A DNA stretch of 64,000 nucleotides from Bacteroidota bacterium. GTDB taxonomy: Bacteria > Bacteroidota > Bacteroidia > M30B66. Made by a program: the position numbers and the translations under genes. This document shows, piece after piece, positions 1 through 64,000 of the stretch. Position 1 is the first letter of the stretch. Each line of letters begins with the position of its first letter. The stretch is from contig CANHIS010000006.1 of NCBI GenBank assembly GCA_947460255.1, positions 1 to 64,000 of the forward strand, given 5' to 3'. The notes under the pieces are model-generated. The model saw only the letters and a program-made list of their open reading frames with translations. It had not been told where the DNA came from and did not search any database.

Positions 1-2
1 GA

Positions 3-296
3 AAATATATTCTTTTTGGAAGTCGTGTTTTTCAAAGGCTTTTCAGATTATATCACAAAAATATAAACCCAATTATTGAATTCGAAGCTCCAGAAGCAAA
101 GTTTAAAGGCATTACCTTTAAGAGTTTATCTTTCTCCTATATAAGATTGAATTGGCGCGACAAAATACTGGAGACCGGCTTAGCGCATTCTTTTCCAAGG
201 CGAGACTTACCCAATGCATTCGAGAAAATGGCAAAGTATGGTGAGGTCTGTTTTTATGAATTCTGCAATCATGTATTGAAGAATAGATCGTACTAA
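3..296 (+). CDS. C-terminal fragment of a hypothetical protein, truncated by the window edge
   Basis: Open frame from base 3 to TAA at 294-296: ...KYILFGSRVFQRLFRLYHKNINPIIEFEAPEAKFKGITFKSLSFSYIRLNWRDKILETGLAHSFPRRDLPNAFEKMAKYGEVCFYEFCNHVLKNRSY*. Confidence 0.6.
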   Translation, partial: KYILFGSRVFQRLFRLYHKNINPIIEFEAPEAKFKGITFKSLSFSYIRLNWRDKILETGLAHSFPRRDLPNAFEKMAKYGEVCFYEFCNHVLKNRSY

Positions 297-308
297 AATT
301 GTTTTAGA

Positions 309-800
309 ATGACACGAAGAAGAAGTCGTTTTTGGGGAAGTTTTTGGGGTGAAACAGGAAGAAACAGCGGCAAATGGATCAGCAATAAGATATTTGGTTT
401 TGGTTGGTCAACACCTTATTCTATAGAAAATAAGCAAAGCAATATCATTGATGCAGAAAACACTTTTGAATCACCTAATAAAAGAACTCCGGAATTAACA
501 ATAAAGGGAATATCCGGCAATACACTTGAGGAAATCAAATTAGGGTTGGATGAAACATTCATTTTGCTAAAATCAAATACAATTAGCAACGGAGTGAGTT
601 CTTCTCAGTTAAAGTTTAAAATCAGAAGCGGTATTAAATCTTTAACAATTCTAGGCTTTTCAGATTATGCTGACTTCTACAAGAAAGAATATAGGGAATA
701 CCTGCTTCTTTCTTGGATTAAACTGTTAATCATAATTTTGTTAGGTATTCTTTTAATCTTCATTTTGTTGCTAATCGCCAAAGGAAAATTAAGGTTTTAA
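309..800 (+). CDS. hypothetical protein with one C-terminal TM helix
   Basis: 163-aa ORF; C-terminal hydrophobic segment LLLSWIKLLIIILLGILLIFILLLIA. Confidence 0.6.
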   Translation: MTRRRSRFWGSFWGETGRNSGKWISNKIFGFGWSTPYSIENKQSNIIDAENTFESPNKRTPELTIKGISGNTLEEIKLGLDETFILLKSNTISNGVSSSQLKFKIRSGIKSLTILGFSDYADFYKKEYREYLLLSWIKLLIIILLGILLIFILLLIAKGKLRF

Positions 801-809
801 CAAAGAAAT

Positions 810-1565
810 CTACAAGTCAATACCCAGCCCTACGTTTGTCATCACGGTGCTTTTCGGAACATTCAAAGGTGGATTCGAATCATAGAAATGACTGAGCTCA
901 AATTTCAGCCGCAGGTGATGGCCTAATGATGTGCTAACGGTATGTTGGCCACTTACCCGATAATCTTTCCAGAAATCAAGCCGCGGTTGAAAATATACTG
1001 TGCTGGAATATGCCCATTGTTTTTTATTCAAATTCATAGAGACATAATTACTCAAGCGGAAATCACTTGTATTTTTATAAAGACCTCGGATATTCTCTAA
1101 CTCCTGCATCAATAAGGTTCCTGAATACAGCCTGGTGCTTTCTTTATTTACAATAGAGAACCGAAACCCTGTGCCATTTAGAAGCCTGTAATTCAGCGCT
1201 AATAATTGATTGTATTGTAATTGACTGAATGCTTCCCATTTAACTTTTGAGTTTAATTTACGATTGAATCGAAGGTGAAGGAGGCCACTGTTATTAAATA
1301 CTTCATTGGTTGAAGCGGCGTAAGAGACATCTCCAAGAAGCAGCCAAAGCTTCTTTTCATTTTTCCATTGTGCAGAACCTTTCAATCCAACATTGTACAA
1401 AACTTCCTCGTACTTTATTGTTTGAAAATTCAAATCAGTATGACCTGTCCACCCTATTGTATCCGTACGAATGCGTGCTTGCTCAATATTGACAATTTGA
1501 CCAAATACGTTTGGAATGAAAGAGTATAATGATAGAATTAGAATAGCGAGAGCTCTTAACATCAA
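810..1565 (-). CDS. putative DUF481-like outer-membrane beta-barrel protein
   Basis: Signal peptide, alternating beta pattern (LHLRFNRKLNSKVKWEAFSQLQYNQLLALNYRLLNGTGFRF); start overlaps the stop of the upstream gene by 4 bp. Confidence 0.6.
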   Translation of the reverse strand: MMLRALAILILSLYSFIPNVFGQIVNIEQARIRTDTIGWTGHTDLNFQTIKYEEVLYNVGLKGSAQWKNEKKLWLLLGDVSYAASTNEVFNNSGLLHLRFNRKLNSKVKWEAFSQLQYNQLLALNYRLLNGTGFRFSIVNKESTRLYSGTLLMQELENIRGLYKNTSDFRLSNYVSMNLNKKQWAYSSTVYFQPRLDFWKDYRVSGQHTVSTSLGHHLRLKFELSHFYDSNPPLNVPKSTVMTNVGLGIDL

Positions 1566-3271
1566 ACTTTCACTTCAGAAATAGCATTGTAACTTTCCTT
1601 AATCGCATTCCACAAATCTGCGCTGAGATCGGATGTCGTTTTCATATCATAAGCCTTTCCTTGGAACTCGAGTTTCAAGTGACTTTTCTTTAGTCCAGCA
1701 AAAAGAAATGTTCGTTTGCGACTCGAAGGGCTTTTACAACCTAAAGTGAGAAAATTCGGAGTGAATGCGACTTCCAATTCATCTTTAAAAATGGACTGTG
1801 CTTCGTTGTGCAAATATTCTAAACACTGAATTAAAGATTCAGAATACTTTTTTTGCCTTAAAGTTTCAAAAAAGGAATCGATACTGGTATATCTTACTCG
1901 ATTTCCGGAAAACACTTGCTTTACTTCATGATTGTCGTCAACAGCAGTAATGGATGCATATTGCATAGCTTGTTCCATTAAATCGGCTAATTGATCTCCT
2001 TTCAGCTTATCGCGAAGAAAGTTGAGCAATTCCAATATGCTAAAAACGCGGGATTTAAGGTATGAATCTGATTGGCTAGCACCCCAAACTACCTTCTCCC
2101 AATCTTCATCGGTAAATTCATTCTCACCGGTTTTGGCAATCTTTTGATTAATATCGTCCCAATCTAATCCACATTTCACACCGAATTTAGCGTCCCATTG
2201 GGTGAAATCTTGCGATTGGGCCAACATTCTGAAAATTTTAGGATAAGAAATCTGAATCCCAAGTAAGGCGAATAGCATAAATTCTTGATCCGCACTCGAA
2301 CTTCTTCCTTCATTTTGATCTTCGGTTTTCCTGATGGAATTCAGAAGACTAAATGAATTCAGATATCTTTTCAAGCTTCGAGGATTAAAGCCAACTGTCG
2401 TTCTAACCACTTTAGTGTAGCTTTCCTGTTGGTTTAGTTGTGGCGTTACTCCAAGAGCACTTAATTTATTGGTCAGAAAGTGATCAATATCATAGGCTCC
2501 TGTTGGCATGCTAAAAGGGACTTGGATAATTTTGTCAAAGAAGGATCTAAATTCACGTTCATTTTCTTCCGTTTTGGGTCCAAATTTTCCTTCCAAGCCT
2601 TTCACAACTACGTCATAATCGATAGCAAGAATGAACACGCAATACGGAATATCGAAAATATTTTTCAAGGCTTCGAGCACTTCAACAGCATCTGAAGGTT
2701 GAATTCGATCCAAATCGTCGACGAAAAAAACAACGCGTTGATAAGGATTTGAAGGATCTTTAATTAACTTTTCAATCAAGTCGGCAATATCCTTTTTGAT
2801 TTCTGCAATTTCAATGCTGGCAATGGAATTGTTTGTTGAATCACTCACTGCACTCTTAATATCGACGCCCGTTTGATTTGCAATTACCTGGTTAGAAATT
2901 GCGCCAAAAAACTTTCCTATCTTTTTAATTTTGTTTTCCGTTTCATCTTTTATTGTCCATAAATCTCCACAGCTTTCTTTAAGTTTTATTACAAGGCCAT
3001 TAAGGACTGCAGGAGTAGTTTCGTTAACTCCCCGAAACATGGAATACTCCCAAGTATTTACCCATGATGTAGCTACTTTCTGGCTTTCAAGAGACTCTCT
3101 TAACATATACATCAAAGAGGTTTTCCCAGTCCCCCATTCACCCTGTAACCCAATTGTAATAGGCGTTTCGCTATTTACAATAAAATTAACTAATGCTTGT
3201 GTGTATCGACCAACTTTAAGAAGATCTTCCTTCTCTGTTTGGATGGGTTTATCGGTAATTGAGATGCTCAT
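1562..3271 (-). CDS. KAP family P-loop NTPase
   Basis: Walker A GEWGTGKTS; Walker B VVFFVDDLDR; KAP-like layout AVEVLEALKNIFDIPYCVFILAIDYDVVVKGLEGKFG. Confidence 0.85.
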   Translation of the reverse strand: MSISITDKPIQTEKEDLLKVGRYTQALVNFIVNSETPITIGLQGEWGTGKTSLMYMLRESLESQKVATSWVNTWEYSMFRGVNETTPAVLNGLVIKLKESCGDLWTIKDETENKIKKIGKFFGAISNQVIANQTGVDIKSAVSDSTNNSIASIEIAEIKKDIADLIEKLIKDPSNPYQRVVFFVDDLDRIQPSDAVEVLEALKNIFDIPYCVFILAIDYDVVVKGLEGKFGPKTEENEREFRSFFDKIIQVPFSMPTGAYDIDHFLTNKLSALGVTPQLNQQESYTKVVRTTVGFNPRSLKRYLNSFSLLNSIRKTEDQNEGRSSSADQEFMLFALLGIQISYPKIFRMLAQSQDFTQWDAKFGVKCGLDWDDINQKIAKTGENEFTDEDWEKVVWGASQSDSYLKSRVFSILELLNFLRDKLKGDQLADLMEQAMQYASITAVDDNHEVKQVFSGNRVRYTSIDSFFETLRQKKYSESLIQCLEYLHNEAQSIFKDELEVAFTPNFLTLGCKSPSSRKRTFLFAGLKKSHLKLEFQGKAYDMKTTSDLSADLWNAIKESYNAISEVKV

Positions 3272-3272
3272 T

Positions 3273-4151
3273 TCAAGAATTATTAATCGAGTGAATTAGA
3301 TGATTTGCAATAACAGTATTTGGGCTTTCTCCATTCTTTCTTAAAATTTTTAACTGCCTTATGAAGTGCGCCTTAGCTCCATTTGCTGCATTCGAAATAT
3401 GTGGCATTGGGTAATGCGGGATGCCAAAAGGAGTTTGAAACGCTGGAATTAAATTGCTCGTAGATTTGGAGCTAATTCCCTTTTTTGCTTCAGATAGATC
3501 AAATAATTTATGGGTAGCAGCACTGCCTAAAGTAACAATGGCGGCAGGCTTTAAAACCTCTATTTCATTCTTCAATATTTGTTTGTGGATACTTCCATTT
3601 TCACCCCAAACAAGATTTTGATAATCTTGAATCTGGTTGCTTCTTAAATAAATCCCATTGGAAAAGATTCTAAAAAACAATTTATAGATATCTGTCACGT
3701 AAACATTGAAAGATTCAATGAGCGGCTTAAAGAAATTCAGGTTAGATGTCATTGAACCTTTGGGACTATTCCACGGTTCACAAAGACTAAATGGAATCCA
3801 CAATTGAATACCGTCATTAGGTGAAATACCGTTTTTTGCCCAATGATGGGAATCGGGTTCTGGCGGGAGAGAATCCATAGCGCAAACTATAATGGTTGGC
3901 TTGTTGTTTGAAGACCCTAGTATTACAGGTAAATCGATTGCATTTGTGGTTGGTGGGATTGAATAGGAGTTTAGGAGTTTATGGAAAGGATCTCTTAACT
4001 TGACTATATCAGATCTATATGAAAAGTGCTGCTGCGACCCGGCATTTATCAATAAGCTTGAATATGCCTCATTAATACCAACTTCATCATCGAGTAGATA
4101 CTGGTTCAATATCTGAACAATTGAATTGGGGATAACGAATTCAGGAAGCAT
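3273..4151 (-). CDS. putative uracil-DNA-glycosylase-superfamily-like protein
   Basis: 292 aa; VYVTDIYK ... EIEVLKPAAIVTLGSAATHKLFDL ... YPMPHISNAANG resembles the UDG-superfamily core (D-x-x-K, K-P-x-x-I-x-x-L-G, terminal P-H-x-S). Confidence 0.45.
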   Translation of the reverse strand: MLPEFVIPNSIVQILNQYLLDDEVGINEAYSSLLINAGSQQHFSYRSDIVKLRDPFHKLLNSYSIPPTTNAIDLPVILGSSNNKPTIIVCAMDSLPPEPDSHHWAKNGISPNDGIQLWIPFSLCEPWNSPKGSMTSNLNFFKPLIESFNVYVTDIYKLFFRIFSNGIYLRSNQIQDYQNLVWGENGSIHKQILKNEIEVLKPAAIVTLGSAATHKLFDLSEAKKGISSKSTSNLIPAFQTPFGIPHYPMPHISNAANGAKAHFIRQLKILRKNGESPNTVIANHLIHSINNS

Positions 4152-4356
4152 TGTACAATAATCTGAAGAGCCAATACCAAAAAGCTACGAGAATCAAAGC
4201 GCCAAGAATAACACCAAATACACCAATTCCCTTGATAAGTTTCATCCCAAATCTATCAATCTCATGATCTTGGCTTTGATCATGATGTTCTTCTAAGTCG
4301 GTTCTATTCAACCTATTCTCTTGAAGCTTGGCTCTGCCTTTAGATTTCATTGTCAT
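4141..4356 (-). CDS. small single-TM hypothetical protein
   Basis: 71 aa, hydrophobic C-terminus GVFGVILGALILVAFWYWLFRLL; overlaps the next gene start by 11 bp. Confidence 0.5.
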   Translation of the reverse strand: MTMKSKGRAKLQENRLNRTDLEEHHDQSQDHEIDRFGMKLIKGIGVFGVILGALILVAFWYWLFRLLYNAS

Positions 4357-4359
4357 CTA

Positions 4360-4743
4360 TCAATTTGAATATGAAATCTTCAATCGAAAAACAGCTGCTA
4401 AGAAATAACCAATGGCTGTTTCTCCTAGCAAACGATCAGAAAAGGAACAATACTTATCGCTTGGTAAAAGGAAAAAACGTATTGCCTGTATCCATGAGAA
4501 TGCCCAAGAAAAACCACTTAATCCAAGTATAACAAACCTTAATAAACCCAAGCTCTGTGCTTCAAGAAAATAGAAAAACAGGATGGGCACAAACACACAA
4601 TCTACAATTTGAAAAAGCAAGTTTAGCAAGGCATATCCTACTGGCACAGTGTATTGAACCTTTTTATCAGAAAGCAAATTGAGCATTTCTATAGGCGAAG
4701 GGAAAGGAAAAATCTCATCGATAAGCGCTTGTATCAAACCCAT
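4360..4743 (-). CDS. hypothetical membrane protein
   Basis: 127 aa, about three hydrophobic segments. Confidence 0.5.
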   Translation of the reverse strand: MGLIQALIDEIFPFPSPIEMLNLLSDKKVQYTVPVGYALLNLLFQIVDCVFVPILFFYFLEAQSLGLLRFVILGLSGFSWAFSWIQAIRFFLLPSDKYCSFSDRLLGETAIGYFLAAVFRLKISYSN

Positions 4744-4746
4744 GAT

Positions 4747-5064
4747 TTATTTCCTTTTAAAAAATGCTACAATCAATAAAATAACCGACAATCCATTGGC
4801 AAAAAAGGTACTGCAGCCTAAATAATACCATCCGCTGTCTTTGGTTGGTGAAGATGTTATAATCAGCGAATAAGAAATTGTTCCAAATACAATTACGCAT
4901 ATTATTGATAGGACAATCCATGCCCAACCTCCATTACCGTTGCTTCTGCTTCTTAAGGCCAAAACACTAAATACCAGTGATGCCAAGAAAGATGAAAGCA
5001 AATAAACCAAAGCCAGTTTAAGGGAAGAGCTTCCTGAAGTACTTGATGATTTATTTGCTTTCAT
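4747..5064 (-). CDS. hypothetical membrane protein
   Basis: 105 aa, about three TM segments, 3 bp from the next ORF. Confidence 0.5.
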   Translation of the reverse strand: MKANKSSSTSGSSSLKLALVYLLSSFLASLVFSVLALRSRSNGNGGWAWIVLSIICVIVFGTISYSLIITSSPTKDSGWYYLGCSTFFANGLSVILLIVAFFKRK

Positions 5065-5226
5065 TCAACTAATTGCGCTTGAAAATCAGGCGGATAATCC
5101 ATCTGCCAATTTTCGAATAAAGCCCATTTCGAGTGGTTGGAATTCCTGTTTTTCTAGCAATACCTTGCTTAATGGAAGTAATACCCAATAAACGGTTTAA
5201 TGAAAAGGAAAAACCCCACTTCCCCA

Positions 5227-5709
5227 TTATGGGTTATCGCTTTCGGACGGTTTATTCCTATTGTAGTAATCTTCAAGGCTATCAAATCCTTCTGAGTCTA
5301 ACCAAGCCTCAATTGATTTGTGTCCTCGCGTCTTACACCAATCCAATAAATCTTCTTTCCTTGCGGCTTGGCCAATGGTGTATGAATTACCTACACAATA
5401 AGTATTGAATTCATTGGCAACTTGAACAGTTAAGCCAAAATGCTCATCGATAAGTTTTTCAAAATCGCCGATAACCATATTGGCTTTGATTTCAAGGTTA
5501 TCCATATTGGCTTGTATCTTTTTTGAAGTTCTCTGATTGAGTTGTGCAAATGTTAAATCAGGATCAGCAAGCATTTTGCCTTTGTAAACCCTTAAGCTAA
5601 GCCCGAAATTGCGCATAAACTCCTCTTGGACTGTTTTGAGTTTTTTATTGTGAGAAATCTCAAAATCAGCTGCTTTGAACCTGTCAAAGAAATTTGAAAA
5701 AATGCCCAT
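5227..5709 (-). CDS. hypothetical protein with internally repeated module (paralog B)
   Basis: Repeated units LKTVQEEFMRNFGLSLRVYKGKMLADPDLTFAQLNQR and LEIKANMVIGDFEKLIDEHFGLTVQV. Confidence 0.6.
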   Translation of the reverse strand: MGIFSNFFDRFKAADFEISHNKKLKTVQEEFMRNFGLSLRVYKGKMLADPDLTFAQLNQRTSKKIQANMDNLEIKANMVIGDFEKLIDEHFGLTVQVANEFNTYCVGNSYTIGQAARKEDLLDWCKTRGHKSIEAWLDSEGFDSLEDYYNRNKPSESDNP

Positions 5710-5714
5710 ATTAA

Positions 5715-6092
5715 TTAAATTTCGATTTTTTCAGCACCACGATCTTCCAATTTTTTGTTGGCGGCTGAAAGACTCAAAGCATCATAATCATCCTTCGTTT
5801 TATAGTGCTTTCCGCTGAGGCGATATAGAATCTCACAATCAATTCCAAATGCTTCTTTAAAACGCTTTTCGAAACCACCAACTGTAAGATTCCCATTTAC
5901 AGACAATTCTGCTTCTCCAGAGGGCGAATAAGAACCCTTAGCCTGGCTACGCGCACTTGCAATTGTTAGCTCATGATTGATCCCACTTCCATCTTCCATG
6001 CGCAAGGTTGGAACTAAGTATGGATATTTCTTACAAAATTCCGCTTGGAATGTTTTGATTTTGATTCGACCGTTGACAACGATTTCTGACAT
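5715..6092 (-). CDS. hypothetical protein with internally repeated module (paralog A)
   Basis: Repeated units EIVVNGRIKIKTFQAEFCKKYPYLVPTLRMEDG and ELSVNGNLTVGGFEKRFKEAFGIDCEILYRLSGK. Confidence 0.6.
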   Translation of the reverse strand: MSEIVVNGRIKIKTFQAEFCKKYPYLVPTLRMEDGSGINHELTIASARSQAKGSYSPSGEAELSVNGNLTVGGFEKRFKEAFGIDCEILYRLSGKHYKTKDDYDALSLSAANKKLEDRGAEKIEI

Positions 6093-6214
6093 GACTATTC
6101 TATTTTATCCCTACTCTAAATAGGCTTTTCGGGAACCACCTCTCTATTGAGTTCTATAGAGAAGTGCAAAATAGTTGTGCTATGTAAATCAAATTTGTTC
6201 AAGTATGTTCAAGT

Positions 6215-7324
6215 TTAAAGAGTCCCCCATCTTCTATACCAAGCAATAGTGTTGGGATCTTTACCGTAAAGGAAATTAGCTATAGAAGCATTTAAGTCTT
6301 TGCCATCAAGAAAATGAAATCCCAAAGTATTCTCCACAACTTTAAAAAACTGGTGAGGGGCAGAGGAACGAGAAAGTCCATAAACAAAAAAGTAAAGTAT
6401 TATCCTTCTCTCGTATGAATTCCATTTGCCTAAATTGCTCTTAATGAATAGAATTATATCTGCAAAGCAAGCATCAAACGACTCCGGTTGGAATCTACGA
6501 TTATGAATCAATATTACTGCCAATAAGCGCCCAATATTGAAAGGATGTATGTTTGAGTCAACTACGTTTAAAAGATTAAAATTATCAACGAGTCTTGCAT
6601 GATGTTCAATAAATGCATCCAATTCACTGTTCTTATCATCATTTAAACAAAGCATACATAAATAGAAACACAAATCATTTGAAGCATTTGGGTGCGAATA
6701 ATTAATTGTTTTACCATACAAATCCAATCCCTCTTCATAGAAAGGCAATTTAAATTCCGGATCAGCTAATAACTCAAAATAACTTTTTCGAACAGACTCA
6801 AAACCTATAAAATTCTTATACAGTTTTTTTTCGAATGTATGGTTACTCTGTGCTATACGATGCAAAGCACCACCTAGATCCATAGTAATATGCTGATATT
6901 TTGAATGATACAAATAAGGTTGGAGCCGCTCGAAATAATTTCTTAGAACTTTCCATCCCGAAAATTCAAAGTTGATGTATAACAAAGTATTCCTAAAATC
7001 AATTTCGTGGTGAATACCAATTGATAAAGCCTGATCCTTTTGAATCAGAACAGATTCACAATATTGATTCCAATTGCTCCCTTTTTGAACCAAGTTGCAA
7101 AATTTATCAAGTGTATCTAGGTAAAAATGATGGTGTTCTGTATCGTTGAGAAACAATCTCGCGATGGTAGAAGAAGAAACGGACAAGCCATAATGAGCCT
7201 TCAATTCTTCACTTAATGACATACAAGATGGTCTGTTATTTACTTGAATTCCAACAAATAGTTGAATCTCCTTTTTAAGCCTTTGAATACAATATTCATC
7301 AATTGCATGTTTAGGTTTAGGCAT
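6215..7324 (-). CDS. hypothetical protein, N-terminal HTH-like segment
   Basis: 369 aa; MSLSEELKAHYGLSVSSSTIARLFLND resembles a helix-turn-helix; remainder alpha-helical, unknown. Confidence 0.5.
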   Translation of the reverse strand: MPKPKHAIDEYCIQRLKKEIQLFVGIQVNNRPSCMSLSEELKAHYGLSVSSSTIARLFLNDTEHHHFYLDTLDKFCNLVQKGSNWNQYCESVLIQKDQALSIGIHHEIDFRNTLLYINFEFSGWKVLRNYFERLQPYLYHSKYQHITMDLGGALHRIAQSNHTFEKKLYKNFIGFESVRKSYFELLADPEFKLPFYEEGLDLYGKTINYSHPNASNDLCFYLCMLCLNDDKNSELDAFIEHHARLVDNFNLLNVVDSNIHPFNIGRLLAVILIHNRRFQPESFDACFADIILFIKSNLGKWNSYERRIILYFFVYGLSRSSAPHQFFKVVENTLGFHFLDGKDLNASIANFLYGKDPNTIAWYRRWGTL

Positions 7325-7332
7325 AGTTTACT

Positions 7333-8889
7333 TTAGGTTTTAACATCGAATTGAGCTTGATTCTTTTTCAGCCTGTAGGCATATAAAATCAAACAGAACA
7401 ACATGATTAATGAAAAGGCTGTAGCGATAAGAAATTCTCCAATTACTAAGTACCATGAAAATATCCTTGAGCTCACAATTAAAATGGCTAGGAAGACAAA
7501 GGCACTCCAATTCGATTTACTTTTCAATGCTTCTAATCCCTTGGAATAGGCATCAAAGCGATTGAATGCTTGCTTTGTGTCAGTTTTGTTCAATAAAGCT
7601 ACAAGAAGCCAAGTAAATACAACTGCAACAGTAACAACAAAGACTTGGAAAAAATATGGATTCAAATTAGCCCTTAAAGAAAGGTCATTTGAAAATTGAG
7701 CAAATTGAATCCAATTTTTTTCAAGGATAATATACAAATTAGCGTAAATCAAGGAGGAGAGCATCGCAATAAATTGAACTTTCGCGGTAATTTTATGCCA
7801 ATACCATCGTAAAATAAAAACCGGTCCAACACCTGCAGAAATCACAAATAAGTATTGCACTATTCCCCAAACACTCTCACTGGATAAACTCCATACAATC
7901 GAACAAACGGTAAATACTACCATACCGATCTTTCTGAATTTAACCTCTTGATTAGATGATAATCCCGAAATAAGCGTTCCTGACCATAACTGAAAATTTG
8001 AAATGGTGCCTATAAACGGAATGAGAATAAATAGCAATAATGAATATCGAATCAACGGTATAGAATGATTAATATAATCGCTAATAATTAATTCTCCTTT
8101 TAATTCTTTTCCAGTAAAATTCATGAATGCCCGATAACCTAATGAATAAACAAAATACTGGGCTAAAATCATTAATAAAATTAATCGAAACAACTGTCGT
8201 GAATCTTTCTGATTGGCGGAAGTAAGCAGTTTTTGTCCCTCCATATCAGGGAAATCATATATACCAGTGACAATCCAATGAAATCCGAAAATGAATAAAA
8301 TATTAACCCAACTTTCATCAAGATTAAATAAAGATGTATTCGAATCTACACAATTGATAGGGATATCAGGTTGACCAAAAATCCAATAAAGTCCAACCAG
8401 CAATAGGATACTTAAACTCGACAATCCAATTAATGCATCAATTCGAATTCTATTTTTAATGTTATTGGAAAACAAAATCAGCAGCATGAATGCACCTGCG
8501 AGTAAAATAGTTAGCGATTTATTTACTCCTAAAACAGGAGAAACTATTGCTGCAAAAGACAGGATTAATTGTGCTCCGATGAGTGGAATAACAATTAATC
8601 CTAGGTATACTGATCTGAATTTTGCCAAAAAACTTGACCATGCTCCTTCGTATCTAAAGAGGTGGATTTCATTTTCAGTTTTAATTGGTAATTTCTTCCA
8701 CAAAGGCCCAATGAAAACAGTACCAAATGCAAAACCAATAGCGTTTGCCCACAAAACCCAAATTTGACTTATTCCACCTGTGATTAAAAATTGAGCAATC
8801 ATTTGCGGCTCAAACAATATAGGCAGGTTAATTAACAAGGAAAATGCAAGAATATTCTTGTTAAATAAGCTTTTCAATATTGAATTCAT
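7333..8889 (-). CDS. sodium:solute symporter-like multi-TM permease
   Basis: 518 aa, about 13 TM segments; RYEGAWSSFLAKFRSVYLGLIVIPLI resembles the SSS-family TM2-TM3 region. Confidence 0.6.
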   Translation of the reverse strand: MNSILKSLFNKNILAFSLLINLPILFEPQMIAQFLITGGISQIWVLWANAIGFAFGTVFIGPLWKKLPIKTENEIHLFRYEGAWSSFLAKFRSVYLGLIVIPLIGAQLILSFAAIVSPVLGVNKSLTILLAGAFMLLILFSNNIKNRIRIDALIGLSSLSILLLVGLYWIFGQPDIPINCVDSNTSLFNLDESWVNILFIFGFHWIVTGIYDFPDMEGQKLLTSANQKDSRQLFRLILLMILAQYFVYSLGYRAFMNFTGKELKGELIISDYINHSIPLIRYSLLLFILIPFIGTISNFQLWSGTLISGLSSNQEVKFRKIGMVVFTVCSIVWSLSSESVWGIVQYLFVISAGVGPVFILRWYWHKITAKVQFIAMLSSLIYANLYIILEKNWIQFAQFSNDLSLRANLNPYFFQVFVVTVAVVFTWLLVALLNKTDTKQAFNRFDAYSKGLEALKSKSNWSAFVFLAILIVSSRIFSWYLVIGEFLIATAFSLIMLFCLILYAYRLKKNQAQFDVKT

Positions 8890-9026
8890 GAAAACAATAA
8901 AATATTAATCAATAATTATCCTAATTACTCTGAATATTCCTGATTCAGCGATGTATCGATTGATACTAGTACAATATTAATTAATCTATCTGCTTTAAAC
9001 CTGAGCATAAACTCCCATGTTTAAAG

Positions 9027-9941
9027 CTATTTTGCAACTAAAATATCTTTCAATGCTTCCTCAAGGTGTGAAAATCTGAATGTAAACCCCATTTGCTTGA
9101 TCCGGTGGTTCGAAACCTTGCTGCCTTCGAGCACCACAGCAGCCATTTCCCCGAAAAGGGCTTTTAGAACGAATGATGGAACACTGATCGGAAAAACGGG
9201 CCGATCCAGCACCTTAGCAAGCACTTTTGTAAATTCTCTATTGGTGCAATTTTCAGTTGCAGAAGCATTTATGGCCCCATAATATCGATTGTCGGAAATT
9301 GCATTGCTGAAAACTGTGCAGATATCGTCCAAATGAATCCAAGGCATTTGTTGCTTTCCCGTGCCGAGCGGAGAGCCAACATACCACCTAACTGGTTGAG
9401 CCATCTTCGGCAACGCTCCGCCACTTTGCGACAAGACAATACCAGTTCTAATCTTCACAATTCGTTGAGCTACCGGTTGAAAAAGATCTGCGGCATGCTC
9501 CCATTTTCTGCAGGTTTCTCCCATAAAATCGGAAGCAGCAGGTTCGGTTTCATTGTGGATGAGCGAATCCGTGTATGCTCCGTACCATCCAATAGCAGAT
9601 CCACTTATATAGGCTGTTAAGGATTGCTTTCGGCGCTTCAATGCCTCAAGAATAAGTTTGGCTGAATCAACACGGCTACTCAGGATTTCGGATTTTCTTT
9701 CGTCAGTCCACCGCTGATCGGCAATCCCAGCGCCAGCCAAATGAACAATCACCTCAACGTTATCCAGTGAACGTTCATCCAAATTGCCCTTTTTCACATC
9801 CCATGAAAAAACAGAATCGTAAGGTTGAACAGGCTTGCTAGTTCTGCTTAAAAGATGCAGCGTGTGACCTTGAGCCTTAAGCATTTGAGCCAAGCGAAGC
9901 CCAATCATGCCAGTTCCGCCAGTAATGAGAATTGTTGCCAT
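9027..9941 (-). CDS. TIGR01777-family NAD(P)-dependent epimerase
   Basis: N-terminal GGTGMIGLRLAQMLKAQGH Rossmann motif; YISGSAIGWYG; PWIHLDDI. Confidence 0.9.
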   Translation of the reverse strand: MATILITGGTGMIGLRLAQMLKAQGHTLHLLSRTSKPVQPYDSVFSWDVKKGNLDERSLDNVEVIVHLAGAGIADQRWTDERKSEILSSRVDSAKLILEALKRRKQSLTAYISGSAIGWYGAYTDSLIHNETEPAASDFMGETCRKWEHAADLFQPVAQRIVKIRTGIVLSQSGGALPKMAQPVRWYVGSPLGTGKQQMPWIHLDDICTVFSNAISDNRYYGAINASATENCTNREFTKVLAKVLDRPVFPISVPSFVLKALFGEMAAVVLEGSKVSNHRIKQMGFTFRFSHLEEALKDILVAK

Positions 9942-10655
9942 AATAGTCCAACGTTAGGAGAATCTGATTGTTTTAATATTGAACACCAAAGTAAGCAATT
10001 CGCTTATGAAGTCTATAAAAGAAGCATTATATCGGAAAATTGTAAAAGCCACTAAATAATTCAATTTTATTTTTTTCCCATGATTCCGTGTTTCATGGTC
10101 GACTTCAATTCACCAATCAAATTTAGAACTACGCAGATGATCGTTCTAATTGTACACTTTTTCGACAACCAAAAACCAAAGGAAGCCTCTTCTTTGCTCA
10201 ATATGCTGATCAGACTTAGTTTTCATCGATTTAATCTGTAAAAAAATTCGCCAGAAACCACCTAAAAACCAACTTCACTGTTGAAAACAATTATTGGAAA
10301 TCTGCTCAAAAAGGTATTGGGAAAACCCAACTATCCCCTTCCCAAGGGCAATCTAGTCCAATTTAAAACTCACCACAAGATTTAATCGGATATAAACGAT
10401 TATAACCGTTTCAATACACTGCAAATTTTTCAAGCATCTGTTATTAAGTATCTTACATTCATTTTAAAACAAGCTCCAGAACGCATGCAAAATGCATCAC
10501 GCTAATTTACAGCGACTTGAAATGAACAAGATCACTCGAAGCATTTATAAATTATTAATATTCAAACGATTCTGTGCGCAACAAAACTTTCAAATTTCAC
10601 CGTTCAACTTCAATTGTTTGCGCTGCACAAACTACTTTTCAAATAACTTTGCCAA

Positions 10656-10982
10656 ATGAACGAACCTCGCATCTACGACAAACACATCTTCATTTGCACA
10701 AATCAACGCCCTGAAAACGCTCCAAGGCCAAGTTGTGGAGAAGCACATGGAATTGAATTGGTGATAGCATTTAAAAAAGCAATCAAAGACAAAGCCCTCG
10801 AAATGCCAATCAGAGCTCAAAAAACTGGCTGTTTCGACTTGTGCGAGTCTGGTCCAATGGTGGTGGTTTACCCTGAAGCAGTGTTCTACAAGAACGTTCA
10901 AATCGAAGATGTTCAAGAAATTGTAGATGAGCATATTGCAGGCGGAAAGCCTGTTGAGCGTCTGCGTTACAAAAAGTCGTAA
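10656..10982 (+). CDS. (2Fe-2S) ferredoxin domain protein
   Basis: HIFICTNQR...CGEAHG...KTGCFDLCESGPMVVVYPE: thioredoxin-like ferredoxin cysteine pattern. Confidence 0.85.
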   Translation: MNEPRIYDKHIFICTNQRPENAPRPSCGEAHGIELVIAFKKAIKDKALEMPIRAQKTGCFDLCESGPMVVVYPEAVFYKNVQIEDVQEIVDEHIAGGKPVERLRYKKS

Positions 10983-11040
10983 TTGGTTTTAAAGTTTTGA
11001 AATCAACCTCAGAATAATTTTAAACTACATTTGGCGTTAG

Positions 11041-12522
11041 ATGCCCTTGGTGAGAAAAGTTTTTCAATTTCTATTGTTTGCCACGTTGCTGTCTGCCTTC
11101 CTTGTTAGTTGTAGGAAGGACGAGATTACAACCGATCCGAACGACAAACTAGCATTTTCGGATGACTCGGTGTATTTTGATACCGTATTCGTAACATTTG
11201 GATCTGTTACCAAGCGGTTTAGGGTGTACAACCAGAATGACGAGAAAATCAAAATCTCATCTATTCGCCTCGCCGGAGGAAACAACTCATTCTTCAGGTT
11301 AAACATCGATGGCGTTTCTGCCGATGAAGTAAAAGACATTGAAATAGATCCAGGCGATAGCATCTTCATCTTTGCAGAAGTAACCATCGATCCAAACAAT
11401 GAATTAAACCCTTTCGTAGTTACAGATAGTGTTGTTTTTGAAACCAATGGAAATATCCAAGATGTTCAATTGGTTGCCTACGGCAGAAATGCAGACTTTT
11501 TCCGACCGACAGTGTTTCCCACGAATGGCTTTCCAGATTATTCCGTGTTAAGTGCAAGTTCAACTTGGACAAATGAGAAGCCCAAAGTTATAATCGGTTA
11601 CTTAGTAGTTGACTCAGCACAAACACTTACTATAGAGGCAGGAACGCAAGTTTACTTGTACAACAATTCTGGATTGTGGATTTTCAAAAATGGAACGCTG
11701 ATCGTGAACGGAACATTGCAGGATTCGGTTGTTTTTCAAGGCACAAGAAAAGAAGTTTCATATCGAGAAACACCTGGTCAATGGGATCGAATTTGGATCA
11801 ATCAAGGCAGCGTCAACAATAAGATTAATCATGCTGTAATTAAAAATGCCAACATCGGAATTCAAGCGGAAGACGTGCTGGAACTTGGAGCTGCTACACA
11901 AGGCAAACTCACAATTTCGAATTGTAACATACGCAATATGAAGGCCTTCGGAATGTACGGCGTGGATTATAACATCGAAGCTTGGAACAATGTCATTAGC
12001 AATTGCGGTGCGTATGCAATCTCTTTGATCCGAGGAGGTGAGTATAGATTTCGACATTGCACAGTGGCCAATTACTGGAATGAATCTGTGCGAGCTGAAC
12101 CATCAGTTTTCTTGAGTAATGCTCAACGAAGAGGCGACAACTCGGTAGTGGTTTCAGACATGAATTTCAGCTTTTTAAACGGTATTGTAGATGGAAGTGT
12201 ACAAAGTGCCAATGAGCTTGAAGTGAGCAGTTTGCCAGATGCGCAATTCAACTGGTTATTCAAAAACAGCTTGTTAAAAATCGACAATCCCGACATTAAC
12301 ACCAACGATGCGACACACTTCGTGAACATGCGTTTTAATGAAGATCCTGGTTTTGAAAATGCTTCGAATCGAAACTACAAACTCTCAGCTACGTCGGTGG
12401 CCAGAAACTGGGCTTCTCCCGACCATGTGAATGCAGCTCCAGCAATTCCTACTGATATTCTGGAAACCAATCGACTTGCTGATGAAGCACCCGATGCAGG
12501 GGCTTATGAGTTTATTCCATAA
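11041..12522 (+). CDS. lipoprotein with right-handed parallel beta-helix
   Basis: Lipobox FLVSC; LTIEAGTQVYLYNNSGLWIFKNGTLIVNGT repeats. Confidence 0.7.
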   Translation: MPLVRKVFQFLLFATLLSAFLVSCRKDEITTDPNDKLAFSDDSVYFDTVFVTFGSVTKRFRVYNQNDEKIKISSIRLAGGNNSFFRLNIDGVSADEVKDIEIDPGDSIFIFAEVTIDPNNELNPFVVTDSVVFETNGNIQDVQLVAYGRNADFFRPTVFPTNGFPDYSVLSASSTWTNEKPKVIIGYLVVDSAQTLTIEAGTQVYLYNNSGLWIFKNGTLIVNGTLQDSVVFQGTRKEVSYRETPGQWDRIWINQGSVNNKINHAVIKNANIGIQAEDVLELGAATQGKLTISNCNIRNMKAFGMYGVDYNIEAWNNVISNCGAYAISLIRGGEYRFRHCTVANYWNESVRAEPSVFLSNAQRRGDNSVVVSDMNFSFLNGIVDGSVQSANELEVSSLPDAQFNWLFKNSLLKIDNPDINTNDATHFVNMRFNEDPGFENASNRNYKLSATSVARNWASPDHVNAAPAIPTDILETNRLADEAPDAGAYEFIP

Positions 12523-12543
12523 AGTTTCAGATTGAGATTTGCC

Positions 12544-12551
12544 TATCTTTG
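12544..12551 (+). promoter_or_regulatory. Bacteroidota -7 promoter element (TATCTTTG) of pfkA
   Basis: Exact match to TAnnTTTG upstream of pfkA. Confidence 0.6.
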
Positions 12552-12627
12552 TGTTATTATAACACTTTATAGATTTCTATGACGAAAGTGAAATCGATTT
12601 CGGCAGAGAACATCCAACAGACTGAAA

Positions 12628-13602
12628 ATGAAACATATCGCTGTATTAACATCTGGAGGAGATGCTCCAGGAATGAATGCTTGTATTCGTGCAGTTGTTC
12701 GTACTGGACAGTTTCACAACATGCAGGTAACTGGAGTAGTTGCTGGTTATGAAGGATTGATCAATGGCGATTTTCGCGACATGGACTCCGCCTCGGTGGG
12801 TAATATCATCCAAAGAGGTGGAACAATCCTTAAAACTGCTCGAAGCAAGACATTTATGACTGAGGAAGGGCGAAAACAAGCCTATCAACACGTGAAAGAA
12901 CGAGGCATCGAGGGCATTGTCGTGATAGGTGGGGATGGTTCATTTAGAGGTGCTGATGTTTTTGCCACCGAATTTCCTGATGTTAAAGTGATTGGAATTC
13001 CAGGAACCATCGACAATGACTTGTTTGGAACGGATTTCACCATTGGATATGACACAGCCATCAACACTGTTGTTGAAGCGGTCGATAATATCCGTGATAC
13101 AGCATCTTCCCACAATCGCCTGTTTTTCGTAGAAGTTATGGGCCGAGATGCAGGACTAATCGCTCTTCGCAGTGGAATTGCCGTTGGTGCTGAAGCGATC
13201 CTCATTCCTGAAACAGAAACCCATATCGATAAGCTTATTGCCCAATTGGAACGTGGCTGGAAACGCCAGAAATCAGGGCACGTAATCATTGTAGCCGAAG
13301 GTGATGATGCAGGTGGAGCATTCAAAATCGCAGAAATCGTACAGCAAAAGTTCGACAAACTCGAAACGAAGGTGGCAATCCTTGGGCATATTCAACGTGG
13401 CGGGCATCCAACATGCATGGACCGCGTTTTGGCCACTCGACTCGGTTATGAAGCTGTTGAGGCTTTAAGATCGGGTAAAAATCGCATGATGGCAGGCCAA
13501 GTATCCGGTCAAGTAACGTTTACGCCACTATCACAAGCAGTGAAGCACATCATGGATGTGAACGATACGATCTTAAAAATTGCCGAAATCATGTCACTGT
13601 AA
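12628..13602 (+). CDS. pfkA: ATP-dependent 6-phosphofructokinase
   Basis: MKHIAVLTSGGDAPGMNACIRAVVR; GGDGSFRGA; PGTIDNDLFGTDFTIGYDTA; LGHIQRGGHPTCMDR. Confidence 0.97.
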   Translation: MKHIAVLTSGGDAPGMNACIRAVVRTGQFHNMQVTGVVAGYEGLINGDFRDMDSASVGNIIQRGGTILKTARSKTFMTEEGRKQAYQHVKERGIEGIVVIGGDGSFRGADVFATEFPDVKVIGIPGTIDNDLFGTDFTIGYDTAINTVVEAVDNIRDTASSHNRLFFVEVMGRDAGLIALRSGIAVGAEAILIPETETHIDKLIAQLERGWKRQKSGHVIIVAEGDDAGGAFKIAEIVQQKFDKLETKVAILGHIQRGGHPTCMDRVLATRLGYEAVEALRSGKNRMMAGQVSGQVTFTPLSQAVKHIMDVNDTILKIAEIMSL

Positions 13603-13734
13603 AGCTCGAATCACGCAATCTAAATATGTCGAACCAAATTGCAAATAGCTTGTTATTAGAAGATTAAACACATCTGGATATTTCGAAATAAGTTTTCGCC
13701 TACTTTTGCAGGCACAAACCTGATAAACACTCGA

Positions 13735-14835
13735 TTGAAGTTGAAAAAAGTTACTTTTAACAACGCTGATAACTCATTCTTCGAAACCCTAAAAAACGAA
13801 GTGAACGAGTACTTTGAATCAAAAAACAAGAAGCAAACAGGCGATTTCAGATTGTACCTGAAGACCTTCACCCTTATTCCAGCATGTTTAATCATCTATA
13901 CAGCATTGCTCACCGCGCAAATGCCTGTAGCATTGGCATTAACGCTCTGTTTAATTTTAGGGTTTTTTCTTGCTTGTATAGGCTTCAATGTGATGCACGA
14001 CGCATGTCATGGAAGTTACTCAGAAAGCAAACGACTCAATTACGCCATGGGCCTCACAATGAATGCCTTGGGCTCAAACGCTTTCATTTGGAAACAAAAG
14101 CACAACATCATTCACCATACCTACACCAATGTGGATGGCGTGGATGATGATATCGCGAAATCGCCCGTGCTTCGTCATTGTTTCTCACAACCATACAAAC
14201 CGATGCACAAATGGCAACACATTTACATGGTCCCTTTGTATGCTGTATCCTCAATACTTTGGGCGTTGCTTACCGATTTCGAGAAGTATTTCAAGAAGGA
14301 AATCAATGGCACGAAAATGAACCATTTCAATCTGCAAGAACACATCATTTTCTGGGTTACGAAGGTGCTATATGTGTTTTTTTACATTGCGTTCCCAATT
14401 TACATGGTTGGTGTTGGTCCGTTTTTGATTGGCTATTTCGTTGCCAATGCCGCAATGGGCTTAACTATGGCATTGGTGTTTCAATTGGCACACGTTGTTG
14501 AAACTACCACATTTGTCGACGCTTGGGAGCTTGAAGGCAAAATGACCATTCAAGATGCTTGGGCAATTCACCAGTTGCGTACCACCTCAAATTTCTCTAC
14601 AAATAGCAAACTTGTGTCGTGGTTTGTTGGAGGCCTAAATTTTCAAATCGAACACCACCTTTTTCCCAAAGTAAGTCATGTGCATTACCCTGCTATCAGC
14701 AAAATTGTGAAACGCGTGGCAGCGGAATATGGCATCAAATACAACAACATTCCTACGTTTACATCAGCAGTGGCGAGTCACTTTAAAATGATGAAAACTT
14801 TCGGAAGTCGTGAAAATGAATTGATCGCAGCTTGA
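13735..14835 (+). CDS. fatty acid desaturase (acyl-CoA desaturase)
   Basis: Histidine boxes HDACHGS, HNIIHHTYTN, QIEHHLFP; TTG start assumed. Confidence 0.92.
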   Translation: MKLKKVTFNNADNSFFETLKNEVNEYFESKNKKQTGDFRLYLKTFTLIPACLIIYTALLTAQMPVALALTLCLILGFFLACIGFNVMHDACHGSYSESKRLNYAMGLTMNALGSNAFIWKQKHNIIHHTYTNVDGVDDDIAKSPVLRHCFSQPYKPMHKWQHIYMVPLYAVSSILWALLTDFEKYFKKEINGTKMNHFNLQEHIIFWVTKVLYVFFYIAFPIYMVGVGPFLIGYFVANAAMGLTMALVFQLAHVVETTTFVDAWELEGKMTIQDAWAIHQLRTTSNFSTNSKLVSWFVGGLNFQIEHHLFPKVSHVHYPAISKIVKRVAAEYGIKYNNIPTFTSAVASHFKMMKTFGSRENELIAA

Positions 14836-15671
14836 TCGTTGTTTTCGCCATTTTTGCTGCAATAGTGCTTTTCTCTATTGCCTACGCATATTCAGATGGC
14901 GAGGATAACGCGTTTGCGCAAACAATTGACGAGAATGAGATATCTGGATTAGATGGATATTCGAAAATTTCAGAAATACCAGCGCCTGAAAAACTGCATG
15001 CATTTCTGCTCAAACAATTTGATTATTACCTACTTCTCAGCGATAGCGAAAAGTCCACTTTTAGAACTCGTTTAGAATTCCTCCTTAGGAGCAAATGGTT
15101 TATTGCCAAAGACGGTTTACATCTTCACGATGTGATGATCTTGTTCGTATGCGCATCGATGGTTCAACTTACCTTCGGTTTGAAGAATTTCGAATTTCCT
15201 CGTTTTAACAAAATCGCGCTTTTTCCCGACACCTTTTATTCTGGGATGATTGAACGAGAAGTGAAAGGATTAACGGTTTATCAAAGCGGTTTGGTGATTA
15301 TGTCGTGGCCGCATGCTTTTGATGGCTATAAAGACCCCAACGACAAAATCAACCTCATTTTGCATGAAATGGCACATGCTCTTTACCTCGATTATTTTGG
15401 TAACCGGAGGATGCTTTATGGTTTCGACGATTGGCAAGAAACGGCTTATCAGGAGTTTGAAAACATGGAAAGGAACGAAAATCATCCATTTTTACGCGCT
15501 TATGCGAGTACCAACATCCACGAATTTTGGGCAGTTTGCATTGAGCATTTTTTCGAGGCACCACAAGAATTCAGAAAGTATCTTCCAAAACTATACCGAT
15601 CGATGAGCAAAATCCTAAACCAAGATATCGCTTCGCGGATAGATCAGCTCAAGGCCGCTACAGCAGTTTAA
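14832..15671 (+). CDS. MtfA/M90-like zinc-dependent peptidase
   Basis: LILHEMAHALYLDYFGN (HExxH); C-terminal FWAVCIEHFFEAP; overlaps the desaturase stop. Confidence 0.8.
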   Translation: MIVVFAIFAAIVLFSIAYAYSDGEDNAFAQTIDENEISGLDGYSKISEIPAPEKLHAFLLKQFDYYLLLSDSEKSTFRTRLEFLLRSKWFIAKDGLHLHDVMILFVCASMVQLTFGLKNFEFPRFNKIALFPDTFYSGMIEREVKGLTVYQSGLVIMSWPHAFDGYKDPNDKINLILHEMAHALYLDYFGNRRMLYGFDDWQETAYQEFENMERNENHPFLRAYASTNIHEFWAVCIEHFFEAPQEFRKYLPKLYRSMSKILNQDIASRIDQLKAATAV

Positions 15672-15733
15672 AGCCGATGTTTTGCTTTGTCCTATTAAGT
15701 CTGATAAATGGCGATATCGATGGATGGATGGAT

Positions 15734-15753
15734 GGGCCATTAGGCCTGAAATC
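15734..15753 (-). repeat. REP-like palindrome 1 (GGGCCATTAGGCCTGAAATC)
   Basis: Same unit as the four palindromes 3' of the transposase, with two substitutions. Confidence 0.75.
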
Positions 15754-15843
15754 TTAAACGATCATATCGCTTTAATTTAGAACATTTAAATATTTTAGGG
15801 TCGTAATGACTATTTTCACATCAAACAAGACTTTTGTTTCTAT

Positions 15844-16305
15844 ATGCCTAATACATATACCCAACTCTATGTCCAATTTGTGTTTGCTGTGAAGGGGCGA
15901 CAGAATCTTATACATGAAACATTTAGAGATGAACTAGAAAAAATCATGTGCGGCATTGTCAACGGTTTGAAATGTAAGGCCATTTCAATTTATTGCAATC
16001 CCGATCATGTTCATCTTCTTGTGGGTATGTCTCCAGATATTTCGCCTTCAAAACTGATGGAGCAAGTAAAATCAAGCTCTTCAAAGTGGCTAAATGAAAA
16101 GAAATATATTCAGGGACGATTTGAATGGCAAAGTGGATTTGGTGCTTTTACCTATTCAAAATCACAGTTGAACAATGTTATAGGATACATCATAAAACAA
16201 CCACAACATCATAAAAAACAGTCGTTTAGAGATGAATATTTGTTATTGTTGGAGAAATTTGAGGTGCCGTTTAATTCAAAATATTTATTTGAATGGTATG
16301 AATGA
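15844..16305 (+). mobile_element. IS200-like Y1 transposase, candidate REP-associated tyrosine transposase (RAYT)
   Basis: HUH motif NPDHVHLLVG; Tyr helix NVIGYIIKQPQHHKKQSF; flanked by REP-like palindromes. Confidence 0.88.
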
Positions 16306-16325
16306 TATTTATCAATGACAATATT

Positions 16326-16348
16326 GAGATGTCAGGCCTAAAGGCCCT
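16326..16348 (+). repeat. REP-like palindrome 2 (GAGATGTCAGGCCTAAAGGCCCT)
   Basis: First 22 nt are the exact reverse complement of REP 5. Confidence 0.85.
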
Positions 16349-16382
16349 TGTTTGATTAAATGATCGAATGAATCTATAGATA

Positions 16383-16400
16383 TATCAGGCCTAAAGGCCC
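16383..16400 (+). repeat. REP-like palindrome 3
   Basis: TATCAGGCCTAAAGGCCC. Confidence 0.85.
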
Positions 16401-16439
16401 TTCAATCCCTGTAAAACATTAGCTAGAATGAGAATCATA

Positions 16440-16459
16440 GGGCCTTTAGGCCTAACATC
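16440..16459 (-). repeat. REP-like palindrome 4
   Basis: GGGCCTTTAGGCCTAACATC, inverted relative to REPs 2 and 3. Confidence 0.85.
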
Positions 16460-16491
16460 ATTGTAAAAAACTACCACAAATTGAATTTTGA

Positions 16492-16514
16492 GGGCCTTTA
16501 GGCCTGACATCTCA
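16492..16514 (-). repeat. REP-like palindrome 5
   Basis: GGGCCTTTAGGCCTGACATCTCA. Confidence 0.85.
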
Positions 16515-16588
16515 AATGATTACTGCGCTTAAATTTGAAACAATTACAGTGTTTTGTAACAACAATGACTTACCGATCGGTCATCAAG

Positions 16589-17866
16589 TTATTCAACCCA
16601 ATCCACCTTACCGATGTCTTTTCGGTAATAAATGCCTTCGTAGCAAATTTCATTGATGCTCTTGTAACTACGCGCTAAGGCGGCTTCTCTTGATTCACCT
16701 AAGGATGTAAACGCTAGAACTCGCCCTCCATTGGTAACCAATTGATCACCAACTTGCTTTGTGCCCGCATGGAAAACCAACTCCCCTTCTACTCGATCCA
16801 AACCGCTAATCGGGAAACCTTTCTGATAATCACCTGGATAACCACCTGAAACAACTACCACAGTTGCAGCATGTTGAGTACTGATTTTTGGTTGATGTGA
16901 ATTTAAAGTGCCATTGCCCACAGCTTCAAACAATTCCACTAGATCATTCTCCAATCTTGGAAGCACCACTTCAGTTTCAGGATCTCCCATACGGCAATTG
17001 TACTCAATCACGAAAGGCTCACCATGAACACTCATTAAACCAATGAAAACAAACCCTTTGTAATCGATTCCTTCGGCTTTCAAGCCATTCAAGGTAGGTA
17101 CGATGATTCGTGATTTAACTTTATCCATGAAAACATCGTCACAAAAAGGAACTGGAGAAAAAGCTCCCATGCCTCCAGTATTTAATCCAGTATTGCCTTC
17201 ACCGATTCGTTTGTGGTCTTTGGCTTCGGGTAGCAAAAAGGCTGAATTTCCATCAGTAAGTACAAAAACCGAACACTCTACACCTTTAAGAAACTCCTCA
17301 ATCACCACTACATTTCCAGCAGCGCCGAACTTCCCTCCGAGCATTTCTTCTAATTCTTGCTCTGCTTCTTCAAGTGTTTCCGGAATCACAACGCCTTTAC
17401 CTGCTGCCAATCCAGAAGCTTTCAACACAAACGGAGCTTCCATGGTGCGCAAAAATGCTTTCCCTTCATCCAGCGTAGCGGGAGTAAAACTCTGATAACG
17501 CGCTGTTGGGATCTGGTTTCGCATCATGAATGCCTTCGAAAAATCCTTGCTGCCTTCCAGCTGAGCACCTGCAGCGCTTGGTCCTATCACTGTTACCGAA
17601 TGGTGAGCATCAGAAGCTGCAAAAGCGTCCGAAATGCCTTTCACCAAGGGTTCTTCTGGTCCAACAACAACGATTGAAATTTCGTTGGAAGAAACAAATT
17701 GCTTCACCGCTTCAAAATCGAGCGGATCGATGTTGACATTTTCACCAAGTTTTGCCGTTCCAGGGTTTCCGGGAGCGATAAACAATTTAGTAAGAAGCTT
17801 GCTTTGAGCGATTTTCCAGGCGAAAGCATGTTCACGACCACCTGATCCGAGCAGAAGAATATTCAT
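16589..17866 (-). CDS. purD: phosphoribosylamine--glycine ligase
   Basis: MNILLLGSGGREHAFAWKIAQS; GPEEPLVKGISD; NCRMGDPETEVVLPRL. Confidence 0.97.
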   Translation of the reverse strand: MNILLLGSGGREHAFAWKIAQSKLLTKLFIAPGNPGTAKLGENVNIDPLDFEAVKQFVSSNEISIVVVGPEEPLVKGISDAFAASDAHHSVTVIGPSAAGAQLEGSKDFSKAFMMRNQIPTARYQSFTPATLDEGKAFLRTMEAPFVLKASGLAAGKGVVIPETLEEAEQELEEMLGGKFGAAGNVVVIEEFLKGVECSVFVLTDGNSAFLLPEAKDHKRIGEGNTGLNTGGMGAFSPVPFCDDVFMDKVKSRIIVPTLNGLKAEGIDYKGFVFIGLMSVHGEPFVIEYNCRMGDPETEVVLPRLENDLVELFEAVGNGTLNSHQPKISTQHAATVVVVSGGYPGDYQKGFPISGLDRVEGELVFHAGTKQVGDQLVTNGGRVLAFTSLGESREAALARSYKSINEICYEGIYYRKDIGKVDWVE

Positions 17867-17905
17867 GCTGCAAACTTCAGCTTTTTTATGCTGAACCGAA
17901 AATGA

Positions 17906-18574
17906 TTATCTGTTTTCGGAAATAACCCATGAAGCCAAAGCCAAATCGGCAGGATGCGTAATTTTGATATTCTCAGGATTTCCTTCAACCAACGAAACAG
18001 AAAAGCCTGCAGCTTCTAAAACAGAGGCGCAATCGGTAAATGATTCTTTAAATTCTTGATCGAAGGCTTCCTTCATCCATTCGTAACGAAAACACTGAGG
18101 GGTTTGTACCATTCGAATTGTCGAACGATCTAGCGCCTTGCTGCTAAAGTTGGCAACCACCCGAACCGATTCGCTCGAAGGCACAACAGGAATTGCAGCA
18201 CCAGCACGTGAAGCCTCCTCAAAGCACCGATGGATTGTTTCCTTTGAAACCAAAGGACGAACACCATCGTGTACGCCAACCAATCCGCCGTTTACGGCTG
18301 AAAGGCCATTTTTAACTGAATGAAAACGGGTTTCACCTCCAGAAACAACTTGGTGTGGCACGTCGAAACTATGCTCACTACACAATGTTTTCCAAGTAAT
18401 TAGATGTTCATCAGGCAAGACAACAATCAAAGATAATTCGGGCATAGCTGCCTGAAATTTTTCGATCGTGTGAATTAGAATCGGTCTTCCATCTACAAGA
18501 AGAAACTGTTTGGGAACAGAAGCCTTCATGCGGGTTCCGCTGCCACCAGCAACGATAATGACCGATTTCTTCAC
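17906..18574 (-). CDS. ispD: 2-C-methyl-D-erythritol 4-phosphate cytidylyltransferase
   Basis: IIVAGGSGTRMKASVPKQFLLVDGRPILIHTIEKF; VHDGVRPLVS; VQTPQCF. Confidence 0.95.
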   Translation of the reverse strand: MKKSVIIVAGGSGTRMKASVPKQFLLVDGRPILIHTIEKFQAAMPELSLIVVLPDEHLITWKTLCSEHSFDVPHQVVSGGETRFHSVKNGLSAVNGGLVGVHDGVRPLVSKETIHRCFEEASRAGAAIPVVPSSESVRVVANFSSKALDRSTIRMVQTPQCFRYEWMKEAFDQEFKESFTDCASVLEAAGFSVSLVEGNPENIKITHPADLALASWVISENR

Positions 18575-18576
18575 TT

Positions 18577-19626
18577 TTAGATGATCAACATCGCATCGCC
18601 GTAGGTAAAGAAGCGATACTTCTCCTTAACAGCCTCTTTGTATGCATCCATAATGAAATCGTGGCCACCAAATGCAGAAACCATGATCAACAGGGTGCTC
18701 ATGGGCATATGGAAATTGGTCACCAAAGCATTGGCAACGCGGAAATCATATGGAGGGAAGATGAATTTATTTGTCCAACCAACGTAAGGTTTCATGTAAC
18801 CTTCGGTGGATACCGAACTTTCGATCGCTCGCATAGTTGTCGTTCCAACAGCAACAACACGTTTGCGATTCTTCTTACTTTCATTCACGATGTTGGAAGC
18901 CTCTTCAGAAATAACCATTTCCTCTGAGTCCATTTTGTGCTTGCTTAAGTCTTCTACCTCAACGGTGCGAAAGCTTCCAAGACCAACGTGCAAGGTGATT
19001 TCAGAGAAGTTAATTCCTTTCAACTCCATGCGCTTCATTAACTCGCGGCTAAAGTGAAGACCAGCTGTTGGAGCGGCTACTGCGCCTTCATTTTTCGCAT
19101 ACACTGTTTGGTAACGAATTGCGTCGTCCTCATCAGGTGTACGTTGAATGTATTTTGGAATCGGGGTTTCACCCAAAGAATAAAGTACCTTTTTAAATTC
19201 TTCGTGCGGACCATCGAAAAGGAATCTCAATGTACGACCGCGAGAAGTTGTATTGTCGATTACTTCAGCAACCAACGAATCGTCTTCCCCAAAATAAAGT
19301 TTGTTTCCGATACGGATTTTACGTGCTGGATCAACCAACACATCCCAAAGGCGACTTTCTTGGTTTAGCTCACGAAGAAGAAACACTTCGATTTTGGCTC
19401 CAGTCTTTTCTTTGTTACCGTACATCCGCGCAGGGAAAACCTTGGTATTGTTGATGATGAACGTGTCGCCATCATCAAAATATTCGAGAATGTCGCGAAA
19501 CATTTTGTGCTCGATGGTTTTGTTCTTGCGGTCCAAAACCATCAATCTTGATTCGTCCCGGTTATCGGTTGGACGATCGGCGATGAGTTCTGGCGGTAAT
19601 TTGAATTTGAAATTTGATAACTTCAT
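18577..19626 (-). CDS. queA: tRNA preQ1(34) S-adenosylmethionine ribosyltransferase-isomerase
   Basis: [59 protein letters not shown]-track N-terminal extension trimmed to the MKLSNF start. Confidence 0.95.
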
Positions 19627-19802
19627 AGGAAGCCTGGAGTTAAAAATTGAGGGCGCAAAGGTATAAAAAAGGAGATCGAATGCTGCATGGATTCGACGCA
19701 ACTAGGTTAACTAACAAGAATGCCCAGAATTCCACGTTGCTTGGTTAACAACTGTTAAGTTTTTTTTGAACGCCTAGACTTGTAATGATTGAAATTTGCA
19801 GC

Positions 19803-20777
19803 ATGATGAAACGCGTAATTTTTCTGTTCACGGTCCTTGCTTATTCTCTCGTTTTGCCTGCACAAAAGCAAACAACAAGAGAATACATCAACCTTTATAG
19901 CAAGATTTCCGTCGAAGAAATGAACAAATATCAAATTCCAGCTTCCATTAAAATGGCTCAAGGAATTTTAGAATCCTCATCGGGCAATAGTCCGCTCGCG
20001 CGGGAAGCCAACAACCACTTTGGGATCAAGTGCAAAAAAGAATGGACTGGCCCAACCTTCATTCAGGACGACGACGAGAAAAATGAGTGCTTCAGAAAGT
20101 ATGAATCTGCTTTAGCATCTTATGAAGACCACAGCAAATTTTTGACGAAAAACCCTAGGTATTCGGAACTATTTACCTACGACCGCAACGATTACAAATC
20201 ATGGGCACATGGATTAAAGAAAGCTGGTTATGCAACCAATCCTAAATATGCGCCGCTGTTGATTAAAACAATCGAAGAGAATAATCTAAGCGAGTTAGAT
20301 ACTCCGGGAAGAGCTCCGCAATTTAGAGAACCGGCCGCAGGAAGCGAAAGACCTAAAACGAGCGTTAGTACTTCCACTGGAAAAAAACGGAGTAAAAATT
20401 CCGACGATACTGATTTACCAGATTTTGAACTGAAAAAACAAGGTAAACGCTCAATTCTGGTACGCAACGATGTGCAATATGTTGTAGCCAAAGAAGGAGA
20501 TACCTACAGCGCTATAGCAACAGATCTAGATTTAATGGATTGGCAGTTACCAAAATACAACGATTTGCCAAGAACTACTAAGCTCAAATCGGGCGATATC
20601 GTTTACATCCAACCCAAAAGAAGAAAGGCTGAGCAAGCGTCGCACACAGTTAAAAACGGGGAGAAAATGCAGGAGATTTCACAGCAACATGCCATTAAAC
20701 TCAAACGTTTGTATTCATTAAACGATATGGAATTTGGTACTCAACCGAAAGTGGGTCAAAAGCTGAAAATGAAGTAA
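19803..20777 (+). CDS. glucosaminidase-domain protein with LysM repeats
   Basis: IPASIKMAQGILESSSGNSPLAREANNHFGIKCKKEW; C-terminal LysM-like segments. Confidence 0.9.
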   Translation: MMKRVIFLFTVLAYSLVLPAQKQTTREYINLYSKISVEEMNKYQIPASIKMAQGILESSSGNSPLAREANNHFGIKCKKEWTGPTFIQDDDEKNECFRKYESALASYEDHSKFLTKNPRYSELFTYDRNDYKSWAHGLKKAGYATNPKYAPLLIKTIEENNLSELDTPGRAPQFREPAAGSERPKTSVSTSTGKKRSKNSDDTDLPDFELKKQGKRSILVRNDVQYVVAKEGDTYSAIATDLDLMDWQLPKYNDLPRTTKLKSGDIVYIQPKRRKAEQASHTVKNGEKMQEISQQHAIKLKRLYSLNDMEFGTQPKVGQKLKMK

Positions 20778-20816
20778 CCGAGAATCGTTCAATTCCAATT
20801 CAAGAGATTTTTACAT

Positions 20817-21989
20817 TTGTTGAATATTACATCCTTTCGTATGAATAAAATTTTGACTTTCAGCCTGTTGGTTTTCTCTGCAATATCATGTGTTGCTCAA
20901 GAAACAGTAAAAATCAAGATAGCAGGAATCAGCGATCAAGTTGCCCAACAACTCAAGGCCAATCAAGACCGTGTAAGTTGGTACAATATCACAAATACGG
21001 ATGCAATTGCCTCTAATTTGGAAGTGAGTTTAAAAAACACAGACCAAAAAAGCGCCGACAAAGGAAGAGTGGGCGTTAAGGCGGATCCTGCAACAGATGG
21101 GAAATACGCGCTTTCAGCTGAGGTTGAAGTGAAACTGAAAAAGGTAGACAAGGCCAAACCGATTGCATACGAAATCATCTTGGAAACCATACTCGGCAAT
21201 GAAATCTTTGCTGTGGGAACCATCAATGCTGATGCATTGGATAAACCAATCATGCTCGACAAATACATGTGGCGAGCGAGCAACGAAAAGATAGCTCCTG
21301 AGAAAAAATTACACCTTGCCTTTTCTGCATACATTGAAAATGACGGCATGCGAAATGCCTGCATGGAAAACGAAGGTGCGCTGAAGTTTACCCAAGGAGA
21401 TTTTGAAGTGTTTCTAAAGCAAGACGAAGCATCAGGTTGGAAAAAGTATCCTGAAATAGTGCAAGGTTCGCTTTCAAATGGAACTGCAATGAAAATCTTC
21501 CCACCGCTTCCAGATTGGATCTCAACATCGAAACCACTTTCAGTACGATTCAGTGCCAAAACACCAAAAGGAAATTTCATTTGGGGCGAATACAAGGTAA
21601 ATCCGAATGAATACCGCAAAGAAGTTAGGGCATCGCATTATACCACTAAGGCATTCGATCCTGCAGCAGTTGTAAATAAAGAATCAACAACGACAAGCAC
21701 TCCTCCAACCAATTCAAAGCCAGTAGGAGCCGAGGCATTGCCAGTAAAAAGAGGAAACGAAACCATTGTAACTCCTGCGCAGTCTAGTCCAAGCTACAAA
21801 GATTTAATCATTGAAGCCGACAAGCTTTTTACTGAAGGTCAGTTTCAAGCGGCGAAAGACAAATACACGAAAGCTTCAGAGCTTAGTCCAAAAGAGGAAT
21901 ATCCCAAAAAGCGTATTGAAGAATGCAACAGCAAACTTCCTTCAAACCGACCAATAAAACGCGGTGGCCTAAATGATAAAGTGAAATAG
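20817..21989 (+). CDS. hypothetical secreted protein with C-terminal TPR-like segment
   Basis: Signal peptide; IIEADKLFTEGQFQAAKDKYTKASELSPKEEYPKKRI. Confidence 0.6.
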   Translation: MLNITSFRMNKILTFSLLVFSAISCVAQETVKIKIAGISDQVAQQLKANQDRVSWYNITNTDAIASNLEVSLKNTDQKSADKGRVGVKADPATDGKYALSAEVEVKLKKVDKAKPIAYEIILETILGNEIFAVGTINADALDKPIMLDKYMWRASNEKIAPEKKLHLAFSAYIENDGMRNACMENEGALKFTQGDFEVFLKQDEASGWKKYPEIVQGSLSNGTAMKIFPPLPDWISTSKPLSVRFSAKTPKGNFIWGEYKVNPNEYRKEVRASHYTTKAFDPAAVVNKESTTTSTPPTNSKPVGAEALPVKRGNETIVTPAQSSPSYKDLIIEADKLFTEGQFQAAKDKYTKASELSPKEEYPKKRIEECNSKLPSNRPIKRGGLNDKVK

Positions 21990-22195
21990 TATGAGATTTC
22001 CCTTATCAGCAATTTGTAGAAACGAAGTATTATGATCTTCTCTTTTGTTAAATCGGAGGCAGAAATCAAATTCAAGGATTATTCTAGCTATCGCTAGTGA
22101 CCAATTTTAATACTTGAACTTTGATAACTAAGCGCACTGCTTCACTATACTATTTTCGTTTGCGAGAATGAAACAATGAAGACAATAACCAGGCA

Positions 22196-22777
22196 TTAAA
22201 ACTTCCCGCAAATCCCAATGTTCAGCAAACCGTAAGGCCCAACACCAGCCTCCAACATAAAACCTACGTTGTAATTGGTGTACATTTTTACACCTAACAA
22301 GCCACCAATCAAAGTTACACTGCCTTGGTTGTCGATACCGGTGCTTGAAAAGTTAACCTGACTAGCAATTTGTCGGCCTGCCCAAGCATTAACGTAAGTG
22401 TCGATTGCATTTGGATTAAATTTCAGCATGAAGTTCTTATTCAGCCAGCGTGTTAAGTGAAAAGAGACCTTACCTCCAAAGTAATAGTAATTTACATCAT
22501 AAGCTGGAGCTCCTGGATCTTTGAACTGGCGCTGGTTCCAGCCGAAAAAAGCCCCCAATCCAACATCGTTTCTGATACCATATTCTAAACCTGCAAAAAC
22601 AGGCAGTCTTGAGGTGAGAAATTGCTTGCTCCTGTAAAGACCCACGCTGGTGTGCAGATCGGCAACGAACATGCCTTCATCAAACGATTGCGTGTATTTT
22701 TTTCGCTGTGCCGATACATGTGTTGAAACCGAAGCTAAAGCGAAAAACAAAAACAGTAATCGAAGACGAAGTTTCAT
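22196..22777 (-). CDS. hypothetical outer-membrane beta-barrel protein
   Basis: Signal peptide and repeated amphipathic beta strands. Confidence 0.6.
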   Translation of the reverse strand: MKLRLRLLFLFFALASVSTHVSAQRKKYTQSFDEGMFVADLHTSVGLYRSKQFLTSRLPVFAGLEYGIRNDVGLGAFFGWNQRQFKDPGAPAYDVNYYYFGGKVSFHLTRWLNKNFMLKFNPNAIDTYVNAWAGRQIASQVNFSSTGIDNQGSVTLIGGLLGVKMYTNYNVGFMLEAGVGPYGLLNIGICGKF

Positions 22778-22784
22778 AAGTCAG

Positions 22785-24527
22785 TTATTTAATTTGAATG
22801 CCCAATTCCTTAAGTTGTGCAGGATTTACTGGGCTTGGGGCATCTATCATCATATCACGTCCTGAATTATTTTTCGGGAACGCGATGAAATCTCGAATAG
22901 AATCAACACCACCAAAAATAGAACACAAACGGTCGAAGCCAAGCGCCAAACCACCGTGTGGAGGTGCTCCATATTCGAAGGCGTTCATTAGGAAGCCAAA
23001 TTGGTTTTGTGCTTCTTCGTCGCTGAATCCGAGCAAAGTAAACATCTGCTTTTGCAGCGCACGGTCGTGAATTCGAATGGAGCCGCCACCAATCTCCACT
23101 CCGTTGATTACAAGATCGTACGCATTGGCGCGCACATTTCCTGGATCTGTATCGATTAAATGGAAGTCTTCTGGCTTAGGCGAGGTAAACGGATGGTGCA
23201 TGGCATGATAACGACCATTTTCTTCGTCCCATTCTAACAATGGAAAATCAACCACCCAAAGCGGCGAAAATTTGTCTCTTGGACGAAGCCCCAAACGGTT
23301 ACCCATTTCCAAACGCAGCTCATTGAGTGCTTTACGGGTTTTGGTTTCTACACCAGCGAGGATAAGAATCAAGTCGCCAGGCTTAGCATTTGCCTGATCT
23401 GCATAAGTTTTCAGTTGATCTGGCGTGAAGAATTTATCAACTGATGATTTTAACGTGCCATCTGCCGCATAGCGGATATAGATCAATCCACCAGCGCCAA
23501 TTTGCGGACGTTTCACCCAATCGGTAAGTTCATCCACTTGCTTTCTAGTGTATTCTGAACATCCTTCGGCCACAATTCCGCCCACAAATTCGGCTTGATC
23601 GAAAACTACGAAGCCGCTATTTCTTGAAGTTGCTGTGAAGTTGCAGAATTCCATTCCGAAACGTGTGTCGGGCTTGTCGGAACCGTAACGTTCCATGGCT
23701 TCCGCGTAGGTCATTCGAGGAAAATCTTTCAAGTCGAGGTTTTTCACTTCGAGGAAAAGATTTCTCACCAAGCCTTCGAATATGTTGAGGATATCTTCTT
23801 GGGTGATGAAGGAAAGTTCACAATCGATTTGGGTGAATTCTGGCTGACGATCGGCACGAAGGTCTTCATCGCGGAAGCATTTCACCACTTGGTAATAACG
23901 GTCGAACCCAGCAACCATCAAGATTTGCTTGAAGGTTTGTGGGCTCTGTGGAAGTGCATAAAACTCACCTGGATTCATTCTCGATGGCACAATAAAATCG
24001 CGTGCTCCTTCGGGAGTTGATTTAATTAAAACTGGCGTTTCCACTTCAATAAACTGCAAAGCATCGAGGTATCTACGAATAGATCCAGCCAATCGGTGGC
24101 GCATTTCGAGATTGGCTCGAACGGTATTTCGGCGCAAATCCAAGTAGCGGTATTTCATTCGTAAATCGTCGCCTCCATCGGTCTCGTCTTCGATGGTGAA
24201 AGGTGGCGTTTTTGATGCATTGAGCACCTCAAGATCAGTTACCTGAATCTCAACTTCCCCGGTAGGGATATTTAAATTTTTTGCAGAACGTTCGCGTACA
24301 ATTCCCGTTGCACGAAGCACGAATTCACGGCCGAGTTTTCGGGCTTCTTGACAAAGCGCAGAATTATCGTCCATATTAAACACCAATTGCGTGATTCCAT
24401 AACGATCGCGAAGGTCGATGAAAGTCATGCCGCCGAGGTCTCGCGATTTGGATAGCCAGCCGGTTAATGTAACAGTTTCGCCTGCGTTTGCAAGCCTAAG
24501 TTCGCCGCATTGGTGTGTTCTAAGCAT
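22785..24527 (-). CDS. aspS: aspartate--tRNA ligase
   Basis: [72 protein letters not shown]. Confidence 0.98.
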
Positions 24528-24693
24528 CTTGAAATTTCAATATTGGATGGAGTTCCAGCTTGCGAAAATAGCTTGCTTTCACAAGGTCTTGAAATCATCG
24601 TTCAATCTTTTTTTAACACGTAACTCAATTTAGAGTCATTCTGTAATATTTTCTTTAAGCAATAAGTTAACTTTGTGGTTGGTTAACAAGGCT

Positions 24694-25404
24694 ATGGTAA
24701 GGAAATTTGAACAACCAGAATGCGCGCATTGTGATTCACGATCGAAGTCTGTTTTCTGCGATTTACACGGAGCACAGCTCGATACTTTAAACGAAGACAA
24801 AGGTTGTAGTTTGTTTCGTAAAGGGCAGATTATCTTCAATTCTGGCGCAAATCCCCACGGCTTATTCTGTGTTCAGGAAGGTAAGATTAAAATTTTCAGA
24901 ATTGGTGATGAAGGAAAAGAGCAGATCGTAAGATTGGCTCGTGAAGGAGATATTTTGGGCTACCGAGCGCTTTTGAGTGGAGATCGATACTCTTCATCGG
25001 CAGAAGCGCTTGAAGATGCCAAAATCTGCTTCATCCCGAAAGCTGCATTTTTAGGTTTGGTAGAAAACAACGGCGTTTTGTCGATGCAACTGATGAAATT
25101 ACTCTCCGAGGATTTGAAATTTGCAGAACACCGTATTACCGATTTGGCACAAAAGCCAGTTCGCGAAAGGGTTGCTGAAGCACTGTTGTATCTACACCAA
25201 ACATACGGATTAGAAAACGACGGACAAACAATTTCAGTTACCATGTCTCGCGAAGACATCGCAAATATTGTTGGAACTGCAACAGAAACGACCATCCGAT
25301 TGTTAAGTGAACTGAAACACGACAATGTGATTCAGCTGCAAGGGAAAAAAATCGCCATTTTAAACCACCGCGAGCTGGTTAGAATTGCAAACGTAAACGA
25401 CTGA
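24694..25404 (+). CDS. Crp/Fnr-family transcriptional regulator with N-terminal cysteine cluster
   Basis: cNMP-binding fold FRKGQIIFNSGANPHGLFCVQEGKIKIF; HTH MSREDIANIVGTATETTIRLLSELK; CX2CX8C near N-terminus. Confidence 0.92.
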   Translation: MVRKFEQPECAHCDSRSKSVFCDLHGAQLDTLNEDKGCSLFRKGQIIFNSGANPHGLFCVQEGKIKIFRIGDEGKEQIVRLAREGDILGYRALLSGDRYSSSAEALEDAKICFIPKAAFLGLVENNGVLSMQLMKLLSEDLKFAEHRITDLAQKPVRERVAEALLYLHQTYGLENDGQTISVTMSREDIANIVGTATETTIRLLSELKHDNVIQLQGKKIAILNHRELVRIANVND

Positions 25405-25437
25405 TAAAGAGAAATTCAAAACCATCAAATTGAATTT

Positions 25438-27384
25438 GTGAAAAAGAAATTACTCGTAATGACTCTGATTCTTGGGTTGGCTGTAACTGCAGCAATTCGA
25501 CCAAATACAGAAGAATCTAACCAACAAGCCAAAACAGTTCACGATTACATGCAACTCATTTTTGAGGCGCACCGAGAATTGGATACGAACGCGATTTTTC
25601 TTCCAGCGTCTCGCTGCAAAGGTTGCCATGGAAAAGATCCGCTTGGTATTGCAAACGTAACTTTGGCTGGAATTGACATTAATCTTTTCGACGACTGGGA
25701 AACATCCATGATGGGCCTCGCCGGCGTGGATCCGCTTTGGAAAGCAAAAGTGCGTCATGAAATAATGGTAAACCCAGGCAATGCCGACGAATTGCAAGAC
25801 TTGTGTACCAGTTGCCACGCGCCAATGGGACATTACAACGCATTTTACCGAAACCAAGGCCACTACACACTTGAAGATTTAGCACAAGATTCTCTTGGTC
25901 AGTCGGGTGTGAGTTGTTTAGGTTGCCACGCTATGGGCTGGGAAGGTTTAGGGGAAAGATTTACTGGCGACATTCCTTACGACACAACACGCAAAGCTTA
26001 CGGCCCATTTCCAGGACCAATGGCAGGGCCAATGCAACTATACATCAACTTTACGCCTGTTTACAGTCCACACGTGAGCGAAGGCCGATTCTGCTCTCCT
26101 TGTCACACGCTAATTTCAAACACTGTTGATCTTGATGGAAACCCAACAGGCGCAACTTTTGTAGAGCAGGCTACATTTCACGAATGGAAAAACTCGGCCT
26201 ATCCAGAGGAAAACATTCAATGCCAAACCTGCCACATGCCAAAGATCGAAGATCCGGTTAAGATTGCAGTAGGCTACACGGGATTACCCGGCCGTTCACC
26301 TTATAACCTGCACACTTTTTCAGGGGCCAATTCATTTATGGTGAACTTGATAAAGCAAAACAAAGCAGAATTAGGAGTAACTGCCACTGATGTGAATTTT
26401 GATTCAACCTTGAGCGAAATTACTCGGCTATTGCGCACACAAACTGTTGATGTAACACTTGGAACTCCAGAATTTGTTTCAGACTCGATGGTGTTTCCAT
26501 TGAGTATTTTGAATAAAGCGGGCCATAAATTTCCGAGTGGTTATCCAGCAAGAAGAGCGTTTGTGAGTTTTGTGATTTCTGCCGAAAATGGCGATACGTT
26601 GTTTAGTTCGGGTGTTCCAACCGCCAGCGGATTTATTAAAGATCTTCCTGCGGGTGTGCATCCTCATCATCAAGTAATTACATCTCCAAACCAAGCCCAA
26701 GTCTATGAAATGATTATGGGTGATGTGAATGGAAACATCACAACAGTGCTTGAACGAGGAGCTGTGCATTTAAAAGACAATAGAATTCCGCCACTTGGAT
26801 TTTCCACTACACACCAAGTGTATGATACTGTGGCAATTGTTGGCGAGGCAAATTCAGATCCCGATTTTAACCGCAATGGAAACTTTGAGGGCTCAGGCGC
26901 TGATATCGTGTACTATAAAGTTCCAATGAGCTTGTTAAACGACAGGGTAAACATTTCGGCACGCGTATATTATCAATCGGTTCCTCCTCATTGGCTTGAT
27001 GAGATGCGCATGTTTAACGCGCCCGAAATTGAATCATTTTTAGGTATGTATGACGCTGCCGACAAAGCTGCGATAATGCTTGTAGAAGACACGCTCGAAC
27101 AAGTTTTAATTCCACTAAAATCTGCTTGGGCAGGTAAGGATAAAGCGCCCGAAATTTTCCCAAATCCAGCCACTGGAAATGATCTAGTGCAATTGTTTTA
27201 CTCAGGCAAAATTACGTCTGTGGCTGTTTATACACTGAGCGGACAAAGAGTTTCATCTTCGTTTTCTAAAAACGGCATGAGCAGTTGGAAACTTGAAATG
27301 CCACAAGCTGCGGGTGTTTATCTTGTGCGAATTCAAGCTGGAAACGTAAGCTACACCAGAAAATTCATCCGCCGAAACAACTAA
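25438..27384 (+). CDS. secreted multiheme c-type cytochrome with T9SS C-terminal sorting domain
   Basis: Five CxxCH (CKGCH, CTSCH, CLGCH, CSPCH, CQTCH); C-terminus FPNPATGNDLVQLFYSGKITSVAVYTLSGQRV...AAGVYLVRIQAGNVSYTRKFIRRNN. Confidence 0.88.
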   Translation: MKKKLLVMTLILGLAVTAAIRPNTEESNQQAKTVHDYMQLIFEAHRELDTNAIFLPASRCKGCHGKDPLGIANVTLAGIDINLFDDWETSMMGLAGVDPLWKAKVRHEIMVNPGNADELQDLCTSCHAPMGHYNAFYRNQGHYTLEDLAQDSLGQSGVSCLGCHAMGWEGLGERFTGDIPYDTTRKAYGPFPGPMAGPMQLYINFTPVYSPHVSEGRFCSPCHTLISNTVDLDGNPTGATFVEQATFHEWKNSAYPEENIQCQTCHMPKIEDPVKIAVGYTGLPGRSPYNLHTFSGANSFMVNLIKQNKAELGVTATDVNFDSTLSEITRLLRTQTVDVTLGTPEFVSDSMVFPLSILNKAGHKFPSGYPARRAFVSFVISAENGDTLFSSGVPTASGFIKDLPAGVHPHHQVITSPNQAQVYEMIMGDVNGNITTVLERGAVHLKDNRIPPLGFSTTHQVYDTVAIVGEANSDPDFNRNGNFEGSGADIVYYKVPMSLLNDRVNISARVYYQSVPPHWLDEMRMFNAPEIESFLGMYDAADKAAIMLVEDTLEQVLIPLKSAWAGKDKAPEIFPNPATGNDLVQLFYSGKITSVAVYTLSGQRVSSSFSKNGMSSWKLEMPQAAGVYLVRIQAGNVSYTRKFIRRNN

Positions 27385-27442
27385 TATCCAAGTAATTTTC
27401 TCAACTTTGAATTCTCGAAACCATCAAATTATACAATAATTC

Positions 27443-30283
27443 ATGAAAAAACTTTTCCGAATCACGGCCGCAGCTTTGTGCGTGCTTGCGTTTCCTGCTG
27501 AATGGAATGCGCAGTTTCAATTTTTCAACGGAAATACAAAACTCAACACTACTGCATTCCGCAGTGGTTGTTCTGTAACAGTTACCGACTGGAATAATGA
27601 TGGACTAGATGATATTATCCGTCTTGATGACGGTCGCACGCCTTTTGTAGAAATCCAAAAAACAGCCAACCAATTCGAAACACGCAGTTTTCCACAAATG
27701 GGAAGCAGCTCGGCTTGGGCAATGGCGGTAGCCGATTTCGACAAGAACGGCTATCTTGATATCGTGGGTGGCTGGAATGGTAGCTGCAAAGTGATGATGA
27801 TTAACAGTACCGGAACGAACGGAACAATCATTACACTTCCAAACTCAAACTTTTTCCTTCAAAACATTACAGTAATCGATGCAAACAACGATGGTTGGGC
27901 GGATCTTTTCACTTGCGACGACAATGGCGAAAGTTCCATTTACATCAACGACGGAACTGGAGCACTTGTAATGTCGTCGATCATTGATTTCGATGTCACT
28001 TCTAGCGATGATTCAGGAAATTATGGTTCAGTTTGGACCGATTTCGACAATGATGGAGATCTTGATCTTTACATTGCAAAATGCCGCCAAGGCGTGAATG
28101 ATCCAACAGACGGTCGTCGTATCAATGTGATGTTCGTGAACAATGGCGATGGTACATTTACCGAAGATGCCGCAGCTTACAACATCAATGTAGGTTGGCA
28201 ATCATGGACTTCCTCTTTCGGAGATATCGACAATGATGGAGATTTTGATTTGTTACTAACAAACCACGACTACGAAAGTCAAATTTGGGAAAACGACGGA
28301 ACAGGTGTTTATACCGACATTACTGCTTCAACAGGTTTCGATATTTCAAACATGACGCCAATCCAATCAGGATTTGAAGATCTCGACAATGATGGCTTTA
28401 TCGATATTTTCATTACTGGTTCTACGCACAGAATTTTCCACAACAATGGAGACGCGACCTTTACAGAAGTAAACGCAAACATTCTTGGAAACAACGATAT
28501 TGGAACGTTTGCATTCGGCGATTTAAACCACGATGGTCAAGTTGACCTTTACGTTGGTTACAATGAAATCTACACCACTCCAGGAAATTTCGACGATGTT
28601 ATTTGGTTCAACAAAACCAACAACAACAATCATTTCATCACACTAGATCTTCGCGGTACAGTGAGCAACGCTACAGCAATTGGCGCACGTGCCTATATAT
28701 ACGGTTCTTGGGGTGTTCAAACGCGCGAAGTTCGTGCAGGAGAGTCCTATGGAACAGTAAATACTGCCATGTTGCACTTTGGTCTTGGCCAGTCGATGGT
28801 GGTAGATTCTGTTGTGGTTCGTTTCCCTTCAGGAATTACTGAAACTGTATTAAACCCAGAGGTTGATCAATTCATTACCATTATCGAAGGTGATTGCGTA
28901 TCACCTGTTGCAGTTGTTGAATCTGATGGTCCGGCAGTAGTTTGTCCGGGTGAAGTATTAACACTTACTGCACCAGCAGGACTTTCTTACCTTTGGTCTA
29001 ACGGTGAAACAACTCAATCAATCACCGTTGTAAATCCAGGAGAATACAATGTTGAAGTTTCTGAAGCAGGTAACAACTGTGTTGCAACATCAAGAACTTT
29101 GATCGTTGAAGTTTCACCAGATGAAACACCTGCAGTTGAAGCTTTAGGCGAAACAACATTTTGTAATGGTGGATCAGTTGAGCTTTCTGGCCCTGCGGGA
29201 TTAGAATCATACGCTTGGAGCAATGGAGCTACAACGCAAACTATCGAAGTTTCTGAACCAGGAAATTACACCCTAACAATCCAAGGTGCTTGCACAGAAT
29301 ATAGCTCTGCACCTATCACCGTTGATATCCTTACACCTGATGCACCAACAGCAGAAGACGTAATCATTCCATCTGCAGGAACTGCTACACTATCAGCAAC
29401 TGGTTCTAATCCAGTTTGGTTCTCTGATTTGGAAGGAAACAACATGGTTGGTGAAGGTTCAACCGTTGAGCTTCCTGTAACTGAAAACACTACATTTTAT
29501 GTGGCTTCTTCAGAAACTACAGGAGGTGAGTTATTCTCTGCAGGATTAGCTGCACATTCAGGAACGAGCGTTTACAGCGGCGCGAATAGCACCAATGCAA
29601 GCTTAATTTTCAATGTTTTAGAGAATTGCGTACTTGAATCGGTTTTGGTTGATACAGACACTCCAGGACAACGCACAATCGAAGTGAAAGACAATACTGG
29701 TGCAGTTGTACACGCTCAAAATGTTACTTTGGTAAGTGGCGCGCAAGTAGTTGATTTAAATTTTGCTTTAACACCAGGAAACGATTATTCAATCGGAACC
29801 AACGCAACAACCAATCAAGCTTCATTTGGTTTCGCTGGTCCACGTTTGAAGAGAAATTATGCAGGAAACGGTGGGACTTCTTACAACTATCCTTACGATG
29901 CAAGTAACTTACTTTCTATCACCAACTCTTCAGCTGGTACACTATACTTCTTCTACTTCTATAACTGGCAAGTAAGCAGCGAGGAAGTAACTTGCTATAG
30001 CGATCCAGTTGCGGTTACAGTTACAATCGACGACCAAACTGGAATCGAGGAAGTAAACGGCGCAATTAGAGTGTACCCAAATCCAGCAAACGAATTTGTT
30101 ACAATCAATACCAACGATGCACAAGCACAAGCTTCTTTGTTTGACGCTTCTGGCAGATTGGTTAAAACGGTTCCAACTGGCATGAATGCACAAGTTTCTG
30201 TAGCCGATTTAAATTCAGGCATCTACCTTTTACAAGTGGTTTCAAACAAAGGAAACCACATCGTTAAATTGGTGGTAGAATAA
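27443..30283 (+). CDS. FG-GAP/VCBS repeat protein with ASPIC/UnbV-like domain and T9SS sorting domain
   Basis: Repeated D-x-D-x-D-G units (DFDNDGDLD, DIDNDGDFD, DLDNDGFID, DLNHDGQVD); RVYPNPANEFVTINT...LNSGIYLLQVVSNKGNHIVKLVVE. Confidence 0.9.
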   Translation: MKKLFRITAAALCVLAFPAEWNAQFQFFNGNTKLNTTAFRSGCSVTVTDWNNDGLDDIIRLDDGRTPFVEIQKTANQFETRSFPQMGSSSAWAMAVADFDKNGYLDIVGGWNGSCKVMMINSTGTNGTIITLPNSNFFLQNITVIDANNDGWADLFTCDDNGESSIYINDGTGALVMSSIIDFDVTSSDDSGNYGSVWTDFDNDGDLDLYIAKCRQGVNDPTDGRRINVMFVNNGDGTFTEDAAAYNINVGWQSWTSSFGDIDNDGDFDLLLTNHDYESQIWENDGTGVYTDITASTGFDISNMTPIQSGFEDLDNDGFIDIFITGSTHRIFHNNGDATFTEVNANILGNNDIGTFAFGDLNHDGQVDLYVGYNEIYTTPGNFDDVIWFNKTNNNNHFITLDLRGTVSNATAIGARAYIYGSWGVQTREVRAGESYGTVNTAMLHFGLGQSMVVDSVVVRFPSGITETVLNPEVDQFITIIEGDCVSPVAVVESDGPAVVCPGEVLTLTAPAGLSYLWSNGETTQSITVVNPGEYNVEVSEAGNNCVATSRTLIVEVSPDETPAVEALGETTFCNGGSVELSGPAGLESYAWSNGATTQTIEVSEPGNYTLTIQGACTEYSSAPITVDILTPDAPTAEDVIIPSAGTATLSATGSNPVWFSDLEGNNMVGEGSTVELPVTENTTFYVASSETTGGELFSAGLAAHSGTSVYSGANSTNASLIFNVLENCVLESVLVDTDTPGQRTIEVKDNTGAVVHAQNVTLVSGAQVVDLNFALTPGNDYSIGTNATTNQASFGFAGPRLKRNYAGNGGTSYNYPYDASNLLSITNSSAGTLYFFYFYNWQVSSEEVTCYSDPVAVTVTIDDQTGIEEVNGAIRVYPNPANEFVTINTNDAQAQASLFDASGRLVKTVPTGMNAQVSVADLNSGIYLLQVVSNKGNHIVKLVVE

Positions 30284-30300
30284 GCATTAAACATATTTTT

Positions 30301-30338
30301 AAAAAGGCCGAATCTCGAAAGGGATTCGGCCTTTTTTG
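30301..30338 (+). terminator. rho-independent terminator
   Basis: AAGGCCGAATC-tcgaaag-GGATTCGGCCTTTTTT. Confidence 0.9.
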
Positions 30339-30381
30339 ATTTTTGGCCATTGTAAGAACGGTCGTTTGTACACTAAAATCC

Positions 30382-30415
30382 TGACAATTATCAGGTTTGG
30401 GCTTGAGGTCGGTCA
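30382..30415 (+). promoter_or_regulatory. tandem Crp/Fnr-like sites, TGACAATTATCA (30382-30393) and TGAGGTCGGTCA (30404-30415)
   Basis: Two TGA-N6-TCA dyads, centres 22 bp apart; proximal centre 36.5 bp from the final G of AATCTTTG (30439-30446). Confidence 0.7.
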
Positions 30416-30473
30416 TATGTTCCGGAATTGAAACGCGGAATCTTTGTAGAAAGGATTTTTAGCCTCTTTTCGC

Positions 30474-31064
30474 ATGAGTCATTTCCGACATATTAATTTT
30501 CAATGGATTCGTGAAGAAGACTTGCTCGACTTTATTGAGCAGAAACATCACGCATACAGCAGAAACATGCTGGAGCTAATCGCCAGGAATTTTCAATCCG
30601 TGCTGAAATCATACAGAAACATTTCGGAGGAACTCAACGACACCTGCAACATTTTGCTTCAACTGCAAGAGCAGGTTTCTAAGTTGATCGAAATGGAGGA
30701 GTGCAGCCTTTTTCCATTTATTCGAAAGCTGTTAGAGGTGAATAACGAACCAGAACCTTTGAGGTTTTTGAACGTGAATCTCACAGGGAGCACCATCCGG
30801 TCAATCCGCGACGAGCATTCTCGAGTAATTGCCTTGCTGCATTCATTGAGAAAACTGACCAACAATTACAAAGCACCCGATGATGCTTCAGAGATTCACA
30901 AGTTGGTGTTAGCCGAACTGGAAGAGTTTGACCAAGATTTCATTCAACACCTACACCGCGAAAAAGAGTACTTGTTTCCAAAAATAATCAGTCTTGAAAA
31001 AAGGGTAGTTCAACGCTCAGGAAAGGCTTCCATGGACAACCAAGCCAATTGGAGCCCCGAATAA
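30474..31064 (+). CDS. hemerythrin-domain / RIC-like iron-sulfur repair protein
   Basis: KHHAYSRNMLELI, MEECSLFPFIRKL, RDEHSRVIALLHSL, HLHREKEYLFPKI. Confidence 0.8.
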   Translation: MSHFRHINFQWIREEDLLDFIEQKHHAYSRNMLELIARNFQSVLKSYRNISEELNDTCNILLQLQEQVSKLIEMEECSLFPFIRKLLEVNNEPEPLRFLNVNLTGSTIRSIRDEHSRVIALLHSLRKLTNNYKAPDDASEIHKLVLAELEEFDQDFIQHLHREKEYLFPKIISLEKRVVQRSGKASMDNQANWSPE

Positions 31065-31079
31065 ACCTAAAACGCTATT

Positions 31080-33509
31080 GTGATGATCACCTCCCAACCC
31101 GGTCAGAAACAAACTTCTACCAATTTGCATTGCTACCATTGTGGCGAGCCGTGCAAGGAAACAACAATCCATCTCGAAGAAAAAGCATTCTGCTGCGATG
31201 GCTGTAAATTGGTGTTTGAAATCCTTTACGAAAACAACCTTTGCACCTATTACGATGTTGCAAAATCATCGGGAAATTCGCCCGATTCATCTGTTTATGT
31301 GGGTAAATTCACTTACCTAAAACAGCCTGAAGTGCTGAAACAATTGCTTCATTTTAGTTCAGAATCGCAGCACCACATCAAGCTCTTCGTTCCAAGAATT
31401 CACTGCAGCTCGTGCATTTGGCTGCTCGAGAATCTCCAAAAACTCGACGGAGGTGTAATTAGCTCATCGGTAAATTTTCCCCGCAGGGAAGTAAATATTG
31501 TTTACAATCCAGCACAAACCGATTTGAGTAAAATTGCTGCACGCATGGCCAGTATTGGTTATGAACCGCACATCAGCTTGGGAGACATCGACAAAATACA
31601 GCGCCGAAAAGCAGTTAGAGGTCAATGGCTAAAAATCGGAGTTGCAGGTTTTTGTTTTGGCAATATTATGATGATGAGCTTTCCGGAATATTTCTCTATT
31701 GGATCGCTTGCCGGACAAGAATCATTGCAGCAAACTTTCATCTGGCTAAACTTTGCACTCGCACTACCTGTACTCTTTTACAGTGCGCAGGAGTTTTTCG
31801 TTTCTGGCTGGACGGCTCTCAGAAACAAGCATTTGAATATTGACTTGCCTATTGCAGCAGCCGTCTTGATGACTTTTCTCCGATCAGTTTATGAGATTAC
31901 CTCAGGAACAGGCGCTGGATACTTCGATTCTATGGCGGGCATTGTGTTTTTTATGTTGATAGGCCGGGCGTTTCAAAGCCGCACCTATGAAACATTGTCG
32001 TTCGATCGAGATTATAAATCATACTTCCCTGTAGCAGTTTCCATCTTAAAACCCGATGGGACTGAAGATCAGATCACAGTGAGCGACCTAAAAAAGGGCA
32101 TGCGAATGCGCATCCGAAACCAAGAAGTTGTGCCTGCCGATGCAATTCTGCTCCGTGGAGACGCGCGTATAGATTACAGCTTCGTAACAGGAGAATCAGA
32201 TCCCGAGAAAAAGCTTTTAGGTGATATTGTTTATGCTGGCGGCCGACAAACTGGTGCATCAATCGAGCTAGAAATCGTAAAGCCTGTGAAATATTCCTAC
32301 CTCACACAACTTTGGAATCACGCTGCATTTAGAAAAGATGATGCTGAAGCGGAACAGGCTTCCATGGTGAACAAAATCAACCAGTATTTTACCGTCGGAA
32401 TTTTTGTTATTGCCTCAATCGCTGCATTTTATTGGTGGAATGCCGGAGAAAACGCCCGAATGATGGATGCTGTTACAACTATACTGATTGTTGCTTGTCC
32501 GTGCATTTTGCTGCTGGCGGCCACATTCACCAATGGAAACGTTTTGAGCATTTTAGGTAAAAACGGACTTTACCTTAAAAATGCCTTTGTAATTGAAAAG
32601 CTGGCTGGAGCCAATGCCATAGTATTCGACAAAACCGGAACGATCACCTTGAACAGTCAGGCTGCAATTCGTTTTGTTGGAGAACAGCTGCCGGAGAAAT
32701 ATCGCCAATCAATTTACAGTTTGGCTATACAATCTACACATCCGTTGAGTTTGCTCATTTCGGCATCATTCAAGGGCCTTCAAGCCAAAATAGTGAAAGA
32801 ATTTTGCGATGTAACAGGCAGCGGCTTGAAAGGAGAAGTAGATGGAAAAGCTGTTCAACTTGGCTCGGCAAGCTTTCTGGGCATTAAAACGGTAAATCTA
32901 TTTTCCGACACGCGCGTGTATGTTTCTGTTGATGAGGAAATTTTAGGTTACTACAGCTTCGATCACGCTTTGCGGCCTGGTCTTGCGAACTTAATTTCCA
33001 AATTAAAACAGCGATTTTCATTGTTTCTGCTCAGTGGAGACAAAGAAAACGACAAGGATCGCTTGCGTTCATTTTTTGCAGAAGATGCCATGCAATTTAG
33101 GCAACAGCCCGACGACAAACTTCAATTTATTTCTAATCTCCAACAAAGTGGAAACAAGGTTTTGATGGTTGGAGATGGGCTAAATGATGCAGGAGCTTTG
33201 CGGCAAAGCGATGCAGGCATTGCTGTGTCGGATAATGTGAACAATTTCTCGCCTGCCTGTGATGCAATTTTGGATGGAAAAGTGTTGCCCAAACTAGCGT
33301 CGATGCTTCAATATTGCCGAGATGGAAAACGTGTGATTGCAGTTTCATTCGCGCTTTCGCTGCTATACAATTTTGTGGGCTTGTACTTTTCTGTACGTGG
33401 AGAATTAGAGCCTGTTGTTGCTGCGATACTTATGCCTGTAACATCGATTAGCATTGTAAGTTTCGCCACCATCACAAGTTCATTGATGGCGCGCCGTCGT
33501 GGTTTATAG
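31080..33509 (+). CDS. ccoI: cbb3-type oxidase-associated copper-translocating P-type ATPase
   Basis: CHYCGEPC...FCCDGCKLVFEIL; HCSSCIWLLENL; CPCILLL; DKTGTITL; GDGLNDAGAL. Confidence 0.93.
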   Translation: MMITSQPGQKQTSTNLHCYHCGEPCKETTIHLEEKAFCCDGCKLVFEILYENNLCTYYDVAKSSGNSPDSSVYVGKFTYLKQPEVLKQLLHFSSESQHHIKLFVPRIHCSSCIWLLENLQKLDGGVISSSVNFPRREVNIVYNPAQTDLSKIAARMASIGYEPHISLGDIDKIQRRKAVRGQWLKIGVAGFCFGNIMMMSFPEYFSIGSLAGQESLQQTFIWLNFALALPVLFYSAQEFFVSGWTALRNKHLNIDLPIAAAVLMTFLRSVYEITSGTGAGYFDSMAGIVFFMLIGRAFQSRTYETLSFDRDYKSYFPVAVSILKPDGTEDQITVSDLKKGMRMRIRNQEVVPADAILLRGDARIDYSFVTGESDPEKKLLGDIVYAGGRQTGASIELEIVKPVKYSYLTQLWNHAAFRKDDAEAEQASMVNKINQYFTVGIFVIASIAAFYWWNAGENARMMDAVTTILIVACPCILLLAATFTNGNVLSILGKNGLYLKNAFVIEKLAGANAIVFDKTGTITLNSQAAIRFVGEQLPEKYRQSIYSLAIQSTHPLSLLISASFKGLQAKIVKEFCDVTGSGLKGEVDGKAVQLGSASFLGIKTVNLFSDTRVYVSVDEEILGYYSFDHALRPGLANLISKLKQRFSLFLLSGDKENDKDRLRSFFAEDAMQFRQQPDDKLQFISNLQQSGNKVLMVGDGLNDAGALRQSDAGIAVSDNVNNFSPACDAILDGKVLPKLASMLQYCRDGKRVIAVSFALSLLYNFVGLYFSVRGELEPVVAAILMPVTSISIVSFATITSSLMARRRGL

Positions 33510-33536
33510 TTGCGGCCAAAGACGAAACAAAAAACC

Positions 33537-33601
33537 TGATAAATATCATAAAGCACCCTGACGGCTATCATTTTGCCCTTGTATAGCCTGAAATACTTTT
33601 G
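33537..33601 (+). promoter_or_regulatory. cbb3 operon promoter with tandem Crp/Fnr-like sites
   Basis: TGATAAATATCA (33537-33548), TGACGGCTATCA (33559-33570), TTTG (33572-33575), TACTTTTG (33594-33601). Confidence 0.75.
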
Positions 33602-33635
33602 ACATTGAACCTAATACCCCAACCCCAACCTACTC

Positions 33636-33827
33636 GTGAGCGCGCTATTCATTTTAATCATTATCAGCATGCTGGTAGCGGGAAGTTTTCTCTTCCTGTT
33701 TCTCCATGCTGTTAAAAAAGGGCAGTACGATGATACGTACACACCTTCTGTAAGAATGCTGTTTGATGATTCAACACCAGCAGATCCTACAACTCCTTCC
33801 CAAGAAACCCTAAATACAAAAAACTGA
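33636..33827 (+). CDS. ccoS: cbb3-type cytochrome oxidase assembly protein CcoS
   Basis: Small protein with N-terminal TM, directly before ccoNO. Confidence 0.85.
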   Translation: MSALFILIIISMLVAGSFLFLFLHAVKKGQYDDTYTPSVRMLFDDSTPADPTTPSQETLNTKN

Positions 33828-33834
33828 AGCTGTT

Positions 33835-35985
33835 ATGGAACTAGAACGTTTTCAGTATGATAACAAAATTGTCAGGAATTTCGCAATTGCCTCGATAGTC
33901 TTTGGTCTGATCGGAATGCTTGTTGGCTTGTATGCAGCCCTCGAGATGGTTTTCCCTTCATTGAATCTCGGCATACCTTACACAACCTTTGGAAGGATTC
34001 GCCCCTTGCACACCAACGCGGTGATTTTCGCATTTGTAGGAAACGGAATCTTTACTGGTGTGTATTATTCACTTCAGCGTTTGTGCAAGACCAGAATGTA
34101 CAGCGACGTGCTGAGCAGCATTCACTTCTGGGGCTGGCAATTGATCATTCTTGCCGCAGCCATTTCTCTTCCTTTAGGCTTTACCACAGGAAAGGAATAT
34201 GCCGAATTAGAATGGCCGATCGACATTGCAATTACCCTCATTTGGGTGGTTTTTGGCGTAAACATGTTTGGTACAATCCTCACCCGAAGAGTGCAGCATT
34301 TGTACGTAGCTATTTGGTTTTACATCGCCACATTCGTTACCGTTGCAGTGCTTCACATTGTGAATTCTGTAGAAATTCCGGTAACGCTCTTTAAGTCTTA
34401 TTCTTGGTATGCTGGCGTTCAGGATGCTTTGGTACAATGGTGGTATGGACACAATGCGGTTGCGTTTTTCCTTACCACGCCTTACTTAGGCTTGATGTAT
34501 TACTTCATCCCGAAAGCAGCTAACCGTCCTGTTTATTCCTACCGTTTATCAATCATCCACTTTTGGGCGTTGATCTTCTTGTATATCTGGGCAGGCCCTC
34601 ACCACTTGCTTTACACGGCGCTTCCCGACTGGGCGCAATCGCTTGGAACGGTTTTCTCATTAATGCTTATTGCTCCTTCCTGGGGCGGGATGATTAACGG
34701 GTTGCTCACCTTGCGCGGTGCCTGGGACAAAGTGCGGGAAGATGTAGTGTTGAAATTCATGGTGGTCGCCATTACCGCTTATGGGATGTCGACTTTCGAA
34801 GGCCCAATGCTTTCCTTGAAAAATGTGAATGCAATTGGTCACTTCACCGATTGGATTGTTGGTCACGTTCATATTGGCGCACTTGGCTGGAACGGAATGC
34901 TCACATTCGGGATGTTGTATTGGTTGTTCCCTAGAATTTATGGAAAACCGTTGTTCTCCAAAAAGCTCGCGAACTTCCATTTCTGGATTTCCACACTCGG
35001 AATTATGTTTTACGCAATTCCACTTTACATCGCAGGTCTTACACAATTCGAAATGTGGAGAGACTTCACCGAAGATGGTCTATTGCGCTATCCAAACTTC
35101 CTCGAAACAGTAACACAATTGGTTCCCATGTACGCCTTACGTTCTGTTGGTGGCGCCTTGTACTTGATTGGGTTTATTGTGATGATTTACAACCTAGTAA
35201 AAACAGCGTTGGCTGGAAAGTTAATTGCTGAAGAGTCTGCAGAAGCAGCACCGTTGGCAAAAATTCAACATGCGAAATATGCTGGAGAAGGCTGGCACCG
35301 TTGGATTGAACGTCGCCCAATGCAAATGCTTGTGATGAGCTTGGTGGTGATTCTAATTGGTGGCGTGATTGAAATGATTCCAACATTCCTAGTGAAGGAA
35401 AACATCCCTACAATTGCATCTGTACAACCTTATACAGCGCTCGAATTACAAGGTCGTGATATCTACTTACGTGAAGGTTGTTATACTTGTCACAGTCAAA
35501 TGATTCGTCCGTTCCGTTTCGAAACCGAACGGTATGGTGAATATTCAAAAGCGGGTGAATTTGTATACGATCACCCATTCCAATGGGGCTCGAAACGGAC
35601 TGGCCCCGATTTACAACGAGAAGGCGGAAAGTATCCGAACAGCTGGCACTACAATCACATGTACGACCCAACCAGCATGTCGCCAGGATCGTTGATGCCG
35701 CCATATCCTTGGTTGATTGATGATGATCTCGATACATCCACCACTGCGGCTAAAATCGAAGCCATGCAAACTTTGGGTGTTCCTTATCCAGCCGGTTATG
35801 CATCGGTGGCAAACCTCGACTTAAGTAAGCAAGCCAATGAAATCGCAAAAGACCTCTTGGCTTCAGGCATTGAAACAGCACCCAACAAAGAAATCATTGC
35901 GATGATTGCCTATCTGCAAAGGTTAGGTATCGACATCAAAGGACAGAACAAAGTAATTTTCACTAAGCCTACGGCATCCAAATAA
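33835..35985 (+). CDS. ccoNO: fused cbb3 cytochrome c oxidase subunits I and II
   Basis: CcoN HxxH motifs (VHIGALGWNGMLTFG); CcoO REGCYTCHSQMIRPFRFETERYG. Confidence 0.97.
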   Translation: MELERFQYDNKIVRNFAIASIVFGLIGMLVGLYAALEMVFPSLNLGIPYTTFGRIRPLHTNAVIFAFVGNGIFTGVYYSLQRLCKTRMYSDVLSSIHFWGWQLIILAAAISLPLGFTTGKEYAELEWPIDIAITLIWVVFGVNMFGTILTRRVQHLYVAIWFYIATFVTVAVLHIVNSVEIPVTLFKSYSWYAGVQDALVQWWYGHNAVAFFLTTPYLGLMYYFIPKAANRPVYSYRLSIIHFWALIFLYIWAGPHHLLYTALPDWAQSLGTVFSLMLIAPSWGGMINGLLTLRGAWDKVREDVVLKFMVVAITAYGMSTFEGPMLSLKNVNAIGHFTDWIVGHVHIGALGWNGMLTFGMLYWLFPRIYGKPLFSKKLANFHFWISTLGIMFYAIPLYIAGLTQFEMWRDFTEDGLLRYPNFLETVTQLVPMYALRSVGGALYLIGFIVMIYNLVKTALAGKLIAEESAEAAPLAKIQHAKYAGEGWHRWIERRPMQMLVMSLVVILIGGVIEMIPTFLVKENIPTIASVQPYTALELQGRDIYLREGCYTCHSQMIRPFRFETERYGEYSKAGEFVYDHPFQWGSKRTGPDLQREGGKYPNSWHYNHMYDPTSMSPGSLMPPYPWLIDDDLDTSTTAAKIEAMQTLGVPYPAGYASVANLDLSKQANEIAKDLLASGIETAPNKEIIAMIAYLQRLGIDIKGQNKVIFTKPTASK

Positions 35986-35997
35986 AATCAGGAAATC

Positions 35998-36165
35998 ATG
36001 AAATTCATCAATTATCTCAAAACGATTGCCGGGGTTGATATTTTCCCGATGATCTCTCTGTTCATTTTCTTCCTCTTTTTTATGGGTTTGATTTGGTATG
36101 TCTTCTCTTCGGATCGTCGCGAAATGGATGCCTTGAAAAACATCCCCTTAGAAACCGAAGAATAA
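35998..36165 (+). CDS. ccoQ: CcoQ-like small membrane subunit
   Basis: 55-aa ORF absent from the supplied track: MKFINYLKTIAGVDIFPMISLFIFFLFFMGLIWYVFSSDRREMDALKNIPLETEE*. Confidence 0.85.
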   Translation: MKFINYLKTIAGVDIFPMISLFIFFLFFMGLIWYVFSSDRREMDALKNIPLETEE

Positions 36166-36176
36166 CAACTTAAGCT

Positions 36177-37388
36177 ATGAAAACCATGAAATTTTCAAGT
36201 AAAAAGGTGTCGGCATTTCTGCTGGCCTCCGGCTTCAGTTTCGGATTGTTTGCTCAAAACGCACAAGCGGTTGCTGCCTCAGACCCGAAAGAAGAATCTG
36301 TATTCATGAATCCAACATTTCTGATCCTCTTCATCACTGCAATCGTACTGATGGGAGTAATCATGAGCCTTACTTCTGCATTGAAAAATCTATCAGAATC
36401 GGGCCGCCAGAAATTACAAAGAGATAAAGCAGGATCTTCCATACCAATTGTTCTCGCTATCGCGGGATTGTTCGGCACGTTGGCAGCCAATGCTCAAGAT
36501 GTTGCACAAGCAGTAGCGCCCAGTGGACCAGTTACCGACAAGATGATGCCTCCAATGCAAATTGGCGGACTCGATAGTTGGATATTTGTTTTGGTCACAG
36601 CTGTGATCATTGTTGAGTTTCTCGTAATCCTTGGCTTGTTGCGTTCAATTAAAAACCTACTGATTGGTTTAGGCTACCAACCTGAAATTGTTCCAAAAGA
36701 GGTGAAGCCTTTAATCAATTGGAAATGGCTCGACAAAACATTGAACGATGCCGTGCCAATTCACAAAGAGGCCGAAATTCTCACCGACCATGAATACGAT
36801 GGTATCCGAGAACTCGACAACAACCTCCCACCATGGTGGAAATACGGATTTTACTTCACCATTATTTTCGCAGTGTATTACCTTTTCGATTACCACGTGC
36901 TTCATACGAGTCCGCTTTCTGGTCAGGAGTATCAGCAGCAAATTGCCGAAGCCGATGAAATGAAAAAGCAAAGGCTGAAAATTGCAGGAGCCAATGTTGA
37001 TGAAAATTCGGTTACGCTCTTGGCAGATGCAGGAATGATAGCGGCTGGGAAAGGCATCTACGATGGAAACTGTGCTTCGTGCCATGGTGCAGCTGGCGAA
37101 GGCTTGGTTGGGCCAAACCTCACCGATGAATTTTGGATTCATGGAGGCGGCATCAAAAACATCTTCAAAACGATAAAATACGGTGTTCCAGCCAAAGGAA
37201 TGATTGCTTGGCAAGGACAGCTAAATCCTGAAGCGATGCAAAAAGTGTCATCTTATGTTATGACGCTTCAAGGCACGAAGCCAGCCAATGCCAAAGAACC
37301 ACAAGGTGAAGTTTGGATCGACATTGTAGTTCCAAGCGACTCATTATCAACAGTTAAAGCAGTGCTCGATACAAGCAAATCAAAATAA
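36177..37388 (+). CDS. ccoP: cbb3 oxidase subunit III, single CxxCH
   Basis: PPWWKYGFYFTIIFAVYYLFDYHVL; GNCASCHGAAGEGLVGPNLTDEFWIHGG. Confidence 0.92.
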   Translation: MKTMKFSSKKVSAFLLASGFSFGLFAQNAQAVAASDPKEESVFMNPTFLILFITAIVLMGVIMSLTSALKNLSESGRQKLQRDKAGSSIPIVLAIAGLFGTLAANAQDVAQAVAPSGPVTDKMMPPMQIGGLDSWIFVLVTAVIIVEFLVILGLLRSIKNLLIGLGYQPEIVPKEVKPLINWKWLDKTLNDAVPIHKEAEILTDHEYDGIRELDNNLPPWWKYGFYFTIIFAVYYLFDYHVLHTSPLSGQEYQQQIAEADEMKKQRLKIAGANVDENSVTLLADAGMIAAGKGIYDGNCASCHGAAGEGLVGPNLTDEFWIHGGGIKNIFKTIKYGVPAKGMIAWQGQLNPEAMQKVSSYVMTLQGTKPANAKEPQGEVWIDIVVPSDSLSTVKAVLDTSKSK

Positions 37389-37396
37389 CCATCTAA

Positions 37397-38818
37397 ATGG
37401 AAACCGATAGTAAAGGCGAAGAAGGATTTGTGAAGGATGAGTCTTTTCGTGATTCTATTTCAACGATTTCAGAAGAAGGATCCCGAAATTGGATCTATCC
37501 ACAGAAACCCAAAGGCCAGCTTTACGACAAGCGCAAATTGGTGAGCTATGCCTACTTGGTTCTGTTCTTCACGGTTCCATTTATCAAACTAAACGGCGAA
37601 CCGCTGCTGTTGCTGAATGTGTTGGAAAGAAAGTTCATCATTTTCGGCTTAATATTCTGGCCTCAGGATCTGTTCCTCGCTGCGCTGGCATTGCTCACCT
37701 TTATGGTGTTCATTGTGTTGTTTACTGTGGTTTTCGGTAGGCTTTTCTGCGGATGGGTTTGTCCACAAACAATCTTCATGGAAATGGTTTTCCGAAGGAT
37801 TGAATATTGGATTGAAGGCGATGCTAACCAGCAACGCAGGCTCAACAAACAGTCCTGGAACCGCGAAAAGATCACCAAGAAAACTGGCAAACTACTGGCA
37901 TTTTTTGCACTATCGTTTGTGATCGGAAACTTCTTCTATTCCTACATAATTGGAATGGATAAATTGATCCATATCATCACCCAACCCTTCGCCGACCATG
38001 TAGGAGGTTTTCTTGGAATGATCGCATTCGCAGGTGTTTTCTTCTTCGTGTACACATACTTCAGAGAACAGGTTTGCTTGGTGGTTTGTCCATACGGTCG
38101 TCTGCAAGGTGTGCTGCTCGATCGAAATTCCATCGTTGTTGCGTACGATTACGTGCGTGGTGAGCCAAGAACGAAACCGAAGAAATTGGAAGACACAAAA
38201 GCTGGCGATTGCATCGATTGCAAGGCTTGCGTTCGTGTTTGTCCTACGGGCATTGATATCCGGAACGGTACACAACTCGAATGTGTGAACTGCACCGCTT
38301 GTATCGATGCTTGTGACCATATCATGGAAGAAATTGGCAAACCGAAAGGCTTGATTCGTTACGATTCTGAGAACGGCATCGCCAAAGGCACCAAACTAAA
38401 AGTTACACCAAGAATTATTGGCTATTCGGCTGTTTTGTTGCTGCTGGTTGTAGGCCTATCTTTTGGAATCAGCAATAGATCGAACATCGAAACCACCATT
38501 TTGCGTGCTCCTGGAATGCTCTTCCAAAAAGTAGGTACAGATAGCTTATCGAATCTGTACAATTTCAAAATCGTAAACAAAACCCACGAAAAGATGCTGC
38601 TTAAATTGAAGCTTGAATCTCACCGTGGAACAATTAAACACATCGGTTCTGTAAACAAATTAAATCTCATTGATGCAGGAATGTCTGAAGGAACATTTTT
38701 CGTTACCATCCATCGTAAAGACATTCAAGAGCGAAAAACCAAAATCACCTTCAGTATTATGAACGGTGAAAAACTTCTCGAAAAATATAGTACAAACTTC
38801 CTCGGGCCAGCGAAATAG
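37397..38818 (+). CDS. ccoG: cytochrome c oxidase accessory protein CcoG/FixG
   Basis: FCGWVCPQTIFMEMVFRRIEYWIEGDANQQ; CIDCKACVRVCPTGIDIRNGTQLECVNCTACIDACD. Confidence 0.95.
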   Translation: METDSKGEEGFVKDESFRDSISTISEEGSRNWIYPQKPKGQLYDKRKLVSYAYLVLFFTVPFIKLNGEPLLLLNVLERKFIIFGLIFWPQDLFLAALALLTFMVFIVLFTVVFGRLFCGWVCPQTIFMEMVFRRIEYWIEGDANQQRRLNKQSWNREKITKKTGKLLAFFALSFVIGNFFYSYIIGMDKLIHIITQPFADHVGGFLGMIAFAGVFFFVYTYFREQVCLVVCPYGRLQGVLLDRNSIVVAYDYVRGEPRTKPKKLEDTKAGDCIDCKACVRVCPTGIDIRNGTQLECVNCTACIDACDHIMEEIGKPKGLIRYDSENGIAKGTKLKVTPRIIGYSAVLLLLVVGLSFGISNRSNIETTILRAPGMLFQKVGTDSLSNLYNFKIVNKTHEKMLLKLKLESHRGTIKHIGSVNKLNLIDAGMSEGTFFVTIHRKDIQERKTKITFSIMNGEKLLEKYSTNFLGPAK

Positions 38819-38846
38819 CTTTCCTGAATCAAATACACAACCCGAT

Positions 38847-39302
38847 ATGAAACTTAAACTTAAATGGAACTGGGGAACAGGCATTGCCTTAACCTATTCA
38901 ATCTTCGCGATGATGATTATTGCATTTGTTGTGTACAGTTTTAGCAAAGACATCGACCTTGTAACACCCGATTACTATGCAAAAGAGCTGGTTTTCCAAA
39001 ACCAAATCGACAAGGAAAAGAGAAGCCAAGCACTTACCAAAAATGTAACATTCGTGATGGGAAAAGAACAATTAGACATTCAGTTTCCCGAAGAAATGAA
39101 AAATCAGGTGATTTCTGGAAAAGTGAAATTCTTCTGTCCTGTTGATGCAAAAAAAGACATCAGCTTCCCCATTGAGGCAGATGCTGATGGAAAGCAAGTG
39201 ATTGCGCTTGATCAAGTAAAAAACGGTCGCTATAAACTCCAAATAAATTGGGAAGCAAATGGCTTGGAGTACTACAAAGAAGGTGTTATTGTAAGAAATT
39301 AA
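38847..39302 (+). CDS. ccoH: FixH/CcoH-like protein
   Basis: WNWGTGIALTYSIFAMMIIAFVVYSFSKDIDLVTPDYYAKEL; start trimmed to MKLKLKWNWG. Confidence 0.88.
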   Translation: MKLKLKWNWGTGIALTYSIFAMMIIAFVVYSFSKDIDLVTPDYYAKELVFQNQIDKEKRSQALTKNVTFVMGKEQLDIQFPEEMKNQVISGKVKFFCPVDAKKDISFPIEADADGKQVIALDQVKNGRYKLQINWEANGLEYYKEGVIVRN

Positions 39303-40045
39303 TGATGGAATTCTTGGTTGTTGCATTTAGTCTTGGTTTCTTCGGAAGCTTGCATTGCGTGGGCATGTGCGGACCAATCGCCATGGCCATTCCGGTGCAT
39401 GGAAGAGGCTTAGGATTTCGAATTCTCGGAATCTATTTGTACAACAGTGGCAGAATCTTCACTTATGGCATTTTAGGTGCTGTTTTAGGAACGTTGGGCT
39501 TAGGAATGAAACTGGCTGGATATCAACAAATTCTTTCAATCACTTTGGGTGGTTTATTGCTGTTGGGATTGATTATTCCTAGAATACTATCGTTCAATAA
39601 CAGCCTGTTCCTCAAATTCAATTTGAAATTAAAGGGCTGGTTTGCTTTGTGGGTGAAGCAGAAAAGCCCACAGGCATTGTTCATTACAGGATTAATCAAC
39701 GGTTTATTGCCGTGTGGGTTAATCTATGTCGCACTTGCTGGAGCCACAAGTTCTGGTGAAACATTAAAGGGAGCGTTGTTCATGGCAGTGTTCGGGTTGG
39801 GTACTTTGCCTGCTATGTTCAGCGTCTCCTTTATTTCCTCCTTTTCGAAGCGCTTCCGACATTATCTATCGCACACAGCGCCGGTTCTAACCTTCGTAAT
39901 GGGCGTTTTATTGGTGGTTCGAGGACTTGGTTTGGGAATTCCATACTTAAGTCCAGTATTTAAAGCTCCAACGAAAGACGCTCCAGCAGTGATTTATTGC
40001 CACAAACCTCAACAGGTTATAACATCTGCTCCCGATGAACACTAA
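39302..40045 (+). CDS. sulfite exporter TauE/SafE (UreH-like) family protein
   Basis: LGFFGSLHCVGMCGPIAMAIP; GLINGLLPCGLIYVAL; start trimmed to MMEFLVV. Confidence 0.9.
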   Translation: MMEFLVVAFSLGFFGSLHCVGMCGPIAMAIPVHGRGLGFRILGIYLYNSGRIFTYGILGAVLGTLGLGMKLAGYQQILSITLGGLLLLGLIIPRILSFNNSLFLKFNLKLKGWFALWVKQKSPQALFITGLINGLLPCGLIYVALAGATSSGETLKGALFMAVFGLGTLPAMFSVSFISSFSKRFRHYLSHTAPVLTFVMGVLLVVRGLGLGIPYLSPVFKAPTKDAPAVIYCHKPQQVITSAPDEH

Positions 40046-41396
40046 TCTCATTCAGAAGTACGCCGTTCCAGGCCCTCGTTATACAAGCTATCCAACCGTT
40101 CCCTATTGGAATTCAGGCCGGCCAGAAGACCAAGCATGGGAAGGAAGATCTCTACAAACATTTTTAGAAACAAATGATAGTCAGGGCATAAGTCTTTACA
40201 TTCATCTCCCATACTGCGAAAGTCTTTGCACCTACTGCGGATGCAATACCCGGATCACAAAGAATCATTTGGTTGAACAGCCTTATGTTCTGGCGGTTTT
40301 GCGCGAATGGAGCATGTATCTCGATCTGTTTCAGGTTACTCCGTTGATTTCCTCTATCCACCTTGGTGGAGGAACCCCAACTTTCTTTAGTCCCGAAAAT
40401 CTTCACAATCTTCTCGAAGGCATTTTAAGTTCTGCGATAATTACACCAGATGCAGAATTGAGTTTTGAAGGACATCCAGGAAACACCAGCTCAGATCACT
40501 TAAAAACTTTGGCATCATTGGGTTTTAACCGCGTGAGTTATGGAATTCAAGACTTCGATTTCAAAGTGCAAGAAGCGATTCATCGATTTCAAACAGTAGA
40601 GGAAGTAGAGCGCGTTACTGCTGAATCAAGGGCACATGGCTACACCTCGATCAACTTCGATCTTGTTTATGGATTGCCCTTTCAAACAATCGATTCGATC
40701 AAGCAAACCTTACATGAAGTGATTCGATTGAAGCCTGATCGAATTGCATTTTATAGCTACGCGCATGTGCCTTGGGTTAAGCCAGGTCAACGGAAATTTA
40801 CCGAAATGGATTTGCCAGATTCCGATACAAAGCGGCTATTGTATGAAACCGGGCTTTCGATGCTTGAAGCTGCTGGTTACAAGGAAGTTGGGATGGATCA
40901 TTTTGCTTTAGAAGACGATCCGTTGTTTACAGCTGTTCAAGAAGGAACGCTGCATAGAAATTTCATGGGTTACACCACTGTAAATAGCAAAATGCTTGTT
41001 GGTCTTGGTGTTTCGGCGATATCCGACTGCCTCACGGCTTATGTGCAAAATGAAAAAACAGTTGAGGATTATCTCAAAAAAGTGAATTCAGGTGAATGGC
41101 CATATTTTAGAGGTCATTTGTTGAACCAAGAAGACCTCATTTTACGGAAACACATTACCAATTTGATGTGCAACTTCCAAACATCTTGGAATCATGAACA
41201 AGAACGATGCGAAGCGTTGTTCGAGAGTCTGCCTCGTTTGGAAGGATTTATTGAAGATGAATTAATTTCACTTGGAGAACACAGCATCCAAGTTTTACCT
41301 AAAGGACAGCCATTTATCCGCAATATCTGTATGGCATTCGACGCACGTTTGTGGAGGAACAAACCTGAAACCATGCTCTTTAGTTCAACTGTTTAG
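40035..41396 (+). CDS. hemN: oxygen-independent coproporphyrinogen III oxidase
   Basis: YIHLPYCESLCTYCGCNTRITK; LGGGTPTFFSPENL; ACMAFD-like C-terminus (ICMAFDARL). Confidence 0.95.
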   Translation: MNTNLIQKYAVPGPRYTSYPTVPYWNSGRPEDQAWEGRSLQTFLETNDSQGISLYIHLPYCESLCTYCGCNTRITKNHLVEQPYVLAVLREWSMYLDLFQVTPLISSIHLGGGTPTFFSPENLHNLLEGILSSAIITPDAELSFEGHPGNTSSDHLKTLASLGFNRVSYGIQDFDFKVQEAIHRFQTVEEVERVTAESRAHGYTSINFDLVYGLPFQTIDSIKQTLHEVIRLKPDRIAFYSYAHVPWVKPGQRKFTEMDLPDSDTKRLLYETGLSMLEAAGYKEVGMDHFALEDDPLFTAVQEGTLHRNFMGYTTVNSKMLVGLGVSAISDCLTAYVQNEKTVEDYLKKVNSGEWPYFRGHLLNQEDLILRKHITNLMCNFQTSWNHEQERCEALFESLPRLEGFIEDELISLGEHSIQVLPKGQPFIRNICMAFDARLWRNKPETMLFSSTV

Positions 41397-43054
41397 CCTT
41401 GTTGCGCAAGTTTACTTTTTCTAAAGCCGTAGAGTAGGTAAACCACCAAGCCGATTCCAAGCCAAACTGCGAACCAAAGCCAGTTCGAAGGTGCCATGCC
41501 CGTAAGCAAATAACAGCAAGAAAGCACACCTAAAACAGGAATTAAAGACAGGTTTCGGAGAAAACTCATTACAGCCATCAACACGCACAAAGTCAAGAAA
41601 ATCCACATAGGAAGTTTGGCGCTCAGGTTCGTGGTGTTGAAATTGAACAAGTCGCTGGTGTAATTAGAATCATCTAAAATCAAACCTGCAAATGCACCAA
41701 TTACCAATGCTGGAACAATCCATTTTCCATCAATAAATGGTAGGCGAAAACGTTGCTTGGGGCCATCTGTTTTTTCTGCTTTAGGAAGCATCAAAACGCC
41801 TCCACACACCAATACAAATGCGAACAAAGTGCCGATACTGGTGAAGTCAAGTACAAATGTTTCGTCTGTGAAGAATATTGGAATTCCAACCACTGCACCA
41901 GTCATAATGGTTGAAAATCCTGGTGTTTTGTATTTCGGATGGATCTTAGCGAATCGTTTCGGTAAAAGTCCGTCGCGTGCCATGCTCATCCAAATGCGAG
42001 GCTGCCCAAGTTGAAAAACCAAAATCACAGAAGTCATAGCCACAACAGCAGCAATTGAAACGAAATATTGCATCCATTTTACGCCTTTTAATTGAAACAC
42101 TTCGGCAAGTGGATCGCTCACACCAAGCTGATTGAAGGAAACCATTCCTGTAAGAACCAGTGCAAGAAGAACGTAAACTACCGTGCAGATAATTAAAGAA
42201 TACATCATGCCTTTGGGCAGATCGCGTTTAGGGTCTTTGGCTTCTTCGGCCAAGGTTGAAACGGCATCAAAACCGATGTACGCAAAAAACACCGCGGCAG
42301 CTCCACCCATTACGCCACCAAATCCATTTGGCATAAATGGTGTCCAATTGTCAATATCAATAAAGAAAGCGCCTGTTACAATCACTACAACAATAATGAA
42401 TAGTTTTAGCAACACCATAAAATTGCTCACCTTTCTACTTTCATTCACCCCTACATAAACCAACCAAGTTACCAACACATTAATCATAAATGCAGGCAGA
42501 TCGAAAATGATGCGTAAGCTTCCAAGTTGCGGTGCATTTGTCCATGCTTGATAACCTTCACCTTGGATATTGTCGCGAAATGCTGCTGAGGCTGACCGGT
42601 AATTTATAGTAAGCCATTCAGGCAAATGCACGCCCACGCCGTCGAGTAAGTTGGTGAAATATCCACTCCATGAAAAGGCTACGTAAATGTTTCCAATGGA
42701 GTATTCCATCAACAAGGCCCAGCCGATGACCCATGCGAAGAGCTCGCCAAAACTCACGTATGCATAAGTGTAAGCGCTACCTGAAGCAGGCACACGCGAA
42801 GCAAATTCAGCGTAGCACATTGCAGTAAAGCCGCAAGCGATCGCGCAAATTATGAAGAGAATTACAACGCCAGGGCCACCCGAAAAACATGCTTGACCGA
42901 GACTTGAAAAACTACCAGCACCAATGATGGCGGCAATTCCCATAAAAGTTAGGTCGCGCAGTGATAGATTTCGGACTAACTGTGGACTATCAGCATCTCC
43001 AGAATGGTGGGTAGCGGCGACTGATTTTTTACGAAACAGCGATTGAAAATTCAT
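41393..43054 (-). CDS. APC-family amino acid permease
   Basis: LTFMGIAAIIGAGSFSSLGQACFSGGPGVVILFIICAIACGFTAMCYAEFASRVPASGSAYTYAYVSFGEL; start trimmed to MNFQSLFRKK. Confidence 0.93.
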   Translation of the reverse strand: MNFQSLFRKKSVAATHHSGDADSPQLVRNLSLRDLTFMGIAAIIGAGSFSSLGQACFSGGPGVVILFIICAIACGFTAMCYAEFASRVPASGSAYTYAYVSFGELFAWVIGWALLMEYSIGNIYVAFSWSGYFTNLLDGVGVHLPEWLTINYRSASAAFRDNIQGEGYQAWTNAPQLGSLRIIFDLPAFMINVLVTWLVYVGVNESRKVSNFMVLLKLFIIVVVIVTGAFFIDIDNWTPFMPNGFGGVMGGAAAVFFAYIGFDAVSTLAEEAKDPKRDLPKGMMYSLIICTVVYVLLALVLTGMVSFNQLGVSDPLAEVFQLKGVKWMQYFVSIAAVVAMTSVILVFQLGQPRIWMSMARDGLLPKRFAKIHPKYKTPGFSTIMTGAVVGIPIFFTDETFVLDFTSIGTLFAFVLVCGGVLMLPKAEKTDGPKQRFRLPFIDGKWIVPALVIGAFAGLILDDSNYTSDLFNFNTTNLSAKLPMWIFLTLCVLMAVMSFLRNLSLIPVLGVLSCCYLLTGMAPSNWLWFAVWLGIGLVVYLLYGFRKSKLAQQG

Positions 43055-43188
43055 GGCAACCAACGTAAGCAAAAATCTTGAAATTTGTAAAGATTTTGCA
43101 TGTGGAATCAAAGGTTATATGATCGAGGGAGGCGAGATTGTTTTTCATGTGGGAGATTTTTCTATTTTCGCATCCTCAAATCCACTTC

Positions 43189-43262
<74 letters not shown>

Positions 43263-43272
43263 CAAAAATTAG

Positions 43273-43300
43273 ATCCTGCTTTCGAGCGGGATTTTTTGTT
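43273..43300 (+). terminator. putative terminator after tRNA-Ala
   Basis: ATCCTGC-tttcga-GCGGGAT followed by T-tract. Confidence 0.7.
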
Positions 43301-43399
43301 TTTACCTAGCCTCTAAACATATTTCATAGAGCAGAAGAATAATCTTAAATCCTAACCAATTTCGCTGTTTTCTGGATGCCATTTTTCTAACTTTGCGGC

Positions 43400-44758
43400 A
43401 TGTATTACAACAACATCCTCGAAACAATTGGCAACACGCCGCTGGTGAAAATCAACAAAATCACCCGCGATATTCCTGCAACCGTTCTGGCAAAGGTCGA
43501 AACCACCAATCCTGGAAATTCAATCAAAGACCGGATGGCCTTGAAAATGATTGAGGATGCCGAAAAAGATGGTCGCCTCAAACCCGGCGGAACAATCATC
43601 GAAGGTACAAGTGGTAATACAGGTATGGGTTTAGCCATTGCCGCTGTTATCAAAGGATACAAGTGTATTTTCACTACCACCGATAAACAATCCAAAGAAA
43701 AAGTGGATGCTTTACGCGCCTTCGGAGCGGAAGTAATTGTTTGTCCAACCAACGTAGAGCCTGAAGATCCAAGTTCTTACTACTCCGTTTCTAGTCGTCT
43801 CATTGCAGAGGTTCCTAACTCATGGAAGCCAAACCAATACGACAACCTGAGCAACTCACAAGCACACTACGAGCAAACTGGTCCAGAAATTTGGGAACAA
43901 ACAGGTGGAAAAATCACACACCTTGTAGTAGGTGTTGGAACAGGCGGAACCATCTGCGGAACTGGGAAATACCTCAAGGAAAAGAACCCAAACATCCAAA
44001 TTCTTGGAATCGATACGTACGGTTCGGTTTTCAAGAAATACAAGGAAACCGGAATCTTCGACAAGAATGAAATCTATCCATACATCACCGAAGGAATTGG
44101 CGAGGATTTCTTGCCACAAAACGTTGACTTCAACATCATCGACCACTTCGAAAAAGTGACCGATAAAGATGCTGCTGTGATGACTCGTCGTATTCCGCGT
44201 GAAGAAGGAATTTTCGCTGGAAACTCTGCAGGTTCAGCCATGGCAGGATTGATGCAAATGAAAGATCGTTTCAAAGAAGGTGATGTAGTTGTTGTGATTT
44301 TCCACGACCACGGCACACGTTATTTGGGCAAGATGTTCAACGATGATTGGATGCGCGATCGTGGTTTCCTCGAAGAGAAATCTCCAAAAGCTATCGATCT
44401 GATTGAACGCCACAAACACTTAAGTTTGGTAACTATTGATGCTGCAGAGCCTGTTCAAGAAGCCTTCAGCCGCATGCGCAAATTCGACATCTCTCAAATT
44501 CCAGTGGTTCGCGGATCTGAATTCGTGGGATCGCTCAGCGACAGCCATTTGTACGCAAATTTGTGCGAAAATCCAGAACTTCGTCATGTACCAGTTGAAC
44601 AATTGATGCAGAAGCCTTATCCTTTCGTACCTGCAAATGCCAAGTTGGAAGACATCTCGAAGCAAATCAACCGTGAAAACGATGCTGTGATGGTGCGCGA
44701 TATGCTCGGAAAGGTGCACATCATCACCAAGTACGACATCATTGAAGCACTCGGCTAA
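43400..44758 (+). CDS. PLP-dependent cysteine synthase / cystathionine beta-synthase with CBS domains
   Basis: LETIGNTPLVKINKI; NPGNSIKDRMALKMIEDAE; GTSGNTGMGLA; C-terminal CBS pair. Confidence 0.93.
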   Translation: MYYNNILETIGNTPLVKINKITRDIPATVLAKVETTNPGNSIKDRMALKMIEDAEKDGRLKPGGTIIEGTSGNTGMGLAIAAVIKGYKCIFTTTDKQSKEKVDALRAFGAEVIVCPTNVEPEDPSSYYSVSSRLIAEVPNSWKPNQYDNLSNSQAHYEQTGPEIWEQTGGKITHLVVGVGTGGTICGTGKYLKEKNPNIQILGIDTYGSVFKKYKETGIFDKNEIYPYITEGIGEDFLPQNVDFNIIDHFEKVTDKDAAVMTRRIPREEGIFAGNSAGSAMAGLMQMKDRFKEGDVVVVIFHDHGTRYLGKMFNDDWMRDRGFLEEKSPKAIDLIERHKHLSLVTIDAAEPVQEAFSRMRKFDISQIPVVRGSEFVGSLSDSHLYANLCENPELRHVPVEQLMQKPYPFVPANAKLEDISKQINRENDAVMVRDMLGKVHIITKYDIIEALG

Positions 44759-45552
44759 TGACCTCCAAGGTCTTCACCGATCAAATGAACCGAAAGGTGG
44801 AAATCCAATTTCCGCCTCAACGGATTGTTTCGGTAGTACCTTCTCAAACCGAATTGCTTTTTGCCCTCGGATTAAACGACCGCGTAACTGCAATTACCAA
44901 GTTTTGCGTTCATCCCCGTGAATGGTTCCAAACCAAGACCAGAATTGGAGGAACGAAGAAGCTGCATTTAGACCAAATCAGGAAAATTCAGCCCGATTTG
45001 ATCATTGCCAACAAGGAAGAAAACACGCAGGCTGAAATTGAACAATTGGCGCAAGAATTTCCTGTGTGGATTTCGGATATTCATAATCTCGATGAGGCCT
45101 GCAATATGATTCTCTCCATCGGAGAAATCTGTAATCGTCAAAACGAATCATCCAAGATTGTGCAGCAAATAACAGCTGAATTTAATCAGTTCAATCCATT
45201 AATTCCTTCCAAACGAGCCATTTATCTCATCTGGAACGAGCCTTACATGGCCATCAATTCCGACACTTTCATCCACGAAATGATGCTTCGTTGCGGCTTC
45301 GAAAATTGCACAGCAAACCACAGTTCAAGGTATCCGGAAATTTCTTTGGATGAAATGAAACCGCTACAACCGGAAGTCATTTTGCTTTCCTCCGAACCTT
45401 TCCCATTTTCTTCCAAGCACCAAGCTGAAATTCAAGCACAATTCCCTAGCAGTCAAGTGATCTTAGTAGATGGGGAATTCTTTTCTTGGTATGGTTCGAG
45501 ATTGGTTCAAGCCCCTCAATATTTTCAAAAGCTGCTGTCGGAAATTGCTTAA
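44758..45552 (+). CDS. TroA/BtuF-like helical-backbone metal receptor, no obvious signal peptide
   Basis: PQRIVSVVPSQTELLFALGLNDRVTAITKFC; start overlaps the upstream stop (TAATG). Confidence 0.82.
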   Translation: MTSKVFTDQMNRKVEIQFPPQRIVSVVPSQTELLFALGLNDRVTAITKFCVHPREWFQTKTRIGGTKKLHLDQIRKIQPDLIIANKEENTQAEIEQLAQEFPVWISDIHNLDEACNMILSIGEICNRQNESSKIVQQITAEFNQFNPLIPSKRAIYLIWNEPYMAINSDTFIHEMMLRCGFENCTANHSSRYPEISLDEMKPLQPEVILLSSEPFPFSSKHQAEIQAQFPSSQVILVDGEFFSWYGSRLVQAPQYFQKLLSEIA

Positions 45553-45650
45553 ATGTTAAAAATTCCGTTCAGCCGAATTTTTGAGCATTTTGTACATCCG
45601 AAGCCTTCGAAAAAACGTAGGTTTGAATCACTTTAGCATTTATCCTATTT

Positions 45651-47933
45651 ATGTTTAGAATTATCTGCTGCCTTTTCATGATTTTTTCACTTGGGACTAT
45701 TCAGGCTCAACGTGTTGGAGTTGTGCTAAGTGGTGGTGGATCCAGTGGAGTTGCCCATGTAGGTGTGCTCAAAGCGCTCGAAGAAAATCACATCCCAATC
45801 GATTACATCGCAGGCACTTCTATGGGCGCACTCGTTGGTGGAATGTACGCCATGGGTTACACGCCCAATGAAATTGAAAAAATCATCTTGTCTGAAGCGT
45901 TCGATAAGATGGTCTTTGGCAAAACCGACGACAAATACATCTACTACTTCCGCGAACGCGACCCTAACAGCAGCTGGGTTGGACTCAAATTTCGAGTTGA
46001 TTCAACCATCCACACCAGTCTGCCAACCAGCATCATTTCGCCTGTCACGATGGATTTCGCCTTCCTCGAAAGCACTTCTGCCGTGAGTCAGGCTGCGGGC
46101 TACAATTTCGATTCGTTGCTTATTCCTTACCGAGCCGTTGCCGCCGACATCCACAACAAAGCGGAAGTCATTTTTCGAAATGGCGATGTGGGACAAGCCA
46201 TGCGGGCTTCATCTACCTATCCGTTTTTCTACAAACCCATTGTGGTCGACGACAAATTGCTTTTCGACGGCGGCTTGTACAACAATTTTCCTGCGGATAT
46301 CATGTACCAAGATTTCTTGCCCGACATCATCATTGGTAGCACCGTGGCTGTAGAAATGGCCCCTCCGGGGGAAGACGACATTTTTGGTCAAATCAAGAAC
46401 ATGCTCATGGAACGCACCTCCTATGCTGAAGTGTGTGAAACCCAAAGTATGCTGATCGTTCGACCGAAAATTCCGAAAGTGAACATCCTCGATTTTTCGC
46501 AATCTGATGAAATGGTGAAAAGTGGCTACAATTCAACGCTGCTGCGGATGGAGGAAATCAAATCGATGATTTCGAGGCGCGAAGATTCGTTGGTTTTGAA
46601 TGCCAAACGTGAAAAGTTCAAGTCGAAGATTAAGCCTTTGATTTTCAAAGACCTAACCATCGAAGGATTAACAAAGAACCAATCGTCCTACATCAAAGGG
46701 GTTTTGGGTTCGAAGAAATATCCTATCACACCCGATGAGCTTCGTCCGCTGTATTTTCGAATGGCTTTGGACGACCGCATCAAGAAAATTTATCCTGTTG
46801 CTCGCTACGATAGTTCCATGCAGGGCTTTAGGCTTCGCCTGAAAATGAAGCTCGACAAGGATCTATTTGCACAGTTTGGTGGCGTTTTTTCATCCCGACC
46901 AATCAACACCGGATTCATTGCTTTGCGGTACAAACGAATCAACCGACTCGGTTTAACGGTTGATGGAAATGCATACTTCGGGAAGTTTTATGGGTCTACT
47001 CAAGTAAAGGCATCCTTCGATTTTCCTTTCCGCTTACCGTTTATCCTTGAATCGGATTTCACCCTGAACAACCTCAATTTCTTCAACAGCGCCAGTACCT
47101 TTTTCGAAGACATCAAGCCATCCTATCTAATTCAATATGAGCGCTCATTCACTGCCAATTTAGCGCTTCCTTTGGGAAACAAAGGCCGGATTCGGATTGG
47201 TGGATCAGGCGTTCGAATGTTCGACGATTACTACCAAGTTGAATCCTTCACCAAGGCCGATACCGCAGATCGCACCGAATTTAACCATGCCAGTGGATGG
47301 ATTCAATTCGAGCGAAACTCCCTGAACCGAAAGTTTTATGCATCTGCAGGATCCATGTTGAAGCTCACTTTTAGGTTTATCGAAGGACAAGAGATCAACA
47401 CGCCTGGTTCTACGTCTTCGAAGAAAGACATTTATAGAAAGTCGCACGATTTCTTCAGGGCAAAACTCACCTATGAATCCTACTTCAACAAGCGCGGCAT
47501 TATTAGGCCGGGTTTGTTTGCACAAGTAGTCGTTTCAAACCAACCGTTTTTCAATAACTATACAGCCTCAATCATCGAAGCATCGGTGTTTAACCCAATC
47601 CCTGAAAGTCAAACGCGATTTATGCCTGTGTTTCGAACCCACAACTTTGCTGCAGGCGGTGTTAGAACGATTTTCTCCTTGCACTCAAGACTTGATTTAA
47701 GGCTGGAAGGCTATATTTTTCAACCGCATCGCGAGATCTTGCAGGACAATTCAGTGGCAAAATACGGAGACGAACTTGCCAAAAGATATTTCATGGCATC
47801 GGCGGTTTTAGTGCTGCACACGCCAGTGGCTCCATTGGCTTTGAGCGTAAATTATTTCGACCAAGAACCAGAGCCGTTTTCTGTGATTTTTACCGCTGGA
47901 TTTTTGATTTTCAACAAACGCGCACTCGATTAA
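45651..47933 (+). CDS. patatin-like phospholipase with C-terminal surface-antigen barrel
   Basis: GVVLSGGGSSGVAHVGVLKALEE; GTSMGALVGG; FDGGLYNNFP. Confidence 0.93.
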   Translation: MFRIICCLFMIFSLGTIQAQRVGVVLSGGGSSGVAHVGVLKALEENHIPIDYIAGTSMGALVGGMYAMGYTPNEIEKIILSEAFDKMVFGKTDDKYIYYFRERDPNSSWVGLKFRVDSTIHTSLPTSIISPVTMDFAFLESTSAVSQAAGYNFDSLLIPYRAVAADIHNKAEVIFRNGDVGQAMRASSTYPFFYKPIVVDDKLLFDGGLYNNFPADIMYQDFLPDIIIGSTVAVEMAPPGEDDIFGQIKNMLMERTSYAEVCETQSMLIVRPKIPKVNILDFSQSDEMVKSGYNSTLLRMEEIKSMISRREDSLVLNAKREKFKSKIKPLIFKDLTIEGLTKNQSSYIKGVLGSKKYPITPDELRPLYFRMALDDRIKKIYPVARYDSSMQGFRLRLKMKLDKDLFAQFGGVFSSRPINTGFIALRYKRINRLGLTVDGNAYFGKFYGSTQVKASFDFPFRLPFILESDFTLNNLNFFNSASTFFEDIKPSYLIQYERSFTANLALPLGNKGRIRIGGSGVRMFDDYYQVESFTKADTADRTEFNHASGWIQFERNSLNRKFYASAGSMLKLTFRFIEGQEINTPGSTSSKKDIYRKSHDFFRAKLTYESYFNKRGIIRPGLFAQVVVSNQPFFNNYTASIIEASVFNPIPESQTRFMPVFRTHNFAAGGVRTIFSLHSRLDLRLEGYIFQPHREILQDNSVAKYGDELAKRYFMASAVLVLHTPVAPLALSVNYFDQEPEPFSVIFTAGFLIFNKRALD

Positions 47934-48802
47934 TCTATCGCTGGTCCGAGTCCTCCAGTATGTAAATACAAGATTTTTACACCTTTCGCGATCTCATTGT
48001 TTTTCATCAATTCGAACAATCCAGCCATGGCTTTAGCGCCATAAATATTGTCGAGTTGGATGCCAGTGTGCTGCTCAAATTTCTTACGAAATGCTTCAAC
48101 TTCTGGAGCTAATTTTCCATATCCACCAAAGTGATATTCTTCTTCGATCCACAAATTGGGTAAATCTTCTTGGGTGAGATTCAAGCGTCGAGCAATTTCA
48201 TTCCAAAGAAGATTTTTTCCTTTCAACACCTGAAAGCACTTCACTTTCGTAAATGGATCTTTCACTTTTGAAGCAATCGCAGCCGCTGTAGTGCCTGTTC
48301 CTCCGGGCAAAACCAACAATTCGTAAGGTTCCATTTCTTCAACCATTTCTTGCGCACCCTTGAAACCTTTCAAACCCGAACCTCCTTCTGGTACCACCAA
48401 AGCACCGGGAAAACGCTCCTTGATTTGTTCCAAGAATTCCTCCTCTTGCTTTTGGCGATATTCCGAGCGTGACAAAAAATGCAGCATCATGCCGTTGCTT
48501 TCCATCTCTCTCAACCAGGAACTTTTGATTGCAGGTTCTTCTCCTCTAATTAAACCAATTGTGGAGATTCCTTCCTGCTTCCCAACTGCCGAAAGTGCCA
48601 ATAAATGGTTCGAGTAAGCGCCTCCAAACGACAATACCGCTTGGTTTTTCTTGCGGCCTTTCAACCAATACTTGAGCTTAAATGGCTTGTTGCCCGAAAC
48701 CACTCCAGCACCAGTTTTATAGAGTCTGATCGACAGGCTGTAATGTTCAATTTTCCACGGAGTGAGATCCAAAAGATGGTCAGAATATTCGGGTAGTTGC
48801 AT
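47930..48802 (-). CDS. ACC deaminase / D-cysteine desulfhydrase-like PLP enzyme
   Basis: VSGNKPFKLKYWL; LSFGGAYSNHLLALSAVGKQEGI; VLPGGTGTTAAAIAS. Confidence 0.85.
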   Translation of the reverse strand: MQLPEYSDHLLDLTPWKIEHYSLSIRLYKTGAGVVSGNKPFKLKYWLKGRKKNQAVLSFGGAYSNHLLALSAVGKQEGISTIGLIRGEEPAIKSSWLREMESNGMMLHFLSRSEYRQKQEEEFLEQIKERFPGALVVPEGGSGLKGFKGAQEMVEEMEPYELLVLPGGTGTTAAAIASKVKDPFTKVKCFQVLKGKNLLWNEIARRLNLTQEDLPNLWIEEEYHFGGYGKLAPEVEAFRKKFEQHTGIQLDNIYGAKAMAGLFELMKNNEIAKGVKILYLHTGGLGPAID

Positions 48803-48883
48803 GGCGCAAAAGTAATGCGGTTGAACAAGGTTGCTACATGGCTGTTCCTACTTATCACAGAATTTACGAATTTAGCGCGGCAG

Positions 48884-49072
48884 ATGGAACAGGAAGGCTA
48901 TTCAAGGCTATCAAAACTCGACAAGGATGAATACTACTTCACGCCCGAAGGCTATGTGGTATTTACCGAGAAGTATCTGCTGCGAAGAGGCTACTGTTGT
49001 AAGAATGGCTGCCGACATTGCCCGTACGGTTACAACATCCGCACAGGAAAATTTGACAAGAAAACACCATGA
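48884..49072 (+). CDS. DUF5522-like small protein
   Basis: YYFTPEGYVVFTEKYLLRRGYCCKNGCRHCPYGY; start trimmed to MEQEGYS. Confidence 0.8.
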   Translation: MEQEGYSRLSKLDKDEYYFTPEGYVVFTEKYLLRRGYCCKNGCRHCPYGYNIRTGKFDKKTP

Positions 49073-51126
49073 GTAACGCTCTCAGTTTATCAGCATTGGA
49101 AATGTTTCAAGACGACATCCGTTTGGGAATTCCCGACGAACTTCCACCATTGAAGCCATTGGATCCATCGGTGAGCCACGCGCCGCGCCGAAAAGACATC
49201 CTCAACAAAGCCGAAAAGCAACTGGCACTTCGCAATGCCTTGAGGTATTTCCATCCCAAGCATCACAGCCTGCTGGTGAAAGAGTTTCAGCAAGAATTGA
49301 AAGATTACGGTCGAATTTACATGCATCGACTTCGTCCCGATTATGCGATGTATGCTCGTCCTGTGGATCAATATCCTGCCAAGTCGAAGCAAGCAGCGGC
49401 CATCATGCTCATGATCCAAAACAACCTCGATCCTGCCGTTGCACAGCATCCGCATGAGCTTATCACCTACGGTGGAAATGGTGCCGTGTTCCAAAATTGG
49501 GCGCAGTACCGCTTGGTGATGCAGTATCTCAGCGAAATGACCGACGACCAAACTTTGGTAATGTATTCAGGCCATCCGATGGGACTTTTCCCTTCTCATG
49601 CCGATGCGCCACGCGTGGTTGTTACCAACGGGATGATGATTCCAAACTACTCGAAACCAGATGATTGGGAGCGCTTCAATGCCATGGGCGTAACGCAGTA
49701 CGGACAAATGACTGCCGGATCGTACATGTACATTGGTCCGCAAGGAATTGTGCATGGAACTACCATCACAGTGATGAATGCAGCACGGATGTGTTTGCGC
49801 AAGCGTGGTATCCCTCCGGGGAAAGATGACTTCCGTGGAATGTTGTTCGTTACGGCCGGATTGGGCGGTATGAGTGGCGCTCAGCCGAAGGCGGCCAAAG
49901 TTGCTGGAATCGTTAGCATTACTGCCGAAATTAATCCTGCTGCCTCAAGGAAGCGCCATGCACAAGGTTGGGTGGATGAAGTGCATACCGATTTAGACAC
50001 CATCATCGACCGCGCAGAAGAAGCACGTAAAACTGGAAATACCTTATCGCTTGCCTACGAAGGAAACATCATCGACTTGTGGGAAGCATTGGTTCGCCGC
50101 GGAATAAAAGTCGATATTGGTTCTGATCAAACATCCTTGCACAATCCGTTTGCGGGAGGTTATTATCCTGCAGGATTTACCTTGGAAGAATCGAACGCCA
50201 TGATGGCCGATGAGCCAGAACGCTTTCACGAAGAGGTTTACAAAAGCTTGAAACGCCATACAGCAGCAGTAAATAGTTTGTCTGATTCAGGAATGTACTT
50301 CTTCGATTATGGCAACGCATTTTTACTTGAAGCATCACGCTCTGGCGCCGATGTAGTGAAACATTCCACAGGTGCAGAAATGGAATTCCGTTACCCATCT
50401 TACGTGCAAGACATTCTTGGACCATTGTGTTTCGACTACGGATTCGGGCCTTTCCGTTGGGTTTGCTGTTCGGGCGATCCAGCAGATTTAGATACCACAG
50501 ACCGTTTGGCAGCAGAAGTCCTAAAAGAACTTTGGGTTGATGCACCCGACGATATTCGTGGTCAAATTCAAGACAACCTCACTTGGATTTTACACGCCAA
50601 AGAAAACCAGCTCGTTGTAGGCTCTCAAGCACGCATTCTTTATGCTGATGCCCAAGGGCGGATGAAAATTGCAGAACGATTCAACCAAGCAATTGCAAGT
50701 GGAGAACTGAAAGGCACAATTGTTTTGGGAAGAGACCACCACGATGTATCTGGCACGGATTCGCCTTACCGCGAAACATCCAACATTTACGATGGTAGCC
50801 GCTACACAGCGGATATGGCGGTGCAGAATTTCGCAGGCGATGCTTTCCGTGGCGCAACTTGGATTTCACTACACAATGGTGGTGGTGTTGGCTGGGGAGA
50901 GGTAATCAACGGAGGTTTCGGGATGGTAATCGATGGCAGCAGCGACAGCGACCGAAGAATCAAATCGATGTTGCATTGGGACGTAAACAACGGCATTGCT
51001 CGCCGTGCTTGGGCGCGAAACAAGGAAGCAATTATTGCCATTGAACGCGCCATGGAGCAAGAGCCAAAATTGAAGATTACTGTTCCGAATTTAGTGGATG
51101 ATGAATTACTAAATGGGTTGATTTAA
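49069..51126 (+). CDS. hutU: urocanate hydratase
   Basis: YGGNGAVFQNWAQYRLVMQYLSEMTDDQTLVMYSGHPMGLFPSH; TAGLGGMSGAQPKA; GRDHHDVSGTDSPYRETSN. Confidence 0.98.
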   Translation: MSNALSLSALEMFQDDIRLGIPDELPPLKPLDPSVSHAPRRKDILNKAEKQLALRNALRYFHPKHHSLLVKEFQQELKDYGRIYMHRLRPDYAMYARPVDQYPAKSKQAAAIMLMIQNNLDPAVAQHPHELITYGGNGAVFQNWAQYRLVMQYLSEMTDDQTLVMYSGHPMGLFPSHADAPRVVVTNGMMIPNYSKPDDWERFNAMGVTQYGQMTAGSYMYIGPQGIVHGTTITVMNAARMCLRKRGIPPGKDDFRGMLFVTAGLGGMSGAQPKAAKVAGIVSITAEINPAASRKRHAQGWVDEVHTDLDTIIDRAEEARKTGNTLSLAYEGNIIDLWEALVRRGIKVDIGSDQTSLHNPFAGGYYPAGFTLEESNAMMADEPERFHEEVYKSLKRHTAAVNSLSDSGMYFFDYGNAFLLEASRSGADVVKHSTGAEMEFRYPSYVQDILGPLCFDYGFGPFRWVCCSGDPADLDTTDRLAAEVLKELWVDAPDDIRGQIQDNLTWILHAKENQLVVGSQARILYADAQGRMKIAERFNQAIASGELKGTIVLGRDHHDVSGTDSPYRETSNIYDGSRYTADMAVQNFAGDAFRGATWISLHNGGGVGWGEVINGGFGMVIDGSSDSDRRIKSMLHWDVNNGIARRAWARNKEAIIAIERAMEQEPKLKITVPNLVDDELLNGLI

Positions 51127-51186
51127 GAGATTGATTTTCCCTGAGAAATCCATTTGTTGATGACCCTTTGTTGGGATTTGAACAAT

Positions 51187-51357
51187 TTACTTTCTACCCA
51201 TCAAATACTTGCCGTGTTTTCGCGATTGGTCGCTGAGCAAGGCTTGGTAGAAGTAAATTCCAGAGGCTAAAGACACATTTAGCACTTGTTCTCCCACCAC
51301 AAGGGCATAATTTCCAATTAAGCGGCCGCTGGCAAGAGCTACAAAGGACTCTCGTGG
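51187..51357 (-). pseudogene. remnant of a gene encoding a T9SS type A C-terminal sorting domain
   Basis: Minus-strand open stretch PRESFVALASGRLIGNYALVVGEQVLNVSLASGIYFYQALLSDQSRKHGKYLMGRK* preceded by in-frame TGA. Confidence 0.7.
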
Positions 51358-51423
51358 TCACAAGCAATCATCGTGAAATGTACGTTTCCTCAAAAGTCGC
51401 ACTATGGAAAACCTTGCGACAAA

Positions 51424-52389
51424 CTAAATCTGACTTCCCGAATTAATCAATACATTGCTTTGCGCATCCATACGGGCATAACTGAAGCCCGGTTGAACGC
51501 AAAATGCTCCATGCTCTCCAGCGGTGTTGAGGGCGATAAATCCTACTTGAATCTCGTTGATGCGGTGCTTCTGGCGCTTGTAAACCCTTGCCACTGCTTC
51601 TTTGCAAGCCTCTTCGGGTGTACGGCCCTGTCGCATGAGTTCAACCACCAAATGACAGCCAGCGATGCGAATCACTTCTTCGCCATGACCTGTTGCTGTT
51701 GCTGCTCCAACTTCTCCATCCACATACAATCCAGCGCCAATTATGGGAGAATCTCCCACTCTTCCGTGCATCTTAAACGCCATACCCGATGTTGTGCAGG
51801 CACCCGACAATCGGCCTTGTGCATCCAACGCAATCATGCCGATCGTATCGTGGTTTTCGATATTCACCTTGGGCTTGTATTCCGATTTCTTCAACCACTC
51901 TTTCCACTCAGCTTCCGATTCAGGTGTGAGTAAATTCGTTTTTTCAAAGCCCTGACTCAGCGCAAATTGTAATGCACCATCGCCAACAAACATCACATGC
52001 GGCGATTTTTCCATCACTGCACGGGCTACAGAAATGGGATGCATAATATTTTCCAATGCTGCTACCGAACCAATGCGCAATTGGTCGTCCATGATACAGG
52101 CATCCAAAGTCACAATCCCATCGCGATCGGGTCTACCACCATAACCAACCGAACGCTCTGTTGGATCTGCTTCCACCAACTTTACACCAGCTTCAACCGC
52201 ATCGAGTGCGTAACCACCTTTTCCCAAAATCTTCCATGCTTCTTCGTTTGCCTTCAACCCAAAGTTCCAAGTGGACAAAACGATTGGTCCTTTCTTGGTT
52301 TCAGATTGAGCAAGCAAACCCGAAGGCAAACCTGCTGCTGTAACACTAAGTGCTGAAAACTTCAAAAATTGTCGTCGGTTCGTGGCCAT
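51424..52389 (-). CDS. N(4)-(beta-N-acetylglucosaminyl)-L-asparaginase (glycosylasparaginase)
   Basis: Tat-like N-terminus NRRQFLKFSALSVTAAGLPSG; HDTIGMIALDAQGRLSGACTTSGMAFKMHGRVGDSPIIGAGLYVD. Confidence 0.93.
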   Translation of the reverse strand: MATNRRQFLKFSALSVTAAGLPSGLLAQSETKKGPIVLSTWNFGLKANEEAWKILGKGGYALDAVEAGVKLVEADPTERSVGYGGRPDRDGIVTLDACIMDDQLRIGSVAALENIMHPISVARAVMEKSPHVMFVGDGALQFALSQGFEKTNLLTPESEAEWKEWLKKSEYKPKVNIENHDTIGMIALDAQGRLSGACTTSGMAFKMHGRVGDSPIIGAGLYVDGEVGAATATGHGEEVIRIAGCHLVVELMRQGRTPEEACKEAVARVYKRQKHRINEIQVGFIALNTAGEHGAFCVQPGFSYARMDAQSNVLINSGSQI

Positions 52390-54674
52390 TACTTCACATA
52401 TATTTCGTCGAACATCATCCAGGAAGATTCGCCAGCTCCGGCTTTCCCATCTGGGATTTTGCCGGGATTCTTGGCTTCGATGCGTACATAACGAGCGTTC
52501 TTTCCGATGAATTTAAAATGAACCTTACGAAGAGTCGACTTCGGTGATAGTTGAGTTGCTACAGCTTGGTAATTCAAACCATCCTCCGAAACGGAAATCT
52601 TCCATGCACTAGGTTCGTAAATCCAATTCATGTGATCGACCAATTGTCCGATCGACACTTCCGAGATGCTCATTTTTGCACCTAAATCCACTGTCATTTC
52701 AACATCGTCGCCACTCCAGCCTAACCATTCGCTGTTGATTCTCGGTAAGGTTGCCGAAACGCCGTCGGTGAGTGTTCCAGATCCACTGCCAGGGTAATGT
52801 TTCGATGGCTGTGTTTTTAACGTGACTGCTTTCGCCGTTGCACGGCTCATAAACAAAGGCAAAAAGCCCACAACCGTTTTCGTTTCATCACCGGCAATCC
52901 AGGCTTCGATAGTCATTCTTTCCTGAGGCACTTGTTGGATGGAAATTGGAATCTCGCCCTTCCCTTCTTGGGCAGGCAAAAGGATCGACATGTCGGCTTG
53001 TAAAATTCTATAGTTCAGTTGTTTGTCGGGCGATGGAGGATCGAGTTTCATCCGCAATTCTCCGTTTTTCGAGAAGGTGGTGATTTGAGGACGGCGGAAA
53101 CTCACGCTGTAGTTGAACCCTTTATTTTCATAGGTTTCTTCCAAGCTTTCTATCCGCCTGAAAAAATCTGCATAATCTCGTTTTTCTGGATAGCTCCAAA
53201 GTACTTCCGCCATGGCTGCCATCCGCGGTAGCGCCATATACTCAACGTGTTCTTTGTTTGGGATATATTCAGTCCACACATTTGCCTGAGCACCAAGAAT
53301 ATACTTCCGTTCTTCAGCATTCAAATCTGCAGGAATTGGATCATATTGATACACTTTTTCGAGCGGAGTAAATCCGCCGATGGCGACCGTTTCTTGCCGA
53401 GGATTTCCCTGATAATGGTCGAAATAGCAATGAGATCCGGGCGTCATCACCACGGGATGTTTTAACCGTGCAGCTTCGATGCCGCCTTCTGTTCCTCGCC
53501 AGCTCATCACAGCAGCATTAGGCGCTAAACCTCCTTCCAAGATCTCGTCCCATCCTATGATTTGGCGGCCTTTTGCATTCAGGTATTTCTCCATGCGCTG
53601 AATGAAATAACTCTGCAACTCATGCTCATCCTTTAGCTTTTCGTCTTGGATGCGTTTCTGACAATTCTTGCAGGTTTTCCAGCGTGTTTTAGGGCATTCG
53701 TCGCCGCCAATGTGAATGAATTTTCCAGGAAAAAGTGTGCATACTTCATCGAGCACTTTTTCTAGAAATTGAAAGGTTTCTTCCTTCGGACAAAACACAT
53801 CATCAAAAACGCCCCATTTTCCGGGCACGGTGAATGGTCCGCCATTGCAAGAAAACTCAGGATAGGCGGTAAGTGCAGCCATGGCATGACCAGGCATTTC
53901 GATTTCTGGAACGATGGTGATTTTGCGCAGTGTGGCATATTGAACAACTTCACGGATTTCCGCTTGCGTGTAGAAACCACCGTATCGCAAAGAATCATAA
54001 CGATGTTCGCTGTAATGCCCAACCATCGAAGAATTTCGCCATCCACCGATTTCGGTGAGCTTAGGGAATTGTTTGATTTCGATGCGCCAACCTTGGTCGT
54101 CGGTCAAGTGCCAATGAAACACATTCATTTTGTGGAGCGCGATCATGTCGATGTAGCGCTTGATGAATTCGATCGGGAAGAAATGCCGCGAAACGTCGAG
54201 GTGCATCCCGCGCCAAGCGAACCGAGGGAAATCACCACGGATTAAAGTTTCTTGGACGACTAATCTTTTATCGCCACGCAATGTGCACAATTGGAGCAGC
54301 GACTGGATGCCATAAAAAATCCCAGTTTTAGATGTGGCTGAAATGAACACTTCGTTTTCGCTGGTCCTCAATGAATACCAGCCTTCTGGAAGCAAAGTGT
54401 CGGGATTAAAAAGTTGTAAAACGATCGGGATCGACAAAGAATCAGATCGAAATACTTCACTAGGATTTTGTTTCGCTCTTTCTCTTAAAGAAGCCCGCAA
54501 ATAATCAATCTCAAAGGAAAGATTTTCGGGTGTTGTTGTGCGTATTTTGGAAGCCGTAATGTCGAAAAACATGCTGCCATATGTAACGTTAACCGGTTGT
54601 GGCACGATGGCAGATTGCCCATGAAGCACTACCGACAAAAAACTGCCTACAATCAGTAAAACGAATTTGATCAT
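52389..54674 (-). CDS. GH20 beta-N-acetylhexosaminidase
   Basis: FAWRGMHLDVSRHFFPIEFIKRYIDMIALHKMNVFHWHLTDDQGWRIEIKQFPKL; FIHIGGDECPKTRW. Confidence 0.96.
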   Translation of the reverse strand: MIKFVLLIVGSFLSVVLHGQSAIVPQPVNVTYGSMFFDITASKIRTTTPENLSFEIDYLRASLRERAKQNPSEVFRSDSLSIPIVLQLFNPDTLLPEGWYSLRTSENEVFISATSKTGIFYGIQSLLQLCTLRGDKRLVVQETLIRGDFPRFAWRGMHLDVSRHFFPIEFIKRYIDMIALHKMNVFHWHLTDDQGWRIEIKQFPKLTEIGGWRNSSMVGHYSEHRYDSLRYGGFYTQAEIREVVQYATLRKITIVPEIEMPGHAMAALTAYPEFSCNGGPFTVPGKWGVFDDVFCPKEETFQFLEKVLDEVCTLFPGKFIHIGGDECPKTRWKTCKNCQKRIQDEKLKDEHELQSYFIQRMEKYLNAKGRQIIGWDEILEGGLAPNAAVMSWRGTEGGIEAARLKHPVVMTPGSHCYFDHYQGNPRQETVAIGGFTPLEKVYQYDPIPADLNAEERKYILGAQANVWTEYIPNKEHVEYMALPRMAAMAEVLWSYPEKRDYADFFRRIESLEETYENKGFNYSVSFRRPQITTFSKNGELRMKLDPPSPDKQLNYRILQADMSILLPAQEGKGEIPISIQQVPQERMTIEAWIAGDETKTVVGFLPLFMSRATAKAVTLKTQPSKHYPGSGSGTLTDGVSATLPRINSEWLGWSGDDVEMTVDLGAKMSISEVSIGQLVDHMNWIYEPSAWKISVSEDGLNYQAVATQLSPKSTLRKVHFKFIGKNARYVRIEAKNPGKIPDGKAGAGESSWMMFDEIYVK

Positions 54675-55612
54675 TCTTTGAATGCTTCTCTGTAAATAAG
54701 CGATGCCGAACCGAGCAATGCTGCATCGCTTTCGTGAAGTTCAGAAATTTTAATCTTGATTTTTCCGCGGTAAATATTTAGCAAATTGGCTTCGAAAGCT
54801 TCTCTAACTGGGTTTAGCAGTAGATCTCCAGCTTTCACAAGGCCACCAAAAAGGATGATCATTTCCGGACTTGTAATGGCTGCGAAATTCGACAAAGCAT
54901 AACCCAACATTTCACCTGTAAATCGGTAAGCCTCTTGCGCTTCTGGTTCTCCTTCGAGTGCTCTACGGGTAATTTCTTTGGAATCGACAGTTTCAGCTGC
55001 ATCTGGCTTCAATTCATGGTAGGTACGCACAATTCCAGTAGCGGAGCAATAGGTTTCGAGGCAACCGTGGCGACCACATCCGCAGAGCCGGCCATTTCTT
55101 TCCACGAGCACATGACCGAGTTCACCGGCAAATCCATCATGGCCATAAATCATTTCTCCGTTTGCCACGATGCCGCTTCCTAAACCTGTTCCTAGCGTAA
55201 TGACAAGGAAGTTTCTTGATCCGCGGGCAGCGCCAAACATTTGCTCACCTAGCGCGGCAGCTTTTGCATCGTTTGTAATCTTTGCATGAGTGCCGAGCGC
55301 ATCAGAGAACATTTTCTCCAATGGCACCAAACCTTTCCATGAAAGATTGGGTGCGTATTCAACCATTCCGGTGTATGGATTGGCATTGGGCGCACCGATT
55401 CCGGCTCCAAGCAAGCGAATGCCTGGATATTGTTTTTGTAACGACTGAAGTTGTTGTTTTAAATCGGCGCTAACAGCGTGTACAAGTTCATCGGCTTCAG
55501 CAAATTGCCTAGTTCCAAGAGTTCCTTTACTGAGCACTTTACCTTCTCTGCTAACCAGTCCGAATGAGGTATTTGTGCCTCCAATATCTATTCCCGCAAC
55601 GGCTTCGTTCAT
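54671..55612 (-). CDS. ROK-family sugar kinase
   Basis: AGIDIGGTNTSFGLVSREG; ITLGTGLGSGIVANGE; CGCGRHGCLETYCSATG. Confidence 0.92.
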   Translation of the reverse strand: MNEAVAGIDIGGTNTSFGLVSREGKVLSKGTLGTRQFAEADELVHAVSADLKQQLQSLQKQYPGIRLLGAGIGAPNANPYTGMVEYAPNLSWKGLVPLEKMFSDALGTHAKITNDAKAAALGEQMFGAARGSRNFLVITLGTGLGSGIVANGEMIYGHDGFAGELGHVLVERNGRLCGCGRHGCLETYCSATGIVRTYHELKPDAAETVDSKEITRRALEGEPEAQEAYRFTGEMLGYALSNFAAITSPEMIILFGGLVKAGDLLLNPVREAFEANLLNIYRGKIKIKISELHESDAALLGSASLIYREAFKE

Positions 55613-55730
55613 GAATACTTTACAATTGTTGGTCTTCGAAGCTTAAAGAAAATAAATAGCAGCGTCGAATGAGTGCGACAAGGTAAGAAAAACGAAAAAT
55701 GAAACGATATACCTTATTGTAATTTATACA

Positions 55731-56843
55731 CTAAAAGGCATCATTGATTCGGATATAGAAGCCAGTGCCGCCTTCATTGTTAAAGGCAAAATCGACTCTG
55801 GCAAATATGGCTTCTTTTTTATTGAGCAAAATTCTCAAGCCGCCGCCGCCGGTAAACTTAATGGTTGAAAGCTTAAAGAGATCAATTTCAGGCGCAACTT
55901 CACCCGCTGAGAAAAAGGCTGATGCATGAATGAATTTGTAAATCGGCTGTCGCCACTCCACTTGAGCTGCGAGGTAATTCTTGTCGCGGAATCGCCCTTC
56001 GAAATAGCCACGCATCAAAAATGCACTTCCCAACCTTGGCAATTCACGAAAGGGTAAATCGCCATTGCTGAAATTCCCAAAGGCCTGAAAAGCCAGCACT
56101 TGAAACGGCTTTTTGATCGGCAAATAATACCTAAAATCGGCTTGCCATTCAGTGAAACGGTGCGTCCCTCCGGCAAATTTGTCAAATCCAGCCCAATATA
56201 AATCAGCATACCAACCTTTTTGTGGTGAAAATGGATTGTCGCGAAAATCCGCTTGAATGTTGGGTCCAAGTCCGGCAATTACTGAGCCAGTGCCGCCTTC
56301 AACAGTGGTTATATCGCCTAAAGCAGAAAATTGGTAATCGGTCCACGACAATTCAAAGATATTTGAATATCTAAATTGCGCACCAGCAAACCAGTTTCCT
56401 TTGATTTTCCGGAGCAATTTCGCCTGCAGATAAAGGCGTTGGTAGCTGAGATCTGATTTCCCAATTGCAGCTGTTTGCGGCCCAATTCCCCAATAATGAT
56501 CAGTAAAATTCAAATAACCTGCTCTTCCGCGAAAAATGTATTTCTCGTTTGGCGTAAAAACATTCCAAATAGGTTCTAAAATAAATTGCCGTTTAGTGGT
56601 GTAAGCGATTTGGAGATAAATATTGGATGATCTTGTGAGCGTATCTTTGCCTGCTTTAAAGAAATAGTTACCTGCGAAACCTATTTTCAATCCAGTTTCA
56701 GGACTGTTTTGAATGATTGGATTACCGATAAAACGAAGATTTTTCCCAAAGATATTTTCAGGATCGTACCACTTTTTCTTTTCCTGTGCTTGGGCACTGA
56801 AAAAAATGAGGCAAAAAAGAAAAAAGGTCGAAAGTTGTTTCAT
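55731..56843 (-). CDS. BamA/TamA-like outer-membrane protein
   Basis: Signal peptide; DFRDNPFSPQKGWYADLYWAGF; terminal barrel strand FYIRINDAF. Confidence 0.75.
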   Translation of the reverse strand: MKQLSTFFLFCLIFFSAQAQEKKKWYDPENIFGKNLRFIGNPIIQNSPETGLKIGFAGNYFFKAGKDTLTRSSNIYLQIAYTTKRQFILEPIWNVFTPNEKYIFRGRAGYLNFTDHYWGIGPQTAAIGKSDLSYQRLYLQAKLLRKIKGNWFAGAQFRYSNIFELSWTDYQFSALGDITTVEGGTGSVIAGLGPNIQADFRDNPFSPQKGWYADLYWAGFDKFAGGTHRFTEWQADFRYYLPIKKPFQVLAFQAFGNFSNGDLPFRELPRLGSAFLMRGYFEGRFRDKNYLAAQVEWRQPIYKFIHASAFFSAGEVAPEIDLFKLSTIKFTGGGGLRILLNKKEAIFARVDFAFNNEGGTGFYIRINDAF

Positions 56844-56969
56844 TCGATTATCGGCGCTGAAAGATAATACGTGAACGTCAAAATTGTTCGACCGCCCGAA
56901 TAATCATGCCCAATGCTGGGATGTTTGAATAAGTCAGTTAATTCGCTACTTTTGCAGCCCCAAATAACT

Positions 56970-57059
56970 GGAGACTTGTCCGAGTGGTTGAAGGAGCAAG
57001 CCTGGAAAGTTTGTATACGGGTAACTGTATCGAGGGTTCGAATCCCTCAGTCTCCGCCA
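56970..57059 (+). tRNA. tRNA-Ser(GGA)
   Basis: GGAGACT...CAAGC CTGGAAA GTTTG, long variable arm, GAGGGTTCGAATCCCTC, AGTCTCCG + encoded CCA. Confidence 0.96.
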
Positions 57060-57063
57060 GATA

Positions 57064-57090
57064 AAGCCTGCTTCGCGCAGGTTTTTTCAT
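57064..57090 (+). terminator. putative terminator after tRNA-Ser
   Basis: CCTGC-ttcgc-GCAGG followed by TTTTTT. Confidence 0.75.
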
Positions 57091-59048
57091 TTTTTCTGGA
57101 TCGGTAATTTCACATTCCCGTCCATATCAAGCAAGCTCCACGACATCACAGGCGAAACATCATTCAGTTGCCACCACAAATTGCCCATGCAACGGCCATT
57201 GGTAGGTTTCAAGAGCTGTTTCATTTTCGTATAATGCCATTTTTGAATCTCTTGAGAAGAAAGAATGGTTTCTTCCAGCGAAGCTGAAGGATAGCCTTTC
57301 GATTGGATGTATCGCTTGAGTGTCGACAAACCTTTGTAGCTCAATACCAAAGATTCTTGTTGGATTTCGGCCGGCTCTAAACCCAAGTACTTTTCTAAAA
57401 TTTTCAACGGGGGAAGCGATGGGAAACCGTATTCACTCATAAATCTCGGAATCCGCTGACTGACGGCATCAAAAGGCAATCCACCATGCCAAATGCCCCA
57501 ATCGTGGTTGTCGCCTCGCGTGAAATCTTCTGGTTTACCCCAGTTCGAAATGGGTGATGAAGCCAAATAATTCATTTGCGCTGAAACGCTACCAATCGTT
57601 TTCGGAATTTGATCTTGAAACAACCTTTCATAACTCGAATTCAAGCGGTTGAGCGTTGCTTCAGAATACTTGTATTTCTGCGCCCAGCCCCAGTTTTTTC
57701 GGGCAACATCGATTTCGTTGTTTCCACAAATCAAAGCTAGAGAAGGGTGATGGATCAATCGGAAAGTTTGTTGCTTCACTTCCTCTTTCACATTGTCTTC
57801 AAAAGCTTTTTGATCAGGATAATAGCTGCAGGCGAACATCAAATCTTGCCATATCATCACACCAGCGGTGTCGGCCCAATCATGAAAGGCTTCAGGTAGA
57901 TAGGTTCCTCCACCCCAAATTCGCAGCATGTTCATTTTCGAATCCAACACATATTGAAGTTCCTTGGTTGAAAGTCCCGCCGAACGGTCGTTTTCGAAAG
58001 GTTCATTGGGCATCACCACATTGGCGCCTTCCATGTAAATCGCCTTTCCATTCACCGAGAAATAGAACGATTGCCCGATCGAATCTTTCTCCTGCACCAG
58101 CTTTACCGTTCGAACCGCATACCGTGAAATCACACTGTCGAGCACCTCGTTTTTGGCATTCGAAACATACACTGTAATCGGATAAAACGGTCGATTTCCG
58201 TAACCATTGGGCCACCAAAGTTGTGGGTTCGAATGCGTGAAATTGAAAGATTGGAATTCGCCATCAACTTTAATTTTGGAGGTCTTTCCAAATGTGCCTT
58301 TCGCATGAAGAAATAGCGGTTGCTTTCCAGCATTTCGAACCTGAACATGCACTTTCATTTCAGCATTAGAAGAATCTAGGCGAAGCGTTTCCACGGAAAC
58401 TTTACGAATCGCCGTGATGGTTCCAAAATGCAACTGCGGACAAACCCGAAATCCGGTATAAATTTCTGGAAAGGCAAAATCCCAACCGAATTCCTGCTGT
58501 GGTTGACGAATGTAGGGGGATGTTTTGATTGAATCCGATTGATTGTCAGAAGGATAATCAATCGCCTGTAGAGTTCCTCCATGCAAAATCGTTTCACGCG
58601 GAGGTGCAAATTTGATTTCCAATAGGTTGCCTTTTGCTTGAAGCAATTGTGGATCAATTCGAAAAGTGAACTGTCGGAAAGCATTGTTGGTCTTGCCAAT
58701 CAGCACGCGGTTGATCCAAATCTCGGTGAACGTTTGCAGGTAGTTCAATTCGAGCTCGACCACCTGCGATTTGAGCTGTTTCGGTGTGAGGTCGAAAGCG
58801 GTTTGAACGGTATGTTCGATGGATGCCACAGAATCGTGGAAGGCTCTGCTTTCTTTGCTAAATCGAGGTTTCAGTGTTTCCTCTGATTGGGCTTCACGAA
58901 TTACTTGAAGAATATTTCTGGCACCACGAAAAGCGATGGGAGAATTGATTCCTTCGTTGCTCACCGACCATTGCGTGAGATATAGCGTGTCGGAGGCTTG
59001 AAGAGACAAGCCAATCAAACAAAAAATGATGTACAATGAAAATCGCAT
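57087..59048 (-). CDS. GH2 beta-mannosidase
   Basis: DSKMNMLRIWGGGTYLPEAFHDWADTAGVMIWQDLMFACSYYP; LICGNNEID; GNLWWQLNDVSPVMSWSLLD. Confidence 0.93.
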   Translation of the reverse strand: MRFSLYIIFCLIGLSLQASDTLYLTQWSVSNEGINSPIAFRGARNILQVIREAQSEETLKPRFSKESRAFHDSVASIEHTVQTAFDLTPKQLKSQVVELELNYLQTFTEIWINRVLIGKTNNAFRQFTFRIDPQLLQAKGNLLEIKFAPPRETILHGGTLQAIDYPSDNQSDSIKTSPYIRQPQQEFGWDFAFPEIYTGFRVCPQLHFGTITAIRKVSVETLRLDSSNAEMKVHVQVRNAGKQPLFLHAKGTFGKTSKIKVDGEFQSFNFTHSNPQLWWPNGYGNRPFYPITVYVSNAKNEVLDSVISRYAVRTVKLVQEKDSIGQSFYFSVNGKAIYMEGANVVMPNEPFENDRSAGLSTKELQYVLDSKMNMLRIWGGGTYLPEAFHDWADTAGVMIWQDLMFACSYYPDQKAFEDNVKEEVKQQTFRLIHHPSLALICGNNEIDVARKNWGWAQKYKYSEATLNRLNSSYERLFQDQIPKTIGSVSAQMNYLASSPISNWGKPEDFTRGDNHDWGIWHGGLPFDAVSQRIPRFMSEYGFPSLPPLKILEKYLGLEPAEIQQESLVLSYKGLSTLKRYIQSKGYPSASLEETILSSQEIQKWHYTKMKQLLKPTNGRCMGNLWWQLNDVSPVMSWSLLDMDGNVKLPIQKK

Positions 59049-59110
59049 CAGAAGACAGAATTGGCTAAATTAAACAATCGAAACACAAGGCTGGTAAATG
59101 GTCTAGGCAG

Positions 59111-59145
59111 TTTAGTTTACAGTAAACAGTTTACTGTAAACTAAA
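59111..59145. repeat. perfect 16-bp inverted repeat
   Basis: TTTAGTTTACAGTAAA-cag-TTTACTGTAAACTAAA. Confidence 0.9.
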
Positions 59146-59197
59146 TCTTCTGAAGAGCTTTTCTGTATTGCCTTTCAGACGAAATGACTTTAGCATT

Positions 59198-59956
59198 TCA
59201 TCGATCTGAATTACTCAATTCGACCAATTTTTCCATCATCGACTGCACTTTTTGGGGATCCGCTTCAGCGCGCAGGTATTCGTCCTGATCGCCATCTTTG
59301 CCCATGGTGATTTGTGGATTTCGAAATTGCATCGGAGAGGGGAAGTTGCTCGATGCAGAGGCATGAAAGTGACGGATTCCGACATTCCAAAGTGTTTCAA
59401 TTTGGTGAACATTGACGCCACTTCCTGCCATGATTTCGATACGACCATTGGCACGATCTAACATGCGATCTAACATTTCGATGCCTTCAAGTGCAGTATT
59501 TCTCGCGCCAGAACTCAAGATTCGTGTAACACCTAAGTCGATAAGTACATCAACAGCTTCTAACGGATTTAAACACATATCGATGGCGCGGTGAATGCAA
59601 AAAGTTAAAGGTCCAGCAGCGTATTTCAATTGTTGCAGCCGATTGATATCGAACGATCCATCTGGATGTAAAATCCCAGTCACAATGCCTTGAACGCCCA
59701 TGTTTCGGCACATTTCTATATCGCGTAGCATCTCGTTAAATTCACTTGTCGAGTAGCAAAAATCTCCCCCGCGAGGGCGAACAATAGGAAAAACGCCAAG
59801 ACCAGTAAACTGCAAAGCTTCTTGGATAAGCCCAAGGCTGGGCGTTGTGCCGCCTTCTAACCTTCCAGAACAAAGCTCAACGCGGTGTGCGTCGGCATGT
59901 GCAGCAATAGAAACGCTGTGAGAACTGTAAGCGCAAATTTCGAGTGAGAAGCTCAT
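59198..59956 (-). CDS. cutC: copper homeostasis protein CutC family
   Basis: LEICAYSSHSVSIAAHADAHRVELCSGRLEGGTTPSLGLI; VRPRGGDFCYS; start trimmed to MSFSLEI. Confidence 0.93.
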   Translation of the reverse strand: MSFSLEICAYSSHSVSIAAHADAHRVELCSGRLEGGTTPSLGLIQEALQFTGLGVFPIVRPRGGDFCYSTSEFNEMLRDIEMCRNMGVQGIVTGILHPDGSFDINRLQQLKYAAGPLTFCIHRAIDMCLNPLEAVDVLIDLGVTRILSSGARNTALEGIEMLDRMLDRANGRIEIMAGSGVNVHQIETLWNVGIRHFHASASSNFPSPMQFRNPQITMGKDGDQDEYLRAEADPQKVQSMMEKLVELSNSDR

Positions 59957-60005
59957 TGTTGATGGTGTTGAGCGAAAGTACTGTGTTTTGGTGTAATTTC
60001 GTGGT

Positions 60006-60308
60006 ATGACAAAACCCTTGAAGCCCAATTTAGATCCGAAGATTTTCTGGGATATTCGATTTGAGGAATTGGATTACGAGAAATATGCGAATTTCATCAT
60101 TGAGCGTGTATTTGAGCGTGGTGATGTGGAGGATATTCGTCAAACACGCAGATTCTATGGCGATGAAAAGGTGAAGGAGGCGCTTACAATGGCAAAGTGG
60201 CTAGCATCCTCAACGCTATCTTTGGCTAAAGCTGTTCTTGGTAATAACAATGAAGATTACAGATGTTACACGTTAATACAGTCGAATCCAACACATTTAG
60301 ATTATTGA
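60006..60308 (+). CDS. DUF6922-like protein, putative antitoxin
   Basis: FWDIRFEELDYEKYANFIIERVFERGDVEDIRQTRRFYG; overlaps the AbiEii-like gene by 46 bp. Confidence 0.65.
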   Translation: MTKPLKPNLDPKIFWDIRFEELDYEKYANFIIERVFERGDVEDIRQTRRFYGDEKVKEALTMAKWLASSTLSLAKAVLGNNNEDYRCYTLIQSNPTHLDY

Positions 60309-60889
60309 ATCAATTAATGGAAGCTCCTTGTTTATCGAGCTTTTCATTGGTTGGTGGAACATGTCTTTCGTTAAGACACGGACATAGAATGTCGGTTGAT
60401 TTAGATTTATTTAGCACGAGTCAATTTGACAATGAGCAATTAAAAGAGGAATTATCTGAGAGTGGATTTCGTTTTTCAGAAACTTTTTATTCTAATCGAT
60501 TGGGATTGTTTGGCTTTTTAAATGGAATTAAAGTTGATTTTGTCCGCCACCATCAATTTAAAATGATTTCTCCCATTGAAAATGTAGACGGAATAAGGAT
60601 GTTTGGCGATCCTGATATTGTTGCAATGAAGATATCAGCAATACTCAGAAGAGCAGTTAAAAAAGACTTTTGGGATATTGTAGAACTATTAAATCATTAC
60701 AGTCTTGAAGAATTTATTGCATTTTATGAGAGCAAGTACCCTGATCAGCAATTGTTAATTACCATTCCACGTGCCTTGAGTTACTTCGATGATGCAGAAG
60801 AATCTCCAAACCCAAATTGCTTGAAAAACCTCACTTGGGAAGAAGTAAAACAAACCATTCAAAAGGCTGTTCGGGAGTATTTGAGTTAA
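60263..60889 (+). CDS. AbiEii/AbiGii-like nucleotidyltransferase toxin
   Basis: SLVGGTCLSLRHGHRMSVDLDLFS; IVAMKISAILRRAVKKDFWDIVELL. Confidence 0.88.
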   Translation: MLHVNTVESNTFRLLNQLMEAPCLSSFSLVGGTCLSLRHGHRMSVDLDLFSTSQFDNEQLKEELSESGFRFSETFYSNRLGLFGFLNGIKVDFVRHHQFKMISPIENVDGIRMFGDPDIVAMKISAILRRAVKKDFWDIVELLNHYSLEEFIAFYESKYPDQQLLITIPRALSYFDDAEESPNPNCLKNLTWEEVKQTIQKAVREYLS

Positions 60890-60926
60890 TGATTGAGAAA
60901 AAACTAGTTTGCCTTATATTTAGGCC

Positions 60927-61619
60927 ATGAAAATCAGCGTTAATTTCCTTCTTTACACTTTATTGTTTGGGACTTTAATCTCTTGCAAAAAAGACGAACA
61001 ACCAGAACCAGAACCCACTGCATTTACCTATACCGCAGCCGATTCGCTTGTTTTTGAGCATACTGGCACTTTGCCTTATGCTGTGGCGGTTCAAAGTACT
61101 TCTGGAAAGGAATTTATCTCCAGTTTTTCGGGTCTTGGTGCGTCGTTTTTAGATGGCGGTACAACCCTAACTATTCCATCTAATCAAAGCCGTTCGTTCG
61201 ATATTTACTTCAATCAGGTGGGCGCCAATCCTGGAGTTTATCCATGTACTTTATCGGTAGCTGTGCCCAACGAAAACAATGCTTTAAAAACCAAAATAGT
61301 ACAAATGGTGTATCGACCAAATTGTGGCTATACATTCCGCAATTACACCTTTGGCGAAATCACCTACCAAATCAACGGATTACTTGAAAACAGGGCGATT
61401 ACTTGTGAATACAACATCGATGGACAATTGGAAGTTGTAGGATTGGTTCCATTTCAAATTAATCTAAACTTTAATTGCTCAAACGCTACAGTTACAATGG
61501 ATCCAGTGCTTCATTTGGGCAATGTGGTAACCTGCACTGGAACAATTGAAGGTACCGAGGTTGCTTTGCAGTTCTTTAATGATGGTGTATATAATGCTGT
61601 TGGAAGAATTAAATTCTAA
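60927..61619 (+). CDS. hypothetical lipoprotein, tandem paralog 1
   Basis: Lipobox LISCKKDEQPEPEPT; 'LHLGNVVTCTGTIEGTEVALQFFNDGV' shared with paralog 2. Confidence 0.7.
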   Translation: MKISVNFLLYTLLFGTLISCKKDEQPEPEPTAFTYTAADSLVFEHTGTLPYAVAVQSTSGKEFISSFSGLGASFLDGGTTLTIPSNQSRSFDIYFNQVGANPGVYPCTLSVAVPNENNALKTKIVQMVYRPNCGYTFRNYTFGEITYQINGLLENRAITCEYNIDGQLEVVGLVPFQINLNFNCSNATVTMDPVLHLGNVVTCTGTIEGTEVALQFFNDGVYNAVGRIKF

Positions 61620-62046
61620 CTAATCGTAAATTTTTCAACGGAAAGAAATTCCCCAATGCGCAAAATAATCGAAGCAATTTAAATCACTCGACCACAATTG
61701 AATTAAATGCTGAATAAATAAGCAAACAACTCAACTTCAAAAATTTGAGAATTGAAACAATGTGTTTGATAATTCAAATTCACGATTTTCAAGGAAGAAT
61801 ATGGTTCTCAAAAATTAATCAGCAAATTAAGTACAACAAAATAAGCTATAAGCAATTTAAATCCCAGTTTATTTTGTTTCTGTGTTGATCAAACAGGGTT
61901 TACAAAAGGAAAAATTATAAAGAATTAAATCGCATTTTTTCTTTCTGGATTCGAAATTCATTTTTGAAAATGCAATTAAATATTGCCTCACAATTCTAGT
62001 AAATGAACAAAAGTTTAGAAATAAATAAATTACTTACTTTTACAAA

Positions 62047-62742
62047 ATGATCAAGAACTCCTTATTCTGCATTACTTTAGGAGTGCTCTCGTTATTGAGC
62101 GCTTGCAAAAAAGACGAGCAACCTCAGCCTCAGCCAACCCAATTTAGTTTTACGATACCCGATTCTTTGGTGATAGAACACAGCGGAACACAGGTCGTTC
62201 CAGTGAGTGTACAAAGCGCTTCTAACAAAGGCTTTATTGCCACATTTGAAACATTGCCACCAAATGCCTTCCTTTATCTTGGTGGAGAAATACCCATTGA
62301 AGCAAATCAAAGCGAAAATCTAGTGTTTGAATTTTACCAAACTCTAGCGACTCCTGGCGATTACACCGGTGTAGTTAGGGTCGCTGTTCCAAATGAAAAC
62401 AATGCCATTCAAACAAAAGAAATTAAACTCGTATATAGACCAAATTGTGGCTACGCATTTCGAAATTACACAATCGGAGAACACACCTTTGTAAGCAGTG
62501 GCAACCTGGTGAATAAGTCCATCACCTGCGCATATAATCTTGAAGGACAGTTAGAAGTTGAGGGATTAACTAGCTACATGCTAACCTTGGACCTTAACTG
62601 TGCCGAATCGACTGTTTCTATGGCTCCTATCCTCCATTTGGGCAATGTGGTAACATGCACTGGAACAATAGAAGGCAGCGAAATTGCTTTGCAGTTTTTT
62701 AATGATGGCGTTTTGCATTCCTTTGGAAGAATTAAATTCTAA
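62047..62742 (+). CDS. hypothetical lipoprotein, tandem paralog 2
   Basis: Lipobox LSACKKDEQPQPQPT; 'LHLGNVVTCTGTIEGSEIALQFFNDGV'. Confidence 0.7.
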   Translation: MIKNSLFCITLGVLSLLSACKKDEQPQPQPTQFSFTIPDSLVIEHSGTQVVPVSVQSASNKGFIATFETLPPNAFLYLGGEIPIEANQSENLVFEFYQTLATPGDYTGVVRVAVPNENNAIQTKEIKLVYRPNCGYAFRNYTIGEHTFVSSGNLVNKSITCAYNLEGQLEVEGLTSYMLTLDLNCAESTVSMAPILHLGNVVTCTGTIEGSEIALQFFNDGVLHSFGRIKF

Positions 62743-62769
62743 AATCATTTCCTTTTAAATCATTGCAAA

Positions 62770-63108
62770 ATGGCAATTAATTTTGAAAACAAATTTCAAT
62801 TAAAAATCATTGTCCTTTTTGGTGTATTTATTTTAACCATTAAATCAGGTTTTTCTCAAGGCAATAACTTCCCCTATTCTGGGAAAATTGTCGCGGGAAA
62901 AGGTTCATGCGCTTGGTTAATTCTCATTGAAGACGGGCCAGAAAAATCCATGATTGGAAAATTCATTGAGCCTACAGGAAACTTACCTGAACATGTTCAG
63001 AAAAAGCGAAAAAAAGTAATTTTTAATTTCTATCCGCTACGTCAACCAGTAAGCCCAGACTGCAAATCTGATATTGTAGGCAGTATTGCATCTATTGAAG
63101 AAAAATAG
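62770..63108 (+). CDS. small hypothetical secreted protein
   Basis: 112 aa with N-terminal hydrophobic segment. Confidence 0.5.
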   Translation: MAINFENKFQLKIIVLFGVFILTIKSGFSQGNNFPYSGKIVAGKGSCAWLILIEDGPEKSMIGKFIEPTGNLPEHVQKKRKKVIFNFYPLRQPVSPDCKSDIVGSIASIEEK

Positions 63109-63358
63109 AATTGGTTCATAATTAAACAAACTTATTGAGGCGTTTCTCAATTTGCAATTAATTGAATTGCACCAAATTTAATCTTTATTAAGATATTAAA
63201 TTTAAGATTATCAATAGCTATTAATGCGTAGAACATGCATTCGTTTATTGTAACTATTACGTAGTTAAAAAAAGAGAATTATTGAGCATTAACACCTATG
63301 ATAAGTTATAATGCAAAACTGTAGGTTTGAATGTTGAATTTTATTTAAATCTTGTCAT

Positions 63359-64000
63359 TTGATACTGAATATATTAGAAACAACATTGCCCATCAATAAT
63401 CCTGTTCTAGCATTTTTATTGATTCTAGCGGTTATTCTGTTGGCTCCAATTCTGCTCAATAAGATCAAAATACCTCATCTCTTAGGGCTTATTATTGCAG
63501 GTGCTGTAATTGGCCCGAAGGGTATTAACCTACTGGAAAGAGACAGTAGTATTATTCTTTCGGGAACAGCTGGTCTCCTTTACATTATGTTTTTGGCAGG
63601 ATTAGAAATTGATTTGAATGACTTCAAAAAAAACAGCCGAAAGAGTTTAGTATTTGGAATTTACACTTTCGTAATTCCAATGTTAATCGGAACAATTGCA
63701 GGGTACTATTTATTACAACTTCCTTTTTTATCATCGGTACTGCTGGCGAGTATGTTTGCATCTCATACATTGATTGCTTACCCGCTTGTAAGTAAAATGG
63801 GCGTTGCAAAAAACACAGCAGTTAATATTACTGTTGGAGGCACAGTTATAACAGATACATTAGCATTACTAGTGCTAGCAATCGTTGTTGGCATGACGGA
63901 AGGAGAAGTAGGCGCAGCATTTTGGACACGTCTTTCTGTATCAATAGCAGTTTTCGGATTAATCATTTTATTTGTTTTCCCGATAATTGGACGTTGGTTT
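63359..64000 (+). CDS. Kef-type cation:proton antiporter (CPA2), truncated at window end
   Basis: Open frame to base 64000: NPVLAFLLILAVILLAPILLNKIKIPHLLGLIIAGAVIGPKGINLLERDSSIILSGTAGLLYIMFLAGLEIDLNDF; start codon uncertain (TTG at 63359). Confidence 0.85.
   Translation, partial: MILNILETTLPINNPVLAFLLILAVILLAPILLNKIKIPHLLGLIIAGAVIGPKGINLLERDSSIILSGTAGLLYIMFLAGLEIDLNDFKKNSRKSLVFGIYTFVIPMLIGTIAGYYLLQLPFLSSVLLASMFASHTLIAYPLVSKMGVAKNTAVNITVGGTVITDTLALLVLAIVVGMTEGEVGAAFWTRLSVSIAVFGLIILFVFPIIGRWF

Follow-up and report, generated by a model that had tools for sequence, protein, structure and literature searches.

Which regulatory signal is shared by two promoters of a single cbb3 oxidase gene cluster, and which protein would read it? 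The window analysed here, the whole stretch of 64,000 nucleotides from a Bacteroidota genome, raises this question by carrying, upstream of a hemerythrin-domain gene and again upstream of the cco genes, two short dyads (TGA-N6-TCA) placed in front of a -7 element with the same geometry. To our knowledge, few descriptions exist of oxygen control in Bacteroidota. A literature search that reached few subscription journals recovered no relevant paper on tandem FNR sites or on FNR control of cbb3 oxidase in Bacteroidetes, and none describing the Bacteroidia promoter design reported below.

Architecture of the two promoters

The elements of the two promoters and the genes that they precede are the following.

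30301-30338, + strand: terminator-like inverted repeat followed by a T run, between the upstream gene and the hemerythrin promoter (read from the sequence)
30382-30393, centre 30387.5, no strand assigned: distal dyad of the hemerythrin promoter, TGACAATTATCA, predicted position -63.5
30404-30415, centre 30409.5, no strand assigned: proximal dyad of the hemerythrin promoter, TGAGGTCGGTCA, predicted position -41.5 (class II)
30439-30446, + strand: -7 element of the hemerythrin promoter, AATCTTTG (consensus TAnnTTTG)
30451, + strand: predicted transcription start of the hemerythrin gene, from the position of the -7 box
30474-31064, + strand: hemerythrin-domain protein of 196 aa, RIC/YtfE-like but divergent
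31080-33509, + strand: CcoI-type P-type ATPase
33537-33548, centre 33542.5, no strand assigned: distal dyad of the cco promoter, TGATAAATATCA
33559-33570, centre 33564.5, no strand assigned: proximal dyad of the cco promoter, TGACGGCTATCA
33594-33601, + strand: -7 element of the cco promoter, TACTTTTG
33636-33827, + strand: small CcoS-like ORF with a GTG start, first gene after the cco promoter (read from the sequence)
33835-35985, + strand: CcoN-CcoO fusion of the cbb3 oxidase

Read directly from the sequence, the centres of the two hemerythrin dyads are 22 bp apart, and the proximal centre lies 36.5 bp before the last base of the -7 element (30446 - 30409.5). The cco module, 3.15 kb from the hemerythrin module, again has its dyad centres 22 bp apart, with 33601 - 33564.5 giving 36.5. 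An earlier sequence-only reading of the window had located the hemerythrin elements and claimed that the double-site geometry is repeated at the two promoters; all its coordinates and distances at the hemerythrin promoter were correct, and both intervals are indeed identical to the base.

The hemerythrin gene is separated by a 15-base gap from the CcoI-type ATPase gene, and the two are probably carried on one transcript. Small ORFs homologous to the CcoS-like ORF are also found behind the module in other genomes, and the gene order fnr - multihaem cytochrome - hemerythrin - ccoI - ccoN - ccoP recurs in most relatives, where contigs allow. The multihaem cytochrome, which bears a C-terminal secretion tail and lies directly 3' of fnr in the window (25438-27384), is kept at most of the loci seen in the genus and family.

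The hemerythrin gene product is nearest to RIC/YtfE, at a score below the family cut-off (TIGR03652, 87 bits against 204.7). Over the six positions that we take, from the YtfE structure, to be the di-iron ligands, alignment with YtfE revealed an incomplete set: L or I stands in place of H129 in 9 of 9 orthologues, and 5 of the 9 have no counterpart of H204, suggesting that the metal site of this cco-linked protein may be altered.

Occurrence in the genome

The bare 22-bp double dyad was found at four places in the 4.13-Mb genome, and the backwards pattern at none. These places are the hemerythrin and cco promoters, a site on C13 that precedes a universal stress protein gene, and a fourth on C26 that has no evident promoter. 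A second scan, adding the in-register -7 box, allowing up to 2 mismatches and using a reversed-pattern control, returned six matches against none in the control. Five of them precede cco, the universal stress protein, hemerythrin, a small lipoprotein-like gene and a 127-aa coiled-coil-like protein, while the sixth, inside a gene, is probably due to chance. Judged by eye, the 127-aa protein resembles one encoded behind the module in another genome (L161); an uncharacterised coiled-coil-like protein of about 130 aa is seen behind the module in two different genomes, L188 (C28, 34051-34115) and L161. Finally, Markov-1 shuffling of the 190 bp in front of the hemerythrin gene, repeated 200,000 times, did not once produce the pair with an in-register TTTG. 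The earlier judgement that chance is unlikely is therefore borne out, a chance origin being ruled out by the genome scans, the reversed controls, the shuffles and the spacing counts at cco promoters given below.

Conservation at hemerythrin promoters

Orthologues of the hemerythrin gene were gathered from 8 other genomes of the genus and family (43-77% identity), making 9 promoters with that of the window. More distant hits (L016-L036 and L092-L095, about 21-32% identity), which look like different hemerythrins, were left out. Both dyads, at exactly 22 bp and in register with TTTG, are present in 8 of the 9 promoters, a count that does not represent independent events as the species are related. 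The exception is a member of the genus (L011) in which the pair is lost and a single dyad is left.

Spacers vary freely among the orthologues, and the elements themselves carry a recurrent signature. In the pair-bearing promoters, the distal dyad reads TGA[CT]..TCA (8/8) and the upstream half of the proximal dyad is the off-consensus TGAG (8/8), whereas the proximal dyads of cco promoters from the same family have TGAC or TGAT (7/7) and never TGAG (0/7). The first T of the -7 box is likewise missing in all eight (AATC, AACC, CATT, CAAA, CATC). The weak TGAG half-site and the T-less -7 box are thus conserved at hemerythrin promoters only and are not typical of cco promoters. Their retention in all eight, together with the lack of a conserved -33 TTG in the cco set, supports the earlier remark that the weak core would suit a strictly activator-dependent promoter.

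Conservation at cco promoters and across Bacteroidia

Sampling was extended to the 600 bp preceding ccoNO in 66 genomes from 31 Bacteroidia families, and these regions were searched for TGA-N6-TCA dyads. A pair at exactly 22 bp was detected in 44 of the 66 genomes, spanning 21 of the 31 families, where shuffling predicts 0.005; other spacings were scarce, with 23 bp in two genomes and 33, 52 and 60 bp in one each. At 36.5 bp from the proximal centre, the 44 promoters display TTTG (35), TTTA (8) or a one-base shift (1), and the A of the -7 TA is kept in 41 of them. The columns between the elements are almost without information, while the dyads and the -7 box are held, and no conservation of a TTG near -33 was detected in these 44 promoters. 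The perfect pair is absent from the remaining 22 regions, some of which carry a degraded proximal dyad with an in-register -7 box, two the 23-bp spacing and about six a single dyad at the class II position.

The sequence-only reading had proposed an alignment with orthologous cco and hemerythrin loci, in which loss of the dyads or of the 22-bp spacing would count against it; dyads, spacing and register were clearly kept in most of them.

A free-spacing scan of 392 Bacteroidia genomes (spacing of 12-42 bp, TAnnTTTG in register, reversed control) yielded matches in 167 genomes, and none in any genome for the control. Among the 150 matches listed, the spacing was 22 bp in 115, 23 bp in 11 and 32-35 bp in 12, and spacings of 24-25 and 28-31 bp did not occur. 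The second cluster lies one helical turn further out, which places both dyads on one DNA face and suggests that the two dimers would need to share it. According to functions assigned by eye from translations, the genes behind the module elsewhere encode CcoS/CcoN, universal stress proteins, cytochromes c, DoxX-like proteins and a REC-Crp regulator. When about 300 genomes from other classes of the phylum were scanned with a pattern that also requires the Bacteroidota -7 box, 3 gave matches, and two of these belong to one genus. The 22-bp pair is therefore a rigid and widely conserved promoter design across the class Bacteroidia.

Several genomes displayed particular distributions of the module. 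One (G222, family f21, genus g25) has 16 matches, many of them on contig C56, suggesting a large low-oxygen gene island. Dyad pairs with in-register -7 boxes on both sides, apparently bidirectional promoters as judged from this layout, were observed in G222 (C56, 52438-52533), G383 (C47, 29391-29486), G636 (C1, 1378362-1378457), G204 (C11, 986315-986410) and G357 (C7, 1686244-1686339). In another class, two genomes of one genus (G615 and G650, family f113) contain the full module with TAnnTTTG 4 and 6 times, and apart from this genus the approximately 300 genomes from outside the class have almost none of it.

The rigid 65-bp signature dyad-N10-dyad-N23-TAnnTTTG, with 0 control matches in the 392 genomes, thus makes it possible to recognise the regulon in sequence data; the genes that it marks are those of cbb3 oxidase, universal stress proteins, cytochromes and REC-Crp, along with others of unknown function.

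Candidate regulator

A candidate activator is encoded about 5 kb upstream of the hemerythrin promoter.

24673-25404, + strand: four-cysteine FNR-type regulator (TTG start listed, likely ATG at 24694)

The protein passes the cut-offs of PF00027, PF13545 and PF00325 (a cNMP-binding-like sensor and a Crp-type HTH). It possesses an N-terminal C-x2-C-x8-C motif, with a cysteine spacing different from that of E. coli FNR, and a fourth cysteine, C112 in ALEDAKIC, that aligns with the C of ALETSMVC in FNR; all four are kept in 25 of the 28 class-wide FNR homologues examined. The NCBIfam Fnr model PRK11161 was the best-scoring one yet remained below its cut-off (118.8 against 228 bits), and the protein is for this reason named FNR-type and not an Fnr orthologue. 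Four Crp-type HTH proteins of the genome exceed the cut-offs, and this is the only one that has the cysteines and no CRP-type Arg180, the three others having R180 and no cysteine motif. Under the specificity rule R180-G3, E181-A6 (PMC1274295), a recognition helix with T180, E181 and R185, as this protein has, should favour TGA half-sites that lack the CRP-type G. The sites agree with this, a G preceding TGA in only 2 of the 44 distal dyads of the cco set. No other FNR-type candidate was found in the genome, and this protein is probably the one that binds the module. No dyad pair indicative of autoregulation was seen upstream of fnr (24528-24690). The presence of an FNR homologue was also considered as a predictor of the cco pair and proved not to be discriminating, homologues being found in 93 of 119 sampled genomes.

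The site alone does not identify its regulator, since some Bacteroidia (G006, for example) have the cco pair while no four-cysteine FNR was found there, only a REC-Crp regulator. REC-Crp is common in other families and is the only close homologue found in G006, so that the reader may depend on the lineage, with different proteins reading the module in different lineages. Such regulators (L080, L081, L082 and L167) are widespread in Bacteroidia, with an FNR-like recognition helix; a histidine kinase adjoins the gene in L080 and L081, and in L167 the module lies upstream of the regulator's own gene. One may thus ask whether, class-wide, the module belongs mainly to REC-Crp response regulators, FNR having taken over in this family. 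This would agree with the wide distribution of REC-Crp homologues (open frames of about 350-380 aa), their location near cco in G006 and G011, the histidine kinase encoded close to them at several cco loci, the position of the module in front of the regulator gene itself in L167 and the resemblance between the ES.IR of their recognition helix and the ET.IR of FNR. However, none of the four above-cut-off Crp-type proteins of the window's genome is fused to a REC domain, so REC-Crp cannot explain the window unless its gene sits in an assembly gap, and we regard this reading as unlikely.

We find it improbable that the binder is another Crp/Fnr-type protein, be it a DNR/HcpR-like sensor of nitric oxide or any of the three further Crp-like proteins that the genome encodes. 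A nitric-oxide sensor would fit the distant RIC/YtfE likeness of the hemerythrin, a family often under nitrogen-oxide control (PMC1274295), but HcpR2 sites (GTAACnnnnGTTAC; PMC1274295) are unlike these dyads. The three R180 proteins would call for a G before TGA, at odds with the distal dyads of the cco set, and the partner genes, those of the cbb3 oxidase, speak against both kinds of binder.

Promoter position and direction of control

In Flavobacterium psychrophilum, the TAnnTTTG box occupies positions -12 to -5 (PMC9723704). Combined with the 36.5-bp register, this would place the dyads at -41.5 and -63.5, and hence the proximal one at the class II position. Traits of two promoter classes were found: the weak or absent core element under the activator typical of class II (the -33 TTG being unconserved in the 44 cco promoters), and the second dyad upstream on the same face typical of tandem, class III-like FNR promoters (22 bp dominant, 32-35 bp secondary).

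Regulation in the opposite direction, with the paired sites mainly repressing through two dimers that occlude polymerase in air or under another signal, has a precedent in E. coli, where FNR can repress from two sites, for example at ndh (a title cited in PMC3411108). It appears very improbable here: the predicted position of the proximal dyad is exactly -41.5, the usual place in FNR-activated E. coli promoters (19/23 within 4 nt; PMC3688515), the core should be weak unaided as a conserved -33 element is absent, and cbb3 oxidase rises under oxygen limitation in F. psychrophilum (PMC9723704). That the shared geometry is a leftover of promoter duplication between neighbouring genes, free of functional constraint, is hardly credible: both copies do lie in one cluster, but a recent duplication is contradicted by their divergent spacers and by the separate conservation of the hemerythrin and cco copies in orthologues, each with its own signature, the flanks as well as the spacers are almost unconserved in the 44 cco promoters, and the module also precedes unrelated genes elsewhere.

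Proposed mechanism

The sites, their spacing, register and conservation, and the sole FNR-type candidate of the genome point to a two-dimer, FNR-type, activator-dependent low-oxygen promoter, one copy of which precedes each transcription unit of the cbb3 cluster, a reading to which we assign a probability of about 0.8. The "defined two-dimer regulatory module" of the sequence-only reading thus finds support in the dyads and the 22-bp and 36.5-bp distances kept in orthologues, and in its recurrence across Bacteroidia. The class-wide extent of the design, the predicted class II position of the proximal site and the probable binding protein go beyond that reading. At low oxygen, the four-cysteine FNR-type protein would bind as two dimers, one on the strong distal dyad (-63.5) and the other on the weaker proximal dyad (-41.5), where a -33 element would otherwise be. 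Acting as a class II activator, the proximal dimer would touch sigma and RNA polymerase; the distal dimer would assist by holding the proximal one, possibly through cooperative binding, and/or by touching the alpha subunit. The first copy would drive hemerythrin-ccoI and the second ccoS-ccoNO-ccoP-ccoG, and with one module per unit the cbb3 oxidase cluster would be switched on together.

A more demanding version, which we hold tentatively and lean slightly against, is that of an obligate stereospecific two-dimer unit, a general Bacteroidia low-oxygen design serving both FNR and REC-Crp. The -41.5 site would then be weak by design and be filled by a second dimer that the strong distal site recruits, the contacts between them tolerating only 22 bp or one turn more and producing a steep oxygen threshold; the pair being symmetric, the same unit could fire both ways at divergent promoters.

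Comparison with known systems

The hemerythrin-domain protein of the window shares with the RIC/YtfE/ScdA di-iron repair proteins a hemerythrin-like domain and a similar C-terminal sequence, but its score does not come near the family cut-off, and 9 of 9 orthologues are short of one or more of the ligand histidines.

Proteobacteria use a protein of the FNR/FixK type to activate their cbb3 oxidase genes when oxygen is low, and a single box is usual in the fixNOQP/ccoNOQP promoters. The cbb3 oxidase genes and the FNR/FixK-type sites, predicted here, are common to these systems (FixK, FnrL, Anr) and to the Bacteroidia cluster. FixK controls fixNOQP in rhizobia (available part of PMC7888657).

With the class II FNR promoters of E. 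coli (narG, dmsA, nirB), the present ones share a weak or absent upstream core and, as predicted here, a dyad at -41.5 and oxygen-controlled respiratory genes. They differ in commonly carrying two sites whose spacing is fixed at 22 bp, and in having the Bacteroidota TAnnTTTG as their core. In E. coli, an FNR site lies within 4 nt of -41.5 in 19 of the 23 activated promoters with a known start, and 89% of the FNR peaks of the direct regulon have one site (PMC3688515), so that the proximal site, at its predicted position, would be an ordinary class II site, and the fixed second site is the point of difference.

A comparable layout is that of the tandem FNR promoters of E. coli (yfiD and the semi-synthetic melR series), where two FNR dimers bind, as proposed here, one near -41 and the second upstream. 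At yfiD, the second site, at -93.5, lowers expression, and the melR series (Barnard, Green and Busby 2003) tolerated many upstream positions, as described in the available part of PMC11264516. Whereas the E. coli work relied mainly on built promoters, these Bacteroidia promoters provide a natural test of two activator dimers sharing one promoter, in which the second site is mostly fixed at the predicted -63.5 and one spacing dominates.
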